Below are positions 1-64,000 of a stretch of DNA of 64,000 nt, one piece after another. The DNA is from Saccharothrix longispora (GTDB lineage: Bacteria; Actinomycetota; Actinomycetes; Mycobacteriales; Pseudonocardiaceae): assembly GCF_030852425.1 (NCBI RefSeq), contig NZ_NSDM01000008.1, positions 1 through 64,000 on the forward strand, in the 5' to 3' direction. A program made the position numbers and the translations under genes. Under the pieces are notes generated by a model. The model was not told the origin of the DNA. It was given only the letters and a program-made list of their open reading frames with translations, and searched no databases. Every line of letters begins with the position of its first letter. The first letter of the stretch is position 1.

Positions 1-1
1 G

Positions 2-304
2 ATTGATCATTTGGTTCTGTCAAGCGGTCGGCATATAGATTTCATCTGGCCTTACCCAATAACCAGGCATGAGTTGCACTTCTTGACTCAATCGGATGAA
101 CGGCTTGAGTTGGAAGTCCAGCTTGCCGCATACGCGCCTACTGAGATCGACATCAACCGACAATGCTTGATTGCGCCTGAGAACAGAGAAGAGAGACGAG
201 TTCGTCGAAGGAGTCAGAAGAAACTTGCCAGAACTCTCCCCGAACAGCCGTGGATGACAGTGCCTTGCGCCTATCCACATCCTGAAGCGGAGTACTCGAG
301 TTAA
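2..304 (+). CDS. Hypothetical protein, 5' end outside window
   Basis: The reading frame is open to the left edge, so the visible 100 residues are probably the C-terminal part of a longer protein. I do not recognise it. The tail is basic (a run of Arg and Lys around residues 64-72) and then polar, with no membrane segment. Codon use is much AT-richer than in the element backbone, pointing to a separate origin as cargo. It ends 10 bases before the next gene on the same strand, so the two are probably co-transcribed. Confidence 0.5.
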   Translation: MDHLVLSSGRHIDFIWPYPITRHELHFLTQSDERLELEVQLAAYAPTEIDINRQCLIAPENREERRVRRRSQKKLARTLPEQPWMTVPCAYPHPEAEYSS

Positions 305-314
305 GGGCACTGGA

Positions 315-851
315 ATGGCTGACCTGTGGAGCTTTGCGCCTCTTGTTATAAGTGCTGTCACGGGGGCTACCGCCGGTGGCCTGGCAAGCATTGTTGTAGG
401 ACCGACTAAAGCTGAGAGAGAGGAACGCGGGAAGCGACGAATAGAGGCACGATCGAACCTTGGAAAAAGATTGCGCGCATTTCGCTACGAATTCAAAAAA
501 GCTCGGTTGTTGCGACTGGAAGGGCGCGCCATCTCGGACGAGGCTGTATTCGAATCGGCGCTACTGCTCGCGATTGCCGCCAATGCGGCTATGCAGGCCT
601 TGCCTCTATTCGAACGCTTGCGCATTCGGCGGCGAATCGTGGCAACAATTGGGGTAGAGATGCTCAGTCTTGCGGATTTTCAGATAGATAGCGACGGTGA
701 AACCGTAAGTGCTGCAGTGCATATGGTTACAGAAAAGTATCGACTTGACCCTCGGGAATCCATCCGGAGGCTGACTGAAGTAGACCCATCCGAGCCAGTT
801 TGGGATAAGCTGCTAAAGCGAATTGAGAGTCTTATTAGGAAGTACTCATGA
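315..851 (+). CDS. Hypothetical protein with N-terminal membrane segment
   Basis: A 178-residue protein of unknown function. Residues about 8-30 form a Gly/Ala/Val-rich hydrophobic segment, followed by a strongly charged stretch rich in Arg, Lys and Glu (about 33-75) that looks helical, then a mixed soluble tail. The likely topology is a short membrane anchor with a cytoplasmic domain. It follows the partial gene by 10 bases and converges with the next gene, whose stop lies 7 bases away. Base composition is AT-rich compared with the rest of the window, which suggests transferred cargo of the element. Confidence 0.55.
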   Translation: MADLWSFAPLVISAVTGATAGGLASIVVGPTKAEREERGKRRIEARSNLGKRLRAFRYEFKKARLLRLEGRAISDEAVFESALLLAIAANAAMQALPLFERLRIRRRIVATIGVEMLSLADFQIDSDGETVSAAVHMVTEKYRLDPRESIRRLTEVDPSEPVWDKLLKRIESLIRKYS

Positions 852-858
852 CTTAAGA

Positions 859-1446
859 TTAAGTCGTGTCGAGCTTGCCGGACTTTCTAAGTTCTTCGAT
901 AGCAAAAACTAGACCTTTGTTCTCCACTGAACGTTCACTGAGTTCGTGGAGCTTGCCTCTGCGGGTTCGGAGCCAGTGTCTATTTGAGTTATCGCGAAAA
1001 TGGCTGACCATTGTTTCTACCGCTGCACGACGACTGATGCCCGAAGCTACTATTCGATGCCCAGGACCTGAGGTCTCTACGTGATCTCTCGGTAGTAGGA
1101 TCTCCGCTCGTGCAGAGGTAGAGCGATAACTTCCTTTCTCGCGATAGAGTATGCAAACATCGAAGATTGGCTCATTGCTACGATTGATTAAGGTATAGTC
1201 GTACGTTGTCTTTACGAGATTCACGCGGCCTGCTTTAAGTTGCTCGACGCCGGGCATCTTTTCGACACAGTAGAAAACAACTTTTCGCGCTTGTTCTTCG
1301 CGTCGCACTCGCGCATCCCTGCGGATCACATAATACGTTGCGAAAAATGCAAGTGATGTGCCTATTGATCCAACCCACTGACCGACGGTACCCCATTGGA
1401 CAATTGACGGATCCCATGTGAAGCAGAACATATCGGAAGTATACAA
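859..1446 (-). CDS. Hypothetical single-pass membrane protein
   Basis: A 195-residue protein I do not recognise. It begins with a short aromatic N-terminus, then a membrane segment around residues 24-42 (motif GSIGTSLAFFATYYVI), followed by a very basic patch (RRDARVRREEQARK) expected to face the cytoplasm, and a soluble domain of about 140 residues. An alternative start at the sixth residue (MFCF) is possible. The gene is AT-rich like its neighbours. The layout (small anchor plus cytoplasmic domain) resembles the convergent 315-851 product, but I see no sequence similarity between them. Confidence 0.55.
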   Translation of the reverse strand: MYTSDMFCFTWDPSIVQWGTVGQWVGSIGTSLAFFATYYVIRRDARVRREEQARKVVFYCVEKMPGVEQLKAGRVNLVKTTYDYTLINRSNEPIFDVCILYREKGSYRSTSARAEILLPRDHVETSGPGHRIVASGISRRAAVETMVSHFRDNSNRHWLRTRRGKLHELSERSVENKGLVFAIEELRKSGKLDTT

Positions 1447-1583
1447 CTAATCGTCATTGATCGCTCAACTCGCCCGCGTTGTGCTTTAGCGAGGCAGACG
1501 TATTGCGGACGTCCTGCCTTGAAGCGGCTACCGAGAGAGGGCATGTCGAGACGCGAGGGGAATTGAGTTGACGCTGTTATCGA

Positions 1584-2255
1584 TTACAGCAGAGCAGCCA
1601 TGCTATCGATTACTGCATCTGCTCCCGCCTGCAACAATATGTCCCGCTTCTCGGGCTTATTCGCGTACCCGATCGACTTTGCTCCGACCGCCTGACTAGC
1701 TTCTACGTCCGTGACGGTATCGCCTATGAGGACTACCTCCGTAGTGCTTACGCCGAGCCGATTGGCAGCTAGTGTCAGTGAGAAAGGGTTTGGCTTCATT
1801 AGACTAGGGTCGGCATGGGTGCGGCCAGAAACAAAGGAAACGATGTCGTCTATGCCGTGGCGGACAAGGTACTTACTTACAGCCGATGCTGAATTATTGC
1901 TGACCACTGCTATTGGTCGGCCTTCTTCAGCAGTGCGACGCATCACCTGGATAGCGAATGGGGTTGGCTCTGCCGATTCGACTGCCTTGATCTCTGCTTT
2001 CACTAGGTAGTTTTCGACATCAAGTAGGCAGTCTTGTTTGTGAATCCCGGTCCAGCGGAGCACTTCCATAGGATCCGTCTCGTCGTCTACTGCAGGTCTA
2101 AAGACTGTGCCGTGTTGCCGCAGAAGTGCGATCAAGTCGGAGGCGATTCCGTCAGCGGCGTAGCCCGCGAAGACGCTGCATATCGGCCCATCAAAGTCGA
2201 AGAAGACAGCCTTTGCGTGATGGAAGATCGCGCTGTGTGGCTCAGTCATGGGCAT
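1584..2255 (-). CDS. HAD-superfamily phosphatase (phosphoglycolate phosphatase-like)
   Basis: A 223-residue haloacid dehalogenase-fold hydrolase. Motif I is FFDFDGPIC with the nucleophile Asp20 and acid/base Asp22; motif II is VVSNNSAS; the motif III lysine is in KPNPFSL; motif IV is LIGDTVTD with the Mg-binding acidic pair. A cap domain lies between motifs I and II. The substrate cannot be read from sequence. The start overlaps the end of the GntR-type regulator by 14 bases (8 if Met3 is used), so both are made from one leftward transcript. Many AICEs pair their GntR regulator with a small phosphate-cleaving enzyme, often Nudix; a HAD enzyme here may play the same part (inference). Confidence 0.85.
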   Translation of the reverse strand: MPMTEPHSAIFHHAKAVFFDFDGPICSVFAGYAADGIASDLIALLRQHGTVFRPAVDDETDPMEVLRWTGIHKQDCLLDVENYLVKAEIKAVESAEPTPFAIQVMRRTAEEGRPIAVVSNNSASAVSKYLVRHGIDDIVSFVSGRTHADPSLMKPNPFSLTLAANRLGVSTTEVVLIGDTVTDVEASQAVGAKSIGYANKPEKRDILLQAGADAVIDSMAALL

Positions 2256-3114
2256 ACTCCCGGGCGATCGTGTTCCAAATTGAGTCGAACCACGTACGTG
2301 CTTGGCGGACGTACTCAGCTGCGGTCGAGGTATCGTCGCTCTCGCTTACGGAGTACTGAAACAGAGTGGCGTCCTTGCCCATCGGATCATAGATGGGGAT
2401 CGGCTCGCCCTTAATCGTCACGTCGTGCTCTACGACGGGGTAGAAGCCAAAGAACGCGTCTTCATTGTTGAGGATGTAAAGCTTGAGAACCGGCGGGATG
2501 CCGTGAACTCGGACTTGGACGCTACCGGACTTGATCAGTCCTAGGTCGGCGAGCTCTTGCACATCATCAATAATCGCGTCGATTGAACGCTCGCTGATGC
2601 GCTTCTGTCGCATCCGCACCACAGGGTCATCGGTGGCAGTGTCTGCCCTGCATGGAAGCGCCATCGGCACCGACATGTCAGACACCATGATGCGGATGAC
2701 GACGCTTTCGGGTTTGAGTCGTCCGGCGCGTACCTTGTCCAGGACTTCCGACAAGGTATTACGTAGGGTCTCGCTTCCGAAGCCTGCGAAGTCGATCGAC
2801 ACGTGCGTTCGCTCGAAGGCTGCTTCGACGTGCGGGCGCAGCCCCACTGGGCGCTCCGTCTGGGCCCGGACGAACGTGCCGCTGCCCTGACGACTCACGA
2901 TCAAGTGTTCCGCTGCCAGCAGCCGTAGCGCTGCCTTGACCGTCTCCCGCGCGACGCCGAATCGGCTCGCCAGCGCGGGCTGTGAGGGCAGCTTGTCGCC
3001 GGGCTGGAGCTTCTTCGTCAGGATCGCGGCCCGCAGCTTGTTCGCGATCTGCTGCGACTCGGTACGTGGGTCGTCCGGATCAAGGTCGTCCAGGTACTCC
3101 AGGCCCTCGCTCAT
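2242..3114 (-). CDS. GntR-family transcriptional regulator of the element
   Basis: A 290-residue regulator. Residues about 17-85 form a GntR winged helix: LPSQPALASRFGVARETV is the recognition region and SRQGSGTFVR closes the wing. The C-terminal 200 residues do not clearly match the usual FadR or UTRA ligand domains. The gene is divergent from the transfer/replication operon, and three copies of a 10-bp motif lie in the shared intergenic region. By analogy with KorSA of pSAM2, it probably represses the element's rightward genes and itself. A minus-strand TATGCT at 3121-3126 sits 6 bases before the ATG, so its mRNA may be leaderless. Confidence 0.85.
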   Translation of the reverse strand: MSEGLEYLDDLDPDDPRTESQQIANKLRAAILTKKLQPGDKLPSQPALASRFGVARETVKAALRLLAAEHLIVSRQGSGTFVRAQTERPVGLRPHVEAAFERTHVSIDFAGFGSETLRNTLSEVLDKVRAGRLKPESVVIRIMVSDMSVPMALPCRADTATDDPVVRMRQKRISERSIDAIIDDVQELADLGLIKSGSVQVRVHGIPPVLKLYILNNEDAFFGFYPVVEHDVTIKGEPIPIYDPMGKDATLFQYSVSESDDTSTAAEYVRQARTWFDSIWNTIAREYAHD

Positions 3115-3131
3115 GACCTAAGCATATCGCC

Positions 3132-3222
3132 TGACTAGCCAAGACGTACTTTCAGGGCACATCCGCTTGACATGACTAGCCATGTCCGCCAAGCTTCGGT
3201 CATCGGCTCACCTGACTAGCCA
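3132..3222. promoter_or_regulatory. Three direct repeats TGACTAGCCA, likely GntR operators
   Basis: Perfect copies of TGACTAGCCA lie at 3132-3141, 3173-3182 and 3213-3222, 41 and 40 bases apart (about four helical turns, so on one face of the DNA). The middle copy directly follows a TTGACA at 3167-3172 that could be the -35 box of the rightward operon. The first copy overlaps the probable promoter of the leftward regulator gene. This layout fits cooperative repression of both directions by the GntR protein. The repeats are seen; the binding protein is inferred. Confidence 0.75.
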
Positions 3223-3246
3223 GGGGAGCCAGGAGGAGGCTTAGAG

Positions 3247-3612
3247 ATGGACAGCACGAGCTACTACCCGGATGGTCTGACCTCTGCCGCCGTGGAGCAG
3301 CTGCTGGACGCGCAGGTGTCGGTGGAGATCGCGGCTGCTGCTGAGCCGTCGTCGGCTCTGCTGGACGGGTCGGCGCGGGAGCGTCGTAACCGGCGCATCG
3401 TGGAGCGGGCGCTGAAGGGGATCACCTCGAAGTACGGCGTCACGGTGGAGCAGGCGACCGCCGAGCTGGAAGAGCTGGCGCGGCCGGTGGTCGTGTCGAA
3501 CGTGTTGCCCGCGCCGGTGTTCGGCCGCTCGAAGGCCAAGGGGCGCAAGGCGCGTCGCAACGCCGCCCGCCGGGCCGCCGTGGTCACGTCGGGTGCAGGG
3601 CGGGTGGCGTGA
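3247..3612 (+). CDS. Hypothetical AICE protein, first gene of rightward operon
   Basis: A 121-residue soluble protein of unknown function. The N-terminal half is acidic and Ala-rich, residues 43-85 look helical, and the C-terminus is very basic (GRSKAKGRKARRNAARRAA), which would suit nucleic-acid binding. A purine-rich ribosome site (AGGAGGAGG) lies at 3231-3239, just before the ATG. It is the first gene after the triple operator, so it should be among the first made when the element is derepressed. It overlaps the next gene as TGATG. Confidence 0.6.
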   Translation: MDSTSYYPDGLTSAAVEQLLDAQVSVEIAAAAEPSSALLDGSARERRNRRIVERALKGITSKYGVTVEQATAELEELARPVVVSNVLPAPVFGRSKAKGRKARRNAARRAAVVTSGAGRVA

Positions 3613-3923
3613 TGTCGTTGAAGCAGAACGACCTCGGCCACCAGGCGGGTCGGTTCCTGGTCGTCGGTGACGGGCGTCTGCGCGTGGACTTCGCCGCGCT
3701 GACCGCCGTGGTGCGGGAGCTGGTCGACCGTGAGGTTCGAGCCGCTCTCCCGGTGTCGGAGGACCTGACCGCCGCTCTCGCCGCGGCAGACCTGGCGTGG
3801 AGCCGGAAGACCGGCGACGAAACCGCCACCCCGGACTACCTGCGGCACCTGGCCGTCACCGCGTCCGGCCTGCTGCACCCGGACCGCTACCACGCCGACC
3901 GCGCGGTGCACGCCACGTACTGA
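3612..3923 (+). CDS. Small hypothetical AICE protein
   Basis: A 103-residue soluble protein of unknown function (start ATG 3612 overlapping the previous stop; a GTG one codon earlier is the alternative). It has no membrane segment. The C-terminal part (AWSRKTGDETATPDYLRHLAVTASG region) is helical and the protein ends His/Asp/Arg-rich. Translational coupling to the upstream gene and GC-rich codon use like the replication genes mark it as element backbone rather than cargo. Confidence 0.55.
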   Translation: MSLKQNDLGHQAGRFLVVGDGRLRVDFAALTAVVRELVDREVRAALPVSEDLTAALAAADLAWSRKTGDETATPDYLRHLAVTASGLLHPDRYHADRAVHATY

Positions 3924-3927
3924 CTTC

Positions 3928-3972
3928 GCCCGGACCGGCGGCCTACTCCCGCCAAGAAGCCGCCGCCGGTCC
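3928..3972 (+). terminator. 13-bp inverted repeat inside the operon
   Basis: CCGGACCGGCGGC at 3928-3940 pairs perfectly with 3960-3972 across a 19-base loop. No T-run follows, so it may be a weak attenuator or an mRNA-processing or stability hairpin between the first two small genes and the rest of the operon. Confidence 0.5.
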
Positions 3973-4019
3973 GGCCCCATCCACACCGCCCCCATGAGGG
4001 CGGGTGAGGAGAACCAAGC

Positions 4020-4214
4020 ATGTCGAACAACGCCCATCGGCGCGACCTCGTGGACGAACGCACCGGTGACACCTTCTACCAGCCCAGCCCCTACGGCCTG
4101 GTGACCCCGATCGCCACCGCTGACGGTTCGGCCCCGTCGTCCCAGCGTGGTCGAACCTGGGAAGACCTGACCGCGTCCGGTCGCGTGCTGCGCCCCGCCG
4201 GGGGTGCGCGATGA
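4020..4214 (+). CDS. Small hypothetical AICE protein, 64 aa
   Basis: A 64-residue polar protein with no recognised domain. It starts with ATG after a good ribosome site (GAGGAGA at 4008-4014) and ends in an ATGA overlap with the RapZ-like gene, so the two are translationally coupled. Its sequence is Thr/Ser/Pro/Gly-rich and probably flexible. Small Thr/Pro-rich proteins of this kind are common next to transfer genes in AICEs, but no function is known to me. Confidence 0.55.
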   Translation: MSNNAHRRDLVDERTGDTFYQPSPYGLVTPIATADGSAPSSQRGRTWEDLTASGRVLRPAGGAR

Positions 4215-4627
4215 GCACCCCGCCGATTCGGATCGTGTCGTTCGGCTACCTGCACGACGCCCCGCCGGAGGCCGAGCTGGTGGTCGACGTGCGGCAGCTG
4301 CTGCGCGACCCCGCCCGCATGAAGGGCGCCGGTCTGCTCGACCAGGACGGCCGTGACGCCGCAGTGCGCCAGGTGGTGCTGTCCACACCGGGCGCGGCAA
4401 CGCTGCTGGACATCGTTTCGCAGGCCGTCGACGTCGCCCGCGTCACCCGCAAGCCCATGACGATCGCGTTCGGCTGCGCTGGCGGACGGCACCGCTCGGT
4501 GGCCCTGGCCGAAGTGCTGGCCGGACTGCTGGACGCCGAGGGCGTGACGGTCGAGCTGGAACACCGGCACGTCCACCTGCCCCGCGTGGTGCGTGAGGGC
4601 GACAACCGGGAAGGACACCGCCGGTGA
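4211..4627 (+). CDS. Stand-alone RapZ C-terminal domain protein
   Basis: A 138-residue protein that matches only the C-terminal domain of RapZ/YvcJ. RIVSFGYLHDAPPEAELVVDVR corresponds to the start of that domain, and FGCAGGRHRSVALAE matches its GCxGGxHRSV signature; the family's conserved acidic/Arg VDVR element is present. The N-terminal P-loop ATPase half of RapZ is missing. In full-length RapZ the C-terminal domain binds small RNA (E. coli GlmZ/GlmY) and delivers it to RNase E. Here, in a mobile-element operon between small proteins, it might bind RNA or a nucleotide-sugar ligand (inference). Starts ATG in an ATGA overlap. Confidence 0.8.
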   Translation: MSTPPIRIVSFGYLHDAPPEAELVVDVRQLLRDPARMKGAGLLDQDGRDAAVRQVVLSTPGAATLLDIVSQAVDVARVTRKPMTIAFGCAGGRHRSVALAEVLAGLLDAEGVTVELEHRHVHLPRVVREGDNREGHRR

Positions 4628-4890
4628 GCATCCCGCCGCCCTTACTGCTGCTCCTGGTCGCCCTGGCCCTGGCCGCCGTGGTCGTGCTGTGGAAGCTGCT
4701 GGCCACCGCCGGGCTGATCGGCCTGGCCCAGTGGCTGGTCATCACCCAGGCCGAGGACCCGACCGCCGTGATGGTCGTGGTCGGAGTGCCGGCCCTGGTC
4801 CTGGCGGTGCTGCTGCGCCGTCTGCGCCGCACCGATCGCGGCCCGTCCCGTTCCCCGCTGTACCTGCGCCGACAGGAGGTGTCCCGATGA
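4624..4890 (+). CDS. Small two-pass membrane protein
   Basis: An 88-residue GTG-started protein overlapping the previous gene by 4 bases. Two hydrophobic segments (about residues 6-25 and 48-65, with a weakly hydrophobic stretch between) are followed by an Arg-rich cytoplasmic tail (RRLRRTDRG). It has no named family that I recognise. Directly upstream of the Spd-like and TraB-like genes, it is a candidate helper of intramycelial spread or pore formation (inference from position). It overlaps the next gene by ATGA. Confidence 0.6.
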   Translation: MSIPPPLLLLLVALALAAVVVLWKLLATAGLIGLAQWLVITQAEDPTAVMVVVGVPALVLAVLLRRLRRTDRGPSRSPLYLRRQEVSR

Positions 4891-6077
4891 GCACGTACGT
4901 CGAGAACCGCCGCGCCGACAAGGCCGCTGCCGCCGAGCAGCGCCGGGCGGACCAGGCCATGCTGTTCGAGCAGCGCCGCGCCGACGCCGCCGCCCGCGCC
5001 GAGCGGGAGCGCGCCGACCAGGCCGCCGCCGCGAAGCTGCGCCAGGAGCGCGCCGACGCCGCCCGCACTCGCCGTGCCGCCGCCCGCGCCGCGGTGACCT
5101 CGTGGGTGTCGACGCACACCATCGACCTGTTGTTCCTGCCGGTGGTGCTGGTGCCGGCGGTGCTCGCCTGGTCGGCGATCGCCGGGTTCGGCCACGACCT
5201 GTACGGCGCGCCGGGCTGGACGATGCCGCTGTTCTCCGAAGCTGCGATGTGGGCGTTCGCGTTCGCCCGCGCCGCCGCGCTGCGTGCTGGTCGCCCGACC
5301 GGGCGGCTCACGCTCGGGGTGTGGGTGTTCGCCGGGGTGTCGGGGACGCTGGCGTGCCTGCACGGCCTGACCCACCCCGGCGGCGGAGTGGTGGACGGCA
5401 TCGTCATGGCGCTGGTCGCGGTCGGTGGCGTGGTGGTGCACCAGATGGTCACCGCCGCCCCCGCCAAGCCACGCCCGACCCGTGAGCAGCGCGCCGCCGC
5501 CCGGCTCCACCGCCTGGCCGCCCGCCGGGTGGAGCGGGTGCGCCGCACCGCCCTGCGCCACGCCGTCGCCGAGTTGGCCGCGGACGGCACCGCCACGCTG
5601 GTGCACCGGCCCGGCCTGGTGGAGCTGCGCCGCGGCTGGACCGGCCGCGTGCGGCTGGTGCCCACCACGGTCGCCGGGTTGCCGGTCACCGATGGATGGG
5701 ACGACGCAGCCGCCGACCTGGTAGCCGAGATCGACGCCTACCGCGCCGCGCTGCCCGCCCCGCGCACCGACGCCGCCACGATCACCACGGACCCCGTGGA
5801 GACCTCGCCCGCAACCTTCACCGCGCAGACCGCGCACAGTGCGGGAAATGCGGAAATGGTGCCCGCCCCGGACGCGGACAAGATCGCGCGCTACACCGCC
5901 CGCGTGCGTGCCGCGATCGACCGCCAGGCCCTCCCGGAGCACCCCTCGCAGACGCAGGTGCGCAAGTTCCTGCGCTGCCGCTCCGAGCACGCCGCCGCCG
6001 TGCACCGCGCCCTGTTCCCCACCCACGACGACGGCCCCGACGACGAGGGCGGCACCCGCCAGGAGGTGACGGCATGA
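4887..6077 (+). CDS. DUF2637/Spd-like membrane protein
   Basis: A 396-residue protein starting at ATG 4887 (ribosome site AGGAGGT at 4874-4880). Residues 1-70 are a charged helical repeat of the type RRADxAAAAEQ, likely a coiled coil. Four hydrophobic segments follow (about 78-96, 108-124, 140-156, 162-183), then a basic linker and a soluble tail ending with a conserved-looking helical region (QTQVRKFLRCRSEHAAAVHRA). This is the layout of DUF2637 proteins, which occur beside tra genes in Streptomyces-type elements and are often called SpdB. Such proteins are thought to help plasmid spread through septal walls. ATGA overlap with traB supports a joint role. Confidence 0.75.
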   Translation: MSTYVENRRADKAAAAEQRRADQAMLFEQRRADAAARAERERADQAAAAKLRQERADAARTRRAAARAAVTSWVSTHTIDLLFLPVVLVPAVLAWSAIAGFGHDLYGAPGWTMPLFSEAAMWAFAFARAAALRAGRPTGRLTLGVWVFAGVSGTLACLHGLTHPGGGVVDGIVMALVAVGGVVVHQMVTAAPAKPRPTREQRAAARLHRLAARRVERVRRTALRHAVAELAADGTATLVHRPGLVELRRGWTGRVRLVPTTVAGLPVTDGWDDAAADLVAEIDAYRAALPAPRTDAATITTDPVETSPATFTAQTAHSAGNAEMVPAPDADKIARYTARVRAAIDRQALPEHPSQTQVRKFLRCRSEHAAAVHRALFPTHDDGPDDEGGTRQEVTA

Positions 6078-8302
6078 CCACCGCACACGAGCACGACAAC
6101 GACGGCCAGGAGCACGCCAAGGTGCTGCCGCTGCCGGTACGGCGCGCCGACGCCACGACCGCGCCGGGGACCGAGCTGGAGCCGGACGCGACCGTGGTCG
6201 GCGAGGTGCTGACCGAGCAGGAGTCCGCCGAGCTGGACCGCCGCATGGCGGCCGAGCGGGCACGGGCGGCGGCCGGTGCGGTGGTGCGGGTCGTCAAGAC
6301 CGGCGCCACCCACGAGGTCACCCGGCGGGCCGGTCGGGCGGTGGTGCGCAACGTCGGCTACGCCGTGGCCGGCTCCCGCGCCCTGCGCGCCGAGCGTCGC
6401 GCCCGCCGCCACCACACCGACCTTGAGCAGGCCATCACCACCCTGCGCCTGAACGCCAAGAACGCCGACGACTTCCGCGTGTTGCGGGAGCTGGAGCAGG
6501 CGTTGGAGCAGCGCCGCTCCGGGCAGGCACAGCGTGGCCGTGAGCGCCGGTTGGAGGTGCTGCGCTGGTCCGGTGGCGTGATGGTGCTGCTGGCGTCGGG
6601 GCACGTGCTGCTGCTGGGCTACGCCGCCGCTCAGGCCGTCGTCGGCGCGGGTTCGCTGACCGACCGATGGCACGAGATCGTCGGCTTCTGGAGCACCGTG
6701 GTCGAGGTGTCCCCGGTGGGGTCGTACTGGTGGGCGTGGGCCGCTTCCGGTGCGGCGGTGTGGGGGGCACGCGCCATCCCGGTGGGCCGCTCGCGCGGCA
6801 CGCTGCCGGTGTGGGCCGCGGCTGACGAGGCGCGCCCGGCGGACGGGCGCGACATCATCCCCGACGAGTCCGCGGTGCTCTCCGCGCTGCGGCACCTGTC
6901 CGGCCTGCCCGCGCTCAAGCAGGCGTTCAAGGAGGGATGGGGCCGCAACATCACCCCGACGTGGGTGCAGCCCCCGCACCGCGACGGCAAGGGCTGGCGG
7001 ATGCAGCTGGTCATGCCCAAGGGCGTGCCGGTGGAGGAGATCGTCAAGCGCAAGACCGTCTTCGCCCACAACCTCGTCCGCCTGCCGGTGGAGGTGTGGC
7101 CGTCCGAACCGAAGGACCAGCCGGGCGTGCTGGACCTGTGGGTGGCCGACCAGGGCGCGCTGTCCGGGCCGGTGGAACCGTGGCCGCTGCTGGAGTCCGG
7201 CACCGTGGACTTCTTCGCCGGGGTGCCGCTCGGGGTCAACATCCGAGGGGAGCGCGTCACCGGGCAGCTCTCGGAGAAGAACTACGCCATCGCCGGGATG
7301 ATGGGCAGCGGCAAGTCCACGCTGATCATCACCATGCTCACCGGCGCGCTGCTGGACCCGCTCGTGGACGCCGACGTGTTCGTGCTGGCCACCAACGCCG
7401 ACTACGACCCCATGCGCAACCGCTTGCGGACCCTGCGTACCGGCGCGGACCGCGAGACCGTCACCGCGTGCATGGACACCCTGCGTGAGCTGTACCGCGA
7501 CTTGGAGACCAGGGGCAAGGCGTTGCAGCAGCACGGGGCGCGGGCGGTGACCCGCAAGCTCGCCGAGAAGGACGCCCGACTGCGCCCGCGCGTCGTGGTG
7601 ATCGATGAGTGCCAGGCGCTGTTCATGGACAACGAGTACGGGGAGGAGGCAGCCGACGTGACCGTGAAGCTGATCAGCGCCGCCCGCAAGTACGGCATCG
7701 TGCTCGTCTTCGCCACCCCGGAACCGTCCACCGCGTCGCTTCCCCGCAAGGTCATGGCCGTGGTGTCCTGCAAGGCGTGCTTCGCCATCGGCGACCAGCA
7801 GTCCAACGACGCCGTGCTCGGCACCGGCAGCTACAAGCAGGGCATCTCCGCCGTCTCGTTGGAACCCAAGACCACCGAAGGCCCCGGCGACATCGGCACC
7901 GCGATGGTGCGCGGCATCATGGCCAAGCCCAGCCTGCTGCGCAGCCACTACCTGACCACCGACGAGGTCACCGCGGTCATGGAACGCGCCGCCGCCCTGC
8001 GCGCCGGTCACGTCTCCGCCCCGGCCGAGGACGACGCCCCGGCGGTGGACACCTTGGCCGACATCGCTCGCGTGCTGGGCAGCGAACCGCGGCTTCGCTC
8101 GGCGGTGGTGCTGTCCCGGCTCATCGAGCACGACCCGGACCACTACGGCGACTGGTCGTTCAAGGACCTGCGCGCCGTGCTGGACCGCCACGACGTGCCC
8201 CCGCGCAAGTACCAGGGCGACAGCGTCGTCCGTGCCGACGACATCACCGACGCCATCACTCGCCGTGACAACGACACGGCGGACGACGACACCGCCGAGT
8301 AG
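6074..8302 (+). CDS. traB: FtsK/SpoIIIE-type transfer protein (TraB-like)
   Basis: A 742-residue DNA translocase starting at ATG 6074. The N-terminal part is cytoplasmic and charged, two membrane segments lie at about residues 172-192 and 212-232, and the ATPase domain carries Walker A GMMGSGKST (near 407-415) and Walker B VVVIDECQ (near 505-512). The C-terminal 100 residues resemble a small winged-helix region. In Streptomyces such a single hexameric pump moves double-stranded DNA between hyphae after recognising a clt site. The strong inverted repeats just downstream are candidates for that site. The gene overlaps the DUF2637 gene by ATGA. Confidence 0.88.
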   Translation: MTTAHEHDNDGQEHAKVLPLPVRRADATTAPGTELEPDATVVGEVLTEQESAELDRRMAAERARAAAGAVVRVVKTGATHEVTRRAGRAVVRNVGYAVAGSRALRAERRARRHHTDLEQAITTLRLNAKNADDFRVLRELEQALEQRRSGQAQRGRERRLEVLRWSGGVMVLLASGHVLLLGYAAAQAVVGAGSLTDRWHEIVGFWSTVVEVSPVGSYWWAWAASGAAVWGARAIPVGRSRGTLPVWAAADEARPADGRDIIPDESAVLSALRHLSGLPALKQAFKEGWGRNITPTWVQPPHRDGKGWRMQLVMPKGVPVEEIVKRKTVFAHNLVRLPVEVWPSEPKDQPGVLDLWVADQGALSGPVEPWPLLESGTVDFFAGVPLGVNIRGERVTGQLSEKNYAIAGMMGSGKSTLIITMLTGALLDPLVDADVFVLATNADYDPMRNRLRTLRTGADRETVTACMDTLRELYRDLETRGKALQQHGARAVTRKLAEKDARLRPRVVVIDECQALFMDNEYGEEAADVTVKLISAARKYGIVLVFATPEPSTASLPRKVMAVVSCKACFAIGDQQSNDAVLGTGSYKQGISAVSLEPKTTEGPGDIGTAMVRGIMAKPSLLRSHYLTTDEVTAVMERAAALRAGHVSAPAEDDAPAVDTLADIARVLGSEPRLRSAVVLSRLIEHDPDHYGDWSFKDLRAVLDRHDVPPRKYQGDSVVRADDITDAITRRDNDTADDDTAE

Positions 8303-8342
8303 CGCGAAGCACTCGGCGACGACCGCCGAACCCCGTGGTGAG

Positions 8343-8418
8343 CCAGGGGAAGCGGTAGGGGAGGCACGCCGAACCGGGGGAAGTATCCCCAACTCCGTCC
8401 CCTGACCGCTTCCCCTGG
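8343..8418. repeat. Nested inverted repeat downstream of traB
   Basis: A 20-base arm at 8343-8362 (starts CCAGGGGAAGCGG) pairs with 8398-8418 with only one bulged base. Inside the 35-base loop a second hairpin pairs GGGG 8377-8380 with CCCC 8387-8390. It lies 41 bases after the traB stop in a 321-base noncoding stretch. It could terminate the transfer operon, or act as a transfer (clt) or replication origin structure. No T-run follows, which slightly favours a DNA-level role. Confidence 0.65.
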
Positions 8419-8465
8419 CCCCAACAGCCAAAACCCCGTAAGGGGAAGATCGTCTAAACGGCGCG

Positions 8466-8518
8466 CGGACCAGCGAGAACACCCTGGAACCGCACTCGTG
8501 GTTCCCCTGCGCGGTCCG
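8466..8518. repeat. Second cruciform-like structure before the replication genes
   Basis: CGGACC 8466-8471 pairs with GGTCCG 8513-8518, and inside it GGAACC 8486-8491 pairs with GGTTCC 8500-8505 around an 8-base loop. Together with 8343-8418 this gives two extruding structures in one 180-base noncoding block between the transfer and replication genes. The remainder of 8303-8623 holds no ORF I can support. Confidence 0.5.
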
Positions 8519-8623
8519 TCCCCTCATCCCCTCGGCACGACAGCGCGCTGCCTTGCCCACCAGGCCGCGCGCCGACCCCGCACACCCACATGTCGTCACT
8601 CAAAGTGACCGAAAGGTGTCGCC

Positions 8624-8800
8624 ATGAGCACGGTCATGCACATCGTCGGCGACCTGCGCACCCTCGCCCACCAACTCGGACTCAGCGACAACCCCCGTGC
8701 CCTGTGCGGCACCCGCGTCGACACCGGCGCACCCCGCAACGCGCCCCTGTGCCCCACGTGCATGCGCAACGCCGGATGGACCCACGACAAGCGCCGCTGA
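8624..8800 (+). CDS. 58-aa protein with CxGT/CPTC zinc-knuckle-like motif
   Basis: An ATG-started ORF of 58 codons with a ribosome site (GAAAGG at 8611-8616), ending 35 bases before the prim-pol gene. It begins MSTVMHIVGDLRTLAHQLG and contains ALCGTRV and, 17 residues later, PLCPTCM, so three cysteines could form part of a zinc site. GC-rich third positions and the spacing to its neighbour support a real gene. Its place directly ahead of the replication protein suggests an accessory DNA- or protein-binding role (inference). Confidence 0.6.
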   Translation: MSTVMHIVGDLRTLAHQLGLSDNPRALCGTRVDTGAPRNAPLCPTCMRNAGWTHDKRR

Positions 8801-8835
8801 CCCACCGAACCAACCACCGTCCGAAGGAGACGAAC

Positions 8836-9720
8836 GTGCCACCTCACAACCCGCTGTTGTCGGCCGCGCTGGACACCGCCGCCCGTGGCTGGCCGGTCTT
8901 CCCCCTCGTGCCCGGCGGCAAGCGGCCCGCCGTGCGCGACTGGGAGCAGCGCGCCACCACCGACCCCGCCCGCATCCACCGCTGCTGGAACCACGGCCCC
9001 GCCTACAACATCGGCCTTGCCACCGGCCCGGCCGGACTGGTCGTGGTGGACCTCGACGTGGCCAAGCCCGACAAGCCCGACCCGGACGGCTTCCGGCACG
9101 GCCTGGAGGTGCTGGCACTCCTGGCCGACAACACCGACCAGGAGCTGCCCGCCGACACCCGCACGGTGTCCACCGCTTCGGGTGGCCGGCACCTGTACTT
9201 CACCGCCTCCGCCGGGGTGGAGTACCGCAACACCGCCGGGAAAGCCGGGCGACTCATCGACAGCCGCGCCCACGGCGGCTACGTCGTCGCGCCCGGCTCG
9301 ACCGTGGACGGCCGCGGCTACCAGCTGGTGCACGACGCACCACCGGCGCCCTTGCCGACGTGGCTCGGTGAACTGCTGCGGCCCGCGCCGCTGCCGCCGC
9401 CACCGGCCGAGCCGATCCGGTTGCGAGTACCGGCCAACGACCGGCGCGGCCGGTACCTGCGAGCCGCCATCGACGCCGAGGTAGCCCGCGTGGAGGGGGC
9501 GACCTCGGGACAACGCAACTTCGCCCTCTACTGCGCCGCTCAAGCCCTCGGACAACTCGTCGCCGGGGGAGCCCTCACCGACGACGAAGTCCGCGACGCG
9601 CTCATGCGCGCCGCCGCCGGACACATCGCCGTCAACGCCTACACCCACCACACCGCCGAGCAGACCATCACCAGCGGTCTCCGCGACGGTGCCCGTCGAC
9701 CACGCCGACTTGCCGCGTGA
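8836..9720 (+). CDS. Bifunctional DNA primase/polymerase (RepPP-type)
   Basis: A 294-residue prim-pol protein, GTG start at 8836 after AAGGAGA. The metal-binding motif I is VVVDLDV (near residue 76) and motif II is STASGGRHLYF, followed by the conserved HGGYVVAPGS segment; these define the actinobacterial prim-pol fold. The C-terminal third is a helical region typical of the AICE versions. It primes or starts replication of the excised element, probably with the ATPase encoded next, which overlaps it as GTGA. AICEs use RepSA, RepAM or prim-pol (RepPP) replicators; this is the last kind. Confidence 0.88.
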   Translation: MPPHNPLLSAALDTAARGWPVFPLVPGGKRPAVRDWEQRATTDPARIHRCWNHGPAYNIGLATGPAGLVVVDLDVAKPDKPDPDGFRHGLEVLALLADNTDQELPADTRTVSTASGGRHLYFTASAGVEYRNTAGKAGRLIDSRAHGGYVVAPGSTVDGRGYQLVHDAPPAPLPTWLGELLRPAPLPPPPAEPIRLRVPANDRRGRYLRAAIDAEVARVEGATSGQRNFALYCAAQALGQLVAGGALTDDEVRDALMRAAAGHIAVNAYTHHTAEQTITSGLRDGARRPRRLAA

Positions 9721-10715
9721 ACCACATGTCCGACCACGAGGGAGCGACCACCGCCATGACCACTGCACCACCGGTCGAACCCGACCCGTTCGCCGACGCC
9801 TGGACCGCCGACAAGCTCATGGCCGCCGACTTCCCCGACCCCAAGTGGGCCGTGCCCGGCGTGCTCTGCGAAGGCGTGACCCTGTTGGCCGGACCGCCCA
9901 AGGTCGGCAAGTCGTGGATGTCGCTCGGGTTGGGCCTGTCGATCGCGTCCGGTCAGCCCGCGTTCGGCAGCATTGACACCGGCCTGGCCGCCCCGGTGCT
10001 CTACCTGGCGTTGGAGGACACCGCACGGCGGCTCAAGACCCGCATGGGGAAGATGCTCGGCGACCAGCCCGCGCCGCACCTGCTCACCCTGGCCACCCAC
10101 TGCCCACCGCTGCCCCAGGGCGGGGACAGGGCCATCGCCGGATGGCTGCGCGGCAACCCGGCCGCACGCCTGGTGGTCATCGACGTGTTCGCCAAGGTGC
10201 GCGGCACCGAACCCGGCAACGTCCAGCAGTACGACGCGGACTACCTCGCCGTTGGCCGCGCCAAGCGCGTTGCCGACCACTTCGGGGTGTCGGTCGTGCT
10301 CGTCCACCACGTCCGCAAGGCCACGCACGAGGACTTCCTGGCCACCGTGTCGGGAACCAACGGCATCGCGGGCGCGGCAGACGCCGTGCTGGTGCTCGAA
10401 CGCGGGCGCAACAACGCCGATGGCGTCCTGCACATCACCGGCCGCGACGTGGAGGAAGCCGACCACGCGCTGAGCTTCAACCCCGACAACGGTTCCTGGA
10501 CCATGCTCGACGGCCCCGCCATCGACCACACCATCGGCGACACCCGCGCCGTCATCCTGCGCTACCTGCGCGAGAACAGCGGCAGCACACCAGCGCAGAT
10601 CGCCACCGGCACCGGCCTGGACGCCGGGACCGTCCGCAAGACCTGCGCCCGGATGCACGACGCCGGGCAACTCACCAAGGACGCCACCAGCCGCTACTTC
10701 GCGCCGCTGCTGTGA
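9717..10715 (+). CDS. AAA ATPase, RepA-like replicative helicase
   Basis: A 332-residue P-loop ATPase of the AAA_25/RepA helicase group. Walker A is LLAGPPKVGKSW (about residues 58-69), Walker B is RLVVIDVF near 155, and the sensor segment VSVVLVHHVRK follows. The C-terminal 60 residues form a winged helix (TPAQIATGTGLDAGTVRKTCARMHDAG region). The GTGA overlap with the prim-pol gene shows they form a replication pair. Downstream lies the CTGTCCCRCC repeat cluster. Alternative starts exist at Met4 or Met14. Confidence 0.85.
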   Translation: MNHMSDHEGATTAMTTAPPVEPDPFADAWTADKLMAADFPDPKWAVPGVLCEGVTLLAGPPKVGKSWMSLGLGLSIASGQPAFGSIDTGLAAPVLYLALEDTARRLKTRMGKMLGDQPAPHLLTLATHCPPLPQGGDRAIAGWLRGNPAARLVVIDVFAKVRGTEPGNVQQYDADYLAVGRAKRVADHFGVSVVLVHHVRKATHEDFLATVSGTNGIAGAADAVLVLERGRNNADGVLHITGRDVEEADHALSFNPDNGSWTMLDGPAIDHTIGDTRAVILRYLRENSGSTPAQIATGTGLDAGTVRKTCARMHDAGQLTKDATSRYFAPLL

Positions 10716-10719
10716 CCGA

Positions 10720-10838
10720 GGTGGGACAGCCCACCGACCAGGAGCTGTCCCACCTGTCCCACCTGTCCCGCCACCTGCTCTGACCTGCTGTTCCGGGGTG
10801 GGACAGGTGTCCCGCGCACTGTCCCACCCTGTCCCGCC
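10720..10838. repeat. Iteron-like cluster of CTGTCCCRCC motifs
   Basis: Seven copies of CTGTCCCACC or CTGTCCCGCC (or reverse complement) fall in 119 bases: forward at 10745, 10754 and 10763 (9-base period), 10819 and 10829, reverse at 10720-10729 and 10797-10806. The block fills the gap between the helicase and the excisionase. Tandem plus inverted copies are what one expects of an origin, or of a binding array for the replication protein, excisionase or a repressor. The repeats are directly visible; which protein reads them is not. Confidence 0.75.
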
Positions 10839-10861
10839 GGCACGTACGAAAGGCCACCGCG

Positions 10862-11050
10862 ATGAGCGCACCACGCACCTGGCTCACCGTCGATGAGTTC
10901 TGCGAGGAGATGGGGATTTCCCGATCCACCTTCTACGACTGGAAGGCCAAGAGGCGGGCACCACGCGTCCGGAAGCTCCCCAACGGCAAGCTGCGCATCG
11001 ACCGCGCGGACGTCAAAGCCTGGTACGACGCCTTGGAGGTCGCGGCCTGA
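10862..11050 (+). CDS. xis: Excisionase (Xis), helix-turn-helix
   Basis: A 62-residue MerR-like HTH protein of the excisionase type: WLTVDEFCEEMGISRSTFYDWKAKRRAPRVRKLPNGKLRIDRADVKAWYD. It bends DNA at the attachment site so that the integrase excises the element. It has its own start after a GAAAGG-type ribosome site and ends in a TGATG overlap with the integrase gene, so excision and integration functions are made together. The length is typical of AICE Xis proteins. Confidence 0.88.
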   Translation: MSAPRTWLTVDEFCEEMGISRSTFYDWKAKRRAPRVRKLPNGKLRIDRADVKAWYDALEVAA

Positions 11051-12423
11051 TGAGCACCACCTATGACGTCCGCGTCTACAAAACCGAGACCTACCAGGGG
11101 AAGAAGACCACCACCCACTACGTGCGCTGGAAGGTCGCGGGCAAACTCCACCGGGAAGGGTTCCGCACCGCGGCTCTGGCCGACAGCTTCCGATCGGAGC
11201 TGGTGTCAGCGTCGCGACGCGGTGAGGCGTTCCACGTCGACACCGGAAGGCCGGTGTCGATGCAGCGCGAGGAACACACGATGTCGTGGTTCCGACTCGC
11301 GTGCGCGTTCGTGGACATGAAGTGGCCCCGGGCCGCAGCCACGACCAGGCGCACGAACGCGGAAGCACTCACCACCGTGACAACCGCGTTGTTCACCACC
11401 GCCAAGGGCAAGCCCGACGACAAGCTCATCCGGGCCGCGCTGGGTCGGTGGGCGTTCAACACCAGTCGCCGCGACCAGGACAAGCCGGACGCCATCGCCG
11501 GGGCGCTGCGCTGGATCGAGCGGAACACCCGCCCGGTGTCAGCCCTGGCCGATCCGGAAGTGCTCCGCCCGGTGCTCGACGCTCTCACCGTCCGACTCGA
11601 CGGCAAGCCCTACGCACCCAGCGTGGTCAGCCGACGCCGCAAGATCCTGTCCACCACCGTGGAGTACGCCGTTGAACGGAAGTTGCTCACCAAGAACCCG
11701 ATTCCGGCGCTGAAGTGGACGGCTCCGCGAACGGTGCACGCGGTGGACCGGCGGTCGGTGGCCAACCCGGTCCAGGCCCGGACGCTGCTGGCCGCTGTCG
11801 GTACGCAGCAGCGCAGCGGGCCGCGCCTGGTGGCCTTCTTCGGATGCCTCTACTTCGCAGCCCTGCGGCCGGAGGAAGCCGTTGCGCTGGCCAAGCACAA
11901 CCTGTCCCTCCCCGAGAAGGGATGGGGGGAATTGACCATCGACACCGCCGAGCCGCACGCGGGCAAGGAGTGGACCGACAGTGGCGCGAACCGTGACCGG
12001 CGGCAGCTCAAGCAGCGTGCACGTGGCGAGAGCCGCACGGTGCCCTGTCCACCGGAGTTGACTGCGCTGCTGCACTCCCACATCCGCCAGTTCGGCACGG
12101 CGGCGGACGGTCGGCTGTTCACCGGGGAGCGCAACGGCCAGGAGCTGCCGAAGCTCACCATCGTCCGGGCCTGGCAGCGTGCCCGCGCCGAGGTCTTCAC
12201 CCAAGAGGTCGTCGCTACGCCCCTGGCGGGCACGCCGTACGACCTGCGGCACGCGGCGGTGTCGACGTGGCTCAACGGGGGAGTGCCCGCGGTGACCGTC
12301 GCCGAGTGGGCGGGGCACTCGGTCGAGGTGCTGCTCAAGATCTACGCCAAGTGTCTCGACGGGGAGGCGGCGGCGGTCCGGCAGCGCGTCGAGGCTGCTC
12401 TTGGGCACCGACCGAGCGGCTAG
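11050..12423 (+). CDS. int: Tyrosine site-specific integrase
   Basis: A 457-residue tyrosine recombinase. The N-terminal arm- and core-binding region fills residues 1-230. The catalytic arginine is in AALRPEEAVAL (near 277), the second box is PYDLRHAAVSTWL, where the usual His of HxLR is Tyr, then GHS and the nucleophile Tyr in LLKIYAKC. The PYDLRH form occurs in many actinobacterial integrases, so it is not a sign of inactivity. Two copies of TTTGGCAC (12427-12434, 12438-12445) just after the stop may be arm-type sites. The target is the tRNA-Arg next door. Confidence 0.92.
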   Translation: MSTTYDVRVYKTETYQGKKTTTHYVRWKVAGKLHREGFRTAALADSFRSELVSASRRGEAFHVDTGRPVSMQREEHTMSWFRLACAFVDMKWPRAAATTRRTNAEALTTVTTALFTTAKGKPDDKLIRAALGRWAFNTSRRDQDKPDAIAGALRWIERNTRPVSALADPEVLRPVLDALTVRLDGKPYAPSVVSRRRKILSTTVEYAVERKLLTKNPIPALKWTAPRTVHAVDRRSVANPVQARTLLAAVGTQQRSGPRLVAFFGCLYFAALRPEEAVALAKHNLSLPEKGWGELTIDTAEPHAGKEWTDSGANRDRRQLKQRARGESRTVPCPPELTALLHSHIRQFGTAADGRLFTGERNGQELPKLTIVRAWQRARAEVFTQEVVATPLAGTPYDLRHAAVSTWLNGGVPAVTVAEWAGHSVEVLLKIYAKCLDGEAAAVRQRVEAALGHRPSG

Positions 12424-12495
12424 AACTTTGGCACGTATTTGGCACAGACAGCCGTAGACGGCCGGTCTCCACCGGACACGGCCGGACATACGAGT

Positions 12496-12532
12496 AAGGC
12501 CCTTGACCGCGTTCGCGCTGGTCAAGGGCCTT
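12496..12532 (+). terminator. Strong terminator after the integrase gene
   Basis: AAGGCCCTTGACC 12496-12508 pairs perfectly with 12520-12532 across an 11-base loop, ending in TTTT. It insulates the element from the tRNA, which is read in the opposite direction, and closes the xis-int transcript. Confidence 0.9.
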
Positions 12533-12552
12533 TTCGTGCTGGTGAACGGTTG

Positions 12553-12624
12553 TGCCCCCGGCAGGATTCGAACCTGCGCACCCGCCTCCGGAGGGCGGTG
12601 CTCTATCCCCTGAGCTACGGGGGC
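12553..12624 (-). tRNA. tRNA-Arg (anticodon CCG), attachment site
   Basis: Read on the minus strand, GCCCCCG at the 5' end pairs with CGGGGGC at the 3' end. The D-arm is GCTC..GAGC, the anticodon loop CTCCGGA gives anticodon CCG, and the T-arm is GCAGG-TTCGAAT-CCTGC. CCA is not encoded. The 3' end faces the integrase, and the gene is intact, as expected when an AICE restores the 3' half on integration. Confidence 0.95.
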
Positions 12625-12689
12625 CGCAGCTACGGGTGGAAGCTTAGCGCACTGCCGCGAGCAGGTTTCACCCCCTACCCTTTTGGGTT

Positions 12690-13445
12690 GTGGAACGGGT
12701 GGTTGTGGGGGCTGACCTGCGGCTTCGGGTGGTCGAGGGCGGGGATGCGGGTGGGGTGCCCGTCGTGTTGGTGCACGGCTACCCCGACACGTCGTCCGTG
12801 TGGGACGGGGTCGCCGAGCGGCTCGGGGAGAGGTTCCGGGTCGTCCGCTACGACGTGCGCGGGGCCGGCGGGTCGGAGGCCCCGGCCGGGCGGGACGGGT
12901 ACCGGGTGGAGGTGCTCGTCCGGGACCTCGTGGCCGTGGTCCGGGACGTCGGGGCGCCCGTCCACCTCGTCGGGCACGACTGGGGGTCCGTGCAGGGGTG
13001 GGCCGCCGTCGCCGCGCACCCCGGGTTGTTCTCGTCGTTCACCAGCATTTCCGGGCCTGCTCTGGACCACCTGGGCGGGGTGTCGGTCCGGGCGGTGTGG
13101 AGGTCCTGGTACGTGCTGCTCTTCCTGGTGCCCGGACTCGCCGAGGTGGTGTGGCGGGCGGGGTGGGTGCGGCGGTTGACGCGGGCCGGGCGGCGGGAGC
13201 TGGTCAACGGGGTGGAGTTGTACCGGGCGAACGTGGGGCGCAGCCGGGCTCCTCGGGTGGTCGAGGTTCCGGTTCACCAGATCGAGTTGGTTCGTGACCC
13301 GTTCGTAGGAGTCGGGCACCTGGATGCCTCGAAGCGGTGGACTCGGGTGTTGACTCGTAGCCGGGTGCGGGCGGGGCACTGGGCTGTTCGGACGCATCCG
13401 GCCGTGGTGGCGGAGCGCATCACCCGGGTGATCGACGGCGCGTGA
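12690..13445 (+). CDS. Alpha/beta hydrolase (epoxide hydrolase-like)
   Basis: A 251-residue alpha/beta-hydrolase. VVLVHGYPDTSSVWDGV carries the oxyanion hole HGYP, HLVGHDWGSVQGW has Asp as nucleophile (GHDWGS, as in epoxide hydrolases and haloalkane dehalogenases), and the C-terminal GHWAVRTHP supplies the catalytic His. Substrate unknown. GTG 12690 has no ribosome site, but TACCCT at 12676-12681 ends 8 bases earlier, so a leaderless mRNA is likely. It is the first chromosomal gene after the tRNA. Confidence 0.85.
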   Translation: MERVVVGADLRLRVVEGGDAGGVPVVLVHGYPDTSSVWDGVAERLGERFRVVRYDVRGAGGSEAPAGRDGYRVEVLVRDLVAVVRDVGAPVHLVGHDWGSVQGWAAVAAHPGLFSSFTSISGPALDHLGGVSVRAVWRSWYVLLFLVPGLAEVVWRAGWVRRLTRAGRRELVNGVELYRANVGRSRAPRVVEVPVHQIELVRDPFVGVGHLDASKRWTRVLTRSRVRAGHWAVRTHPAVVAERITRVIDGA

Positions 13446-13452
13446 GAACGTG

Positions 13453-13481
13453 TTGCACTCATGCGCATGTGACTATATGTT
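13453..13481 (+). promoter_or_regulatory. Promoter with operator palindrome for the CDF gene
   Basis: TTGCAC (13453-13458) and TATGTT (13476-13481) are 17 bases apart, and the -10 box ends 7 bases before ATG 13489. The spacer carries the perfect palindrome CATGCGCATG at 13460-13469. A repressor bound there would block RNA polymerase; a metal sensor is the natural guess for a metal-efflux gene (inference). Confidence 0.6.
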
Positions 13482-13488
13482 CCGACGC

Positions 13489-14403
13489 ATGGGGCACGGA
13501 CACGGGCACGGTGTGGGGGCCGGGAGCGGGGGCGCACGACACCTCGGTCGACTCTGGGTGGCGTTCGCCGTCGGCGCGGTGTTCATGCTGGTCGAAGGGG
13601 CCGTCGGCGTCGCCACGGGCTCGCTGGCGCTGATCTCCGACGCCGCCCACATGCTGACCGACGTGCTGGGCGTCGGCATGGCGCTGGCCGCGATCCTGTT
13701 GGCGAGCAGGGCGGGAACCAGTGGAAGCCGGACGTTCGGGCTCTACCGGGCCGAGGTGCTGGCCGCCCTCGCCAACGCGGTGCTGCTGTTCGGCGTCGCC
13801 GGGTACGTCGTCCACGAGGCCGTGGGCCGCTTCGGGAACCCGCCGGAGGTGCCGGGGCTGCCGGTGCTGCTGGCCGCCGCCGCCGGGCTGGTCGCCAACC
13901 TCGTGTCGTTCGCGGTCCTGCGGGAAGGCGCCAAGGAGAGCATCAACGTCCGGGGCGCGTACCTGGAGGTGCTGGCCGACCTCGTCGGATCGGTCGCCGT
14001 GCTGATCAGCGGCGCGGTCACGCTGCTCTTCGGGTGGCGCTACGCCGACCCGGTCACGGGTGTCGCCATCGGCGTGTGGGTGCTGCCCCGGACGTACAAG
14101 CTCGCGGCGAGCGCGCTGCGCATCCTGTTCCAGCACGCGCCCGAGCGGTTGGACGTGAGCGAGGTGCTGGTCGAGCTCGGGCGGCTGCCCGGTGTGGCGG
14201 AGGCCCACGACCTGCACGTCTGGACGCTCACCTCGGGCATGGAGGTCGCCTCCGCCCACCTCACGACCCGCGAGGACGCGGACCCGGCCGACGTGCTCCA
14301 GGCCGCCCAGGACCTGCTCGCGCGGCGGTACCACATCGAGCACGCCACGCTCCAGGTCGAACCAGGAGATTCCGCGCGGAGGTGCCGCGAAATCTCCTGG
14401 TGA
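13489..14403 (+). CDS. Cation diffusion facilitator (zinc/cobalt-type efflux)
   Basis: A 304-residue CDF transporter of the ZitB/CzcD kind exporting divalent metal from the cytoplasm in exchange for protons. A His-rich N-terminus (GHGHGHG) precedes six membrane helices. The metal-site motif in helix 2 is SDAAHMLTD (HxxxD), and the partner in helix 5 is YLEVLADLVGS, where Leu-Ala-Asp takes the place of the commoner HxxxD, which may change metal preference. The C-terminal cytoplasmic domain (ALRILFQHAPERLDV onward, with VHxxHVW-like DLHVWTL) is typical. I chose ATG 13489 because the promoter places the transcript start there; in-frame GTG 13450 is unlikely. Confidence 0.88.
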   Translation: MGHGHGHGVGAGSGGARHLGRLWVAFAVGAVFMLVEGAVGVATGSLALISDAAHMLTDVLGVGMALAAILLASRAGTSGSRTFGLYRAEVLAALANAVLLFGVAGYVVHEAVGRFGNPPEVPGLPVLLAAAAGLVANLVSFAVLREGAKESINVRGAYLEVLADLVGSVAVLISGAVTLLFGWRYADPVTGVAIGVWVLPRTYKLAASALRILFQHAPERLDVSEVLVELGRLPGVAEAHDLHVWTLTSGMEVASAHLTTREDADPADVLQAAQDLLARRYHIEHATLQVEPGDSARRCREISW

Positions 14404-14412
14404 CCCGTCAGC

Positions 14413-17400
14413 TCACAGCCCCGAGCACTGGCCCGAACGAGGTCCGCGGACCTCGTTGGCCCACCCGTTGTCCACCGGCGGCGGGGTGTTGACCAGGCAC
14501 GACATCGGCCCGCCCACCGTGTTGCCGGCCAGCGCCGTGCCGCCCTTGTTGCCGATCAGGCTCACCGGCCCGCCGACCTGGACCCGCTCCAGCGCCACCG
14601 GCCCGGTCGTGCCCGTGATGCTCACCGGGCCGCCGACGCGGGTCCCGACGAGCACGACCGCCGCCGCGCCCGCCGCCGACACGGGGCCGCGCAGGTCGCC
14701 GCCGAACACGTACAGCGACGCGCCCGCCGACACCGACACGGGCCCGGTGACCGTTCCCCCGTCGACGCACGTCACGCCCGAGCGCACCCGCAACGGCCCG
14801 GCGTGGGTGCCCGTCACGGTCGCCGCGCACGTCACGAACGGCTTGGCCAGCAGCTCCACCTCGGCCACGGTGACCGGGCCCGGGAACTCCAGCCGGTAGT
14901 GGGCGTAGTGGCCCGGCTTGGCGATCCTGAACGACCGCGTCTGCTGCCGGTGCGCGAACGACTCACCGGACCGCGCGTCCACGTCGACCCACGTCGTGCC
15001 GTCGTACGAGCCCTTCAGCACCCACGACGACGGGTCGCCGCCCGTGGTCCTCGCCGACGTCAGCGTGTAGAACGCCGCGCTCTCCTTCGCAGACGGCGCC
15101 GCGACCTGGAGCCAGGACAGCGGGCCGGACGTCGCCGAGGTGTCGTCCACCAGCGGCGCGACCGGGTCGGAGGACGTGACCGAACCCGCGACCAGCACGT
15201 CCCGCAGCGGGGCGGGCGGCTCGTCGCCGGTGGTCAGCGACGGCGGCGCGGCGTCGGCGGCGGTGGCCCAGCGGGAGGGCGAGGACCCCATGTCGAAGTC
15301 CAGGGTGCCGCCGGCCGCGATGGACGAGTGGTCCAGGTACGACTTGTCCCACTTCTTGCCGTTGACCTTCAGCGACTGCACGTAGATGTTGCGGGCGCTG
15401 TTCTTCGGCGCGTTCACGACCAGCTTCTTGCCGTTCTCCAGGTGCACGGTGGCCTTGGTGAACAGCGGCGACCCGATCGCGTAGGTGTCGTTGCCCATCT
15501 GGAGCGGGTAGAAGCCGAGCGCGCTGAACAGCCACCACGCCGACTGCTCGCCGTTGTCCTCGTCACCGGGGTAGCCCTGGCCGATCTCGCTGCCCAGGTA
15601 GAGCCGGGACAGGATCTCGCGGACCTTCTCCTGCGTCTTCCACGGCTGACCGGCGTAGTCGTACATGTAGGTGATGTGGTGCGAGACCTGGTTGGAGTGG
15701 CCGAGCTGGCCCATCCGCACGTCCCGCGCCTCGGTCATCTCGTGGATCACGCCGCCGTAGGAGCCGGGGAACTTCGCCGTCTCGGGCGTCGCGAAGAACT
15801 CGTCCAGCTTCGACGCGAGGCCGTCGCGACCGCCGTAGAGGTTGGCCAGGCCCTGACCGTCGTGCGGCACCGAGAACGCCATGTTCCAGCCGTCGGTCTC
15901 GGTGTAGTCGTGGCCCCACTCGCGCGGGTCGTACGTCTCCGGCGACTCGCGGCGGGTGCCGTCCGGGTTGCGGCCCTGGAAGAAGCCGGTCGCCGGGTCG
16001 AACATGTGCACGTAGTTCTGCGCCCGGTTCGAGAAGTACTCGGCGTCGGCCAGGTAGCGGGCCTCACCGGTCTCCTCGTGCAGCGCCCTGGCCATGTTCG
16101 CGATGCCGTAGTCGTTGACGTAGCCCTCGATCGCCCACGACATGCCCTCGCCGGTGGCGGTGGACGTGTAGCCGGTGAAGATCGAGGTCTCCAGGCCCTT
16201 GCGGCCCACGCCCGCGTTCGGCGGCGCGACGGTCGCGTTCTTCACCGCGGCGTCGTAGGCGGCGACCGCGTCGGGCAGGTCGACGCCCTTGACGTGCGCG
16301 TCGGCGAACGCCACGTCGGAGCTGGTGCCGGTCATCAGGTTCGCGTAGCCGGGGGAGGACCAGCGGGAGATCCAGCCGCCGTCCCGGTACTGCTGCACGA
16401 ACCCGTCGGCCAGCTCGGCGGCCTTGCCGGGGGTCAGGAAGCTGTACGCGGGCCACGTGGTCCGGTAGGTGTCCCAGAACCCGTTGTTGACGTAGACCTT
16501 GCCGTCCACGACCTTCGCGCCGGTCTGCGTCGGCGTGCCCGGGCCGGAGGGCTGCACCGGGGAGGCGTACCGGTACCGCGGGGCCGCCGCCGTGCCCGTG
16601 TTCTCGAAGCCCGAGTTCGGGTAGAGGTAGAGCCGGTACAGGTTCGAGTACAGCGTGGTCAGCTGGTCCTCGGTGGCGCCCTCGACCTCGACGACGCGGA
16701 GCACCTCGTCCCAGGCGGCCTGGGCGCGGTCGCGCACGGAGTCGAACGTGTCCGTCGGGGACACCTCCAGCTCCAGGTTCTTCTTCGCCTGGTCCACGCC
16801 GATCAGCGAGGTGGCGATCTTCATCGTCACGGTCTTGTCCGACGACGTGTCGAACGAGAAGTAGCCGGCCACGTTGTCGCGGCCCTGGCCGGTGAGCCTG
16901 CCGCTCGCGGTCACCGGCTTGTCCACGGTGCCGTAGACGAACATCCGCGTCGCGCCGGTCGACAGGCCGCTCTTGACGTCGGAGAAGCCGGTCACCACGC
17001 CGGTGGCCGGGTCGAGGGTGAGCCCGCCGCTGTTGTTGACGTTGTCGAACACCAGGTTCGAGGCGCCCTCGGTGAAGGTGAACCGGAACAGCGCCGCGTG
17101 GTCGGTCGGCGCGATCTCGGTCTTCATGCCGTTCTCGAACGTCACGCCGTAGTAGTGCGCCCGGGCGACCTCGTTCTCGTGCTTGAACGGCAGGGCCCGG
17201 ACGGCGCGGTCCGCGGTCGGCGCGCCGACCGACGGCATGACCTGGAACGTCTGGCGGTCGCCCATCCACGGGCTGGGCTCGTGGCTGGCGGTGAACGCCT
17301 GGAGGGTGGGCAGGTTGTCCCGGTTGTTGTTCTTCGCGTACTCGTACAGCCAGCTGATCGAGCCCGCGTTCGTCATGGGCGACCAGAAGTTGAAGCCGTG

Positions 17401-18693
17401 CGGCACCGCGGTGGCCGGGAAGTTGTTGCCCCGCGAGAACGAGCCGCTGGAGTTCGTGCCGCGCGTGGTCAGCACCCAGTCGGACGGGCGGGCGCGCTCC
17501 ACGACGGCGGGCGCGGACTTGACCGCGATGTCGTCGAACCAGCCGTTGAACCCGGCCGGGCCCTTCGGGTTGTCGTACGCGACCAGGACGCGCTTGATCG
17601 TCTTGCCCGCGGCCACCGACCCGATGACGGACGCGACGCGGTTCCACTGGTTCGTGTAGAGCGACTTCGCCTCGCCCTGGCCGCGCGGGGACAGCTCGAA
17701 GCCGTGCTGGTCGCGCGCGCCGAGGTCGCTGAGGTAGGTGCCGTCGGAGAACGCCAGGTCGACCGCGGCGAACGTGGCCGGGTAGTTCAGGTCGTCCGTG
17801 GTGAACGACGGGAACACCAGGTAGGACAGCTCGGTGGTCGAGGTGACCGGGATGTCCACCTCGAACACCTTGTTGTACGAGTGGCCGCGGCCCTCGGCGG
17901 TGTGCGTGCCCTGGTAGCGCAGCGCCCGCACGCCGGTGAAGCCCGCGCCCGCCTTGGCGTTGTAGCCGCCGCTGGCGCCCTTGCCCACGGTGGTGCGCAT
18001 GTGCTTCGCGGGCGGGGCGGTGGAGCCGTCGGAGAACTGCACCTCGGCCAGCTGCACCAGGTTCACGCCGCCCGCGTTCGCGGTGATGTCGAGCTGGTAG
18101 AGCCTGAACGCCTCGGTGTTCGCGAGGTCGTAGCCCTTGGTCTGGAAGCGCTCGGCGAACACCTCGCCGGTGCGGGTGTCCAGGTCGGTCCACGTCGTGC
18201 CGTCGTTCGAGCCGCGCAGCACCCAGTCCCTGGGGTCGCGCTCGGCGGCGTCGTTGGCGGACGACATCGCGTACCGCTTCACGGCCACCGGCTCGGCGAA
18301 GGTGAACCGCACCCAGCCGGTCGGGGTGAACGTCAGCCACTTCGACGCGGTGGCGCCGTCGACCAGGTTCCCGGCGACCTCGCCGGACCCGCTGTTCTCG
18401 GAGTTGGCGACCACGTCGACCACGCGGTCGGTGACGTTGCCGGGGATGCCGGTGGAGTCCGAGCCGTCGACGCCCGAGGTCTTCGGGGTGCCGTCCGGCG
18501 CGGTCTCGACCGTGCTCAGCCACGTCGGCTGGGGTTGTCCGTCCTCGAACGAGGACGCGAAGAGGGTCTCGCTCACGGCCGGCTCCCCCTGCTCCGGTGC
18601 TGCGGTCGCGGGTGAATAGCCTCCCACACCTCCCAGCGCCAGCGCGGCGGTCGCCAGGACCACCAGCGGTCGTCTACTTCGCATGTGCCTCAT
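14413..18693 (-). CDS. Secreted GH92 alpha-mannosidase, multidomain
   Basis: A 1426-residue exported glycosidase. Residues 1-32 are a signal peptide (LVVLATAALALGG..ATAAP). A first F5/8-type (discoidin) domain spans about 75-215, a beta-sandwich about 220-395, then the GH92 N-terminal and catalytic domains (about 400-1130) with YTETDGWNMAFSVPHDGQG carrying the catalytic Glu region and GYPGDEDNGEQSAWWLFSALGFYP the Asp-rich region. A second discoidin/NPCBM-like domain is near 1190-1320. The last 100 residues are an unusual repeat of GPVS/GGPVSL units. GH92 enzymes cut alpha-linked mannose, often on fungal or glycoprotein glycans. Met4 is an alternative start. It is divergent from a ROK regulator. 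Confidence 0.92.
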   Translation of the reverse strand: MRHMRSRRPLVVLATAALALGGVGGYSPATAAPEQGEPAVSETLFASSFEDGQPQPTWLSTVETAPDGTPKTSGVDGSDSTGIPGNVTDRVVDVVANSENSGSGEVAGNLVDGATASKWLTFTPTGWVRFTFAEPVAVKRYAMSSANDAAERDPRDWVLRGSNDGTTWTDLDTRTGEVFAERFQTKGYDLANTEAFRLYQLDITANAGGVNLVQLAEVQFSDGSTAPPAKHMRTTVGKGASGGYNAKAGAGFTGVRALRYQGTHTAEGRGHSYNKVFEVDIPVTSTTELSYLVFPSFTTDDLNYPATFAAVDLAFSDGTYLSDLGARDQHGFELSPRGQGEAKSLYTNQWNRVASVIGSVAAGKTIKRVLVAYDNPKGPAGFNGWFDDIAVKSAPAVVERARPSDWVLTTRGTNSSGSFSRGNNFPATAVPHGFNFWSPMTNAGSISWLYEYAKNNNRDNLPTLQAFTASHEPSPWMGDRQTFQVMPSVGAPTADRAVRALPFKHENEVARAHYYGVTFENGMKTEIAPTDHAALFRFTFTEGASNLVFDNVNNSGGLTLDPATGVVTGFSDVKSGLSTGATRMFVYGTVDKPVTASGRLTGQGRDNVAGYFSFDTSSDKTVTMKIATSLIGVDQAKKNLELEVSPTDTFDSVRDRAQAAWDEVLRVVEVEGATEDQLTTLYSNLYRLYLYPNSGFENTGTAAAPRYRYASPVQPSGPGTPTQTGAKVVDGKVYVNNGFWDTYRTTWPAYSFLTPGKAAELADGFVQQYRDGGWISRWSSPGYANLMTGTSSDVAFADAHVKGVDLPDAVAAYDAAVKNATVAPPNAGVGRKGLETSIFTGYTSTATGEGMSWAIEGYVNDYGIANMARALHEETGEARYLADAEYFSNRAQNYVHMFDPATGFFQGRNPDGTRRESPETYDPREWGHDYTETDGWNMAFSVPHDGQGLANLYGGRDGLASKLDEFFATPETAKFPGSYGGVIHEMTEARDVRMGQLGHSNQVSHHITYMYDYAGQPWKTQEKVREILSRLYLGSEIGQGYPGDEDNGEQSAWWLFSALGFYPLQMGNDTYAIGSPLFTKATVHLENGKKLVVNAPKNSARNIYVQSLKVNGKKWDKSYLDHSSIAAGGTLDFDMGSSPSRWATAADAAPPSLTTGDEPPAPLRDVLVAGSVTSSDPVAPLVDDTSATSGPLSWLQVAAPSAKESAAFYTLTSARTTGGDPSSWVLKGSYDGTTWVDVDARSGESFAHRQQTRSFRIAKPGHYAHYRLEFPGPVTVAEVELLAKPFVTCAATVTGTHAGPLRVRSGVTCVDGGTVTGPVSVSAGASLYVFGGDLRGPVSAAGAAAVVLVGTRVGGPVSITGTTGPVALERVQVGGPVSLIGNKGGTALAGNTVGGPMSCLVNTPPPVDNGWANEVRGPRSGQCSGL

Positions 18694-18749
18694 CGCGCAC
18701 GCCTCTCGCCTCGCACCAGCCCGATATTTAGCGAAGCAAAGGTGCTGGG

Positions 18750-18763
18750 TGACATCGTTGTCA
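18750..18763. promoter_or_regulatory. Inverted repeat TGACA-N4-TGTCA between GH92 and ROK genes
   Basis: A perfect 5+5 inverted repeat lies at 18750-18763 in the divergent intergenic region, about 57 bases upstream of the mannosidase start and 69 upstream of the regulator start. ROK regulators usually control an adjacent sugar-use gene, so this is a candidate operator. A TACACT at 18818-18823 could be the -10 box of the regulator gene. Confidence 0.4.
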
Positions 18764-18831
18764 AGGGTGCCCCGTCAACTTGTCCGCAAGCCTGTCCGAC
18801 CGCTGCTCCGACCGATCTACACTCACTCGCC

Positions 18832-20027
18832 GTGACGGTCCGCAACCCGCCCCCGGTGGGCACCCCCGCGGCGATGCGCGTGCTCAACCAGCGCGCGGTG
18901 CTCGACCGCCTGCGGGTGGGCGGACCGGCGACCCGGCCGCAGATCGCGAAGGACACCGGCCTGTCCAAGCCGACCGTGGGGCAGGCGCTGCTCGACCTGG
19001 AGCGGCACGGCCTGGTCCGGCCGACCGGGCGCACCACGGCGGGGCCGGGCCGGTCGGCGGTGCTCTACGAGCCGGACCCGGCGGCCGGGTACGTGCTGGG
19101 CGTCGACATCGGGCGGCAGCGCATCCGGGTCGCGGTGGCGGACCTCGCGGGCTCGGTCGTGGCGCGGGTGGACGAGCGCAACCGGTGCCGGTCGGCCTCG
19201 GCGGTCGTGCGCGAGGTCAAGGAGTTGGCGGCGCGGACGGTGTCCGACGCGGGCCTCTCGTTCGACGACCTGGTGGTGAAGGTCGTCGGCACGCCCGGTG
19301 TGCCGGACCCGCGCGGCCGGGCGCTGCGCCACGCGCCGAACCTGCCGGCTGGGAGCGCCCGGGCCTGCTGGACGACCTGGAGGCCGAGCTGGGCCCCGGC
19401 CTGGTGGTGGAGAACGACGCCAACCTGGCCGCGGTCGGCGAGCGGGCGTACGGGGTGGCGCGGGGCGTGGACGTGTTCGTGTGCGTCACCGTGGGCACCG
19501 GGATCGGCATGGGGATCGTGGTGGACGGCCGGCTGTTCCGCGGCGCGCACGGCGCGGCGGGCGAGGTCGGCTACCTGCCGTGGCCCGGCGCCGCCCCGGA
19601 CGGGGAGGGGCGCGACCCGCGGCGCGGCCAGGTCGAGGCGGCGGTGGCGGCGGGGTCCGTGGTGGCGCTGGCCGAGCGGCACGGGCTGTCGGTGCGGTCG
19701 GCGCGCGAGGTGTTCGCGGCGGCGAAGTCCGGTGACGAGCGGGCGCTGGCGGCGGTGCGCGACGAGGCCGAGCGGCTGGCGTACGTGGTGGCGTCGGTGG
19801 TGGCGGTGGTCGACCCGGAGCTGGTGGTGCTCGGCGGGGGCATCGGCAGCAACACCGACCTGCTCGGCGAGCCGCTGCGGGCGGCGCTGGCGCGCACGAC
19901 TCCGTTGGCGCCGAGGGTCGTGGCGGGGGAGCTGGGTGACGGCGCGGTGCTGTCCGGCGCGGTGGCGATGGGCCTGCGATCGGCGCGCGACCTCGTCTTC
20001 GACCGCCGGGGTGCGGTCACCCTCTGA
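18832..20027 (+). pseudogene. ROK-family transcriptional regulator with a -1 frameshift
   Basis: The N-terminal winged helix (RPQIAKDTGLSKPTVGQALLDL) and the first lobe of the ROK sugar-kinase-like domain (LGVDIGRQRIRVAVADL) are read from GTG 18832. At about 19347 the frame changes: RHAPNLP continues in the next frame as GWERPGLLDDLEAELGPGLVVENDANLAA and runs to 20027. Restoring one G in CCGGCTGG (19345-19352) would join the two frames exactly. The ROK ExGH and Cys zinc motif region is weak (GEVGYLPWPG). Either the gene is a recent pseudogene or the assembly lacks one base. Intact, it would be about 398 residues and probably regulate the GH92 gene. The 300-base stretch after it holds no supported gene. 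Confidence 0.8.
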
Positions 20028-20328
20028 GAGTAGTCGAGCGTGCCTCACCTGCTAATTCACTCATATGTTGTAAGTGTGAACTCGCCGGTAATGACATAGC
20101 GTTACACCACCTCCTCCTGGAGGGTGTGTGTCCTTCCGTTGCAGTACCGGGGAGTCGGGAAGGGAGTACGGGGGACGTGGTCCCCTCCCGACCGTCGCCC
20201 GGGGCAGGTGCCGCGCCCGCATACACCTGCCCCGGGTAGCAACGCCACGGGTCACCCCGGCGAACAGGCCGGTGAACAGGTCGGTGCCCCGGGAGGACCA
20301 CGGGGACGAGGACCGCGGGAGCGGGGAA
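20028..20328. other. Intergenic region with strong hairpins, no gene seen
   Basis: This 301-base gap between two convergent genes has an AT-richer first 80 bases containing GTAATGACATAGCGTTAC (20091-20108), partly palindromic, then GC-rich hairpins. Short ORFs here have biased, shadow-like sequences and no ribosome sites, so I call none. Confidence 0.5.
20198..20236. terminator. 13-bp hairpin between convergent genes
   Basis: CCCGGGGCAGGTG at 20198-20210 pairs perfectly with 20224-20236 across a 13-base loop. A second, smaller hairpin (GGGGAC-GTG-GTCCCC) lies at about 20171-20186. Placed between the ends of the ROK and DUF305 genes, it probably stops transcription from both sides. Confidence 0.6.
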
Positions 20329-21021
20329 CTACGGGAGCGGGGACGCGCCGCGTTCGCCGAGCAGTTGCCGCATGTAGGCGCTCTCGCTCGTCTGGGAACC
20401 CAGCATGTTGTCCGCCAGCGTGCGCACGACCGACTGGCCCGCCTGGCTCGCGGCGTACTGCGCCATCGGCGCGCCGCCCTGGTGGTGGCGCAGCATCAGC
20501 TGGAGGAAGTAGACGTCGAACTCCGGCCCGGACAGGCCGCGCAGCTTGTTCAGCTCCTGCGTGCTCGCCATGCCCGGCATCAGGCCGGTGGTGCCCGCGT
20601 CCGCCGCCGAGGAGTGGTCGTGGGCCGAACTGGTCATCCACTTCATGTGGGTGCCGTCGACCGACTGCTCCTGGTGGCCCCAGAGGCTCAGCCAGCCCTT
20701 CATCCGGCCCACCTGCTCCAGCTGCGTGGACTGGATGTCGAAGGCGAGCTGGCGGATGGTCGAGTCGGTCGTCTTGTCCCGCGCCAGGTTGGCCATGGTG
20801 ACGCCCTGGAGGTGGTGCGTCGCCATGTCCTGGAGGAACCCGACGTCGACCGAGTCCGCCGCCGGGCTGGACGGGGTGTCGTCCTGCCCCGGCAGCTTGA
20901 CGAGCAGGCCGATCGCCGCGCCGAGCAGCAGCACGGCGACGACGGCGACCGCCACCACCACCGCGCGGGTCGCGGTCGTGGCGGTGGCGGTCGTGCCGCG
21001 CTGCTCCTCGGGCTCGGTCAT
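20329..21021 (-). CDS. DUF305 family membrane-anchored protein
   Basis: A 230-residue protein with a membrane anchor at about 20-42 and an extracellular DUF305 domain (about 58-215). The paired His motifs ATHHLQGVTMANLA and MLRHHQGGAPMAQYA are the family signature in a four-helix ferritin-like bundle; a Met/His-rich middle (THMKWM, MPGMAS) could bind copper. DUF305 proteins often accompany copper handling, but the function is not settled. It overlaps the DUF3105 gene by one base (TGATG), an arrangement widespread in actinobacteria. Confidence 0.85.
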   Translation of the reverse strand: MTEPEEQRGTTATATTATRAVVVAVAVVAVLLLGAAIGLLVKLPGQDDTPSSPAADSVDVGFLQDMATHHLQGVTMANLARDKTTDSTIRQLAFDIQSTQLEQVGRMKGWLSLWGHQEQSVDGTHMKWMTSSAHDHSSAADAGTTGLMPGMASTQELNKLRGLSGPEFDVYFLQLMLRHHQGGAPMAQYAASQAGQSVVRTLADNMLGSQTSESAYMRQLLGERGASPLP

Positions 21022-21902
21022 CAGCTGGACGGGGCGGTGCTGGGCGCGCCGGTGGCCGGGGCGTTCGGGTCCGCGGCCGGGGCGCTCGGGTCGACGGCGC
21101 CGGTCTCACCGGTCTGGCCGGTCTCACCGGTCTGGCCGGTCTCCGCGGGGTCGGTCGTGCCGCCCTCCATCGGGACCGCGTCCGCGCCCGGCGCCTCCGC
21201 CACGAACGGCGGCGGGTTGGTCACGTCGAACGTGCTGGAGTCGCAGGTCGCGCCGATCTCCGGGTAGGTGTACTGGTTGCGGCGCAGCGCCTGCACGAAC
21301 TGGTCGATCCGCTCGTCGTCGGCGCTCTCCAGCTTGAGCTGGTGGCCCCACGCCTGGAGCGAGATCGGCTTGTCGAGGCCCGGGTACGGCGACATCATCG
21401 TGAACTGCTGGCCCTCGACCCTGCTGCGCAGCTTGGCCAGCGCGTCACCGGTCACCTGGTCCGGGTTGTACGCGATCCACACGGCGCCGTGCTCCAGGCC
21501 GTGGACCATGTTCTCGGTGCGCACCGCGGTCTCGTAGACCACGCCGGTGCACGCGGCCCAGACGGCGTCGTGCGGCCCGCCGAACGGCGGCGACTGGTCG
21601 TAGGCGACCCGCTGCTCGGCCGTGACGTGCTTGCCCTCGGCGTACTCCTTCTTCACCACGCCCTGGATCTGGTCCGAGGGGTCCTTGTTCTCCTCGGACG
21701 GGTTCCACTTGGCGAGGGCGGCTTCCTTGGCGTTCTTGTCGGCGATCTGCGAGTACGCGTAACCGAACACGGTGCCCGCCAGCGCCAGCACCGCGATCAC
21801 CGCGATGATGGTCCCCCAGGGCTTCGGCTTCTTCGCCACCACCGAGGACCGCGCCGCCGCAACGCTGGAGCGCGCGGCCTTCGTCTTCTTGCCGCTGGTC
21901 AT
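21021..21902 (-). CDS. DUF3105 family membrane protein
   Basis: A 293-residue protein with a basic N-terminus, one membrane helix (about 33-53) and a DUF3105 domain outside (about 80-225). SPPFGGPHDAVW and VHGLEHGAVWIAY are the family's His-containing motifs, and CTGV/GATCDSS could form a disulfide. The last 60 residues are a low-complexity acidic linker with GQTGET repeats, which the DNA shows as an imperfect 18-base repeat near 21103-21140. It is the first gene of a two-gene operon with DUF305. Metal binding is plausible from the His motifs, but unproven. Confidence 0.85.
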   Translation of the reverse strand: MTSGKKTKAARSSVAAARSSVVAKKPKPWGTIIAVIAVLALAGTVFGYAYSQIADKNAKEAALAKWNPSEENKDPSDQIQGVVKKEYAEGKHVTAEQRVAYDQSPPFGGPHDAVWAACTGVVYETAVRTENMVHGLEHGAVWIAYNPDQVTGDALAKLRSRVEGQQFTMMSPYPGLDKPISLQAWGHQLKLESADDERIDQFVQALRRNQYTYPEIGATCDSSTFDVTNPPPFVAEAPGADAVPMEGGTTDPAETGQTGETGQTGETGAVDPSAPAADPNAPATGAPSTAPSS

Positions 21903-21967
21903 GTCCGCCTCAGTCTCGTCGTACGCCCGTGCCGCCGGTCAGTGTAGGGACACCGTGTCTGATCACC

Positions 21968-22007
21968 GTCAACTCCCCGTAGTCGCCGGTGGGCGTCAAC
22001 AGTTGAC
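21968..22007. promoter_or_regulatory. GTCAAC palindrome upstream of argS
   Basis: GTCAAC-A-GTTGAC is a perfect inverted repeat at 21995-22007, with an extra half-site GTCAAC at 21968-21973. It lies between the divergent DUF3105 and argS genes. It may be an operator for either; no regulator is evident nearby. Confidence 0.35.
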
Positions 22008-22073
22008 CCATCTCACTGTCCGGGACGTCCATCCCGGCGCAGACCAGCGGGAACGCTTCCCTAGACTTGTCGG

Positions 22074-23717
22074 GTGACTCCCGCTGCGCTCGCTGAACTG
22101 GTCCGCGCGACGGCCGTGGACGTGTTGTCCACCCGCGGCCTCGACCCCGCCTCCCTCCCGACGGCGGTCACGATCGAGCGACCGCGCAACCCCGAGCACG
22201 GCGACTACGCCACGAACGTGGCCCTCCAGACCGCGAAGAAGGTCGGCGTCCCGCCCCGCGACCTGGCGGGGTGGCTGGCCGAGGCGCTGACCGGCACCGA
22301 CGCCATCGCCACCGCGGAGGTCGCCGGGCCGGGCTTCCTCAACCTCCGGCTCGCCGCCGACGCGCAGGGCGCGATCGTGCGCGACGTGCTCGCCGACGGC
22401 GACGCCTACGGCCGCGGCGACGCCCTGACCGGCAGGAAGATCAACCTGGAGTTCGTCTCGGCGAACCCGACGGGCCCGATCCACCTCGGCGGCACCCGCT
22501 GGGCGGCGGTCGGCGACGCGCTGGGCCGCATCCTCGCGGCCAACGGCGGCGACGTGACCCGCGAGTACTACTTCAACGACGCCGGCGCGCAGATCGACCG
22601 GTTCGTGCGGTCCCTGATCGCCGCCGCCAAGGGCGAGCCCGCCCCCGGGGACGGCTACGCCGGCGGCTACATCGGCGACATCGCCGCCGAGGTTCTCCGG
22701 CAGGAGCCCGGTGCCCTGACCTCGGAGGACTCCCACGAGATCTTCCGCCGCATCGGCGTCGGGCTGATGTTCGAGGAGATCAAGAAGGACCTGCACGACT
22801 TCGGCACCGACTTCGACGTCTTCTTCCACGAGGACTCGCTGCACAAGTCCGGCGCGGTGGCCAAGGCCGTCGAGCAGCTCAAGGGCTCGGACGCGCTGTA
22901 CTTCGAGAACGGCGCCTGGTGGCTGCGGTCCACCGAGTTCGGCGACGACAAGGACCGCGTCGTCATCAAGAGCGACGGCGACCCGGCGTACATCGCCGGC
23001 GACATCGCGTACCTGGTGGACAAGCGGTCGCGCGGCTTCGACCTGTGCATCTACATGCTCGGCGCGGACCACCACGGCTACATCGGCCGCCTCAAGGCCG
23101 CCGCGTCCGCGCTCGGCGACGACCCCGACTCGGTCGAGGTGCTGATCGGCCAGATGGTCAACCTGGTCAGCGAGGGCAAGCCGGTCCGGATGAGCAAGCG
23201 CGCGGGCACCGTCATCACCATGCAGGACCTGGTGGAGGCGGTGGGCGTGGACGCGGCCCGGTACGCGATGACCCGCAGCTCGGTCGACTCGTCCCTGGAC
23301 ATCGACCTGGACCTGCTGCGCAAGCGCAGCAACGACAACCCGGTGTTCTACGTCCAGTACGCGCACTCGCGGCTCGCCTCGCTGCTGCGCAACGCCGCCG
23401 AGCTGGGCGTCGAGCCCGGCGACGCGCTCGACCTGCTCACCCACGACCGCGAGGGCGACCTGATCCGCACGATCGGCGAGTTCCCGAGAGTCGTCGCCAC
23501 CGCCGGTGAGCTGCGCGAACCCCACCGCGTGGCGCGCTACCTGGAGGAGCTGGCGGGCACCTACCACCGGTTCTACGAGGCGTGCCGCGTGCTGCCGCGC
23601 GGCGACGAGGAGACCACCGACCTGCACCGCGCCCGGTTGCAGCTGTGCGCGGCGACCCGCCAGGTGTTCGCCAACGGCCTGGCCCTGCTGGGCGTGACCG
23701 CCCCGGAGCGGATGTGA
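22074..23717 (+). CDS. argS: Arginyl-tRNA synthetase
   Basis: A 547-residue class I aminoacyl-tRNA synthetase that charges tRNA-Arg. The HIGH motif appears as [12 protein letters not shown], with the arginine-specific upstream [10 protein letters not shown]; the KMSKS loop is [11 protein letters not shown]; and the C-terminal DALR anticodon-binding domain ([15 protein letters not shown] onward) is complete. GTG 22074 has no ribosome site but TAGACT at 22062-22067 ends 6 bases earlier, so a leaderless mRNA is likely. It overlaps lysA by one base, the usual argS-lysA arrangement of actinobacteria. Confidence 0.97.
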
Positions 23718-25141
23718 TGCGCGCCCACCCGGCCGGTCCCCGGCACGCCGACGTCCTGCTGCCCGGCAACACGGCGGGCGCACCTCCCGCGTCACCCGAC
23801 CAGCTGGACGAACTTCACCCGCGGGTGTGGCCGCGCAACGCCGAGCGCGGCGACGACGGCGCGGTCCGCCTCGGCGGCGTGGACGTGCGCGCGCTCGTCG
23901 AGCAGCACGGCACCCCGCTGTTCGTGATGGACGAGGCCGACTTCCGGGCCCGCTGCCGCGAGCACGCCGAGGCGTTCGGCGACCCGACGCGCGTGCACTA
24001 CGCGTCCAAGGCGTTCCTCTCCGTCGCGGTGGCCCGCTGGGTCGCCGAGGAGGGGCTGAGCATCGACGTGGCCAGCGGCGGCGAGCTGGCGGTGGCCCTG
24101 CGCGCCGACTTCCCGCCCGAGCGCATCGCGCTGCACGGCAACAACAAGTCGCTCGCCGAGCTGACCAGGGCCGTCGACGTCGGCGTCGGCGCCGTGGTGC
24201 TCGACTCGTTCCTGGAGATCGCCCGCCTCGACCAGGTCGCCCGCGAGCGCGGCCGGGTGCAGCCGGTGATGATCCGGGTCACGGTGGGCGTCGAGGCGCA
24301 CACCCACGAGTTCATCGCCACCGCGCACGAGGACCAGAAGTTCGGCTTCTCGCTGTCCTCCGGCGACGCCGCCGAGGCCGCCCGCCGCGTGCTCAAGGCC
24401 GAGGGGCTCCGACTCGTCGGCCTGCACAGCCACATCGGGTCGCAGATCTTCGACGCGAGCGGCTTCGAGGTCGCCGCGCGCCGGGTCGTCGGCCTGCTGG
24501 CCGAGCTGCGCGACGAGCACGGCGACGGCATCCTCGACCACGTCACCACCATCGACCTCGGCGGCGGCCTCGGCATCGCCTACACCCGCGACGACGACCC
24601 GCCGCCGCCCGCCGAGCTGGCCGGGCAGCTGCGCGACATCGTCTCCAAGGAGTGCGAGCACGCCGCCCTGCCGGTGCCGAAGATCGCCGTCGAGCCCGGC
24701 CGGGCCATCGTCGGCCCCGGCACGGTGACGCTCTACGAGGTGGGCACCATCAAGGACGTCCAGCTCGACGCGGGCGCGATCCGGCGCTACGTGAGCGTGG
24801 ACGGCGGGATGAGCGACAACATCCGCACCGCCCTCTACGACGCCGTCTACGACTGCAAGCTCGTCTCCCGCGCCGCGGCGGAGGACGCCGGGGCCGTGCT
24901 GTGCCGCGTGGTCGGCAAGCACTGCGAGTCCGGCGACGTGGTGGTGCGCGACTGCTGGCTGCCCGACGACCTCGCGCCCGGCGACCTGATCGCGGTCGCC
25001 GCCACCGGCGCGTACTGCTACTCCATGGCCAGCGGCTACAACCGGCTGCCGCGACCCGCGCTCGCCGCGGTCGTCGACGGCGAGGCCCGGTTGCTGCTGC
25101 GCCGGGAGACCGAGGAAGACCTGTTCCGCCTGGAGGTATGA
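23717..25141 (+). CDS. lysA: Diaminopimelate decarboxylase
   Basis: A 474-residue PLP enzyme of the fold III (alanine racemase-like) family making L-lysine from meso-diaminopimelate. The PLP lysine is in [20 protein letters not shown] and GGGLGIAY bind the phosphate, [10 protein letters not shown] and the Cys of [10 protein letters not shown] complete the active site, and [10 protein letters not shown] is the C-terminal motif. The start ATG 23717 overlaps argS (TGATG). A 45-residue N-terminal extension before the barrel is typical of actinobacteria. Confidence 0.97.
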
Positions 25142-25142
25142 C

Positions 25143-26444
25143 GTGCCGAGCCGGAAACCGATCAGGGTGGCGCTGCTGGGGTGCGGCACGGTCGGCACCG
25201 AGGTGGTCCGCCTGCTCACCGACCAGGCGGCGGACCTGACCGCGCGCACCGGCGCGCCGCTCGAACTGGCGGGCATCGCGGTGCGCAAGCCGAACAAGCA
25301 CCGCGAGGTCCCCGCCGACCTGCTCACCACCGACGCCGAGGCGCTGGTCGCCTCGGACGTGGACGTGGTGGTCGAGGTCATCGGCGGCATCGAGCCGAGC
25401 CGGACGCTGCTGCTCGGCGCGCTGCGCGCGGGCAAGTCCGTGGTCACCGCGAACAAGGCGCTGCTGGCCGAGCACTCGGCCGAGCTGTTCGAGGCGGCCG
25501 ACGGCTCCGGTGCCGACCTGTACTTCGAGGCGGCCGTCGCGGGCGCGATCCCGCTGCTGCGGCCGCTGCGCGAGTCGCTGGCCGGCGACCGCATCACGAG
25601 GGTGATGGGCATCGTCAACGGGACGACGAACTTCATCCTCTCCGGCATGGACTCGACGGGCGCGAGCTACGCCGAGACGCTGGAGGAGGCCACCCGCCTG
25701 GGCTACGCCGAGGCCGACCCGACGGCCGACGTCGACGGCTTCGACGCCGCCTCCAAGGCCGCGATCCTCGCCTCGCTGGCGTTCCACACCCGGGTGACCG
25801 CCGCCGACGTGCACCGCGAGGGCATCGCCGCGGTGAGCGCCGCCGACATCGCCGCCGCCAGGGGTCTCGGCCGGACCGTGAAGCTCCTCGCGATCTGCGA
25901 GCGGGTGACGGGCGAGGACGGCCAGGAGTCCGTGGCCGTCCGGGTGCACCCGGCGATGATCCCCAGGTCGCACCCCCTCGCCGGCGTGAGCGCCGCGTTC
26001 AACGCGGTGTTCGTCGAGGCCGACGCGGCCGGCGAGATGATGTTCTACGGCCAGGGCGCCGGCGGGGCCCCCACGGCCAGCGCGGTGGTCGGCGACCTCG
26101 TCGCGGTCGCCCGCAACCTCGTGCACAGCGGGCGCGGCCCGCGCGAGTCGGCCTACGCGGCGCTGCCCGTGCGGCCGATGGGGCAGACCCCCACGCGGTA
26201 CCACATCAGCCTCGACGTCGCCGACCGGGCAGGCGTGTTGTCGCAGGTCGCGGCGGTGTTCGCGGAGCACGACGTGAGCATCGCGGCGGTGCGGCAGGAG
26301 GGGCGGGTCGACGACGCCAGCCTGGTGATCGTCACCCACGCCGCGACCGACGCGGCACTGCGGTCGACCGTCGACAAAATCGGCGGCCTGCCCGTGGTCA
26401 GGGAAGTCGTGAGCGTGATGAGGGTGGAAGGCGAAGAATCATGA
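25143..26444 (+). CDS. hom: Homoserine dehydrogenase
   Basis: A 433-residue NAD(P)-dependent enzyme reducing aspartate semialdehyde to homoserine, the branch to threonine and methionine. [12 protein letters not shown] is the dinucleotide-binding loop, [11 protein letters not shown] and [16 protein letters not shown] the catalytic core, and residues about 350-430 form an ACT domain ([18 protein letters not shown]) for feedback control by threonine. It starts one base after lysA ends and overlaps thrC by ATGA, so the whole set is one operon. Confidence 0.97.
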
Positions 26445-27517
26445 CGATCCAAGCGGGCGTGCGGCCGGGGTGGCCCGGCATCATCCACGCCTACGCGGAC
26501 CGGATCGAACTCCCCGAGGGCGCCGAGGTCGTCACCCTCCACGAGGGCGGCACGCCGCTGGTGCACGCGAAGCACCTGTCCGAGCTGACCGGGTGCGAGG
26601 TCCACGTCAAGGTCGAGGGCGCGAACCCGACCGGCTCGTTCAAGGACCGCGGCATGACCGTGGCCATGACGCACGCCCTGGCCAGCGGCATCCGCGCGGT
26701 GATCTGCGCCTCCACCGGCAACACGTCGGCCTCGGCGGCGGCGTACGCGGCGAAGGCCGGGCTCACCGCGGCGGTGCTCGTGCCGCGCGGCAAGATCGCG
26801 CTCGGCAAGCTCGCCCAGGCCGTGTCGCACGGAGCCCGCATCCTCCAGATCGACGGCAACTTCGACGACTGCCTCGAACTGGCCGCCAAGACCTCCTCCG
26901 AGTACCCGATCACCCTGGTCAACTCGGTGAACCCGGTGCGCCTGGTCGGCCAGAAGACCGCCGCGTGGGAGATCTGCGACGTGCTGGGCCGCGCGCCCGA
27001 CGTGCACTGCCTGCCGGTCGGCAACGCGGGCAACATCACCGCGTACTGGCGCGGTTACTCCGACTACCACGCCGACGGTGTGATCCCTGCCACGCCGCGC
27101 ATGTTCGGCTTCCAGGCCGCGGGCTCCGCGCCGCTGGTGCTGGGCGAGCCGGTGGCGAACCCGGAGACCATCGCGACCGCCATCCGGGTGGGCAGCCCGG
27201 CGTCCTGGACCGGCGCGGTGACCGCGAAGAACGAGTCCGGCGGCCTGTTCGAGGCGGTCACGGACGAGAAGATCCTGGAGGCCTACCGGCTGCTGGCCTC
27301 GACCGAGGGCATCTTCGTCGAGCCCGCGTCCGCGACCAGCGTGGCGGGCCTGCTCGCCACCGCCGCCGACGGCCGCCTGCCGAAGGGCTCGACGGTCGTG
27401 TGCACGGTCACCGGCCACGGCCTCAAGGACCCCGACACGGCGCTCCTGGGCATGCCCGAGGTGTCGCCGGTGCCGGTCGACCCGGGCGCCGTCGCCACCG
27501 CCCTGGAGCTGGCGTGA
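26441..27517 (+). CDS. thrC: Threonine synthase
   Basis: A 358-residue PLP enzyme converting O-phosphohomoserine to threonine. The PLP lysine is in [11 protein letters not shown], the phosphate-binding loop is LPVGNAGN, and [12 protein letters not shown] is the conserved substrate loop. It is the short (~350-residue) bacterial form. It overlaps hom (ATGA) and thrB (GTGA), so the pathway order hom-thrC-thrB is preserved. Confidence 0.97.
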
Positions 27518-28389
27518 CGACGGTCCGGGTCACCGTCCCGGCCTCCACGGCCAACCTCGGGTCCGGGTTCGACGCGCTGGGCATGGCGCTCGGGCTGCAC
27601 GACGAGCTGGAGTTCGAGGTCGTCGGGGACGGCCTGCGCGTCGAGGTGGCGGGGGAGGGCGCCGGCGGCGTCCCCCGTGACGAATCCCACCTGGTCGTGC
27701 GGGCCTTCCGCGCCGCCGCCGCCCGCCTCGGGCTCGACGTGCCAGGCCTGCGCCTGCGCTGCCGCAACGCCATCCCGCACGCCCGCGGCCTGGGGTCCTC
27801 CTCGGCCGCCGTGGTGGCGGGCGTCGGCGCCGCGTACGGGCTGGCCGGTCGCGAGTTGGACACGACCGCGTTGCAACTCGCGGCGGAGTTCGACGGCCAC
27901 GCCGACAACGCCGCCGCCAGCATGTTCGGCGGCGTCGTGATCGCCTGGACGGAGGGTGACCGGTTCCGTGCGGTCCGTGCGGACCCGCACCCGTCGCTCG
28001 CGCCGGTCGTGTTCGTGCCGGCGGCCGAGTCGTCGACCCGGACGACCCGCGGCCTGCTGCCGTCGAAGGTGCCGCACGAGGACGCCGCGTTCGCCGCGGG
28101 CCGGGCCGCGCTGGCCGTGCACGCGCTCACCACCGACCCGTCGCTGCTCCTCGACGCGCTCGTCGACCGGCTCCACGAACCGTACCGGGAACCCGCCTGG
28201 CCTGCGACGACGCGCCTGGTGAACGCGTTGCGGGAGGCGGGCGTGCCCGCCGCGGTGTCCGGCGCGGGACCCACCGTGCTGGCCCTCCCGCCGCACGGCG
28301 AGCTGCCGCCCGGACTGGCCCACGACGGGTTCGGGGCGCGCCGGCTGCCGGTCGACGCGGCGGGCGTGCGGGTTGCGCCACTCGGCTGA
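27514..28389 (+). CDS. thrB: Homoserine kinase
   Basis: A 291-residue GHMP kinase that phosphorylates homoserine for threonine synthase. [19 protein letters not shown] is the N-terminal motif, [17 protein letters not shown] the ATP-binding glycine loop, and [13 protein letters not shown] the C-terminal motif 3. The GTG start overlaps thrC by 4 bases. It is the last gene of the argS-lysA-hom-thrC-thrB operon, followed by a 344-base noncoding leader for rho. Confidence 0.96.
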
Positions 28390-28733
28390 GCGGTGCGACG
28401 CGCCGAACCCCGGTTGTTGCCTCCGGTCGAACCTGCGTCTACCCTCGGCGTCATCAGTCACCGCGCGCACGGGCGCCGGTGTGGTGCCCGGACGTTCGTT
28501 CCGGATCGCATTCCTCCAGTGACTTGGCCCTGTGCCGTACGGACGGGGCCGGCGCTGGTAAGGCACCCGCTCGCCGTGTGACCGAAAGTCCCGTACCGGA
28601 GGACTCCGCTTCCGCGCGCGTTCCGCGCCGATGAGGTCCACCTGAAGCGGGGCGAAACTGCCGGTCCGCATTCCGTCGGACGGCAGGTCCGCTGGGCCGC
28701 GTAGGAGGCGCGGTCCGGTCAGGAAGGACATGT
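28390..28733 (+). promoter_or_regulatory. Long leader region of rho with probable promoter
   Basis: No gene is supported in these 344 bases. TTGCCT (28417-28422) and TACCCT (28440-28445) are 17 bases apart and would start an mRNA with a leader of about 280 bases. Long leaders ahead of rho commonly serve autoregulation by Rho itself, but here that is inference. AGGAAGGA at 28721-28728 is the ribosome site of rho. Confidence 0.45.
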
Positions 28734-30857
28734 GTGAGCAACACCGATGTGCTGAGCAGCGAAGCTCCTGCTGCTCCCAACGCCGCTGCCAGTTCCGGAG
28801 CTGAGGAGAGCGCTCTGACCACCCCTTCGAACGGCAGCGCCCCGCCGCGCAAGCGCGCCGGTCTTTCCGGCATGGTGCTCGCCGAACTCCGCGAACTCGC
28901 GGGTCAGCTCGGCATCACCGGCACCGCCGGGCTCCGCAAGGGCGACCTCATCGCGGCCATCAAGGAGCGGCAGGGCGGCACCTCCGGTCGGGGCAGTGCC
29001 GCGACGCCGCCGAAGGCCGACAAGAAGGCCGCGACGGCCGAGGCGTCCGCCCCGGTCGTGGAGAAGCCCGCCCCGGCCAAGGCCGTCGAGGCCCCCGCGC
29101 CGGTGGAGAAGCCGACCCAGCAGCAGCTCGACGTCACCGAGCGTCCCGCCGAGGAGGAGGGGGGTCGGCGCGGCAACCGCCGTCGCCGTTCCGCCAACCG
29201 CCCGTCGGGCAGCCCCGAGGCCTCGACCGCCGACGTCCAGCAGGCCGACCGCCAGCAGGCCGACCGCCAGCAGGCCGACCGCCAGCAGGCCGACCGCCAG
29301 CAGGCCGACCGCCAGCAGGCCGACCGCCAGCAGGGTGACCGCCAGTCGGGTGACCGCCAGCAGGGTGACCGTGCCCAGGGCGACCGCCAGCAGGGCGACC
29401 GGTCCGAGCGCCAGGACCGCGGCGACCGCTCCGAGCAGCGCGAACAGCGCCAGGAACGGGGTGACCGCGGCGAGCGCCGCAACCGCGACGACCGGGGTGA
29501 CCGCGGCGACCGGGGTGACCGCGGCGACCGGGGTGACCGCAACCGGGACGACCGGGGTGGCCGCGGCGAGCGGGGGCAGGACCGCAACCGCCAGAACGCG
29601 CCGGACGACGGTGACGAGGAGGGCGGCCGTCGCGGTCGTCGCTTCCGCGACCGCCGCCGCCGCGGTGGCCGGGGCGACGACGTCGGCGGCAACACCGACA
29701 CCGAGGTGCGCGACGACGACGTGCTGCTCCCCGTGGCGGGCATCCTGGACGTGCTGGAGAACTACGCGTTCGTCCGCACGTCGGGCTACCTGGCCGGGCC
29801 GAACGACGTCTACGTCTCGCTGTCGCTGGTCCGCAAGTACGGCCTGCGCCGCGGTGACGCCCTGATCGGCGCCGTGCGCCAGCCGCGCGACGGCGAGCAG
29901 CAGCGGCAGAAGTTCAACCCGCTGGTCCGCGTCGACAAGATCAACGGCCTGGACCCGGAGGAGTCGCGCAACCGGCCCGACTTCACCAAGCTGACGCCGC
30001 TGTACCCGAACGAGCGCCTGCGCCTCGAAACCGAGCCGCACATCCTGACGACCCGCGTCATCGACCTGGTGATGCCGATCGGCAAGGGCCAGCGCGCGCT
30101 CGTCGTGTCGCCGCCGAAGGCGGGCAAGACCTCGGTGCTCCAGTCGATCGCGAACGCGATCACGACGAACAACCCCGAGTGCCACCTGATGGTGGTGCTG
30201 GTGGACGAGCGCCCCGAAGAGGTCACCGACATGCAGCGGTCGGTGAAGGGCGAGGTCATCGCCTCCACCTTCGACCGGCCGCCGTCGGACCACACGACGA
30301 TCTCGGAGCTGGCCATCGAGCGGGCGAAGCGCCTGGTCGAGATGGGTCACGACGTGGTCGTGCTGCTGGACTCGATCACCCGCCTGGGTCGTGCCTACAA
30401 CCTGGCCGCCCCCGCGTCGGGCCGCATCCTGTCCGGTGGTGTCGACTCGACCGCCCTCTACCCGCCGAAGCGCTTCCTCGGCGCGGCGCGCAACATCGAG
30501 GGCGGCGGTTCGCTGACCGTCATCGCGACGGCCCTGGTCGAGACCGGGTCCGCGGGTGACAGCGTGATCTTCGAGGAGTTCAAGGGCACCGGCAACGCCG
30601 AGCTCAAGCTCGACCGGAAGATCGCCGACAAGCGGACCTTCCCGGCGGTGGACGTGGACTCGTCCGGCACCCGCAAGGAGGACCTGCTGCTGTCCCCGGA
30701 CGAGCTGGCCGTGATGCACAAGCTGCGCCGCGTCCTGCACGCCCTGGACAGCCAGCAGGCCATCGACCTGCTGCTGGACCGCCTGCGCAAGAGCCGCACG
30801 AACATCGAGTTCCTGATGCAGGTGGCGAAGACCACCCCGGGTGGGGACAACGACTGA
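28734..30857 (+). CDS. rho: Transcription termination factor Rho
   Basis: A 707-residue RNA-dependent ATPase that ends transcription. Residues about 40-90 are the Rho N-terminal domain (LRELAGQLGITGTAGLRKGDLIAAI). Residues about 90-320 are a long low-complexity insert with six perfect QQADR repeats and many GDR/RGDR units. The RNA-binding cold-shock domain follows (GILDVLENYAFVRTSGYL), then Walker A PPKAGKTSVLQ, VVLVDERPEEV, and the VLLDSITRLGRAYN segment. The C-terminal Q/R loops are intact. Arg/Asp-rich inserts are known in actinobacterial Rho and can bind RNA or phase separate; this one is long. GTG start. Confidence 0.97.
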   Translation: MSNTDVLSSEAPAAPNAAASSGAEESALTTPSNGSAPPRKRAGLSGMVLAELRELAGQLGITGTAGLRKGDLIAAIKERQGGTSGRGSAATPPKADKKAATAEASAPVVEKPAPAKAVEAPAPVEKPTQQQLDVTERPAEEEGGRRGNRRRRSANRPSGSPEASTADVQQADRQQADRQQADRQQADRQQADRQQADRQQGDRQSGDRQQGDRAQGDRQQGDRSERQDRGDRSEQREQRQERGDRGERRNRDDRGDRGDRGDRGDRGDRNRDDRGGRGERGQDRNRQNAPDDGDEEGGRRGRRFRDRRRRGGRGDDVGGNTDTEVRDDDVLLPVAGILDVLENYAFVRTSGYLAGPNDVYVSLSLVRKYGLRRGDALIGAVRQPRDGEQQRQKFNPLVRVDKINGLDPEESRNRPDFTKLTPLYPNERLRLETEPHILTTRVIDLVMPIGKGQRALVVSPPKAGKTSVLQSIANAITTNNPECHLMVVLVDERPEEVTDMQRSVKGEVIASTFDRPPSDHTTISELAIERAKRLVEMGHDVVVLLDSITRLGRAYNLAAPASGRILSGGVDSTALYPPKRFLGAARNIEGGGSLTVIATALVETGSAGDSVIFEEFKGTGNAELKLDRKIADKRTFPAVDVDSSGTRKEDLLLSPDELAVMHKLRRVLHALDSQQAIDLLLDRLRKSRTNIEFLMQVAKTTPGGDND
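29238..29342 (+). repeat. 15-bp tandem repeat in rho
   Basis: CAGCAGGCCGACCGC occurs six times in perfect tandem (29238-29327) with a seventh diverged unit to 29342, encoding QQADR repeats. A second set of 18-bp GACCGGGGTGACCGCGGC-type units follows at about 29491-29540. Copy number may vary by slippage; all changes by whole units stay in frame. Confidence 0.9.
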
Positions 30858-30871
30858 CCGTCCCGCTCGTG

Positions 30872-30911
30872 CGACGGGCCCGTCCGGCTCCGGCTGGGCG
30901 GGCCCTCGTCG
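30872..30911 (+). terminator. Hairpin after rho
   Basis: CGACGGGCCCG (30872-30882) pairs with the complementary segment at 30899-30911 with a two-base bulge. It lies between the convergent rho and membrane-protein genes and has no T-run, as is common in high-GC genomes. Confidence 0.5.
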
Positions 30912-30937
30912 TTCCCGGGACGTACCGGGTCAGGGCC

Positions 30938-31381
30938 TCAGCAGGAGCCCGCGAACGCCGCGTCGGCGGGGCGTCGGCGCTCGGTGACGTAGTGGCCGAC
31001 CAGCAGCGCCGCCACCGGCATGCCGACCAGCGCGCCCACCCACAGCGGCAGCAGGACGCCGTCCAGCACGACACCCATGGCCAGCACCGCCGCCGGGTAG
31101 GACCAGCGCAGCCACCGGCGCTGCCACGGCGCGGTCCAGGCGACCACGCCCGAGGCGACCACCCCGACGGCCGCGCCCGCGCCGAACACCGGGCTCGACA
31201 GCGCCAGGGGCCACGGGGCGCCGAGCAGCAGGCCGCCGAGCCCGGTGAGGCCCAGGACGGCACTGCCGAACAGGAAGGGGACGACCAGCCACGTCGTCAA
31301 CCGCAGCGGGCGTCCGGCAGCGCACAGCACGGGACGAGTGTGGCGTTCGCGCAACGCCCGGTGCTGCTCTCCGTAGCCCAA
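30938..31381 (-). CDS. Four-helix hypothetical membrane protein
   Basis: A 147-residue protein with four hydrophobic helices (about residues 28-52, 58-82, 92-106, 108-128) and a cytoplasmic basic N-terminus (RALRERHTRP). The C-terminus ends in a free Cys (AFAGSC). No family recognised. It is divergent from rpmE and convergent with rho, so it is transcribed alone. Confidence 0.6.
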   Translation of the reverse strand: MGYGEQHRALRERHTRPVLCAAGRPLRLTTWLVVPFLFGSAVLGLTGLGGLLLGAPWPLALSSPVFGAGAAVGVVASGVVAWTAPWQRRWLRWSYPAAVLAMGVVLDGVLLPLWVGALVGMPVAALLVGHYVTERRRPADAAFAGSC

Positions 31382-31575
31382 CGGTCACCCCCTGCGCCGA
31401 ATGGTCGACGGGGATCGGCGAGCGGTGGTGACCCGCGGCACGGGAACAACGCGGCACCCCCTCGCGTTGCAGTGCACGTAACGCCGATCTGGCACACTGT
31501 CGGGTCGAGTCCGGCTCCGGTTCACCTCCCTGATCAGCGGAGGACCCGGCGGCCACCGAAGAAAGGGACGAGACG

Positions 31576-31788
31576 TTGAAGACCGGCATCCACCCCGAGT
31601 ACGTGACGACCGAGGTCACCTGCGGTTGCGGCAACACCTTCACCACCCGCAGCACCAAGTCGTCCGGCGCCATCCACGTCGAGGTCTGCTCCAACTGCCA
31701 CCCGTTCTACACGGGCAAGCAGAAGATCCTCGACACCGGTGGCCGGGTCGCGCGCTTCGAGGCCCGCTACGGCAAGCGCGCCAAGTAG
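31576..31788 (+). CDS. rpmE: 50S ribosomal protein L31 (zinc form)
   Basis: A 70-residue L31 that sits in the ribosome's central protuberance bridge. It is the zinc-binding C+ form: TCGCGNTF and [13 protein letters not shown] provide the four cysteines (Cys16, Cys18, Cys37, Cys40). In actinobacteria the zinc-free paralogue replaces it under Zur control; this copy is the zinc-replete version. TTG 31576 is the start, positioned after the AAAGGGACGAG ribosome site. A perfect terminator follows. Confidence 0.96.
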
Positions 31789-31795
31789 CTGCCAG

Positions 31796-31831
31796 AACGG
31801 CGTCCACCCCGATTCGCGGGTGGACGCCGTT
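31796..31831 (+). terminator. Strong terminator after rpmE
   Basis: AACGGCGTCCACCC (31796-31809) pairs perfectly over 14 bases with 31818-31831 across an 8-base loop, followed by a T/G-rich tract. It separates rpmE from prfA. Confidence 0.9.
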
Positions 31832-31869
31832 GTCGTCTCCGCACCACCCCTGAGACCGGAGCCAAGACC

Positions 31870-32925
31870 GTGACGCTGGACGCCCTGCTGGCCGAGCACG
31901 CCGAGCTGGAGAAGAAGCTCGCCGACCCCTCGGTGCACGCCGACCAGGCGGGTGCGCGCAAGCTCGGCAAGCGCTACGCCGAACTGGGGCCGATCGTGAA
32001 GACCGCCCGCGAGCTGGAGCAGGCGAGGTCCGACCTGGAGACCGCGCGCGAGCTGGCCGCCGAGGACGCGGTGTTCGCCGAGGAGGCCGACCAGCTGGCC
32101 CGGGCGGTCCCCGCGCTGGAGGAGAAGCTCACCGAGCTGCTGCTGCCGCGCGACCCGCACGACGGCGCGGACGTCGTGCTGGAGATCAAGTCGGGCGAGG
32201 GCGGCGAGGAGTCGGCCCTGTTCGCGGGCGACCTGCTGCGCATGTACCTGCGCTACGCCGAGCGCCACGGCTGGAAGGCCGAGGTGCTCGACGGCACCGA
32301 CTCCGACCTGGGCGGCTTCAAGGACGTCACGGTGGCCATCAAGAGCCGCGACGCGAGCCCCGACGGCGTGTGGTCCCGCCTGAAGTACGAGGGCGGCGTG
32401 CACCGCGTGCAGCGCGTCCCGGTGACCGAGTCGCAGGGCCGCATCCACACGTCCGCGGCGGGCGTCCTGGTGTTCCCGGAGACCGAGGACGTCGAGGTCG
32501 AGGTCGACGAGAACGACCTGCGCGTCGACGTGTTCCGCTCGTCCGGCAAGGGCGGCCAGAGCGTCAACACGACCGACTCGGCCGTGCGCATCACGCACCT
32601 GCCGACCGGCATCGTGGTGTCCTGCCAGAACGAGCGCAGCCAGCTCCAGAACAAGGCCCGCGCCATGCAGGTGCTCCAGGCCCGGCTGACCGCCCTGGCC
32701 GAGGAGAAGCAGCAGCAGGAGGCGTCGGACGCCCGGCGAACGCAGATCCGCACCGTGGACCGCTCCGAGCGGGTCCGCACCTACAACTTCCCGGAATCGC
32801 GCATCTCCGACCACCGCGTCGGGTACAAAGCCCATAACCTGGACCAAGTGCTCGACGGCGACCTCGACGCGGTCCTCGACGCGTTGGCGGCGGCCGACCG
32901 CGCGGAACGGCTCGCCGGCGGGTGA
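31870..32925 (+). CDS. prfA: Peptide chain release factor 1
   Basis: A 351-residue RF1 that releases peptides at UAA and UAG. The tripeptide anticodon region is in [19 protein letters not shown] (PVT, RF1-type PxT), and the catalytic GGQ is in [17 protein letters not shown]; the glutamine is the substrate of PrmC encoded 2.6 kb downstream. GTG 31870. The usual actinobacterial neighbour prmC is displaced by two other genes. Confidence 0.97.
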
Positions 32926-32944
32926 TCGACGAGAGGGGCGCACG

Positions 32945-34150
<1,206 letters not shown>

Positions 34151-34160
34151 TGTTGACACC

Positions 34161-35546
34161 ATGAGCGCACACTTTGACGTCGTGGTCCTCGGTGCGGGGC
34201 CCGGCGGGTACGTCGCCGCCATCCGCGCGGCCCAGCTGGGCCTGAAGACTGCGGTCATCGAGGAGCGTTACTGGGGCGGGGTGTGCCTCAACGTCGGCTG
34301 CATCCCGTCGAAGGCCCTCCTGCGCAACGCCGAGCTGGCGCACCTGTTCACGCACGAGCGGAAGACGTTCGGCATCACCGTCGAGGGCGAGGTGACCTTC
34401 GACTACGGCGCCGCCTTCGAGCGCAGCCGCAAGGTCGCGGACGGGCGCGTCAAGGGCGTGCACTTCCTGATGAAGAAGAACAACATCACCGAGTTCAGCG
34501 GGTGGGGGACGTTCGTCGACGCGAACACCATCCGGGTGGGTGACGAGACCGTCACGTTCGAGCACGCGATCATCGCCTCCGGCGCGAAGACCCGCCTCCT
34601 GCCCGGTACGAAGCTGTCCGACCGGGTGGTGACCTACGAAGAGCAGATCCTGTCGGACGAACTGCCCGGCAGCATCGTCATCGCGGGCGCCGGCGCGATC
34701 GGCGTCGAGTTCGGCTACGTGCTGCACAACTACGGCGTGAAGGTCACCATCGTCGAGTTCATGGACCGCGTGGTGCCGCTGGAGGACGTCGAGGTCTCCA
34801 CCGAGCTCGCCAAGCGCTACAAGCGCCTCGGCATCGACGTGCGCGTCGGCACCCGCGTGGAGTCCATCGACGACTCCGGCGACAAGGTGCGCGTCACCGT
34901 GTCGAAGGACGGCGGGGAAGAGGTCCTGGAGGCCGACAAGGTCATGCAGGCCATCGGTTTCCAGCCGCGCGTGGAGGGCTACGGCCTGGAGAACACCGGT
35001 GTGCAGCTCACCGAGCGCGGCGCCATCGCGGTGGACGGCCGGGGCCGCACGACGACGCCGAACATCTTCGCCATCGGCGACGTCACCGCGAAGCTGATGC
35101 TGGCGCACGCCGCCGAGTCCATGGGCATCATCGCCGCGGAGACCATCGCGGGCGCGGAGACCATGGAGCTGGACTTCCCGATGATCCCCCGGGCCACGTT
35201 CTGCCAGCCGCAGATCGCCTCGTTCGGGTGGACCGAGGCGCAGGCCCGCGAGAAGGGCTACGACGTCCAGGTCGCGAAGTTCCCGTTCACCGCGAACGGC
35301 AAGGCGCACGGCCTCGCCGACCCGACCGGGTTCGTGAAGCTGATCAGCGACGCCAAGTACGGCGAGCTGCTGGGCGCGCACATGATCGGGCCGGACGTCA
35401 CCGAGCTGCTGCCGGAGCTGACCCTGGCGCAGCAGTGGGACCTGACGGTGCACGAGGTGGCGCGCAACGTGCACGCCCACCCGACGCTCAGCGAGGCCGT
35501 CAAGGAGGCCGTGCACGGCCTGGCCGGACACATGATCAACTTCTGA
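34161..35546 (+). CDS. lpd: Dihydrolipoamide dehydrogenase (E3)
   Basis: A 461-residue FAD flavoprotein reoxidising dihydrolipoamide in pyruvate and 2-oxoglutarate dehydrogenase complexes. [20 protein letters not shown] binds [19 protein letters not shown] carries the redox disulfide Cxxxx[18 protein letters not shown] binds NAD, and [13 protein letters not shown] supplies the catalytic His-Glu pair of the dimer interface. It resembles the mycobacterial LpdC type. Its place between prfA and prmC is unusual. Confidence 0.95.
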
Positions 35547-35565
35547 TCGGCCTACCCTTGCGCGC

Positions 35566-36426
35566 ATGACCCGACACCCGCTGCGGCTGGCCATCCTCGA
35601 AGCGGAACGCATGCTGGCCGCGGCGGGCGTCGACAGCGCCCGGGTGGACGCCGAGCTCCTCGCCGCCCACGTCCTGGGCGTCGAGCGCTCGCGCCTGCCC
35701 CTGATCCCGCTGGTCGACCCGCCGGTGGTGGACGCCCTGCACCGGGTGGTGCGCCGACGGGTGACGCGCGTCCCGTTGCAGCACATCACGGGCTGGGCCC
35801 ACCTCGGCGGCGTCGACCTCGCCGTCGGCCCCGGCGTGTTCATCCCGCGGCCGGAGACCGAACTGCTGCTCGTCTGGGCGCTGTCCGCCGTGCGCGTCCC
35901 GGACCCGGTCGTGGTGGACCTGTGCACGGGTTCCGGCGCGCTCGCGCTCGCGTTCGCCCACCACCGCCCGAAGGCGACCGTGCACGCCGTCGAGCGCGAC
36001 CACACCGCGCTGTCCTGGGCCCGGCGCAACGCCGACGCCCGCGCGGCCGCCGGCGACACCCCCGTCACCCTGCACGCGGGCGACGTGACGGCGCCGGACG
36101 TGCTGTCCGACCTGGACGGTCGGGTGGACCTGGTGCTGTGCAACCCGCCGTACGTGCCGGACGCCACCGAGGTCCAGCCCGAGGTCGCCGACCACGACCC
36201 GCGCCAGGCCGTCTTCGGCGGCCCGGACGGCCTGGACGTGGTCCGGCACGTCGTCACCCTCGCCGCCCGCCTGCTGCGCCCCGGTGGGCACGTCGCGATC
36301 GAGCACGACGACACGCACGGCGAGAGCGTCCCGGCCCTGCTGTCGGCCCGCCGCGTGCTCACCGACGTGGCCGACCACGCCGACCTGGCCGGCCGGCCCC
36401 GCTTCGCCACCGCGCGCCGGGTCTGA
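35566..36426 (+). CDS. prmC: Release-factor glutamine N5-methyltransferase
   Basis: A 286-residue SAM-dependent methyltransferase that methylates the GGQ glutamine of RF1 and RF2. A helical N-terminal substrate-binding domain (residues 1-85) precedes the Rossmann domain with FIPRPETELLL, VVDLCTGSGALALAFAH (SAM loop) and the catalytic NPPYVP. It starts 19 bases after lpd. It is convergent with the interrupted gene, with six bases between stops. Confidence 0.95.
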   Translation: MTRHPLRLAILEAERMLAAAGVDSARVDAELLAAHVLGVERSRLPLIPLVDPPVVDALHRVVRRRVTRVPLQHITGWAHLGGVDLAVGPGVFIPRPETELLLVWALSAVRVPDPVVVDLCTGSGALALAFAHHRPKATVHAVERDHTALSWARRNADARAAAGDTPVTLHAGDVTAPDVLSDLDGRVDLVLCNPPYVPDATEVQPEVADHDPRQAVFGGPDGLDVVRHVVTLAARLLRPGGHVAIEHDDTHGESVPALLSARRVLTDVADHADLAGRPRFATARRV

Positions 36427-36432
36427 CGGGAC

Positions 36433-38118
36433 TCAGCCCGCCACCGCGATCGCGGAGACCTCCGTGGCGACCTCGGTCCGCCGGTTGTCGACCTCCACGT
36501 GGAGCGTCCCGCTCCGCGCGCCCTCGTCGAGACCGGCGACCACCAGGCGCGCGGCCTCCCCGATCGGGCGCGAGGCCAGCAGCGGCCCCGCGTCCACCAG
36601 CACCCACCGGCCGCCGTCGAGCCGCCAGTGGCTCGCGGGCCGGACCGGTGTCGGGTCGCCGCCGGACGCCGCGCACGCCCAGGCCGCGTAGATCGCGTTC
36701 AGCCTGCCCTCCGGGTCGTACCAGAGGTCCCGCACGGTCGAGCCGCCGCCGTCGGGCAACTCGCCCACGGGCCCGGTCCGGGAAGCACCGGTCGCCGCGT
36801 CCGCCTCGACCACCGACGTGGCCTCCTGGCAGGCCCCGCCGTGCCAGGTCCCGGCGTAGGCGACCGTCCGGCCGTCCGGTCAGAGGACGGTGCCGGAGAG
36901 CCCCACGTTGGCGTCGGCCGTGCCCAGGTCGCGCACCGAGCCGTCGAGGCCGACCAGGTGGAGGAGGTCCGGTCCGCCGTAGCCCGAGGGCTGGTCCGGC
37001 GAGCCGACGAGCACGACCCCCTCGCCCCCGGCCAGCGCCCTGGGCGGGAGGACCAGGAAGTCGAAGTCCGGGTCCGGCACCCGGCGCGGTGGCAGCGCCG
37101 CGGTCACGCCCGGCCGGGCCCCGGGCTCACCCAGGTCGAGGACGAGCAGGTTCCGCTCCGCCGAGGTCCAGGCGATCCGGCTGTCGCCCACGGGCACCGC
37201 CGACCGGCAGTCGCCGCACGCCACGGTGCGGCTCTCGGCCGCCTCGACGTCGAGCACGGCGATCCCGGTGGGCGACGTGGCGAAGGCGAACCGGCCGTCC
37301 GCGGTGAACGCCGGACCGGAGGCGGCGAACGAGCCGAACTCCCCGGGCACCTCCGCGATCACCCGTTCGCCCCGGGCGACGCCGAACCCGGTCCGCGAGA
37401 CGAACGCGTACGCGGGCGGCTCGGGTGGTGGGGGCACGCTGAGCCGGGCGGCCTCGGGCGAGTCGGGCACGACCAGCTTGTCCAGCTCCTCGACCAGCCC
37501 GGCAGCGTCCTCGGTGAAGGTCACCGACCGCACGGCCTGCTCGCCCGCCAGCCGCTCCAGCGACCCGCGCTGGTCCTCGGGCACCCGGTGGGCCACGACC
37601 CGGATGTCGAGCTCCAGCCCGGCGGCGGCCACGCGGTCGCGGATCGCGCGGGAGACCTCCGCCTGGTCCTCGGTGCAGGCGTCCACGCCGGTGGAGGACA
37701 CGATGACGATCCGGTTGCGCCGCGAACCGCGGAACGGGTGGAGCCCGGAGAAGTCGTCGACGGCCGCCGGCACCCCGCTGAGCAGCGTCGCCCTCCCCGA
37801 CGGGGTCAGCCCGCGCACCGCGCCGGGCACCTCCGAGACCTCGTCGGCCACCTCGTCGGTGTTGTCCGCCGCACCGCACTCGCCACCGAAGCGGCGCAGG
37901 GTCAGCGCGTCGCGGCTGCCGGTGTTGTGCGCCACGGCCTGCACCGCCTCGGCGACCGGGCCGAGGTCCGCGCCCGGCGCGGAGGCGTCCACCAGCAGTG
38001 TGGTCCGGTGGTCGGGGACGGCGCGCACCACCAGGTAGGCGGCCACGCACCCGGCCAGCACGACGGCCACGACCACGGCGGCGAGCACCCGGCGCCGCCG
38101 GGTGGCGAGGGCGGTCAC
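36433..38118 (-). pseudogene. vWA-like membrane-anchored beta-propeller protein interrupted by an in-frame TGA
   Basis: From GTG 38118 the first part reads 412 residues: an N-terminal membrane anchor (about 9-31), a von Willebrand A-like domain (LLVDASAPGADLG, RFGGECGAADNTD, RNRIVIVSSTGVDACTEDQ) and a proline-rich linker, then propeller-like repeats (GRFAFATSPTGIAVLDVE, SRIAWTSAERNLLVLDL). At 36880-36882 a TGA interrupts SGTVL; without any frame change the text resumes as PDGRTVAYAGTWHGG, a clear propeller blade, and continues 149 codons to the stop at 36433. A single base change (TGG or TCA to TGA) explains it. It overlaps its paralogue by GTGA. Function unknown. Confidence 0.75.
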
Positions 38119-39317
38119 CGCGTCGCCCCGGGGCTCGTGGCGGGCAGCGCGGCGAGGACCTCGTTGATCACGTCCACCTGGGCGTTGTAGTCCTCCGCCG
38201 CCCGCTGGAACGCCTCGAACCGCTCGCCGAAGGGTGTGCCGGACCGCGCCGCCGCGAGCAGGCCCCGCGCCTCCTCGACGACCTGGCCCTGCCGGTCGCG
38301 GAGTTCGAGGGTCTCCGCGTGCAGGTCGATCGCGGCCGGTGTCCGCGCCCGGCTGCGCAGGTTCTCGAACTCCGCGTCCGCGGTGACCGGGGCGATGTCG
38401 TCGATGGTCCGGTCGGCGACGTCGAGGCGGCCGTCCGCGATGGCCCGCACGGCCTCGTTGAGCTTGGCCACGGCGGGGTCGAAGACGTTGACGACCTGGT
38501 TCGCGGACCGCAGCACCGGTTCGACGTCGGTCACCCAGTCGAGGGCGGCGCGCAGTTCGTCGGGAGAGTCGGGCAGCAGCGGCGACGTGGCGTCCACGGT
38601 GGTGGCGAGCTTCGCCAGGTTGTCCCGGTGGTCGTCGGCGAGCTGGTAGCCCACGAACCGGAACTCGATCTCCAGCCCGGCCGCCGCGACCCGGTCGCGC
38701 ATCTCCCGCTCGACGAAGTCCCGGTCGTCGTCGCAGGCGTCGACGCCGTTGCGGGTGATCACGATGATGCGGTTGACCTGCTCGGCGTCCTGCGAGAACG
38801 GCGCCGAGAAGTCGGCGGTGGCCTCGACGACCCCGCGCAGCAGCGTCGCGCTCCCCACGGGGGACGCGGCCCGCACCGCCGCCGCGATCTCGTCCCGGTT
38901 GCCCGTGCCGAAGTCCACGAGCCGGGTGGTGTTGCCCTCCGCGCCGCACTCCCCGCCGAACCCGCGCAGCGCGATCGCGTCGTCGTCGCCGGAGTTCCCC
39001 AGCGCCTTGCCCGGGGACTCGACGCTCGCCGCGAAATCGTCGGACGCGCCGTCCGCACCGGACAAGTCGACCAGGAACTCCGTCTTGTAGGTCGGCGCGA
39101 ACCGCGGGAGGACCCAGGTCGGCACCACGTGCGCGCCGCCGGCGAGCAGGGCGGTCACGACGAGCGCGACCACGGCTCGGCGCACCGCCGGGGGCATTTC
39201 GACGGTGAAGCGGTAGAGCCTGCCGACGACCCCGCCCCGGGTGGTGCCCGCCAGGACGGCGGTCTCGACGTTCTCCGCGTTCACCGTGTTGCGCACGTCG
39301 TGTCCCGCTCGTCTCAT
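38115..39317 (-). CDS. vWA-like single-pass membrane protein
   Basis: A 400-residue protein starting at ATG 39317. One membrane helix (about 48-66) is followed by an extracytoplasmic vWA-like domain: YKTEFLVDLSGADG in place of a full DxSxS metal site, then RGFGGECGAEGNTTRLVDF and NRIIVITRNGVDACDDDRDFVE. The last 130 residues are helical and probably coiled coil. The downstream gene is a paralogue with the same landmarks (GGECGA, NGVDAC), so they arose by duplication. They may form a pair, but I recognise no named family. Confidence 0.7.
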   Translation of the reverse strand: MRRAGHDVRNTVNAENVETAVLAGTTRGGVVGRLYRFTVEMPPAVRRAVVALVVTALLAGGAHVVPTWVLPRFAPTYKTEFLVDLSGADGASDDFAASVESPGKALGNSGDDDAIALRGFGGECGAEGNTTRLVDFGTGNRDEIAAAVRAASPVGSATLLRGVVEATADFSAPFSQDAEQVNRIIVITRNGVDACDDDRDFVEREMRDRVAAAGLEIEFRFVGYQLADDHRDNLAKLATTVDATSPLLPDSPDELRAALDWVTDVEPVLRSANQVVNVFDPAVAKLNEAVRAIADGRLDVADRTIDDIAPVTADAEFENLRSRARTPAAIDLHAETLELRDRQGQVVEEARGLLAAARSGTPFGERFEAFQRAAEDYNAQVDVINEVLAALPATSPGATR

Positions 39318-39725
39318 CCCGTCGCCCTGGTCCCTCCGGCGCGAGGACCGTGCCCGGCCCCCGCGCGCGCCACCCATCGGTACCCCGACGTGATCGGCCG
39401 ACCGGCGGCGAACCGATCCGTACGATTGCGGCCCGGTGGTGGTTCCTTCGTGCGGTCGGGTCGGGAGGCGTCGACCACCGCGGTGAGCAGGTCCCCGGTC
39501 GCGGGCCGGCACCCGACCGGTCCGGAGGCGCAGGCCGCGTACTCGGTCCCGCCGGTCTCCCGACACGCGACCGCGGTCCGCGCCCGACTCCTCGGATTCC
39601 CACCGCACCGCGCGGAACCCGCGGACCTCCGCGCGCCGGGTGTGAGCCCGCCCTCGGCGGGCCTCTGTGCACGCAGCGTCACGACGGTGTACCTGGTCGT
39701 GTCTGTTTTTTCCCTTTTGTATGTC
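39318..39725. other. Intergenic region, no gene seen
   Basis: About 400 bases between the vWA-like pair and the terC leader. ORFs on both strands read as Arg/Pro/Gly-rich shadows with no ribosome site. The last 60 bases turn T-rich (TGTTTTTTCCCTTTTGTATG), which fits a promoter-upstream element. Confidence 0.45.
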
Positions 39726-39754
39726 TTTACGCCGTGGTGGAGCCGGACGATACT
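39726..39754 (+). promoter_or_regulatory. Probable promoter of the terC riboswitch transcript
   Basis: TTTACG (39726-39731) and GATACT (39749-39754) are exactly 17 bases apart. Transcription would start near 39761, the first base of the riboswitch P1 helix. Confidence 0.6.
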
Positions 39755-39760
39755 GAGCGC

Positions 39761-39880
39761 TGAGGGGAGTACTTCCCAAGCGTCTGCCCGGTCAGTACGG
39801 ACGTCCCTCGGCGCCCCCGGGAGGCCGCCCCCGCGGGGGTGAAGGAGACCTCGAACCACTCCGGTGTCCGGGAGGTTCGA
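39761..39880 (+). promoter_or_regulatory. yybP-ykoY-type (manganese) riboswitch candidate with sequestering hairpin
   Basis: The leader shows the class landmarks in order: GGGGAGTA at 39764-39771, CAGTACGGAC at 39793-39802, and GAAGGAGACCTC at 39841-39852, with GAGG/CCTC able to close P1. Just after it, TCGAACC (39851-39857) pairs perfectly with GGTTCGA (39874-39880), covering the ribosome site GGAGG (39871-39875) and the A of the ATG. The 3' strand of P1 overlaps the 5' strand of this hairpin, so ligand-bound P1 would free the ribosome site. yybP-ykoY riboswitches sense Mn2+ and often precede terC/alx-type genes. The Mn2+ specificity is inferred from the family. Confidence 0.8.
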
Positions 39881-40905
39881 TGTCCGCGTCGGCCGCGGCG
39901 GCCGCGAGTCCGGTCGAGTCCATCGGGTCCGCGGGCTTGTGGACGGTCAGCATCGCCGTCCTGGTCGCGCTGCTCCTCGCGGATTTCGCGGTCACCCACC
40001 GCCCGCACGAGGTGTCGGCGCGCGAGGCGGTGGGCTGGACGGTGTTCTACCTCGCCCTGCCGGTCGTGTTCGGGGTCTGGCTGTGGAACGCCTTCGGCAG
40101 CGGCCCCGCGGTGGAGTTCGCCACCGGGTTCGTGGTCGAGAAGTCCCTCTCGGTGGACAACCTGTTCGTGTTCATGCTGCTGCTCGCCGCCTTCGCCGTG
40201 CCGGCCGACGTGCGGCAGCGCGTCCTGCTCTACGGCATCGTCGGCGCCCTGGTGCTGCGGGGCGCGTTCATCGCGGCAGGCGCCGCGATGCTGGCGGCCG
40301 GCACCTGGGCGTTCCTCGTGTTCGGACTGGTCCTGCTCGCCTCGGCGGTGAAGTTGCTGCAGGAGGTGTCGACCGGCGGCGGCGCCGAGCGCGACGTCTC
40401 CCGGCTGCGGGTGGTCCGGCTGCTGCGCCGGCTGATGCCGGTCACCGACGACTACCGCGGCGCGCGGCTGACCGTGCGCGAGCACGGGCGCCGCGCGCTC
40501 ACACCGCTGGCGGTCGTGGTGGTCGCGGTGTTCGCCACCGACGTGGTGTTCGCCGTCGACTCGGTGCCGGCGGTCTACGGCATCACCGAGGACCCCTACC
40601 TCGTGTTCGCCACCAACGCCTTCGCCCTGCTCGGCCTGCGCGCCCTGTACTTCGTGCTGCACACCGCGCTCGCCAAGCTCGTCCACCTCAACCACGGGCT
40701 GGCCGTCATCCTCGCGTTCATCGGGGTGAAGCTGGTGCTGCACTGGGCGCACGGCACCTGGCCCGCCGTGCCGGAGATCCCCACCCCCGTCTCCCTGGCC
40801 GTGATCGTCGGCGTCCTCGCCGTCGTCACCGTGACCAGCCTGCGCTCGCGGCGACGTGCCCGGGCGCCCGTACCCGCCCGGAAGGCCACCACACCACGGG
40901 ACTGA
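39880..40905 (+). CDS. terC: TerC-family membrane protein (probable Mn2+ exporter)
   Basis: A 341-residue protein with eight or nine membrane helices. TerC signatures are VVEKSLSVDNLFVFMLLL and ATDVVFAVDSVPAVYGITEDPYLVFATNAFALLGLRALYFVL, with membrane-buried Asp and Glu residues that could form a metal path. Family members such as Alx export manganese and load extracytoplasmic metalloproteins. The riboswitch upstream supports this. ATG 39880 overlaps the sequestering hairpin. The tail ends basic. Confidence 0.9.
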   Translation: MSASAAAAASPVESIGSAGLWTVSIAVLVALLLADFAVTHRPHEVSAREAVGWTVFYLALPVVFGVWLWNAFGSGPAVEFATGFVVEKSLSVDNLFVFMLLLAAFAVPADVRQRVLLYGIVGALVLRGAFIAAGAAMLAAGTWAFLVFGLVLLASAVKLLQEVSTGGGAERDVSRLRVVRLLRRLMPVTDDYRGARLTVREHGRRALTPLAVVVVAVFATDVVFAVDSVPAVYGITEDPYLVFATNAFALLGLRALYFVLHTALAKLVHLNHGLAVILAFIGVKLVLHWAHGTWPAVPEIPTPVSLAVIVGVLAVVTVTSLRSRRRARAPVPARKATTPRD

Positions 40906-40907
40906 CC

Positions 40908-41033
40908 ATGCTCTTCGACTGGCTGCTCGGCGTACTGGTCGACATCGCGACCACCGTGCTCGTCCTCGCGGCGCTGGTGACCACCTGCGCCGCCCTGTGC
41001 TCGCCCCGACCGCCGCGGGGACCGCGTCCCTGA
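40908..41033 (+). CDS. 41-aa single-pass membrane peptide
   Basis: Starts at ATG two bases after the terC stop: MLFDWLLGVLVDIATTVLVL and a further hydrophobic stretch, then Cys-containing SPRPPRGPRP. One helix spans residues 5-30. Such a short peptide right after a transporter could be a partner subunit, but it may also be chance; there is only a weak ribosome site. Confidence 0.4.
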   Translation: MLFDWLLGVLVDIATTVLVLAALVTTCAALCSPRPPRGPRP

Positions 41034-41394
41034 GCTCCGAGGTGCGGGGTGGAACCGCGGCGGAGAATTCGCACCCGAATCCGGGAGCGATTCCCGGGAG
41101 GGTGCACGGCGTGTGTCCCGCGCGCGGGACGCGTGCCGCCCGCCGTCGGGCGGCCGTGCCGCCGGCGTCGCCGGCCTCCGTTCGCCTTCCTGGTCCTCAA
41201 AGGACCGGTGTTGATCTCCGACAATTGCGCGCAGCTCCACCGCGGCCTGTCGGGAGGACGTCGGAAAGGCCTTTTCCCGAGTTGCTCCGTTCGTGTGCTT
41301 CGCAGTGCGGAGCTTGTTCACGGCAAATTGTCGGCCTTAGCGTGGAGTGGCACGTAGGCAATGATTTCGTCGAACGAGGACAAAGGGGGAACGT
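41034..41394. other. Intergenic region with palindrome, no gene seen
   Basis: GTCCCGCGCGCGGGAC is a perfect 16-base palindrome at 41115-41130, possibly the terminator of the terC unit. A 6-bp hairpin GGTCCT-CAA-AGGACC lies at 41192-41206. The last 100 bases are AT-richer and should hold the promoter of the next gene; I cannot fix its boxes. Confidence 0.45.
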
Positions 41395-41712
41395 ATGCGC
41401 AAGGCATTTTCCGCGGCATTCGCGACGGTGGGCGCGGCGGTCGCGCTGGCCGTCGGCCTGACCGCTCCGGCCGCCGCCGCCCCGGCTCGGGCCCAGGCCC
41501 CGGTGCAGGAAGCGGCACCCGCGGCCTGCGGTTCGTTCGGGGTGTTCAGCCTCTACTACAACCACTGCGGCACGACCCGGGTCGTCATCTGGGTCGACCA
41601 GATCAACGTCGGTGGTTACCGGGACTTCGAGATGTGCGTCGGCCCCGGCGAGACCCTGATCGGTCCTCGGCCGCAGTACATCGACGCCTGGTACAACGGC
41701 AAGCTCTGCTGA
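41395..41712 (+). CDS. Small secreted protein, DUF6355-like
   Basis: A 105-residue exported protein. Residues 1-30 are a signal peptide with an AxA site (TAPAAAAPA). The mature part has four cysteines (about 45, 58, 82, 105) and motifs YYNHCGTTRVVIWVD and CVGPGETLIG, ending AWYNGKLC. This pattern matches the DUF6355 family seen across actinobacteria, whose role is unknown; paired disulfides are likely. A GGGGGAA ribosome site precedes the ATG. It stands alone. Confidence 0.75.
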   Translation: MRKAFSAAFATVGAAVALAVGLTAPAAAAPARAQAPVQEAAPAACGSFGVFSLYYNHCGTTRVVIWVDQINVGGYRDFEMCVGPGETLIGPRPQYIDAWYNGKLC

Positions 41713-41767
41713 TCGGACGTCGACTCGCGCCGGGCCGGGTGGTCCGACCCGGCGCGGTCGCGGTCGT

Positions 41768-42436
41768 TCACGGGGTGGCGTGCCGGATCATCACGTCCAG
41801 CAGTTCACGGGTCGTCCCCCACTCGTCCGGTGGGCCCGCCGCGTAGAGCACGTACTCGACGCCGCCCACTTCCCAGAACGTCGCGGCCACCCGCTTCGGA
41901 CCCCGGTCGGAGCCTTCCTCGAACTCCCAGCGGACCGCCGGGAAACCGCGGGTCGAGGTTTCCGACAGCGCGATCCGGGAGTGGCCGGCCTCGCGTTCCC
42001 GGTCCGCCGCGGCCTCGGTGATGCGGGCCGGGAGGGTCTTCGCCGGATCGGTGACCGGGGCTCCGCCCAGCCGCACCTCGCGGCGCGCGTCCGCCGGGTC
42101 CACGGCCACCAGGGTGGTCACCGCGGTGCCCGTCGAGGTCGACCACGACGCCGGGACGACCGTGCTCAGGCCACCGGGTGCGCTGACGGCCCGGAAGCCC
42201 GGTGGCACGGGCGTCGGGGCCGAGGACGGGGGCGCGGTCGTCGGGGCGGCGGTCGTCGGGGCGGCGGACGGGGGCACGGTGACCGCGGGGAGCGGGGGAG
42301 CCTCGGCGGTGGGCGGCGGGGTGACCGGGGTGGCGGCGCGCAGCGCGAGGACGCCCGCCGCGCCGCCCACCACCGCGTACGCGACGGCCGCGCACAGCGC
42401 CACCGGGAACGCGCCCCACCGGTTCTCCACGCGCAC
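41768..42436 (-). CDS. Hypothetical membrane-anchored protein with Pro/Thr linker
   Basis: About 222 residues with one helix near the N-terminus (WGAFPVALCAAVAYAVVGGA), a 45-residue Pro/Ala/Thr linker and an extracytoplasmic domain of about 130 residues (FRAVSAPGGLSTVVPASW onward). Similar architecture is common in actinomycete proteins of unknown function with PsbP-like or lipoprotein-like domains. The frame is open to GTG 42496, but that would leave 5 bases to the divergent gene. I prefer GTG 42436, after GCGAGGCGG, which leaves room for a promoter. Confidence 0.6.
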   Translation of the reverse strand: MRVENRWGAFPVALCAAVAYAVVGGAAGVLALRAATPVTPPPTAEAPPLPAVTVPPSAAPTTAAPTTAPPSSAPTPVPPGFRAVSAPGGLSTVVPASWSTSTGTAVTTLVAVDPADARREVRLGGAPVTDPAKTLPARITEAAADREREAGHSRIALSETSTRGFPAVRWEFEEGSDRGPKRVAATFWEVGGVEYVLYAAGPPDEWGTTRELLDVMIRHATP

Positions 42437-42501
42437 CTGCCGCCTCGCCCCCGGGATAGTCTGCGACGTCCACCTCCGGCGAGTAAATCGGAGCACCGGC
42501 G

Positions 42502-43137
42502 ATGCGTGTCAAGCAACCGCTCGAACGGCCGCCCGACGAGTGGCGCCTCCTGCGGGCGCTGGTGGCCGACCACGTCGCGCGCGCCCCGGACCCCGTCGAC
42601 GACCGGGTGGGCCGCTCGCTCACCGCACTCGGCACGGTGTTGCAGGACGGCAACGCCGAGCGGGTCGTCGCCCACGTGCGCCGGGAGTTGGGCTCGACCC
42701 CCGACCCCGGCACCGCCGACGTGCTGCGCGGGCACCTGGCCCTCGCCCTCGTCGCGCGCAGCGCCGAGGTCCGCGCGGTCACCGACGACGGCGGTCTGGC
42801 CATCCGCACCCGGCGACAGGCCGCCGAGTGCCACGCCCTCGCCGACGAGGTCCTCGCCCTGCGGCCCGACCCCGGACTGGTCGCCCTCGCCCTCGACCTG
42901 CGCGGGCGCGCCGAGGAGGCGGAGCGGTGGCGGTGGGTCGAACCGGGCGTCGGGCAGACCGCCGTCGTCGCGCTGGCCGTGCTCGTGCTGCCCTTCGTCG
43001 GCGGCGCGGTGGGCAGCGCGGGGGTCACCGCGGCCGGGGTCGCGGTGGGCGCCGCGCTCGTCTTCGGGTTCGTCCTGGCGCACCGCAGGCGCGGCTGGGC
43101 GCTCGACACCCGATCGGTGCGCAGACCCGGTCTGTGA
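42502..43137 (+). CDS. Hypothetical protein with C-terminal membrane segments
   Basis: A 211-residue protein. Residues 1-150 are helical, Arg/Glu/Ala-rich and cytoplasmic in character; residues about 152-170 and 172-195 are hydrophobic, and the tail is basic. TAGTCT at 42457-42462 could be the -10 box. Divergent from the previous gene. No family recognised. It ends 44 bases before the Sua5/YrdC gene. Confidence 0.6.
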   Translation: MRVKQPLERPPDEWRLLRALVADHVARAPDPVDDRVGRSLTALGTVLQDGNAERVVAHVRRELGSTPDPGTADVLRGHLALALVARSAEVRAVTDDGGLAIRTRRQAAECHALADEVLALRPDPGLVALALDLRGRAEEAERWRWVEPGVGQTAVVALAVLVLPFVGGAVGSAGVTAAGVAVGAALVFGFVLAHRRRGWALDTRSVRRPGL

Positions 43138-43181
43138 CCTCCGCCGCCGGACACGGCCCGTGCTGTGCTTGGATCAGGCGG

Positions 43182-43832
43182 GTGAGCACGATCTACGACT
43201 GCGCCGTGCAGGACGACCGCGCGGCCGGCCTCGCCGCCGCGGCGGGCGCGGTGCGCTCCGGGCGCCTCGTGGTCCTCCCCACCGACACCGTCTACGGCAT
43301 CGGCTGCGACGCGTTCGACGCCGCCGCCGTGCGCGCGCTGCTGGAGGCCAAGGGGCGCGGGCCGGACATGCCGGTGCCCGTCCTCGTCGGTTCCTGGACC
43401 ACCATCGACGGCCTGGTGCTGAGCGTGTCCCGACAGGCCCGCGCCCTGATCGAGGCGTTCTGGCCGGGCGGCCTGTCGCTGGTGCTCGAACACGCGCCGT
43501 CGCTCGCCTGGGACCTCGGCCGGACCCGCGGCACGGTCATGCTGCGCATGCCGCTGCACCCGGTCGCCCTGGAGCTGCTGCGCGACGTCGGCCCGATGGC
43601 CGTCTCCAGCGCCAACAAGTCCGGCTTCCCGCCCGCGGGCACCGCGCAGGAGGCGTGGGACCAGCTCGGCGAGGACGTCGGCGTGTACCTCGACGGCGGC
43701 CCGTCGGCCGAGAACGTCGCGTCGACGATCGTGGACCTGACCGGTCCGGACCCCGTCGTGCTCCGCGAGGGCGCGGTGCCGGTGGCCGAGGTCTCGAAGG
43801 CGCTGGGCGTCGAAGTCGAGGTCGCCCGCTAG
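43182..43832 (+). CDS. tsaC: L-threonylcarbamoyladenylate synthase (YrdC/Sua5)
   Basis: A 216-residue YrdC-domain enzyme that makes threonylcarbamoyl-AMP from threonine, bicarbonate and ATP for the t6A37 tRNA modification. LVVLPTDTVYGIGCDAF is the first motif, AKGRGPDMPVPVLVG the substrate-binding KxR region, and VSSANKSG the conserved SxAN motif. GTG start. In actinobacteria the gene typically sits next to wecA and upstream of the atp operon, as here, and often after prmC, which here lies 7 kb away. Confidence 0.92.
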   Translation: MSTIYDCAVQDDRAAGLAAAAGAVRSGRLVVLPTDTVYGIGCDAFDAAAVRALLEAKGRGPDMPVPVLVGSWTTIDGLVLSVSRQARALIEAFWPGGLSLVLEHAPSLAWDLGRTRGTVMLRMPLHPVALELLRDVGPMAVSSANKSGFPPAGTAQEAWDQLGEDVGVYLDGGPSAENVASTIVDLTGPDPVVLREGAVPVAEVSKALGVEVEVAR

Positions 43833-43904
43833 TGGATCTTCACGATCGGAGTAGCGTGGTGGCCGCACCGCCCGACATCCCGGCTTCGAGGGGCTAAGCC
43901 TGCC

Positions 43905-45065
43905 GTGGGCCCGTTGCCTGCCGTGTCCAACGTCCTCCCCGTCCGGGAGTACCTGCTCGTCGCCCTGACCGCCGCCGTCGTGACGTTCCTGCTGGTCGGC
44001 CTGGTCCGCGCGCTGGCGTTCCGGATCGGCGCGGTCGCCTACCCCCGTTCGCGGGACGTGCACGTCAAACCCATGCCCCGGATGGGCGGGCTGGCCATGT
44101 ACGGCGGTGTGCTCGGCGGCATGCTGCTGGCGCACCAGCTGCCCGTGCTGCGGTCGGCGTTCGACTTCTCCTACGACCCGTACGCGGTCATCGTGGGCGG
44201 CGGCGTGATCGTCCTGGTGGGCGTGCTCGACGACCGCTTCGAGCTGGACTCCCTGACGAAACTCGCCGGCCAGGTCACCGCGGCGGGCATCCTCGTGCTG
44301 TTCGGTCTCCAGTGGCTGCTGTTCTGGGTGCCGTGGGGCGACGACGGCGAGGGCACCGGGTCGCTGCTGTCGCTGGACCAGAACCAGGGCGCGATCCTGT
44401 CCGTGCTGCTGGCCGTGACGATGGTCAACGCGATGAACTTCGTGGACGGCCTGGACGGCCTCGCCGCCGGCATCGGCCTCATCGCCGCCACCGCGACCTG
44501 CGTGTTCTCCATCGGCCTGCTGTCCAACAACGGCGGTGACGTCGGCGCGTACCCGCCCGCCCTGATCGCCGCCACGCTGGCCGGCGCGTGCCTGGGCTTC
44601 CTGCCGCACAACTTCAACCCGGCGCGCATCTTCATGGGCGACTCCGGGTCGATGCTGATCGGCCTGATGCTCGCCGCGTCCACCATCTCGGCCAGCGGGA
44701 AGATCAACTACGAGTCGGTGCGCGCCGAGGACGTCCTCGGCCTGCTCTCGCCGCTCGTGGTGGTCGCCGCCGTGCTGTTCGTGCCGATGCTCGACCTGCT
44801 CATGGCCGTGGTCCGGCGCACCCGGCGCGGCGAGAGCCCGTTCTCCGCGGACAAGATGCACCTGCACCACCGGTTGCTCGAGATCGGCCACTCGCAGCGC
44901 CGCGCCGTGCTGCTCATCTACCTGTGGGCGGGCGTGCTCGCGTTCGGCGCGGTGGCCCTGACGATCTTCGACGTCGCGGTCGTGGCGTGGTGCTTCGGCA
45001 TCGCCCTCCTGCTGGCGCTGCTGGTCTCCGCGATCCCCAGGCTCCGTGAGGTGCGTCGCTCCTGA
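43905..45065 (+). CDS. wecA: Decaprenyl-phosphate GlcNAc-1-phosphate transferase (WecA)
   Basis: A 386-residue polytopic enzyme of the MraY/WecA family that moves GlcNAc-1-P onto decaprenyl phosphate, the first step of the arabinogalactan linker. About eleven helices are visible. Signatures: KPMPRMGGLAMYGG, DDRFELDSLTKL (Mg2+ and UDP site), NFVDGLDGLAAG, FNPARIFMGDSGSMLIG and the loop HLHHRLLEIGHSQRR. GTG 43905 or GTG 43923 could be the start. It ends 67 bases before the atpI-like gene. Confidence 0.93.
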   Translation: MGPLPAVSNVLPVREYLLVALTAAVVTFLLVGLVRALAFRIGAVAYPRSRDVHVKPMPRMGGLAMYGGVLGGMLLAHQLPVLRSAFDFSYDPYAVIVGGGVIVLVGVLDDRFELDSLTKLAGQVTAAGILVLFGLQWLLFWVPWGDDGEGTGSLLSLDQNQGAILSVLLAVTMVNAMNFVDGLDGLAAGIGLIAATATCVFSIGLLSNNGGDVGAYPPALIAATLAGACLGFLPHNFNPARIFMGDSGSMLIGLMLAASTISASGKINYESVRAEDVLGLLSPLVVVAAVLFVPMLDLLMAVVRRTRRGESPFSADKMHLHHRLLEIGHSQRRAVLLIYLWAGVLAFGAVALTIFDVAVVAWCFGIALLLALLVSAIPRLREVRRS

Positions 45066-45132
45066 CCCCCCGATGGAGGGGTGCGGACGACCCCCCTTTT
45101 ACACTCGGTCCCGACCGGTGGGAAGGGGTGGC

Positions 45133-45588
45133 ATGGCCCAGGACAACGCTCAAGGCGACGAGTGGACGCACGACGCCGTCGTCCGCCGCCTCGCGGGTGA
45201 GATGTTCCGCGGCGCGATGTGGGCGGCGCTGGCCACCGTCGTCGTCTGCCTGGTGGTGTGGACCGTCGTCGCGGGCGCCACGGGTCTGGTGTCGGCCCTG
45301 ATCGGCGGTGTGATCGCGTGCCTGTCCTCGGTGGGCACGCTGGTCCTGATGCGCAAGACCGCGGCGCTGCCCGTGCAGTTCGTCATGGTGGCCGCGCTGG
45401 GCGGGTTCATGGGCAAGCTGATCCTGCTGTTCTGCGTGCTCCTGCTGCTCCGGCGGTTCCCCGAGCTGCACGTCAACGCGCTCGCGCTGACCACCGTCGC
45501 GACCATCGTGGTGACCACCTTCATGGAGGTGCGCGCCTCGAAGCGCAGTCGCAGTCAGATGGTCATCCCCACCCCCGGAAATACCTGA
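45133..45588 (+). CDS. AtpI-like small membrane protein
   Basis: A 151-residue protein starting at ATG 45133 after GGAAGGGG. Four hydrophobic helices (about 28-47, 52-71, 79-103, 111-128) and a basic tail are visible. Its position directly ahead of atpB is that of AtpI, an assembly factor for the c-ring, and of the conserved actinobacterial membrane protein found there; sequence identity with AtpI is low. TACACT at 45101-45106 is a likely -10 box, so the gene has its own promoter. Confidence 0.75.
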   Translation: MAQDNAQGDEWTHDAVVRRLAGEMFRGAMWAALATVVVCLVVWTVVAGATGLVSALIGGVIACLSSVGTLVLMRKTAALPVQFVMVAALGGFMGKLILLFCVLLLLRRFPELHVNALALTTVATIVVTTFMEVRASKRSRSQMVIPTPGNT

Positions 45589-45740
45589 TCTACCGGCTGG
45601 TACGGTTCGCGCAGGACGGGACACCCGGAAGTGTGGGGTGCCTCTCGTAGGCGCTTGCAGTCCGTAAGGTACGTTCTGTCCAGATCGTGACGATTCCCCC
45701 GGTGGAGTGAACGCCGGCCGGGAGAACCGGAAGGAACACA

Positions 45741-46517
45741 GTGACCACGATGGTGCTGGCTGCGGGTGAGTTCGTCGCGCCCGGTGTGAAGGACTTCTTC
45801 CTGCCACCGATCTTCGGCGAAGTCACCAAGCCGATGGTCCTGGTGGTGCTGTCGATCTTCATCATCGCCGCCTTCTTCCTCGCCGCGAGCCGCAACCTCA
45901 AGCTCGTGCCGGGCAAGTTCCAGTTCCTGGCGGAGTCGCTCTACGACGTCGGACGCAACGGGATCGCGCGCGAGCAGATCGGCAGCAAGGACTTCAAGCC
46001 GTTCATCCCGCTCATCCTGACCGTGTTCACCTTCATCCTGGTGAACAACCTGTTCGGGATCATCCCGTTCGTGCAGTTCCCGACGATGTCCCACATCGGG
46101 TTCCCGCTGGCGGTCTCGCTGCTGGTGATCTACCCGGTCTACCACTTCGTCGGGTTCAAGCGCCACGGGTTCCTCGGTTACCTGAAGCACCAGACCATGC
46201 CGCCCAGCGCGCCGTGGTTCGTGCTCCCGCTGCTGATCCCGATCGAGTTCCTGCAGAAGTTCATCCTGAACCCGCTGACGCTCGCCCTGCGTGTGTTCGC
46301 GGCGATGTTCGCGGGTCACCTCCTGCTGATGGTGTTCACCCTCGCCGGTGAAGCCCTCCTGTTCTCGGGCGGCGTGACGGTCGTCGTCGCACCGATCTCC
46401 TTCCTCTTCGCCATCGCGCTGACGTTCCTGGAAGCGCTGATCATGGTGTTGCAGGCCTACATCTTTGCTCTGCTGTCCGCCGGCTACATCGGCGCCGCGC
46501 TGGCGGAAGAGCACTGA
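45741..46517 (+). CDS. atpB: ATP synthase subunit a
   Basis: A 258-residue F0 stator subunit with proton half-channels. The essential arginine is in LALRVFAAMFAGHLLLM and the conserved partner region is ALIMVLQAYIFALLSAGYIGAAL. VNNLFGIIPFVQFP is the family helix-loop signature. GTG 45741 after GGAAGGAA. The 152 bases before it should contain the operon promoter, but I cannot identify convincing boxes. Confidence 0.96.
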   Translation: MTTMVLAAGEFVAPGVKDFFLPPIFGEVTKPMVLVVLSIFIIAAFFLAASRNLKLVPGKFQFLAESLYDVGRNGIAREQIGSKDFKPFIPLILTVFTFILVNNLFGIIPFVQFPTMSHIGFPLAVSLLVIYPVYHFVGFKRHGFLGYLKHQTMPPSAPWFVLPLLIPIEFLQKFILNPLTLALRVFAAMFAGHLLLMVFTLAGEALLFSGGVTVVVAPISFLFAIALTFLEALIMVLQAYIFALLSAGYIGAALAEEH

Positions 46518-46581
46518 GAAAAAGCAAGCCTCCGATCCGCGGCGAACGGTCGCGGACCGAATTGGAAAGGGAACTGCACAA

Positions 46582-46833
46582 GTGAGCGCTCTCGTTCTTG
46601 CGCAGGAAGCTGCCACCGGCATCACCGACGCCGGTCTGGCCGCCATCGGCTACGGCCTCGCCGCCATCGGCCCGGCCCTCGGTGTGGGCATGATCTTCTC
46701 CTCGGTCATCAACGGCACCGCCCGCCAGCCCGAGGCCCGCGGCGTCCTGCTGGGCCTGGCCTGGACGACCTTCGCCATCGTCGAGGTCCTCGCCCTGCTC
46801 GGCTTCGTCGTCTTCTTCCTCGCCACCGGCTGA
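46582..46833 (+). CDS. atpE: ATP synthase subunit c
   Basis: An 83-residue hairpin of two helices forming the rotor ring. The GxGxG-like packing motif is AAIGPALGVGMIFSSVINGTARQPE with the RQPE loop, and the proton-binding Glu is in FAIVEVLALLGFVV. A GTG start after GGAAAGGGAA is chosen; the in-frame ORF extends upstream but the extension is not conserved. Confidence 0.96.
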   Translation: MSALVLAQEAATGITDAGLAAIGYGLAAIGPALGVGMIFSSVINGTARQPEARGVLLGLAWTTFAIVEVLALLGFVVFFLATG

Positions 46834-46862
46834 GTCCTCGTTCATCGCATAAGGAGACGGTT

Positions 46863-47411
46863 GTGATGAATCCACTCATCGTGGCTGCGGGAGAGGTGCC
46901 GAGTCCGGTCCTGCCGCACCCGGCCGAGATCGTCATCGGCCTGATCGCCTTCCTCCTGCTCTTCTTCATCATCAAGAAGTTCGTCACGCCGCGCTTCGAG
47001 GCGATGTACGCGGAGCGGGCCGCCAAGATCGAAGGCGGCATCGAGAAGGCGGAGCAGGCCCAGGTCGAGGCCCAGCGCGCGCTGGAGCAGTACAAGGCGC
47101 AGCTGGCCGAGGCACGTGCCGAGGCGGCTCGCATCCGTGACGACGCCCGCATGGAAGGCGAGCAGATCGTCACCGAGCTGCGGGCCAAGGCGCAGGAGGA
47201 ATCCGCGCGGATCGTCGCGCAGGGTCAGACCCAGCTCGAGACGCAGCGCGCGCAGATCGTCGCGGAGCTGCGCGGTGAACTGGGCCGACTCGCCATCGAC
47301 CTCGCCGAGCGGGTCGTGGGCGAGTCGCTGGAGGACGAGGTCCGCCGTCGGGGCACCGTCGACCGGTTCCTCGCGGACCTCGACGGCACGTCGGCTCCGG
47401 CCGTCAAGTGA
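46863..47411 (+). CDS. atpF: ATP synthase subunit b
   Basis: A 182-residue peripheral-stalk subunit: one N-terminal helix ([19 protein letters not shown]) followed by a long charged coiled coil rich in Ala, Glu, Gln and Arg. GTG 46863 and the adjacent ATG 46866 are both possible starts after AAGGAG. In actinobacteria a single b polypeptide pairs with a longer delta subunit. Confidence 0.95.
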
Positions 47412-47421
47412 GGGAAGGCCG

Positions 47422-48258
47422 ATGACGCTGCACGCCGCTAGCCGAGACGCCCTGGCAGCCGCAGAACTGCGGCTGCTGGAGATCGTGGACGGCACGACCG
47501 GCACCGAGGCCAGCGGGCAGCTGGCGAAGCTGGGTGACGAGCTGTTCGCGGTCGTCGGCCTGCTGTCCGGCCAGCCCGCGCTGCGCCGCGCGCTGGCCGA
47601 GAACTCCTCCGAGCCGGCGGTCCGGGAGCAGCTGCTGCGCGGCCTGCTCGCCGACAAGCTCGGCGAGCCGACCCTCCAGGTGCTGACCATGGTCGTCGCC
47701 GCCCGCTGGTCGGGTCCGCGCGAGATGGTCGACGGCATCGAGTCGCTGGCCCGCACCACGCTGCTGGTGCGGGCGGAACGCGACGGCCGGCTCGACGCGG
47801 TGGAGGACGAGCTGTTCCGGCTCGGCCGCATCATCGCGGGCAACCACGGGCTGGAGCGCGCGCTGTCCGACCCGTCGACGGACTCCGCCGGCCGGATCGC
47901 GCTGCTCGACGGTCTCATCGCGGGCAAGGTCGACGCGATCACCAAGACCCTGGCGGACCACCTCGTCCGCATGCCGCGGGGTCGGGGGATCGTCGACGGC
48001 CTCGGCGACCTCGCGTCGCTCGCAGCCAAGCGCCGGGAACGTTCCGTCGCCCACGTTCGTTCCTCCGTCGAACTGGACGCGGCGCAGCAGGACCGACTCG
48101 AAGCCACGCTGACCCGCATCTACTCCAGGCCGATCGCACTGCACGTCGAGGTGGACCCCGCCCTGCGCGGCGGTCTCATCGTCAAGATCGGTGACGAAGT
48201 CATCGACGGAAGCGTGGCCGGTCGGTTGGCGGCCCTGCGCCGCGACATCGCCGGCTGA
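47422..48258 (+). CDS. atpH: ATP synthase subunit delta
   Basis: A 278-residue delta subunit joining the stalk to F1. It is longer than the usual ~180 residues, because an N-terminal extension precedes the conserved C-terminal delta signature ([28 protein letters not shown]). Long delta is typical of actinobacteria, though the b-delta fusion of mycobacteria is not present. ATG 47422 after GGGAAGG. Confidence 0.93.
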
Positions 48259-48320
48259 CCCACAACGGAACCGCGGCCCAAGAGCCCCTTTCCCGCAAAC
48301 GAAGTGAGAGCAGGAACGAC

Positions 48321-49964
48321 ATGGCGGAGCTGACGATCTCGTCGGACGAGATCCGCAGTGCGATCGAGAAGTACGTCTCGACCTATTCCCCGGAGGTCAC
48401 CCGGGAAGAGGTCGGCGTCGTCGCGGAGACCTACGACGGCATCGCCATCGTCGAAGGTCTGCCCGGCACCATGACCAACGAGCTGCTGGAGTTCCCCGGC
48501 GGCGTGCTCGGTGTCGCCCTCAGCCTGGAGGTCCGCACGATCGGCGCGGTCATCCTGGGTGACTTCGACAAGATCGAAGAGGGCCAGGAGGTCAAGCGGA
48601 CCGGCCAGGTGCTCTCCGTGCCCGTCGGCGACGGCTTCCTGGGCCGCGTGGTCAACCCGCTCGGCCAGCCGATCGACGGCCTCGGCGACATCGTGGCCGA
48701 CGAGAACCGCGCCCTGGAGCTCCAGGCCGCGTCCGTGCTGCAGCGGCAGCCGGTGGGCGAGCCGATGCAGACCGGCATCAAGGCCATCGACTCGATGACC
48801 CCCATCGGCCGCGGCCAGCGCCAGCTGATCATCGGCGACCGCAAGACCGGCAAGACCGCGGTCTGCATCGACACGATCATCAACCAGAAGAAGGCCTGGG
48901 ACTCGGGCGACCCGACGCAGCAGGTCCGCTGCGTGTACGTCGCCGTCGGCCAGAAGGGCTCCACCATCGCGGGCGTCAAGGCCGCGCTGGAGGAGGCGGG
49001 CGCGCTGGAGTACACCACCATCGTCGCCGCCCCCGCGTCCGACTCGGCCGGCTTCAAGTGGCTCGCGCCGTACACCGGCTCGGCCATCGGCCAGCACTGG
49101 ATGTACCAGGGCAAGCACGTCCTGATCATCTTCGACGACCTGACCAAGCAGGCGGAGGCGTACCGCGCCATCTCGCTGCTGCTGCGCCGCCCGCCGGGCC
49201 GCGAGGCGTACCCGGGCGACGTCTTCTACTTGCACTCGCGCCTGCTGGAGCGCTGCGCGAAGCTGTCCGACGACATGGGCGGCGGCTCGATGACCGGTCT
49301 CCCGATCATCGAGACCAAGGCCAACGACGTGTCGGCGTACATCCCGACCAACGTCATCTCCATCACCGACGGCCAGTGCTTCCTGGAGTCGGACCTGTTC
49401 AACGCCGGTGTGCGCCCGGCCGTCAACGTGGGCATCTCGGTGTCCCGCGTCGGTGGCGCCGCGCAGACCAAGGCGATGAAGACGGTCTCCGGCTCGCTGC
49501 GCCTCGACCTGTCGCAGTTCCGCGAGCTGGAGGCGTTCTCCGCCTTCGCCTCGGACCTCGACGCCGCCTCGCGCGCCCAGCTGGACCGCGGCGCCCGGCT
49601 GGTCGAGCTGCTCAAGCAGGGGCAGTACTCGCCGGTGCCGATGGAGGAGCAGGTCGTCTCCATCTACCTCGGCACCAAGGGCCACCTCGACTCGATCCCG
49701 GTGGGCGACGTCCGCCGCTTCGAGGCCGAGTTCCTGGACCACCTGCGGCGTTCCCACGAGGCCGTGCTGTCCGGCATCCGCGAGTCCAAGAAGCTGTCGG
49801 ACGACGCGGAGCGGGGCATCGTGGACGCCGTCAACTCCTTCAAGCAGCAGTTCACCGCCTCGAACGGCACGTCGGTCGTCGACGTCCCGGCCGACGCGAT
49901 GGACGCCGACAAGGTCGGGCAGGAGTCGGTGAAGGTCAACCGACCGGCTCCGACCGAGAAGTGA
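48321..49964 (+). CDS. atpA: ATP synthase subunit alpha
   Basis: A 547-residue non-catalytic F1 subunit. [10 protein letters not shown] is the P-loop, [23 protein letters not shown] the hallmark motif and [12 protein letters not shown] the C-terminal signature region. The last 40 residues are an extension ([20 protein letters not shown]) of the sort that mycobacterial alpha subunits use to limit ATP hydrolysis. Eight bases separate it from atpG. Confidence 0.97.
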
Positions 49965-49971
49965 CGTAGGC

Positions 49972-52333
<2,362 letters not shown>

Positions 52334-52345
52334 GTCGGGCCGTCA

Positions 52346-52382
52346 CCGGAGGGCCGTTCCCGCGTCGGGAGCGGCCCTCCGG
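52346..52382. terminator. Strong bidirectional terminator after atpD
   Basis: A 17-base arm at 52346-52362 (starts CCGGAGGGCCG) pairs with 52366-52382 across a 3-base loop, with one T-G wobble. It ends the main atp transcript and, read from the other side, the iclR gene whose stop abuts it. Confidence 0.88.
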
Positions 52383-52383
52383 C

Positions 52384-53127
52384 CTACCCGGCCCAGCCCA
52401 GGGCCCGCGAGATCGCGAGCCCGCAGGCGCGCACCGCCGGCACGACGGTGTCCGTCCGCGTGCCCGTGGGCACCACCACGGACACCGAGGCCACCACGTC
52501 CCCGCCCGGACCGCGCACCGGCGCCGCCACCGAGTACGTGATCAGCTCGATCTGCCGGTCGCTGATCGCGTAACCGTCCCGCCGCGCCCGCGCCAGGGCC
52601 TCCCGCAGCGGCCCGGCCGAGGTGATCGTCCTCGGGGTGAACCTCCGCAGCGGGGCCGCCAGCACGGCCTCCCGCACGTCCGCCGGCGCGTGGGCGAGCA
52701 GCACCAGCCCGACGCCCGTGCAGTGCAGCGGCATCCGGCTGCCCACCCGCGTGACCACGTTGACCGCGTCGCGCGCCGAGATGCGCTCCACGTACACGAC
52801 CTCCGCGCCGTCGCGCACGGCCAGCTGCACGTTGTGCCGCGTCACCTCGTACAGGTCCTCCAGGAACGGCACGGCCCGGTCCCGCAGGTCGAGGCTGCCC
52901 GGCGACAGCACGCCCAGCTCCAGCAGCCGCAGCCCCACCGAGTACCGGCCGTCCGCGCCCCGCTCCAGGGCCCCGAGGTCCACCAGGGACGCCACCAGGC
53001 GGTGCGTGGTGCTCAGGGGCAGCCCGGAGCGGCGGCTCAGCTCCGACAGGGTCGCGGCCGGCCGGTCCGCGCTGAACACCGACAGCAGCGAGAACGCCCG
53101 GTCCAGCAGCGCCTTCGGTGTCGTCAC
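52384..53127 (-). CDS. IclR-family transcriptional regulator
   Basis: A 247-residue regulator. The winged helix occupies residues about 8-62 ([27 protein letters not shown]), and the ligand-binding IclR effector domain follows ([39 protein letters not shown]). It lies on the opposite strand between atpD and atpC, in effect splitting the ATP synthase operon. Target genes are not evident; most IclR proteins control nearby catabolic genes, which are absent here. Confidence 0.9.
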
Positions 53128-53360
53128 GCGCCCAGTCTTCCACTCACCGGAAAGGCACCTCCGCCGGTCGGTGGGACGCTGATCACAGCGCGTGCCGTGA
53201 TCCGCGCGTTCGCCCTAGTGACGGCCCCGGCGGCCACCTCCGGGGCGTGCGCCACCAGGGTGGTGCCGCACGCGGAGCACACCTGGGGGTGGCTGGTGCG
53301 GCACACCCTTCCGGCCACCGTTTAGACTGCACTGGACTCCAGTCGACGAGGGAGATGCGC

Positions 53361-53726
53361 GTGGCCGAGATGACCGTCCAGCTGGTCGCCGTGGAACGCC
53401 GCCTGTGGTCCGGCACGGCCACCTCGGTGGTCGCGCAGACCCTCGAGGGCGAGATCGGCATCCTGCCCGGGCACGAGCCCGTGCTGGGCCAGCTCGTCGA
53501 GGGCGGCGTGGTCCGCATCCGGACCGCCGACGGCGAGCTCGTCACGGCCGCGGTGCACGGCGGGTTCCTCTCCGTCACCGGCGAGGGCGTGAGCATCCTC
53601 GCCGAGAACGCCGAACTGGCCGGCGAGATCGACGTCGAGCGGGCCCGCGGCAACGTCGGCAGCGACGACGAGGCCGAGCGGGTACGGGCGCTGGCGCGAC
53701 TCCGCGCCGCCGGACACGCGGTCTGA
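53361..53726 (+). CDS. atpC: ATP synthase subunit epsilon
   Basis: A 121-residue central-stalk subunit. The N-terminal beta-sandwich ([41 protein letters not shown]) is typical, and the C-terminal helical part is short, as in actinobacteria, where epsilon does not strongly inhibit. GTG 53361 is chosen because GAGGGAG at 53347-53353 is ideally spaced; ATG 53355 is too close. TAGACT at 53323-53328 could be its own -10 box, needed because iclR and a terminator cut it off from atpD. Confidence 0.93.
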
Positions 53727-53748
53727 CGCGGACGAGCGGACAAGCGCC

Positions 53749-54186
53749 GTGGGGATCGCCGAAGTCGTCGGGGTGGTCCTGTTCGTCGCGGTGGTGGTCC
53801 TCGCGTACTCCGCGTGGCGCCGCGTCCGCCTCCTGCGCGCCGGCGGCGTGCACGTGGCCCTGAGGGCCCGCGTGGACGACACCGGCCGGGGCTGGCACCT
53901 GGGCGTCGGCCACTACCGGGGCGACGAGTTCGTCTGGCACCGCGTGCTGAGCCTGGGCCTGGGGCCGGGCCCGGACGTGACCATCTCCCGCGAGGGCTTC
54001 GAGATCGACGACCGGCGCGAGCCGACCCCGCTGGAGGGGTACGCCATGCCCGCGGGCGCGGTGGTCCTCCGCTGCCGCAGCGCCAAGGGCGAGGTGGAGA
54101 TCGCGATGGGCCCGGACGCCCTGACCGGCTTCCTGTCGTGGCTGGAGTCGGCCCCCCCGGGCCGCTCCATCCCCTGGGCCTCCTAG
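53749..54186 (+). CDS. DUF2550 membrane protein
   Basis: A 145-residue protein with one N-terminal helix (about 4-22, EVVGVVLFVAVVVLAYSAW) and a cytoplasmic domain with WHLGVGHYRGDEFVWHRVLSLG, the DUF2550 hallmark. The family is confined to actinobacteria and sits right after atpC. Function unknown. GTG start; it overlaps the end of the opposite-strand adenosyltransferase gene by 4 bases. Confidence 0.9.
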   Translation: MGIAEVVGVVLFVAVVVLAYSAWRRVRLLRAGGVHVALRARVDDTGRGWHLGVGHYRGDEFVWHRVLSLGLGPGPDVTISREGFEIDDRREPTPLEGYAMPAGAVVLRCRSAKGEVEIAMGPDALTGFLSWLESAPPGRSIPWAS

Positions 54187-54764
54187 CGGGCCTCGCGGCC
54201 GCCGCCCGGCTGCCACAGCACGTCCCCGTCGGGGTTGGCGACCCGCGCCAGGATGAACAGCAGGTCCGACAACCGGTTGAGGTACTTGGCCGTCAGCGGG
54301 TTCGTCGCCTCGGCCTCGGCCTCGACCAACCCCCACGTGGAGCGCTCCGCCCGTCGCGCGATCGTGCGCGCCTGGTGCAGCAGCGCGGCGCCCGGCGTGC
54401 CCCCGTTGAGGATGAACGACGACAGCTTCCCCAACCGGGAGTTGAACTCGTCGCACCACCCCTCCAGGCGGTCGACGTACGGCTGGGTCACCCGCAGCGG
54501 CGGGTACTCGGGGTCCTCCACGATCGGCGTGCAGAGGTCCGCGCCCACGTCGAACAGGTCGTTCTGCACCTGCCGCACCACGGCGGCCACGTCGTCGGCC
54601 AGGCCGCCCAGCGCCAGGGCGACGCCCAGCGCCGCGTTCGTCTCGTCCACGTCGGCGTAGGCGGAGATGCGCGGCGACGTCTTGGGGACCCGCGAGAAGT
54701 CGCCCAGTCCCGTCGTCCCGTCGTCGCCGACCCGGGTGTAGATCTTCGTCAGGTGCACGGCCAT
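54183..54764 (-). CDS. Cob(I)alamin adenosyltransferase, PduO-type
   Basis: A 193-residue trimeric enzyme making adenosylcobalamin from cob(I)alamin and ATP. KIYTRVGDDGTTGLGDFSRVPK is the N-terminal ATP loop, FDVGADLCTP and ARTIARRAER.. with YLNRLSDLLFILAR are the remaining family motifs. ATG 54764 is preferred to GTG upstream because the minus-strand TAGAGT (54772-54777) ends 7 bases before it, giving a leaderless mRNA. The B12-dependent mutase encoded nearby could use its product. Confidence 0.94.
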   Translation of the reverse strand: MAVHLTKIYTRVGDDGTTGLGDFSRVPKTSPRISAYADVDETNAALGVALALGGLADDVAAVVRQVQNDLFDVGADLCTPIVEDPEYPPLRVTQPYVDRLEGWCDEFNSRLGKLSSFILNGGTPGAALLHQARTIARRAERSTWGLVEAEAEATNPLTAKYLNRLSDLLFILARVANPDGDVLWQPGGGREAR

Positions 54765-54850
54765 GCCCAGCACTCTAGACAGAGCACCGCGCACGGACAC
54801 GATTCAGCGCGTCCGTAGGATTGCGGCACAACGAGCGAGGAGTTCCCCAC

Positions 54851-56110
54851 GTGAGTGAGCACTTCCGTGTTCAGGGCGGTGCGCGCCTGGTCGGCGAGGT
54901 CGAGGTCGTCGGCGCGAAGAACAGCGTGCTCAAGCTGATGGCCGCGGCCCTCCTGGCGGAGGGCACGACCACGATCACCAACTGCCCGGAAATCCTCGAC
55001 GTGCCGCTGATGGCGGACGTCCTCCGCAGCCTCGGCTGCGAGGTGACCCTCGACGGCGGCGTCGTCACCATCACCACCCCGGCCGAGCTGAACCACCGCG
55101 CCGACTCCGAGGCCATGGGCAAGCTCCGCGCCTCGGTCTGCGTCCTCGGCCCGCTGGTGGGCCGCTGCAAGCGGGCCGTCGTGGCCCTGCCCGGCGGCGA
55201 CGCGATCGGCTCCCGGCCGCTGGACATGCACCAGAACGGCCTGCGCAAGCTCGGCGCGCACAGCGAGATCGAGCACGGCTGCGTCGTCGCCGAGGCGGAG
55301 GGCCTGCACGGCGCCCAGATCTGGCTCGACTTCCCGAGCGTCGGCGCCACCGAGAACATCCTGATGGCCGCCGTGCTCGCGAAGGGCACCACGGTCCTCG
55401 ACAACGCCGCCCGCGAGCCGGAGATCGTGGACATCTGCGTGATGCTCCAGGAGATGGGCGCCAGGATCGAGGGCGCGGGCACGTCCACGCTCACCGTGCA
55501 CGGGGTGGAGTCCCTGCGCCCGACCGAGCACCGCGTCATCGGCGACCGCATCGTGGGCGCCACCTGGGCGTTCGCCGCCGTCATGACGCGCGGCGACATC
55601 ACCGTGCGCGGCGTGAACCCGCACCACCTCGACCTGGTCCTGGAGAAGCTCCGCATGGCCGGCGCGGAGGTGACCACGTTCGGCGACGACGGCTTCCGCG
55701 TGGTCCAGCACGGCAGGCCGCAGTCGGTCGACTTCGTCACGCTGCCCTACCCGGGCTTCGCGACCGACAACCAGCCGTTCGCCATCGCCCTCTCCAGCAT
55801 CTCCGAGGGCACGTCGATGATCACCGAGAACCTCTTCGAAGCGCGCTTCCGCTTCATCGAGGAGATGGTGCGCCTGTCGGCCGACGCCCGCACGGACGGC
55901 CACCACGCCGTGGTGCGCGGCGTGGAGAAGCTGTCCAGCGCCCCGGTCTGGGCCTCGGACATCCGGGCCGGCGCGGGCCTGGTCCTGGCCGGCCTGTGCG
56001 CGGAGGGCGTCACCGAGGTCTACGAGATCTTCCACATCGAGCGCGGCTACCCGGGCTTCGTGGAGAACCTGCGCAAGCTGGGCGCGACGGTGGAGCGCGT
56101 CGGCGCGTAG
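54851..56110 (+). CDS. murA: UDP-GlcNAc 1-carboxyvinyltransferase (MurA), Asp-type
   Basis: A 419-residue enzyme for the first committed step of peptidoglycan synthesis, transferring enolpyruvate from [18 protein letters not shown] begins the fold. The catalytic loop reads [15 protein letters not shown]: residue 117 is Asp where most MurA have Cys, the same as in Mycobacterium tuberculosis, which makes the enzyme insensitive to fosfomycin. GTG 54851 after GCGAGGAG. TAGGAT at 54816-54821 is a possible -10 box. Confidence 0.96.
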
Positions 56111-56119
56111 CGGCACCCC

Positions 56120-56157
56120 GCGCCCTCCCCGCTCGGCGGACCGGGTGGGGAGGGCGC
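56120..56157 (+). terminator. Terminator after murA
   Basis: GCGCCCTCCCC (56120-56130) pairs perfectly with GGGGAGGGCGC (56147-56157) across a 16-base loop. No T-run. Confidence 0.75.
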
Positions 56158-56159
56158 CC

Positions 56160-56258
56160 TCACCGCGGCGGCCACTCGGCGCCCGGCACGTCGGCCGGGA
56201 AGACCGGCAGCAGGCCGAGCACGACCACCAGCAGCAGGAACGGCGTGAGCGCGGTCAC
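56160..56258 (-). CDS. Possible 32-aa membrane peptide
   Basis: A GTG-started minus-strand ORF reading MTALTPFLLLVVVLGLLPVF then a polar DVPGAEWPPR tail: one clear membrane helix. GGAGGA lies about 10 bases upstream of the start. It abuts the murA terminator. Too short to be sure; it may be chance. Confidence 0.35.
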   Translation of the reverse strand: MTALTPFLLLVVVLGLLPVFPADVPGAEWPPR

Positions 56259-56382
56259 GCCCCCCGTCGTCCTCCAGGCACGATTCAGTGAGCAACGGCA
56301 CGCTCCGTGTGGGTTACTCGTCAGTACGCTACGGGGAACCGCCAGAACCACACGGACAACGACGCCGTTCGAGGAGGCTGCC

Positions 56383-58389
56383 GTGCCGTACCCGGCCGAT
56401 CGTGAGCGGGACCGACCGTGGGTGATGCGGACCTACGCGGGTCACTCCAGCGCCGCCGCCTCGAACGCCCTCTACCGCCGGAACCTGGACAAGGGGCAGA
56501 CCGGCCTCTCCGTGGCCTTCGACCTCCCCACCCAGACCGGCTACGACCCGGACGACGAGCTGGCCCGGGGCGAGGTGGGCAAGGTCGGCGTGCCGATCAG
56601 CCACATCGGCGACATGCGGCAGCTGTTCGACGGAATCCCGCTGGGCGAGGCCAACACCTCCATGACGATCAACGCGACGGCCATGTGGCTGCTCGCGCTG
56701 TACATCTCCGTCGCCGAGGAGGAGGGAGCCGACCGCGCGACCCTCTCCGGCACGACGCAGAACGACATCATCAAGGAGTACCTGTCCCGCGGCACGTACG
56801 TGTTCCCGCCCGGCCCGAGCCTCCGCCTGATCACGGACGTGGTCGCGTGGACCGTGTCGAACGTGCCGAAGTGGAACCCGATCAACATCTGCTCGTACCA
56901 CCTCCAGGAGGTCGGTGCGACCCCGGCGCAGGAGATCGCCTACTCCCTGTCCACCGCCATCGCGGTCCTGGACTCGGTCTTCGACTCCGGCCAGGTCCCC
57001 GAGGAGCGCCGCGGCGAGGTCGTCGCGCGCATCTCGTTCTTCGTGAACGCGGGCGTCCGCTTCATCGAGGAGATGTGCAAGATGCGGGCGTTCGTCCGGC
57101 TGTGGGACGAGATCACCCGCGACCGGTACGGCATCGAGAACCCGAAGCACCGCCGCTTCCGCTACGGCGTGCAGGTGAACTCCCTCGGCCTCACCGAGGC
57201 GCAGCCCGAGAACAACGTGCAGCGGATCGTGCTGGAGATGCTCGCCGTCACGCTCTCCCGCGACGCCCGCGCCCGCGCGATCCAGCTGCCCGCGTGGAAC
57301 GAGGCCCTCGGCCTCCCGCGCCCGTGGGACCAGCAGTGGGCGCTGCGCATGCAGCAGGTCCTCGCCTACGAGACGGACCTCCTGGAGTACGAGGACGTCT
57401 TCGACGGCTCGCACGTCGTCGAGGCCAAGGTGGACGGGATCGTCGAAGCCGCCCGTGCCGAGATCGACCGCGTGCAGGCGATGGGCGGCGCCGTCGCGGC
57501 CGTGGAGTCCGGCTACATGAAGTCGGCGCTGGTCTCCTCCCTCGCCGAGCGCCGCCGCCGCGTCGAGTCGGGCGAGGACGTCGTGGTGGGCGTGAACAAG
57601 TTCGCCACCACCGAACCGTCACCGCTCCAGGCCGAGGGCGCGAACGCGATCGAGCAGATCGACCCCGTCGTGGAGCAGCGGGCCGTCGAGGCGGTGCGGG
57701 CCTGGCGGGCCGGCCGGGACGACGCCCTGGTGACGTCCACCCTGGACGCCCTCCGCGCCGCCGCGAAGACCGACGCGAACCTCGTCGAGGCCACGATCGC
57801 GTGCGCCAAGGCCGGCGTCACCACCGGCGAGTGGGCGTCCGCGCTGCGCGAGGTGTTCGGCGAGTACCGCGCGCCCACCGGTGTCTCCGCGGCCTCCGCC
57901 TCCGGTGAGGCGGGCGAGCGGATCGCCCGCGTGCGCGACCGGGTCCGGACGACCGGCGAGGAACTCGGTCGACGACTGCGCGTCCTGGTCGGCAAGCCCG
58001 GCCTCGACGGGCACTCCAACGGCGCCGAGCAGGTCGCCGTGCGGGCCCGCGACGTCGGCTTCGAGGTCGTGTACCAGGGCATCCGGCTCACCCCGGCCCA
58101 GATCGTGGCCGCCGCGGTGCAGGAGGACGTGCACGTGGTGGGCCTGTCGATCCTGTCCGGCTCGCACCTCGAGGTCGTGCCCGCCGTGGTCGACGGCCTG
58201 CGCGCGGCGGGCGCGGGCGACGTGCCGGTCATCGTCGGCGGCATCGTGCCGCCCGACGACGCCGCCGCGCTCCGCGACCGCGGCGTGGCGCGCGTGTTCA
58301 CGCCGAAGGACTACGAGCTGACCGACATCATGGACGAGATCGTCACCGTGGTCCGCGAGGCCAACGGCCTGAAGCCGCCGTCCCACTGA
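56383..58389 (+). CDS. meaA: MeaA-type B12-dependent acyl-CoA mutase (ethylmalonyl-CoA mutase)
   Basis: A 668-residue one-chain mutase. RDRPWVMRTYAGHSSAAASNALYRRNL.. and SVAFDLPTQTGYDPD match the MeaA group. The TIM barrel fills residues 1-530, and the B12-binding Rossmann domain (about 535-660) has GLDGHSNGAEQ, the base-off D-H-G motif. MeaA enzymes interconvert ethylmalonyl-CoA and methylsuccinyl-CoA in the ethylmalonyl-CoA route of acetate assimilation or polyketide precursor supply. Crotonyl-CoA carboxylase/reductase is not in the window. GTG 56383 follows GAGGAGG. TSG-type alternative names such as methylmalonyl-CoA mutase-like remain possible. Confidence 0.9.
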   Translation: MPYPADRERDRPWVMRTYAGHSSAAASNALYRRNLDKGQTGLSVAFDLPTQTGYDPDDELARGEVGKVGVPISHIGDMRQLFDGIPLGEANTSMTINATAMWLLALYISVAEEEGADRATLSGTTQNDIIKEYLSRGTYVFPPGPSLRLITDVVAWTVSNVPKWNPINICSYHLQEVGATPAQEIAYSLSTAIAVLDSVFDSGQVPEERRGEVVARISFFVNAGVRFIEEMCKMRAFVRLWDEITRDRYGIENPKHRRFRYGVQVNSLGLTEAQPENNVQRIVLEMLAVTLSRDARARAIQLPAWNEALGLPRPWDQQWALRMQQVLAYETDLLEYEDVFDGSHVVEAKVDGIVEAARAEIDRVQAMGGAVAAVESGYMKSALVSSLAERRRRVESGEDVVVGVNKFATTEPSPLQAEGANAIEQIDPVVEQRAVEAVRAWRAGRDDALVTSTLDALRAAAKTDANLVEATIACAKAGVTTGEWASALREVFGEYRAPTGVSAASASGEAGERIARVRDRVRTTGEELGRRLRVLVGKPGLDGHSNGAEQVAVRARDVGFEVVYQGIRLTPAQIVAAAVQEDVHVVGLSILSGSHLEVVPAVVDGLRAAGAGDVPVIVGGIVPPDDAAALRDRGVARVFTPKDYELTDIMDEIVTVVREANGLKPPSH

Positions 58390-58416
58390 CCACCATCCCG
58401 TCGGCCACCGTTCCCG

Positions 58417-58935
58417 CTAGACGACGTCATCGGTCGTCACGACCTCCGCGAACCCGCCGCCGCGCAGGTTCGTCGCGGTCGCGCGGGCCAGTTCGTCGGC
58501 GCTCAGGTCCTCCAGGTCGAAGGTGAACGTGGCGTCGAGCACCACCCGGACCCGGTAGCCGAGGTTCCCGCCCACCCGGGCCGTCGTCTCGACGCACATG
58601 TTCGTCTGGACGCCCGCGAGCACGATGCCGGTGACGCCGCGCCCGCGCAGCCACGCGTCCAGGTCGACCTCGCCGTGGAACGCCGAGTTGACGGACTTGG
58701 CGAACACCAGGTCGGGCACGGCGCCGTCCAGCTCCGGCGTGAACCGGTTGCCGTCCTGGCCGGGCCGCAGCGGCGAGCCGGGCTCGGTCGAGTCGTGCCG
58801 CACGAGCACCAGCGGCCCGTGCCAGGACGCCAGCAGGCGGGCGATGTTCGCCTCGGCGTCGGGGTTGTTGCGCCTGCCCCAGGACGGGTCGGCGAAGCCG
58901 CGCTGCACGTCGACGAGGATGAGTGCGTTGGTCAC
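58417..58935 (-). CDS. Isochorismatase-fold cysteine hydrolase (nicotinamidase-like)
   Basis: A 172-residue cysteine hydrolase. The catalytic triad is visible: Asp in LILVDVQRGF, Lys in FAKSVNSAF and Cys in GVQTNMCVETTAR. FRDxxP-type metal ligands of nicotinamidases are not clear, so the substrate may be another amide or isochorismate. GTG start 58935. It is divergent from an AraC/GlxA-type regulator 72 bases away, which likely controls it (inference). Confidence 0.85.
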   Translation of the reverse strand: MTNALILVDVQRGFADPSWGRRNNPDAEANIARLLASWHGPLVLVRHDSTEPGSPLRPGQDGNRFTPELDGAVPDLVFAKSVNSAFHGEVDLDAWLRGRGVTGIVLAGVQTNMCVETTARVGGNLGYRVRVVLDATFTFDLEDLSADELARATATNLRGGGFAEVVTTDDVV

Positions 58936-59007
58936 GGCGTCGAGTCTGGGGTCACCGGGCTCGCGCCGGTGAGTGGCGGAACCGGCGCGGTGCAGTACTT
59001 TCCTGCC

Positions 59008-59955
59008 ATGTTCACCGTGGGGGTGCTCCTGCTGCCCGGCACCAGGTCGTTCGAGGTCTCGGTGGTCGGCGAGGTGTGGGGGGTGGACCGCACCGACTCC
59101 GGGGTGGGGCCGTTCGAGGTGCGGCTGTGCGCGCCCGGCCGGGCCGCCACCCCCGTCGCGCCCCTCGGCGTCGTCCCCGCGACGCACGGCCTGTCCGGCC
59201 TGGCCGGCTGCGACCTGGTCGTGGTGCCCGGTCGCGTCGAGCCGTTCGCCCCGGTCCCGCGGTCCGCCGTCCGCGCGCTCCGGTCGTCCGGCGGCACGGT
59301 CGCCGCGCTGTGCTCCGGCGCGTTCACGCTCGCCGCCGCGGGCATGCTGGACGGCCGCGCGGCGACCACCCACTGGCGGCTGCTGGACGACCTGGAACGC
59401 GCCGCCCCCCGCGCCCGCGTGCTGCGCGACGTGCTCTACGCCGAGGACGTCGTGTTCACCTCGGCGGGCGTCGCCGGCGGCCTCGACCTGTGCCTGCACC
59501 TCGTGCGCCGGGCGCACGGCGCGGACGTCGCCGCCACCCTGGCACGCCGCATGGTCATGCCGCCGAGCCGGGAGGGCGGCCAGCGCCAGTACGCGGAGCC
59601 GCCGCTGCCCAACCGCCCCTCGCGCGCCGGCCTCGCGGACGTCGTCGACTGGGCGGTGGACAACCTGACCGGCACCACCGGCGTGGCCGACCTGGCCGCG
59701 CGCGCGGGCATGAGCGAACGCACCTTCCACCGCGCCTTCCTGGCCGCCACCGGCAGCACCCCGGGCCGCTGGCTCCGGGTGCAGCGCGTCCGCCTGGCCC
59801 GGCGCCTGCTGGAGACCACCGACCTGACCGTGGAGCGCGTGGCCGAGCGCTCCGGTCTCGGCACCCCGGCCAACCTGCGTCGCCGCCTGCGCGCCGAACT
59901 GGGCGTCACCCCGGACGCCTACCGCCGCACGTTCCGGGTGCCCGCCGCGTCGTGA
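59008..59955 (+). CDS. GlxA/FtrA-type AraC transcriptional regulator
   Basis: A 315-residue regulator with an N-terminal DJ-1/PfpI-like domain (FTVGVLLLPGTRSFEVSVVGEVWG; AALCSGAFTLAAAGMLDG carries the nucleophile-elbow Cys) and a C-terminal double HTH (GVADLAARAGMSERTFHRAFLAATGSTPGRWL and VERVAERSGLGTPANLRRRLRAELGVTPDAYRR). TACTTT at 58996-59001 ends 6 bases before the ATG, so a leaderless mRNA is likely. Its divergent neighbour is the isochorismatase-fold gene. Confidence 0.9.
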   Translation: MFTVGVLLLPGTRSFEVSVVGEVWGVDRTDSGVGPFEVRLCAPGRAATPVAPLGVVPATHGLSGLAGCDLVVVPGRVEPFAPVPRSAVRALRSSGGTVAALCSGAFTLAAAGMLDGRAATTHWRLLDDLERAAPRARVLRDVLYAEDVVFTSAGVAGGLDLCLHLVRRAHGADVAATLARRMVMPPSREGGQRQYAEPPLPNRPSRAGLADVVDWAVDNLTGTTGVADLAARAGMSERTFHRAFLAATGSTPGRWLRVQRVRLARRLLETTDLTVERVAERSGLGTPANLRRRLRAELGVTPDAYRRTFRVPAAS

Positions 59956-60004
59956 GCCGGACCGCGGTCCGGCGGGCGGTCGCCGACCCGGATACGGTCG
60001 CGAC

Positions 60005-60778
60005 ATGGCCGAGTACCAGCACATCCGCGTCGAGCGCACGGATGACGTCGTGCGCATCACCATGGACCGCGCCGCGCGGCGCAACTCCCTGTCCGCCGAA
60101 CACCTGGCGGAGCTGTTGACCGCGTTCCGCGACGTCGCCGCGTCCGACGCGCTGGGCGTCGTGCTCGCGGGGGAGGGACCGGTGTTCTCCGCCGGGCACG
60201 ACTTCGCCGACGTGTCCTCGCGCGACCTGGAGGGCGTGCGGGAGCTGCTGATCCTCTGCACGGACCTGATGCGCACGATCGAGTCGGTGCCGCAGGTGGT
60301 GGTCGCCCGCGTGCACGGCCTGGCCACCGCGGCCGGCTGCCAGCTGGTGGCCTCGTGCGACCTGGCGGTGGCGTCCGAGGACGCGGCCTTCGCGCTGCCC
60401 GGCGGCAAGGGCGGCTGGTTCTGCCACACGCCGGCCGTGCCGGTGGCCCGCGCGATCGGCCGCAAGCGCCTGATGGAGCTGGCGCTCACCGGCGACCCGA
60501 TCGACGCGCGGACCGCCGAGCAGTGGGGCCTGGTCAACCGCGTCGTGCCGGCCGACGGGCTGGACGAGGCCGTGGACGACCTGGTGCGCCGCGCCACCCG
60601 CGGCAGCAGGGCGAGCAAGGCGCTCGGCAAGCAGACGATCTACGCCCAGCTCGACCGCCCCGAGGCCGACGCGTACGCGATCGCCGTGGAGGTGATGGCG
60701 GCGGCGTCCCAGACCGCGGCGGCGAAGGAGGGCATGTCGTCGTTCCTGGAGAAGCGCCCGGCGGTGTGGACCGACTGA
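60005..60778 (+). CDS. Enoyl-CoA hydratase/isomerase family protein
   Basis: A 257-residue crotonase-fold protein. VVLAGEGPVFSAGHDFADV is the oxyanion-hole loop 1 and VHGLATAAGCQLVASCDLAVAS loop 2. The two catalytic Glu positions of classic hydratases are Ala/Cys and Gly here, so a different reaction (isomerase, hydrolase or decarboxylase) is possible. TACGGT ending 6 bases before the ATG suggests a leaderless transcript. Confidence 0.85.
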   Translation: MAEYQHIRVERTDDVVRITMDRAARRNSLSAEHLAELLTAFRDVAASDALGVVLAGEGPVFSAGHDFADVSSRDLEGVRELLILCTDLMRTIESVPQVVVARVHGLATAAGCQLVASCDLAVASEDAAFALPGGKGGWFCHTPAVPVARAIGRKRLMELALTGDPIDARTAEQWGLVNRVVPADGLDEAVDDLVRRATRGSRASKALGKQTIYAQLDRPEADAYAIAVEVMAAASQTAAAKEGMSSFLEKRPAVWTD

Positions 60779-60852
60779 CCCGGCCGGGGTGAAGGGCCCA
60801 CCGTGGGAAACCGCATCACCCTATATCGAGAACGAGTGCTGTCGTCATCGAC

Positions 60853-61182
60853 ATGAGGATGACGTTGCAGACCCAACTGGTCCTGCACGTCCTGCTCGGA
60901 CAACCCGAAACCGAGCACTACGGGCTCGACGTGATACGCCGGACCGGGCTCGGACCGGGCACGGTCTACCCGATCATGCAGCGGTTGGAGCGGGACAAGT
61001 GGGTCAGCAGCAGGTGGGAGCGCGTCGATCCGTCGGACGAGGCGCGACCGGCGCGCCGGTACTACCGGCTGACCGGTGACGGGGTCGTCCTGGCGGTGCG
61101 GGCGTTGCAGGCGGCGGAACAGCGCAACCCCGCGCTGACCAGGATGCTGGGCCTCGTGCCCGAGTCGGGCGGTCCGGCGTGA
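60853..61182 (+). CDS. PadR-family transcriptional regulator
   Basis: A 109-residue regulator: TQLVLHVLLGQPETEHYGLDVIRRTGLGPGTVYPIMQRLERDKWVSSRWE is the PadR winged helix, and RYYRLTGDG is its wing. The usual C-terminal dimerisation helix is short. It leads a run of overlapping genes (GTGA junctions) for small membrane proteins, whose expression it probably controls. Confidence 0.9.
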   Translation: MRMTLQTQLVLHVLLGQPETEHYGLDVIRRTGLGPGTVYPIMQRLERDKWVSSRWERVDPSDEARPARRYYRLTGDGVVLAVRALQAAEQRNPALTRMLGLVPESGGPA

Positions 61183-61850
61183 TCGCGTTCCTGGCTGCCG
61201 TCGTGTCGACCGGCGTGCTCGCGATCGGTTGGGCGGCTCGGTGCCGACTGGTGTCCCGGTGGAGTGCCTACATCCACATCGGAGTGACCAGCCGGACCTT
61301 GGCGCAGCACTGGTTCCTCGCCCTGATCGCCTCGTTGCTGCCCGACGGGGAGGGGCCCGAGTGGTTCGCCACCCACGTCGGTTACGCACACGACCTCGTG
61401 GGTGGGGAGCGGCGGCGGTTCCAGGCGAACCTGGTGGGAACCTTTCCCCGGCAGTGGTTGACCAGTTGGGGTGCCCACCTGGGGCGTGTCGGCCTGTTCC
61501 GGCCGGTGCTGCGAGGCCTCGTGGCGGCTGGTGCGACGTGGCTCGTGACGGCCGGCGGCGGTCTGGGATTCATGGTCCTGTCCTCGGTGCCCAGGGTTCG
61601 GGTCCGGTTGCTGCCGCACAAGCGCTGCTGGGTGATGGAGCGGCACGGGTACGTGACGACGCAGCGTGTCGCGCGGTTGCGGGAGTTACCGGGGTACGAG
61701 CGCTTCGTCGCGGTCTTCGCCGATTCCGACGACGTCTCGTCGTTCCTGGAAGGGCGGGTCGAGTTCGTGTTCCCCAGTGGCGAGGTGAACCCGCCGGTGC
61801 ACCGCGCGCACCGCGTGGTGACCATCCGGGCGAAGCGGGGGCTGTGGTGA
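61179..61850 (+). CDS. Hypothetical membrane protein in PadR operon
   Basis: A 223-residue protein starting GTG in overlap with padR. It has a hydrophobic N-terminus (MIAFLAAVVSTGVLAIGWAA) and a second hydrophobic segment near residues 113-133 (AAGATWLVTAGGGLGFMVL), with a soluble region between and a basic soluble tail. No family recognised. PadR-linked membrane proteins often deal with membrane stress or signalling, but nothing specific is visible. Confidence 0.6.
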   Translation: MIAFLAAVVSTGVLAIGWAARCRLVSRWSAYIHIGVTSRTLAQHWFLALIASLLPDGEGPEWFATHVGYAHDLVGGERRRFQANLVGTFPRQWLTSWGAHLGRVGLFRPVLRGLVAAGATWLVTAGGGLGFMVLSSVPRVRVRLLPHKRCWVMERHGYVTTQRVARLRELPGYERFVAVFADSDDVSSFLEGRVEFVFPSGEVNPPVHRAHRVVTIRAKRGLW

Positions 61851-62113
61851 AGAGGGCCGATGACCCGCCGGCGTGGCGCATGGCCTTCACGCTGCTCGAC
61901 GCCGCTCGGCAGGACGGGTGGGCCGCCCTTGGCCGGATCGCCGTCCTGCTGGCGCTGGTCACCGCGTGTGCCGGTGCTCTGGTGCTCTGCGCGGCGCTGC
62001 TGGTGCAGCACTTCGGGTACTGGCCGCTTGCGGCCGGCGGCGGCGTCGTGCTCGCCGCCGCCGGCCGCAAGCGGTTGCGAGCTGCCGACAAGCGAACGGG
62101 ACCCAGGCGGTGA
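61847..62113 (+). CDS. Small two-helix membrane protein in PadR operon
   Basis: An 88-residue protein beginning GTG in GTGA overlap with the gene before. Two adjoining hydrophobic helices (about 31-53 and 56-70) are flanked by a soluble N-terminus (RMAFTLLDAARQDGW) and a basic C-terminus (RKRLRAADKRTGPRR). It overlaps the next short ORF by GTGA, so the unit may have four genes. Function unknown. Confidence 0.55.
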   Translation: MKRADDPPAWRMAFTLLDAARQDGWAALGRIAVLLALVTACAGALVLCAALLVQHFGYWPLAAGGGVVLAAAGRKRLRAADKRTGPRR

Positions 62114-62259
62114 GTGGCCCGTGGGACGACGTCGTGGACCACAACACCCCCACCGGGGTCAGCCCGCAGTCCGGGACTGCGCCGACCTCGATCCAGTCCG
62201 CGCGCCGGTGGAGCCGCTCGGCTGCCGACCCCGTTCGCCCGCCGCGCCGGCGGCGATGA
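62110..62259 (+). CDS. Possible 49-aa protein ending the PadR operon
   Basis: A GTG-started ORF in a GTGA overlap: MSGPWDDVVDHNTPTG followed by a Ser/Thr/Pro stretch and a basic Arg-rich end. The overlap supports it, but the tail reads like noncoding sequence. It shares 62159-62259 with a minus-strand ORF that also starts in a GTGA overlap, so probably only one of the two is a real gene. Confidence 0.3.
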   Translation: MSGPWDDVVDHNTPTGVSPQSGTAPTSIQSARRWSRSAADPVRPPRRRR

Positions 62260-62359
62260 AGCCGACGGACGCGCCGTCCGCCACCGCGTCGGCCGGCACG
62301 TCGGCGTTCGCCTGCGGTTCGGCGGGGGTCGACCCCGCGGTGACGACGTCCCGGCTCAC
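62159..62359 (-). CDS. Possible 66-aa protein after the Nudix gene
   Basis: A minus-strand ORF whose GTG start overlaps the Nudix stop by 4 bases, like the Nudix-permease junction upstream. The sequence (DVVTAGSTPAEPQANADVPA, then Gly/Ala/Ser/Arg-rich) has low complexity and no domain I recognise. It conflicts with the plus-strand 62110-62259 ORF. Confidence 0.35.
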   Translation of the reverse strand: MSRDVVTAGSTPAEPQANADVPADAVADGASVGFIAAGAAGERGRQPSGSTGARTGSRSAQSRTAG

Positions 62360-62898
62360 GGTTGGGCGTGCTCGTGCAGCAGGAGCAGGGTGTAGGCGGC
62401 GATCGACTGCGCGTCGGTGACCTCGCCCCGCGCGACCATCGCCTCGAACTCCGCGCGCGGGAACCACGCCGAGCGCATGTCCTGCTCCTCGTGCTCCCGC
62501 TCGTGGAAGCCCTCGACCAGCTCGGTGGCCAGGAACACCCGCCCGCGCTGGCTCGACATGCCCGGCGCCACGTCCAGCAGCCCCAGCTGCACGAGCCTGC
62601 CCGCGCGCAGGCCCGTCTCCTCGCGCAGCTCGCGGGCGGCCAGCTCCAGCGGGGCGAGGTCGGCGCGCTCCGGCGCGGTGCCCTGCGGGAACTCCCAGCG
62701 CCGCATGCCCAGCGGGTACCGGTACTGCTCGACCAGCCGGAGCCGCTCGCCGTCCATGGGTATCACCAGCGCGAAGTCCGGCTTGTCCACCACCCCGTAG
62801 ATCCCGGTCGTCCCGTCGGGACGCCCGATCGCGTCCTCCCGGACCACCATCCACTGGTTCGCGTACACCTCGCGCGAGCCGAGGGTCTCCACGATCAC
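62356..62898 (-). CDS. Nudix hydrolase
   Basis: A 180-residue pyrophosphohydrolase of the ADP-ribose/nucleotide-sugar type. The box reads GTAPERADLAPLELAARELREETGL: the REUxEExGU core is intact, but the stretch between the box Gly and the core is longer than in the classical Gx5Ex7 pattern, a form seen in a subgroup with FPQGTAPE. GTG 62898 follows GGGAG and overlaps the permease stop by GTGA. Substrate unknown. Confidence 0.88.
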   Translation of the reverse strand: MIVETLGSREVYANQWMVVREDAIGRPDGTTGIYGVVDKPDFALVIPMDGERLRLVEQYRYPLGMRRWEFPQGTAPERADLAPLELAARELREETGLRAGRLVQLGLLDVAPGMSSQRGRVFLATELVEGFHEREHEEQDMRSAWFPRAEFEAMVARGEVTDAQSIAAYTLLLLHEHAQP

Positions 62899-64000
62899 TC
62901 TCCCTGCACCTGTTGTCCCAACCGCGAACGGCTGCGGCCGTAGGCGAAGTACACCACCAACCCCACCGCCGACCACACGCCGAACGCCGCCCACGTCGCG
63001 GGCGCCAACCCGGCCACCAGCAGCGCGCACATGCCCAGCCCCAGCAGCGGCACCACCGGCACCCACGGCGTGCGGAACCCGCGCGGCAGGTCCGGCCGGG
63101 TCCGCCGCAGCACCACCACGCCGATGTTGACCAGGCCGAACGCCACCAGCGTGCCGATGCTCGTCGCCTCCGCCAGCTGCCCCAGCGGCACCAGCGCGGC
63201 GAGCACCGCCACCGCCCCGCCCACGATCAGCGTGTTCGCCGCGGGCACGCGCCGCGCGCCGATCCGGGCGAACACCCGGGGCACCAGGCCGTCGCGCGCC
63301 ATCGCGACCAGCACCCGGGTCTGTCCGTACAGGACGGTCAGCACCACCGAGGCGATCGCGACCACCGCGCCGGCCGCCAGCACCACGGCCGGCCAGCCGT
63401 CGCCCGTGACCTGCCGCAGCACGGTGGCCAGCGAGGCGTCGGACCCGCTCAGCGCGTCCACGCCGACCGCGCCCACCGCCGTCAGCGCCACCAGCACGTA
63501 GGCGACCGTGACCACGGCCAGCGAGACGACGATGGCGCGCGGCAGGTCGCGCTGCGGGTTCCGCGCCTCCTCGCCCGCCGTCGAGGCCGCGTCGAACCCG
63601 ATGAACGAGAAGAACACCAGCGAGGCCGCGCCCGTGACGCCCGCGACCCCGGCGGGCGCGAACGGCGCCAGGTTGCCGGTGCTGAACCCGAACGCGGCGA
63701 CCACCACGAAGAACGCGAGGACGGCGACCTTCAGCACGGTCGTCACCACGGTCACCACGCCGCTCTCCCGCACGCCGCCGAGGAGCACCGCCGTGGCCAG
63801 CAGCACCACCGCGGCGGCCGGCAGGTCGACCACGCCGCCGCTGAGCGCCTCGGGCACCCGCGACCCGACCGTCGCGCCGAGGAACTCGTCGAGGTAACCG
63901 CTCCAGCCCACCGCGACGGCCGCGACCGACACGCCGTACTCCAGCAGCAGGCACCAGCCGCACACCCATGCGACCAGCTCGCCCAGCGTGGCGTAGGTGT
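62895..64000 (-). CDS. Amino-acid permease (APC/CAT type), 5' end outside window
   Basis: At least 368 residues of a polytopic transporter, open through the right edge. YATLGELVAWVCGWCLLLEYGVSVAAVAVGWSGY matches the CAT cationic amino-acid transporter subgroup, and FFSFIGFDAASTAGEEARNPQRDLPRAI is the APC signature. About ten helices are visible. The common D or E in the GW(D)LLLEY motif is Cys here. It overlaps the Nudix gene, so they share a transcript. Confidence 0.9.
   Translation of the reverse strand, partial: TYATLGELVAWVCGWCLLLEYGVSVAAVAVGWSGYLDEFLGATVGSRVPEALSGGVVDLPAAAVVLLATAVLLGGVRESGVVTVVTTVLKVAVLAFFVVVAAFGFSTGNLAPFAPAGVAGVTGAASLVFFSFIGFDAASTAGEEARNPQRDLPRAIVVSLAVVTVAYVLVALTAVGAVGVDALSGSDASLATVLRQVTGDGWPAVVLAAGAVVAIASVVLTVLYGQTRVLVAMARDGLVPRVFARIGARRVPAANTLIVGGAVAVLAALVPLGQLAEATSIGTLVAFGLVNIGVVVLRRTRPDLPRGFRTPWVPVVPLLGLGMCALLVAGLAPATWAAFGVWSAVGLVVYFAYGRSRSRLGQQVQGE

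Follow-up and report, generated by a model that had tools for sequence, protein, structure and literature searches.

The leader at 39762-39852 of the window (the whole 64-kb stretch of Saccharothrix longispora DNA that was analysed) is very probably a Mn2+-sensing aptamer of the yybP-ykoY class that starts the terC messenger. Mn2+ would free the ribosome site in the leaders of related terC genes, and its effect would probably be weaker here. Judged by its sequence, this leader is a divergent actinobacterial member of the known Mn2+ riboswitch class, ordinary in kind, with an unusual expression platform. Knowledge of the class itself is not changed by it; of interest are that the label has been missed on leaders of actinobacterial terC genes and that the platform of S. 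longispora is rearranged. All features of the window described below lie on the forward strand.

Aptamer structure in the aligned leaders

Relatives were taken as the best 80 of 247 terC loci, and the leader preceded 79 of these 80 best named relatives, no further than about 420 nt upstream of the point where the protein match begins. The one locus without a leader and two duplicates were left out, and the remaining 77 relatives were aligned with the window (alignment A1, 78 rows). The 3' ends of two rows (L057 and L105) were trimmed by hand since a second GAGACC had been picked up. The covariance model R1 was built on a subset (A2) of 43 of the 77 relatives sharing less than 87% identity, with the window left out. 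The 78 aligned leaders with their covariation-supported translational platform form a resource in their own right.

The three class landmarks proposed in the earlier note were found in the order given there, with GGGGAGTA from 39764, CAGTACGGAC from 39793 and GGAGACCTC from 39844. The switch helix P1.1 pairs GAGG (39762-39765) with CCUC (39849-39852), and P1.2 pairs CUUC (39772-39775) with GAAG (39841-39844). Between these helices lie the two sides of L1, GGAGUA (39766-39771) and GAGA (39845-39848), both invariant in 78/78 rows. The proximal part of P3 is formed by 39782-39791 and 39817-39825 and encloses L3, UCAGUAC (39792-39798), and the distal P3 hairpin (39799-39816), which carries one A-C mismatch in the window. 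The P4 hairpin occupies 39827-39840. Invariant throughout A1 were GGGGAGUA of L1, the U, C, A and last C of L3, and GGAGACC; the middle three bases of L3 vary.

Under the structure composed of P1.1, P1.2, the two-part P3 and P4, 96.9% of 2258 cells of A1 were paired, and double changes occurred at 15 of the 29 pairs. No shuffled alignment (0/500) scored as high on any of five measures. Structures slid by shifting the 3' partners gave pairing of only 42-53%; this control is the safer one because related sequences can exceed shuffles without any structure. Compensatory changes were found in P1.1 (A-U to G-C in 2/78 rows) and in P1.2 (U-A to C-G in 6/78 rows, turning CUUC/GAAG into CCUC/GAGG). 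In P3, 5/9 proximal and 6/7 distal pairs vary on both sides; in P4 this holds for 1/4 pairs, in one row. The helices P1.1, P1.2, P3 and P4 that characterize the class are present by the covariation of the 78 rows.

A P2 helix, and with it a four-way junction, is missing: the spacer between P1.2 and P3 measures only 5-8 nt in all 78 rows (6 nt in the window) and leaves no room for it. P2 was not taken as class-defining, because the available text of PMC9495176 describes a three-way form as the canonical one of a class member from Streptococcus.

RNAalifold alone paired the GAGG of P1.1 locally with CUUC in place of P1.1 and P1.2, and this fold was not adopted for the bound state. The local GAGG/CUUC hairpin can form in 312/312 cells and shows zero double changes, compared with six cells with a double change in P1.2. 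It is a possible ligand-free alternative.

Class assignment, probable ligand and distribution

Model R1 matched the window at 39758-39854 with 90.3 bits (E 7e-23), a score as high as in the relatives, and no other R1 match was found in the 64 kb up to E 10. The leaders of E. coli alx and mntP are both reported as Mn2+ riboswitches in the accessible part of PMC9603457. R1 recognized the alx leader with 44.5 bits (E 8e-10), the match stopping 80 nt short of the alx gene, and did not find the mntP leader.

A search with the Rfam yybP-ykoY model had been named as the check on the class. The model (RF00080 in Rfam 15, under the name 'Manganese', with 177 positions and a cut-off of 45 bits) gave no match in the window, nor at E<=10 on 351 nt. 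It was equally silent on the whole genome of the strain at E<=0.001 and on 14 terC loci, including that of the window, at E<=10. On E. coli K-12 no match reached the gathering score in the alx and mntP leader stretches, and none was obtained on the alx leader (301 nt) at E<=10; mntP gave a clear match of 41.6 bits (E 5e-10) below the cut-off. In control genomes the family was seen in 5/14 and exceeded the cut-off in 2/14. The silence of RF00080 on the window is weak evidence because the model wholly misses alx, a reported member; it counts slightly more because mntP is recognized. The window leader lies below the RF00080 threshold, which is a label and not a biological feature, and the 45-bit cut-off is too strict as a criterion of the class.

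In 25 genomes of the genus, RF00080 gave no match above the cut-off, and none among the matches listed was a leader of the window's terC type. The five best (23.2-25.2 bits, all below the cut-off) fell on R1 loci, which ties the two models together. Two sub-threshold RF00080 matches in the genus precede a gene for a GDT1-type cation/proton antiporter, called by PF01169 on the piece from L185 and by similar sequence for L186. Genes for antiporters of this type are also among the usual targets of the Mn2+ riboswitch class.

The metal site was compared with solved aptamers. In the available text of PMC6754395 and PMC9190785, the Mn2+ site of the L. lactis aptamer consists of L1 and of U39, C40, A41, U44 and C45 of L3; the L3 loops read UCA41AU43UC in L. 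lactis and ACA48U49ACU52 in X. oryzae, and A41 and A48 are the corresponding sensing adenosines. As the L3 of the window is UCAGUAC, A39794 is the expected Mn2+-sensing base. The GGAGUA of L1 and an L3 with this adenosine are kept in 78/78 rows.

A different ligand for the same fold, either another divalent ion or pH, appears improbable. A class member that binds Ca2+ as well is reported in the available part of PMC9495176, and the alx leader of E. coli responds also to alkaline pH according to the text seen of PMC9603457. Nevertheless, no row departs from L1 or from the U, C, A and C of the Mn2+ site, and the downstream gene is of the Alx/TerC kind. The U44-equivalent place does vary (A in 75, C in 3 of 78 rows), but this metal contact is described in the accessible text of PMC9190785 as being made through the phosphate.

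That there is no riboswitch at all, the leader being a protein-binding element or a chance motif, would fit the missing Rfam match and the finding that the stability of the leader did not exceed that of shuffles (z -0.53). Covariation, homology to alx and the residues of the metal site speak to the contrary, and this reading is highly improbable. The manganese-type assignment of the earlier note was upheld.

R1 matches were found in 25/25 genomes of the genus, the strain itself and one further genome of the same species included, and under stricter filters in 87/246 genomes drawn from the class, again with the strain included. The downstream genes of 29 class loci, chosen as the best-scoring, one per genome, and not as a random draw, were surveyed with TerC as tblastn query against up to 1400 nt 3' of the leader; 23 of the 29 stand before terC. 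The other six include L140, which is without the motif used in the search and whose downstream gene lies outside the survey. These matches raise the hypothesis that Mn2+ controls actinobacterial terC genes in large number, a group to which RF00080 gives no label at its cut-off. Apart from the Rfam labels of C. glutamicum, the open PMC literature, as far as the available text of its articles goes (PMC4046766, PMC8164766 and PMC3766115 among them), yielded no work on a Mn2+ riboswitch before terC in actinobacteria.

Other genes also follow R1 matches. At four loci from other genera of the class (L136, L139, L142, L146) the match precedes a predicted protein of 278-292 aa, picked as the longest ORF; by tblastn these proteins are not TerC, and Pfam gave no match to the first 90 aa of the one at L142. 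On contig C51 of the S. longispora genome (151505-151604) the same aptamer (R1, 58.4 bits) is followed by an anti-SD-like hairpin and by the gene of a predicted lipoprotein of about 130 aa, whose first 90 residues had no Pfam match. A leader of this type before the conserved lipoprotein gene was also seen at eleven loci of the genus. Control of the predicted lipoprotein by Mn2+ is possible.

Putative promoter and expression platform of the terC leader

The terC/alx-type gene (39880-40905) encodes 341 aa and is preceded by the leader RNA; the window belongs to contig C53 of the 8.28-Mb genome. The product contains the TerC domain PF03741 and matched TIGR03718 ('TerC/Alx family metal homeostasis membrane protein') with 349.4 bits (cut-off 246.4). 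It is 37% identical (118/323 positions) to E. coli Alx, which is annotated as a Mn2+ exporter, and by the TIGR03718 match a gene of Mn2+ homeostasis stands downstream of the leader. Saccharothrix and Lentzea are among its nearest named relatives. Four TerC genes were found in the genome, on contigs C9, C11, C2 and C53, and R1 places a leader before two of them, those on C53 and C11. Elsewhere in the window, an Rfam L31-Actinobacteria ribosomal protein leader was detected at 31511-31554 (50.9 bits), and a small predicted protein with DUF6355 (PF19882) is encoded downstream of terC at 41395-41712.

A -35-like element, TTTACG (39726-39731), is followed after 17 nt by a -10-like element, GATACT (39749-39754), from which a transcription start at about 39761-39762 is predicted. 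GATACT recurs 12-14 nt upstream of the first base of P1.1 in 32/78 aligned leaders, and TTTAC or TTGAC begins 35-36 nt upstream of it in 20/78; this recurrent spacing makes a start at P1.1 plausible. A strict consensus promoter scan found 0 promoters, and the TTTACG/GATACT pair was not listed. Transcription of the terC messenger probably starts at or beside the first P1.1 base, as had been proposed from the promoter.

In the relatives, CCUCGAAC unites the P1.1 3' strand with the four bases that follow it, and its partner is GUUCGAGG, the first part of GAGGAGG. The resulting anti-SD hairpin has 8 bp, and its 5' strand includes the CCUC of P1.1, so that the switch strand is wholly shared. In the alignment 96.5% of the cells of this hairpin were paired and 5/8 pairs vary on both sides; no shuffle (0/500) was as high on four measures, while 49/500 were as high on the number of pair types. 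Seven or eight of the eight pairs are possible in 74/78 rows, and the window belongs to the four rows that fall short of this: it lacks one base, and in the old register GAAC stands opposite GUCC.

In place of the old register, the window has the perfect 7-bp hairpin described in the earlier note, in which UCGAACC (39851-39857) pairs with GGUUCGA (39874-39880). GUUCGA has come to lie over the start codon, preceded by GGGAGG within the hairpin. The ribosome-binding site GGAGG (39871-39875) is covered as claimed, although the 3' strand itself takes in two G of the SD and, of the ATG of terC, only A39880. Overlap between the 3' strand of P1.1 and the hairpin likewise exists, but it is confined to two bases, 39851-39852; the relatives' hairpin has four bases in common with P1.1.

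Among the compared leaders this register occurs only in the window and in the single other genome of the species (G448). The leader of the latter is identical to that of the window from 10 nt upstream of GGGGAGTA through the start codon, and an assembly error is therefore unlikely. The old register, with 8/8 conserved pairs, was present in 16/16 other loci of the window's type fetched from the genus. Two of these 16 loci (L155 and L175) were read by eye, two (L156 and L176) resemble each other, and some of the 16 are probably from species already present in A1; two further R1 places stand outside the 16.

Control may in principle act on transcription. Some class members control terminators according to the available text of PMC9190785 and PMC11087558, yet no terminator-like site was found in 39600-39900, and seven or eight of the anti-SD pairs can form in 74/78 rows, as given above. 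Control through Rho or a terminator instead of translation is improbable.

We propose the following mechanism. The aptamer, an actinobacterial form without the P2 hairpin, would open the terC messenger. With Mn2+, L1 is expected to dock onto L3 and P1.1 to become more stable. In the relatives the CCUC of P1.1 also serves as the 5' strand of the 8-bp hairpin holding the GAGG of the ribosome site. Because CCUC is common to both helices, Mn2+ would release the site there and switch translation on. In S. longispora the hairpin is shifted to the start codon and has only two bases in common with P1.1, so that the coupling is probably weaker; control would act on the start codon and the base of the hairpin instead of releasing the whole site. 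Homology, the helices of the aptamer, the relatives' conserved anti-SD hairpin and the rearranged sequence of the hairpin are what the analysis shows; Mn2+ binding, the direction of control and its strength in S. longispora are what we infer.

The computed energies are nearest-neighbour estimates that leave aside Mn2+, tertiary contacts and the ribosome. In the ligand-free ensemble of the window leader the hairpin had a probability of 0.97 and P1.1 of 0.03, which makes the OFF state plausible. The leader preferred another fold at -55.0 kcal/mol, compared with -47.2 kcal/mol when the aptamer was enforced. The anti-SD fold was lower than the aptamer fold in 77/78 rows, and P1.1 exceeded 0.5 in none.

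When P1.1 was formed, the residual 5-bp hairpin of the window with its inner stem was predicted at -12.7 kcal/mol; the median of the 77 relatives was -5.8, and only one of them lay below the window. Pairing of the ribosome site stayed at 0.82 in the window (0.82 before and after), and the median of the relatives went from 0.57 to 0.42, with as small a drop as in the window in 8/77. The only base released in the window was the A of the start codon (0.85 to 0.0). Enforcing the aptamer reduced ribosome-site pairing in only 46/78 rows. Competition between P1.1 and the anti-SD hairpin is clearer in the relatives with their four shared bases, and the release computed by this model is modest even there.

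The earlier note had claimed a full mechanism of translational activation by Mn2+. In its complete form, P1.1 stabilised by Mn2+ would open the whole 7-bp hairpin, and terC translation would be turned on as in the relatives. For this leader the claim was only partly supported, and not in that form: the overlap comprises two bases, and the stable residual hairpin leaves site pairing unchanged. Owing to the limits of nearest-neighbour estimates, the energies weaken this mechanism without disproving it, and we regard it as conceivable but somewhat doubtful. It accords with the ligand-free ensemble, and P1.1 and the hairpin are mutually exclusive in their complete forms through the two shared bases. 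A fifth P1.1 pair (U39761-G39853) would also weaken the residual hairpin to -8.2 kcal/mol. Against this, the residual hairpin without that pair is the second most stable of the 78 rows, and even with it site pairing remains at 0.81.

Alternatively, the platform may have become uncoupled beneath an intact aptamer, so that this terC is translated at a low level or independently of Mn2+ and the riboswitch-bearing terC on contig C11 does the regulated work. The rearranged hairpin of the window and of the same-species genome, set against the old register at all 16 other loci of the genus, points in this direction, as does a genome with four TerC genes and a second leader-bearing terC. The identical leader in the same species and an aptamer score as high as in relatives, however, suggest continued selection, and we consider uncoupling a tentative explanation at most.

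We return to the reading of a Mn2+-sensing aptamer that is coupled more weakly here. Altered at the part that opens the ribosome site, the platform of the window may switch poorly. It can be suggested, with considerable reserve, that a re-registered platform under an unchanged aptamer gates initiation, or has lost its grip on it, by unpairing no more than the base of the hairpin and the A of the AUG. If true, this would be a natural platform change beneath an unchanged aptamer. The natural variant lets one ask how much overlap between the strands of P1.1 and the anti-SD hairpin is needed for switching.

Comparison with known systems

The leader of C. glutamicum terC (cg2157) is, like that of the window, an actinobacterial terC leader, and was compared by description and not by sequence. 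According to Table 2 of PMC3890552, as available, it was labelled RF00080 by an older Rfam with 49.13 bits, and its start site was observed; the search of control genomes with RF00080 (E<=0.001) did not list C. glutamicum.

The E. coli alx leader resembles that of the window in the GGGGAGUA of L1, an L3 of the form UCA-NNN-C, GAGACC and the layout of P1.1, P1.2, P3 and P4; it is matched by R1 (44.5 bits) and precedes a gene of the Alx/TerC kind. In contrast to alx, the window leader has a far shorter P4 side and is G+C-rich.

With the riboswitches of L. lactis yoaB and X. oryzae, the window shares an L3 seven-mer whose third base is the sensing adenosine (UCAGUAC in the window), as far as the available descriptions of the two go. 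Those two are described there as four-way junctions that control transcription, whereas the window leader has 6 nt at the place of P2 and an anti-SD platform.
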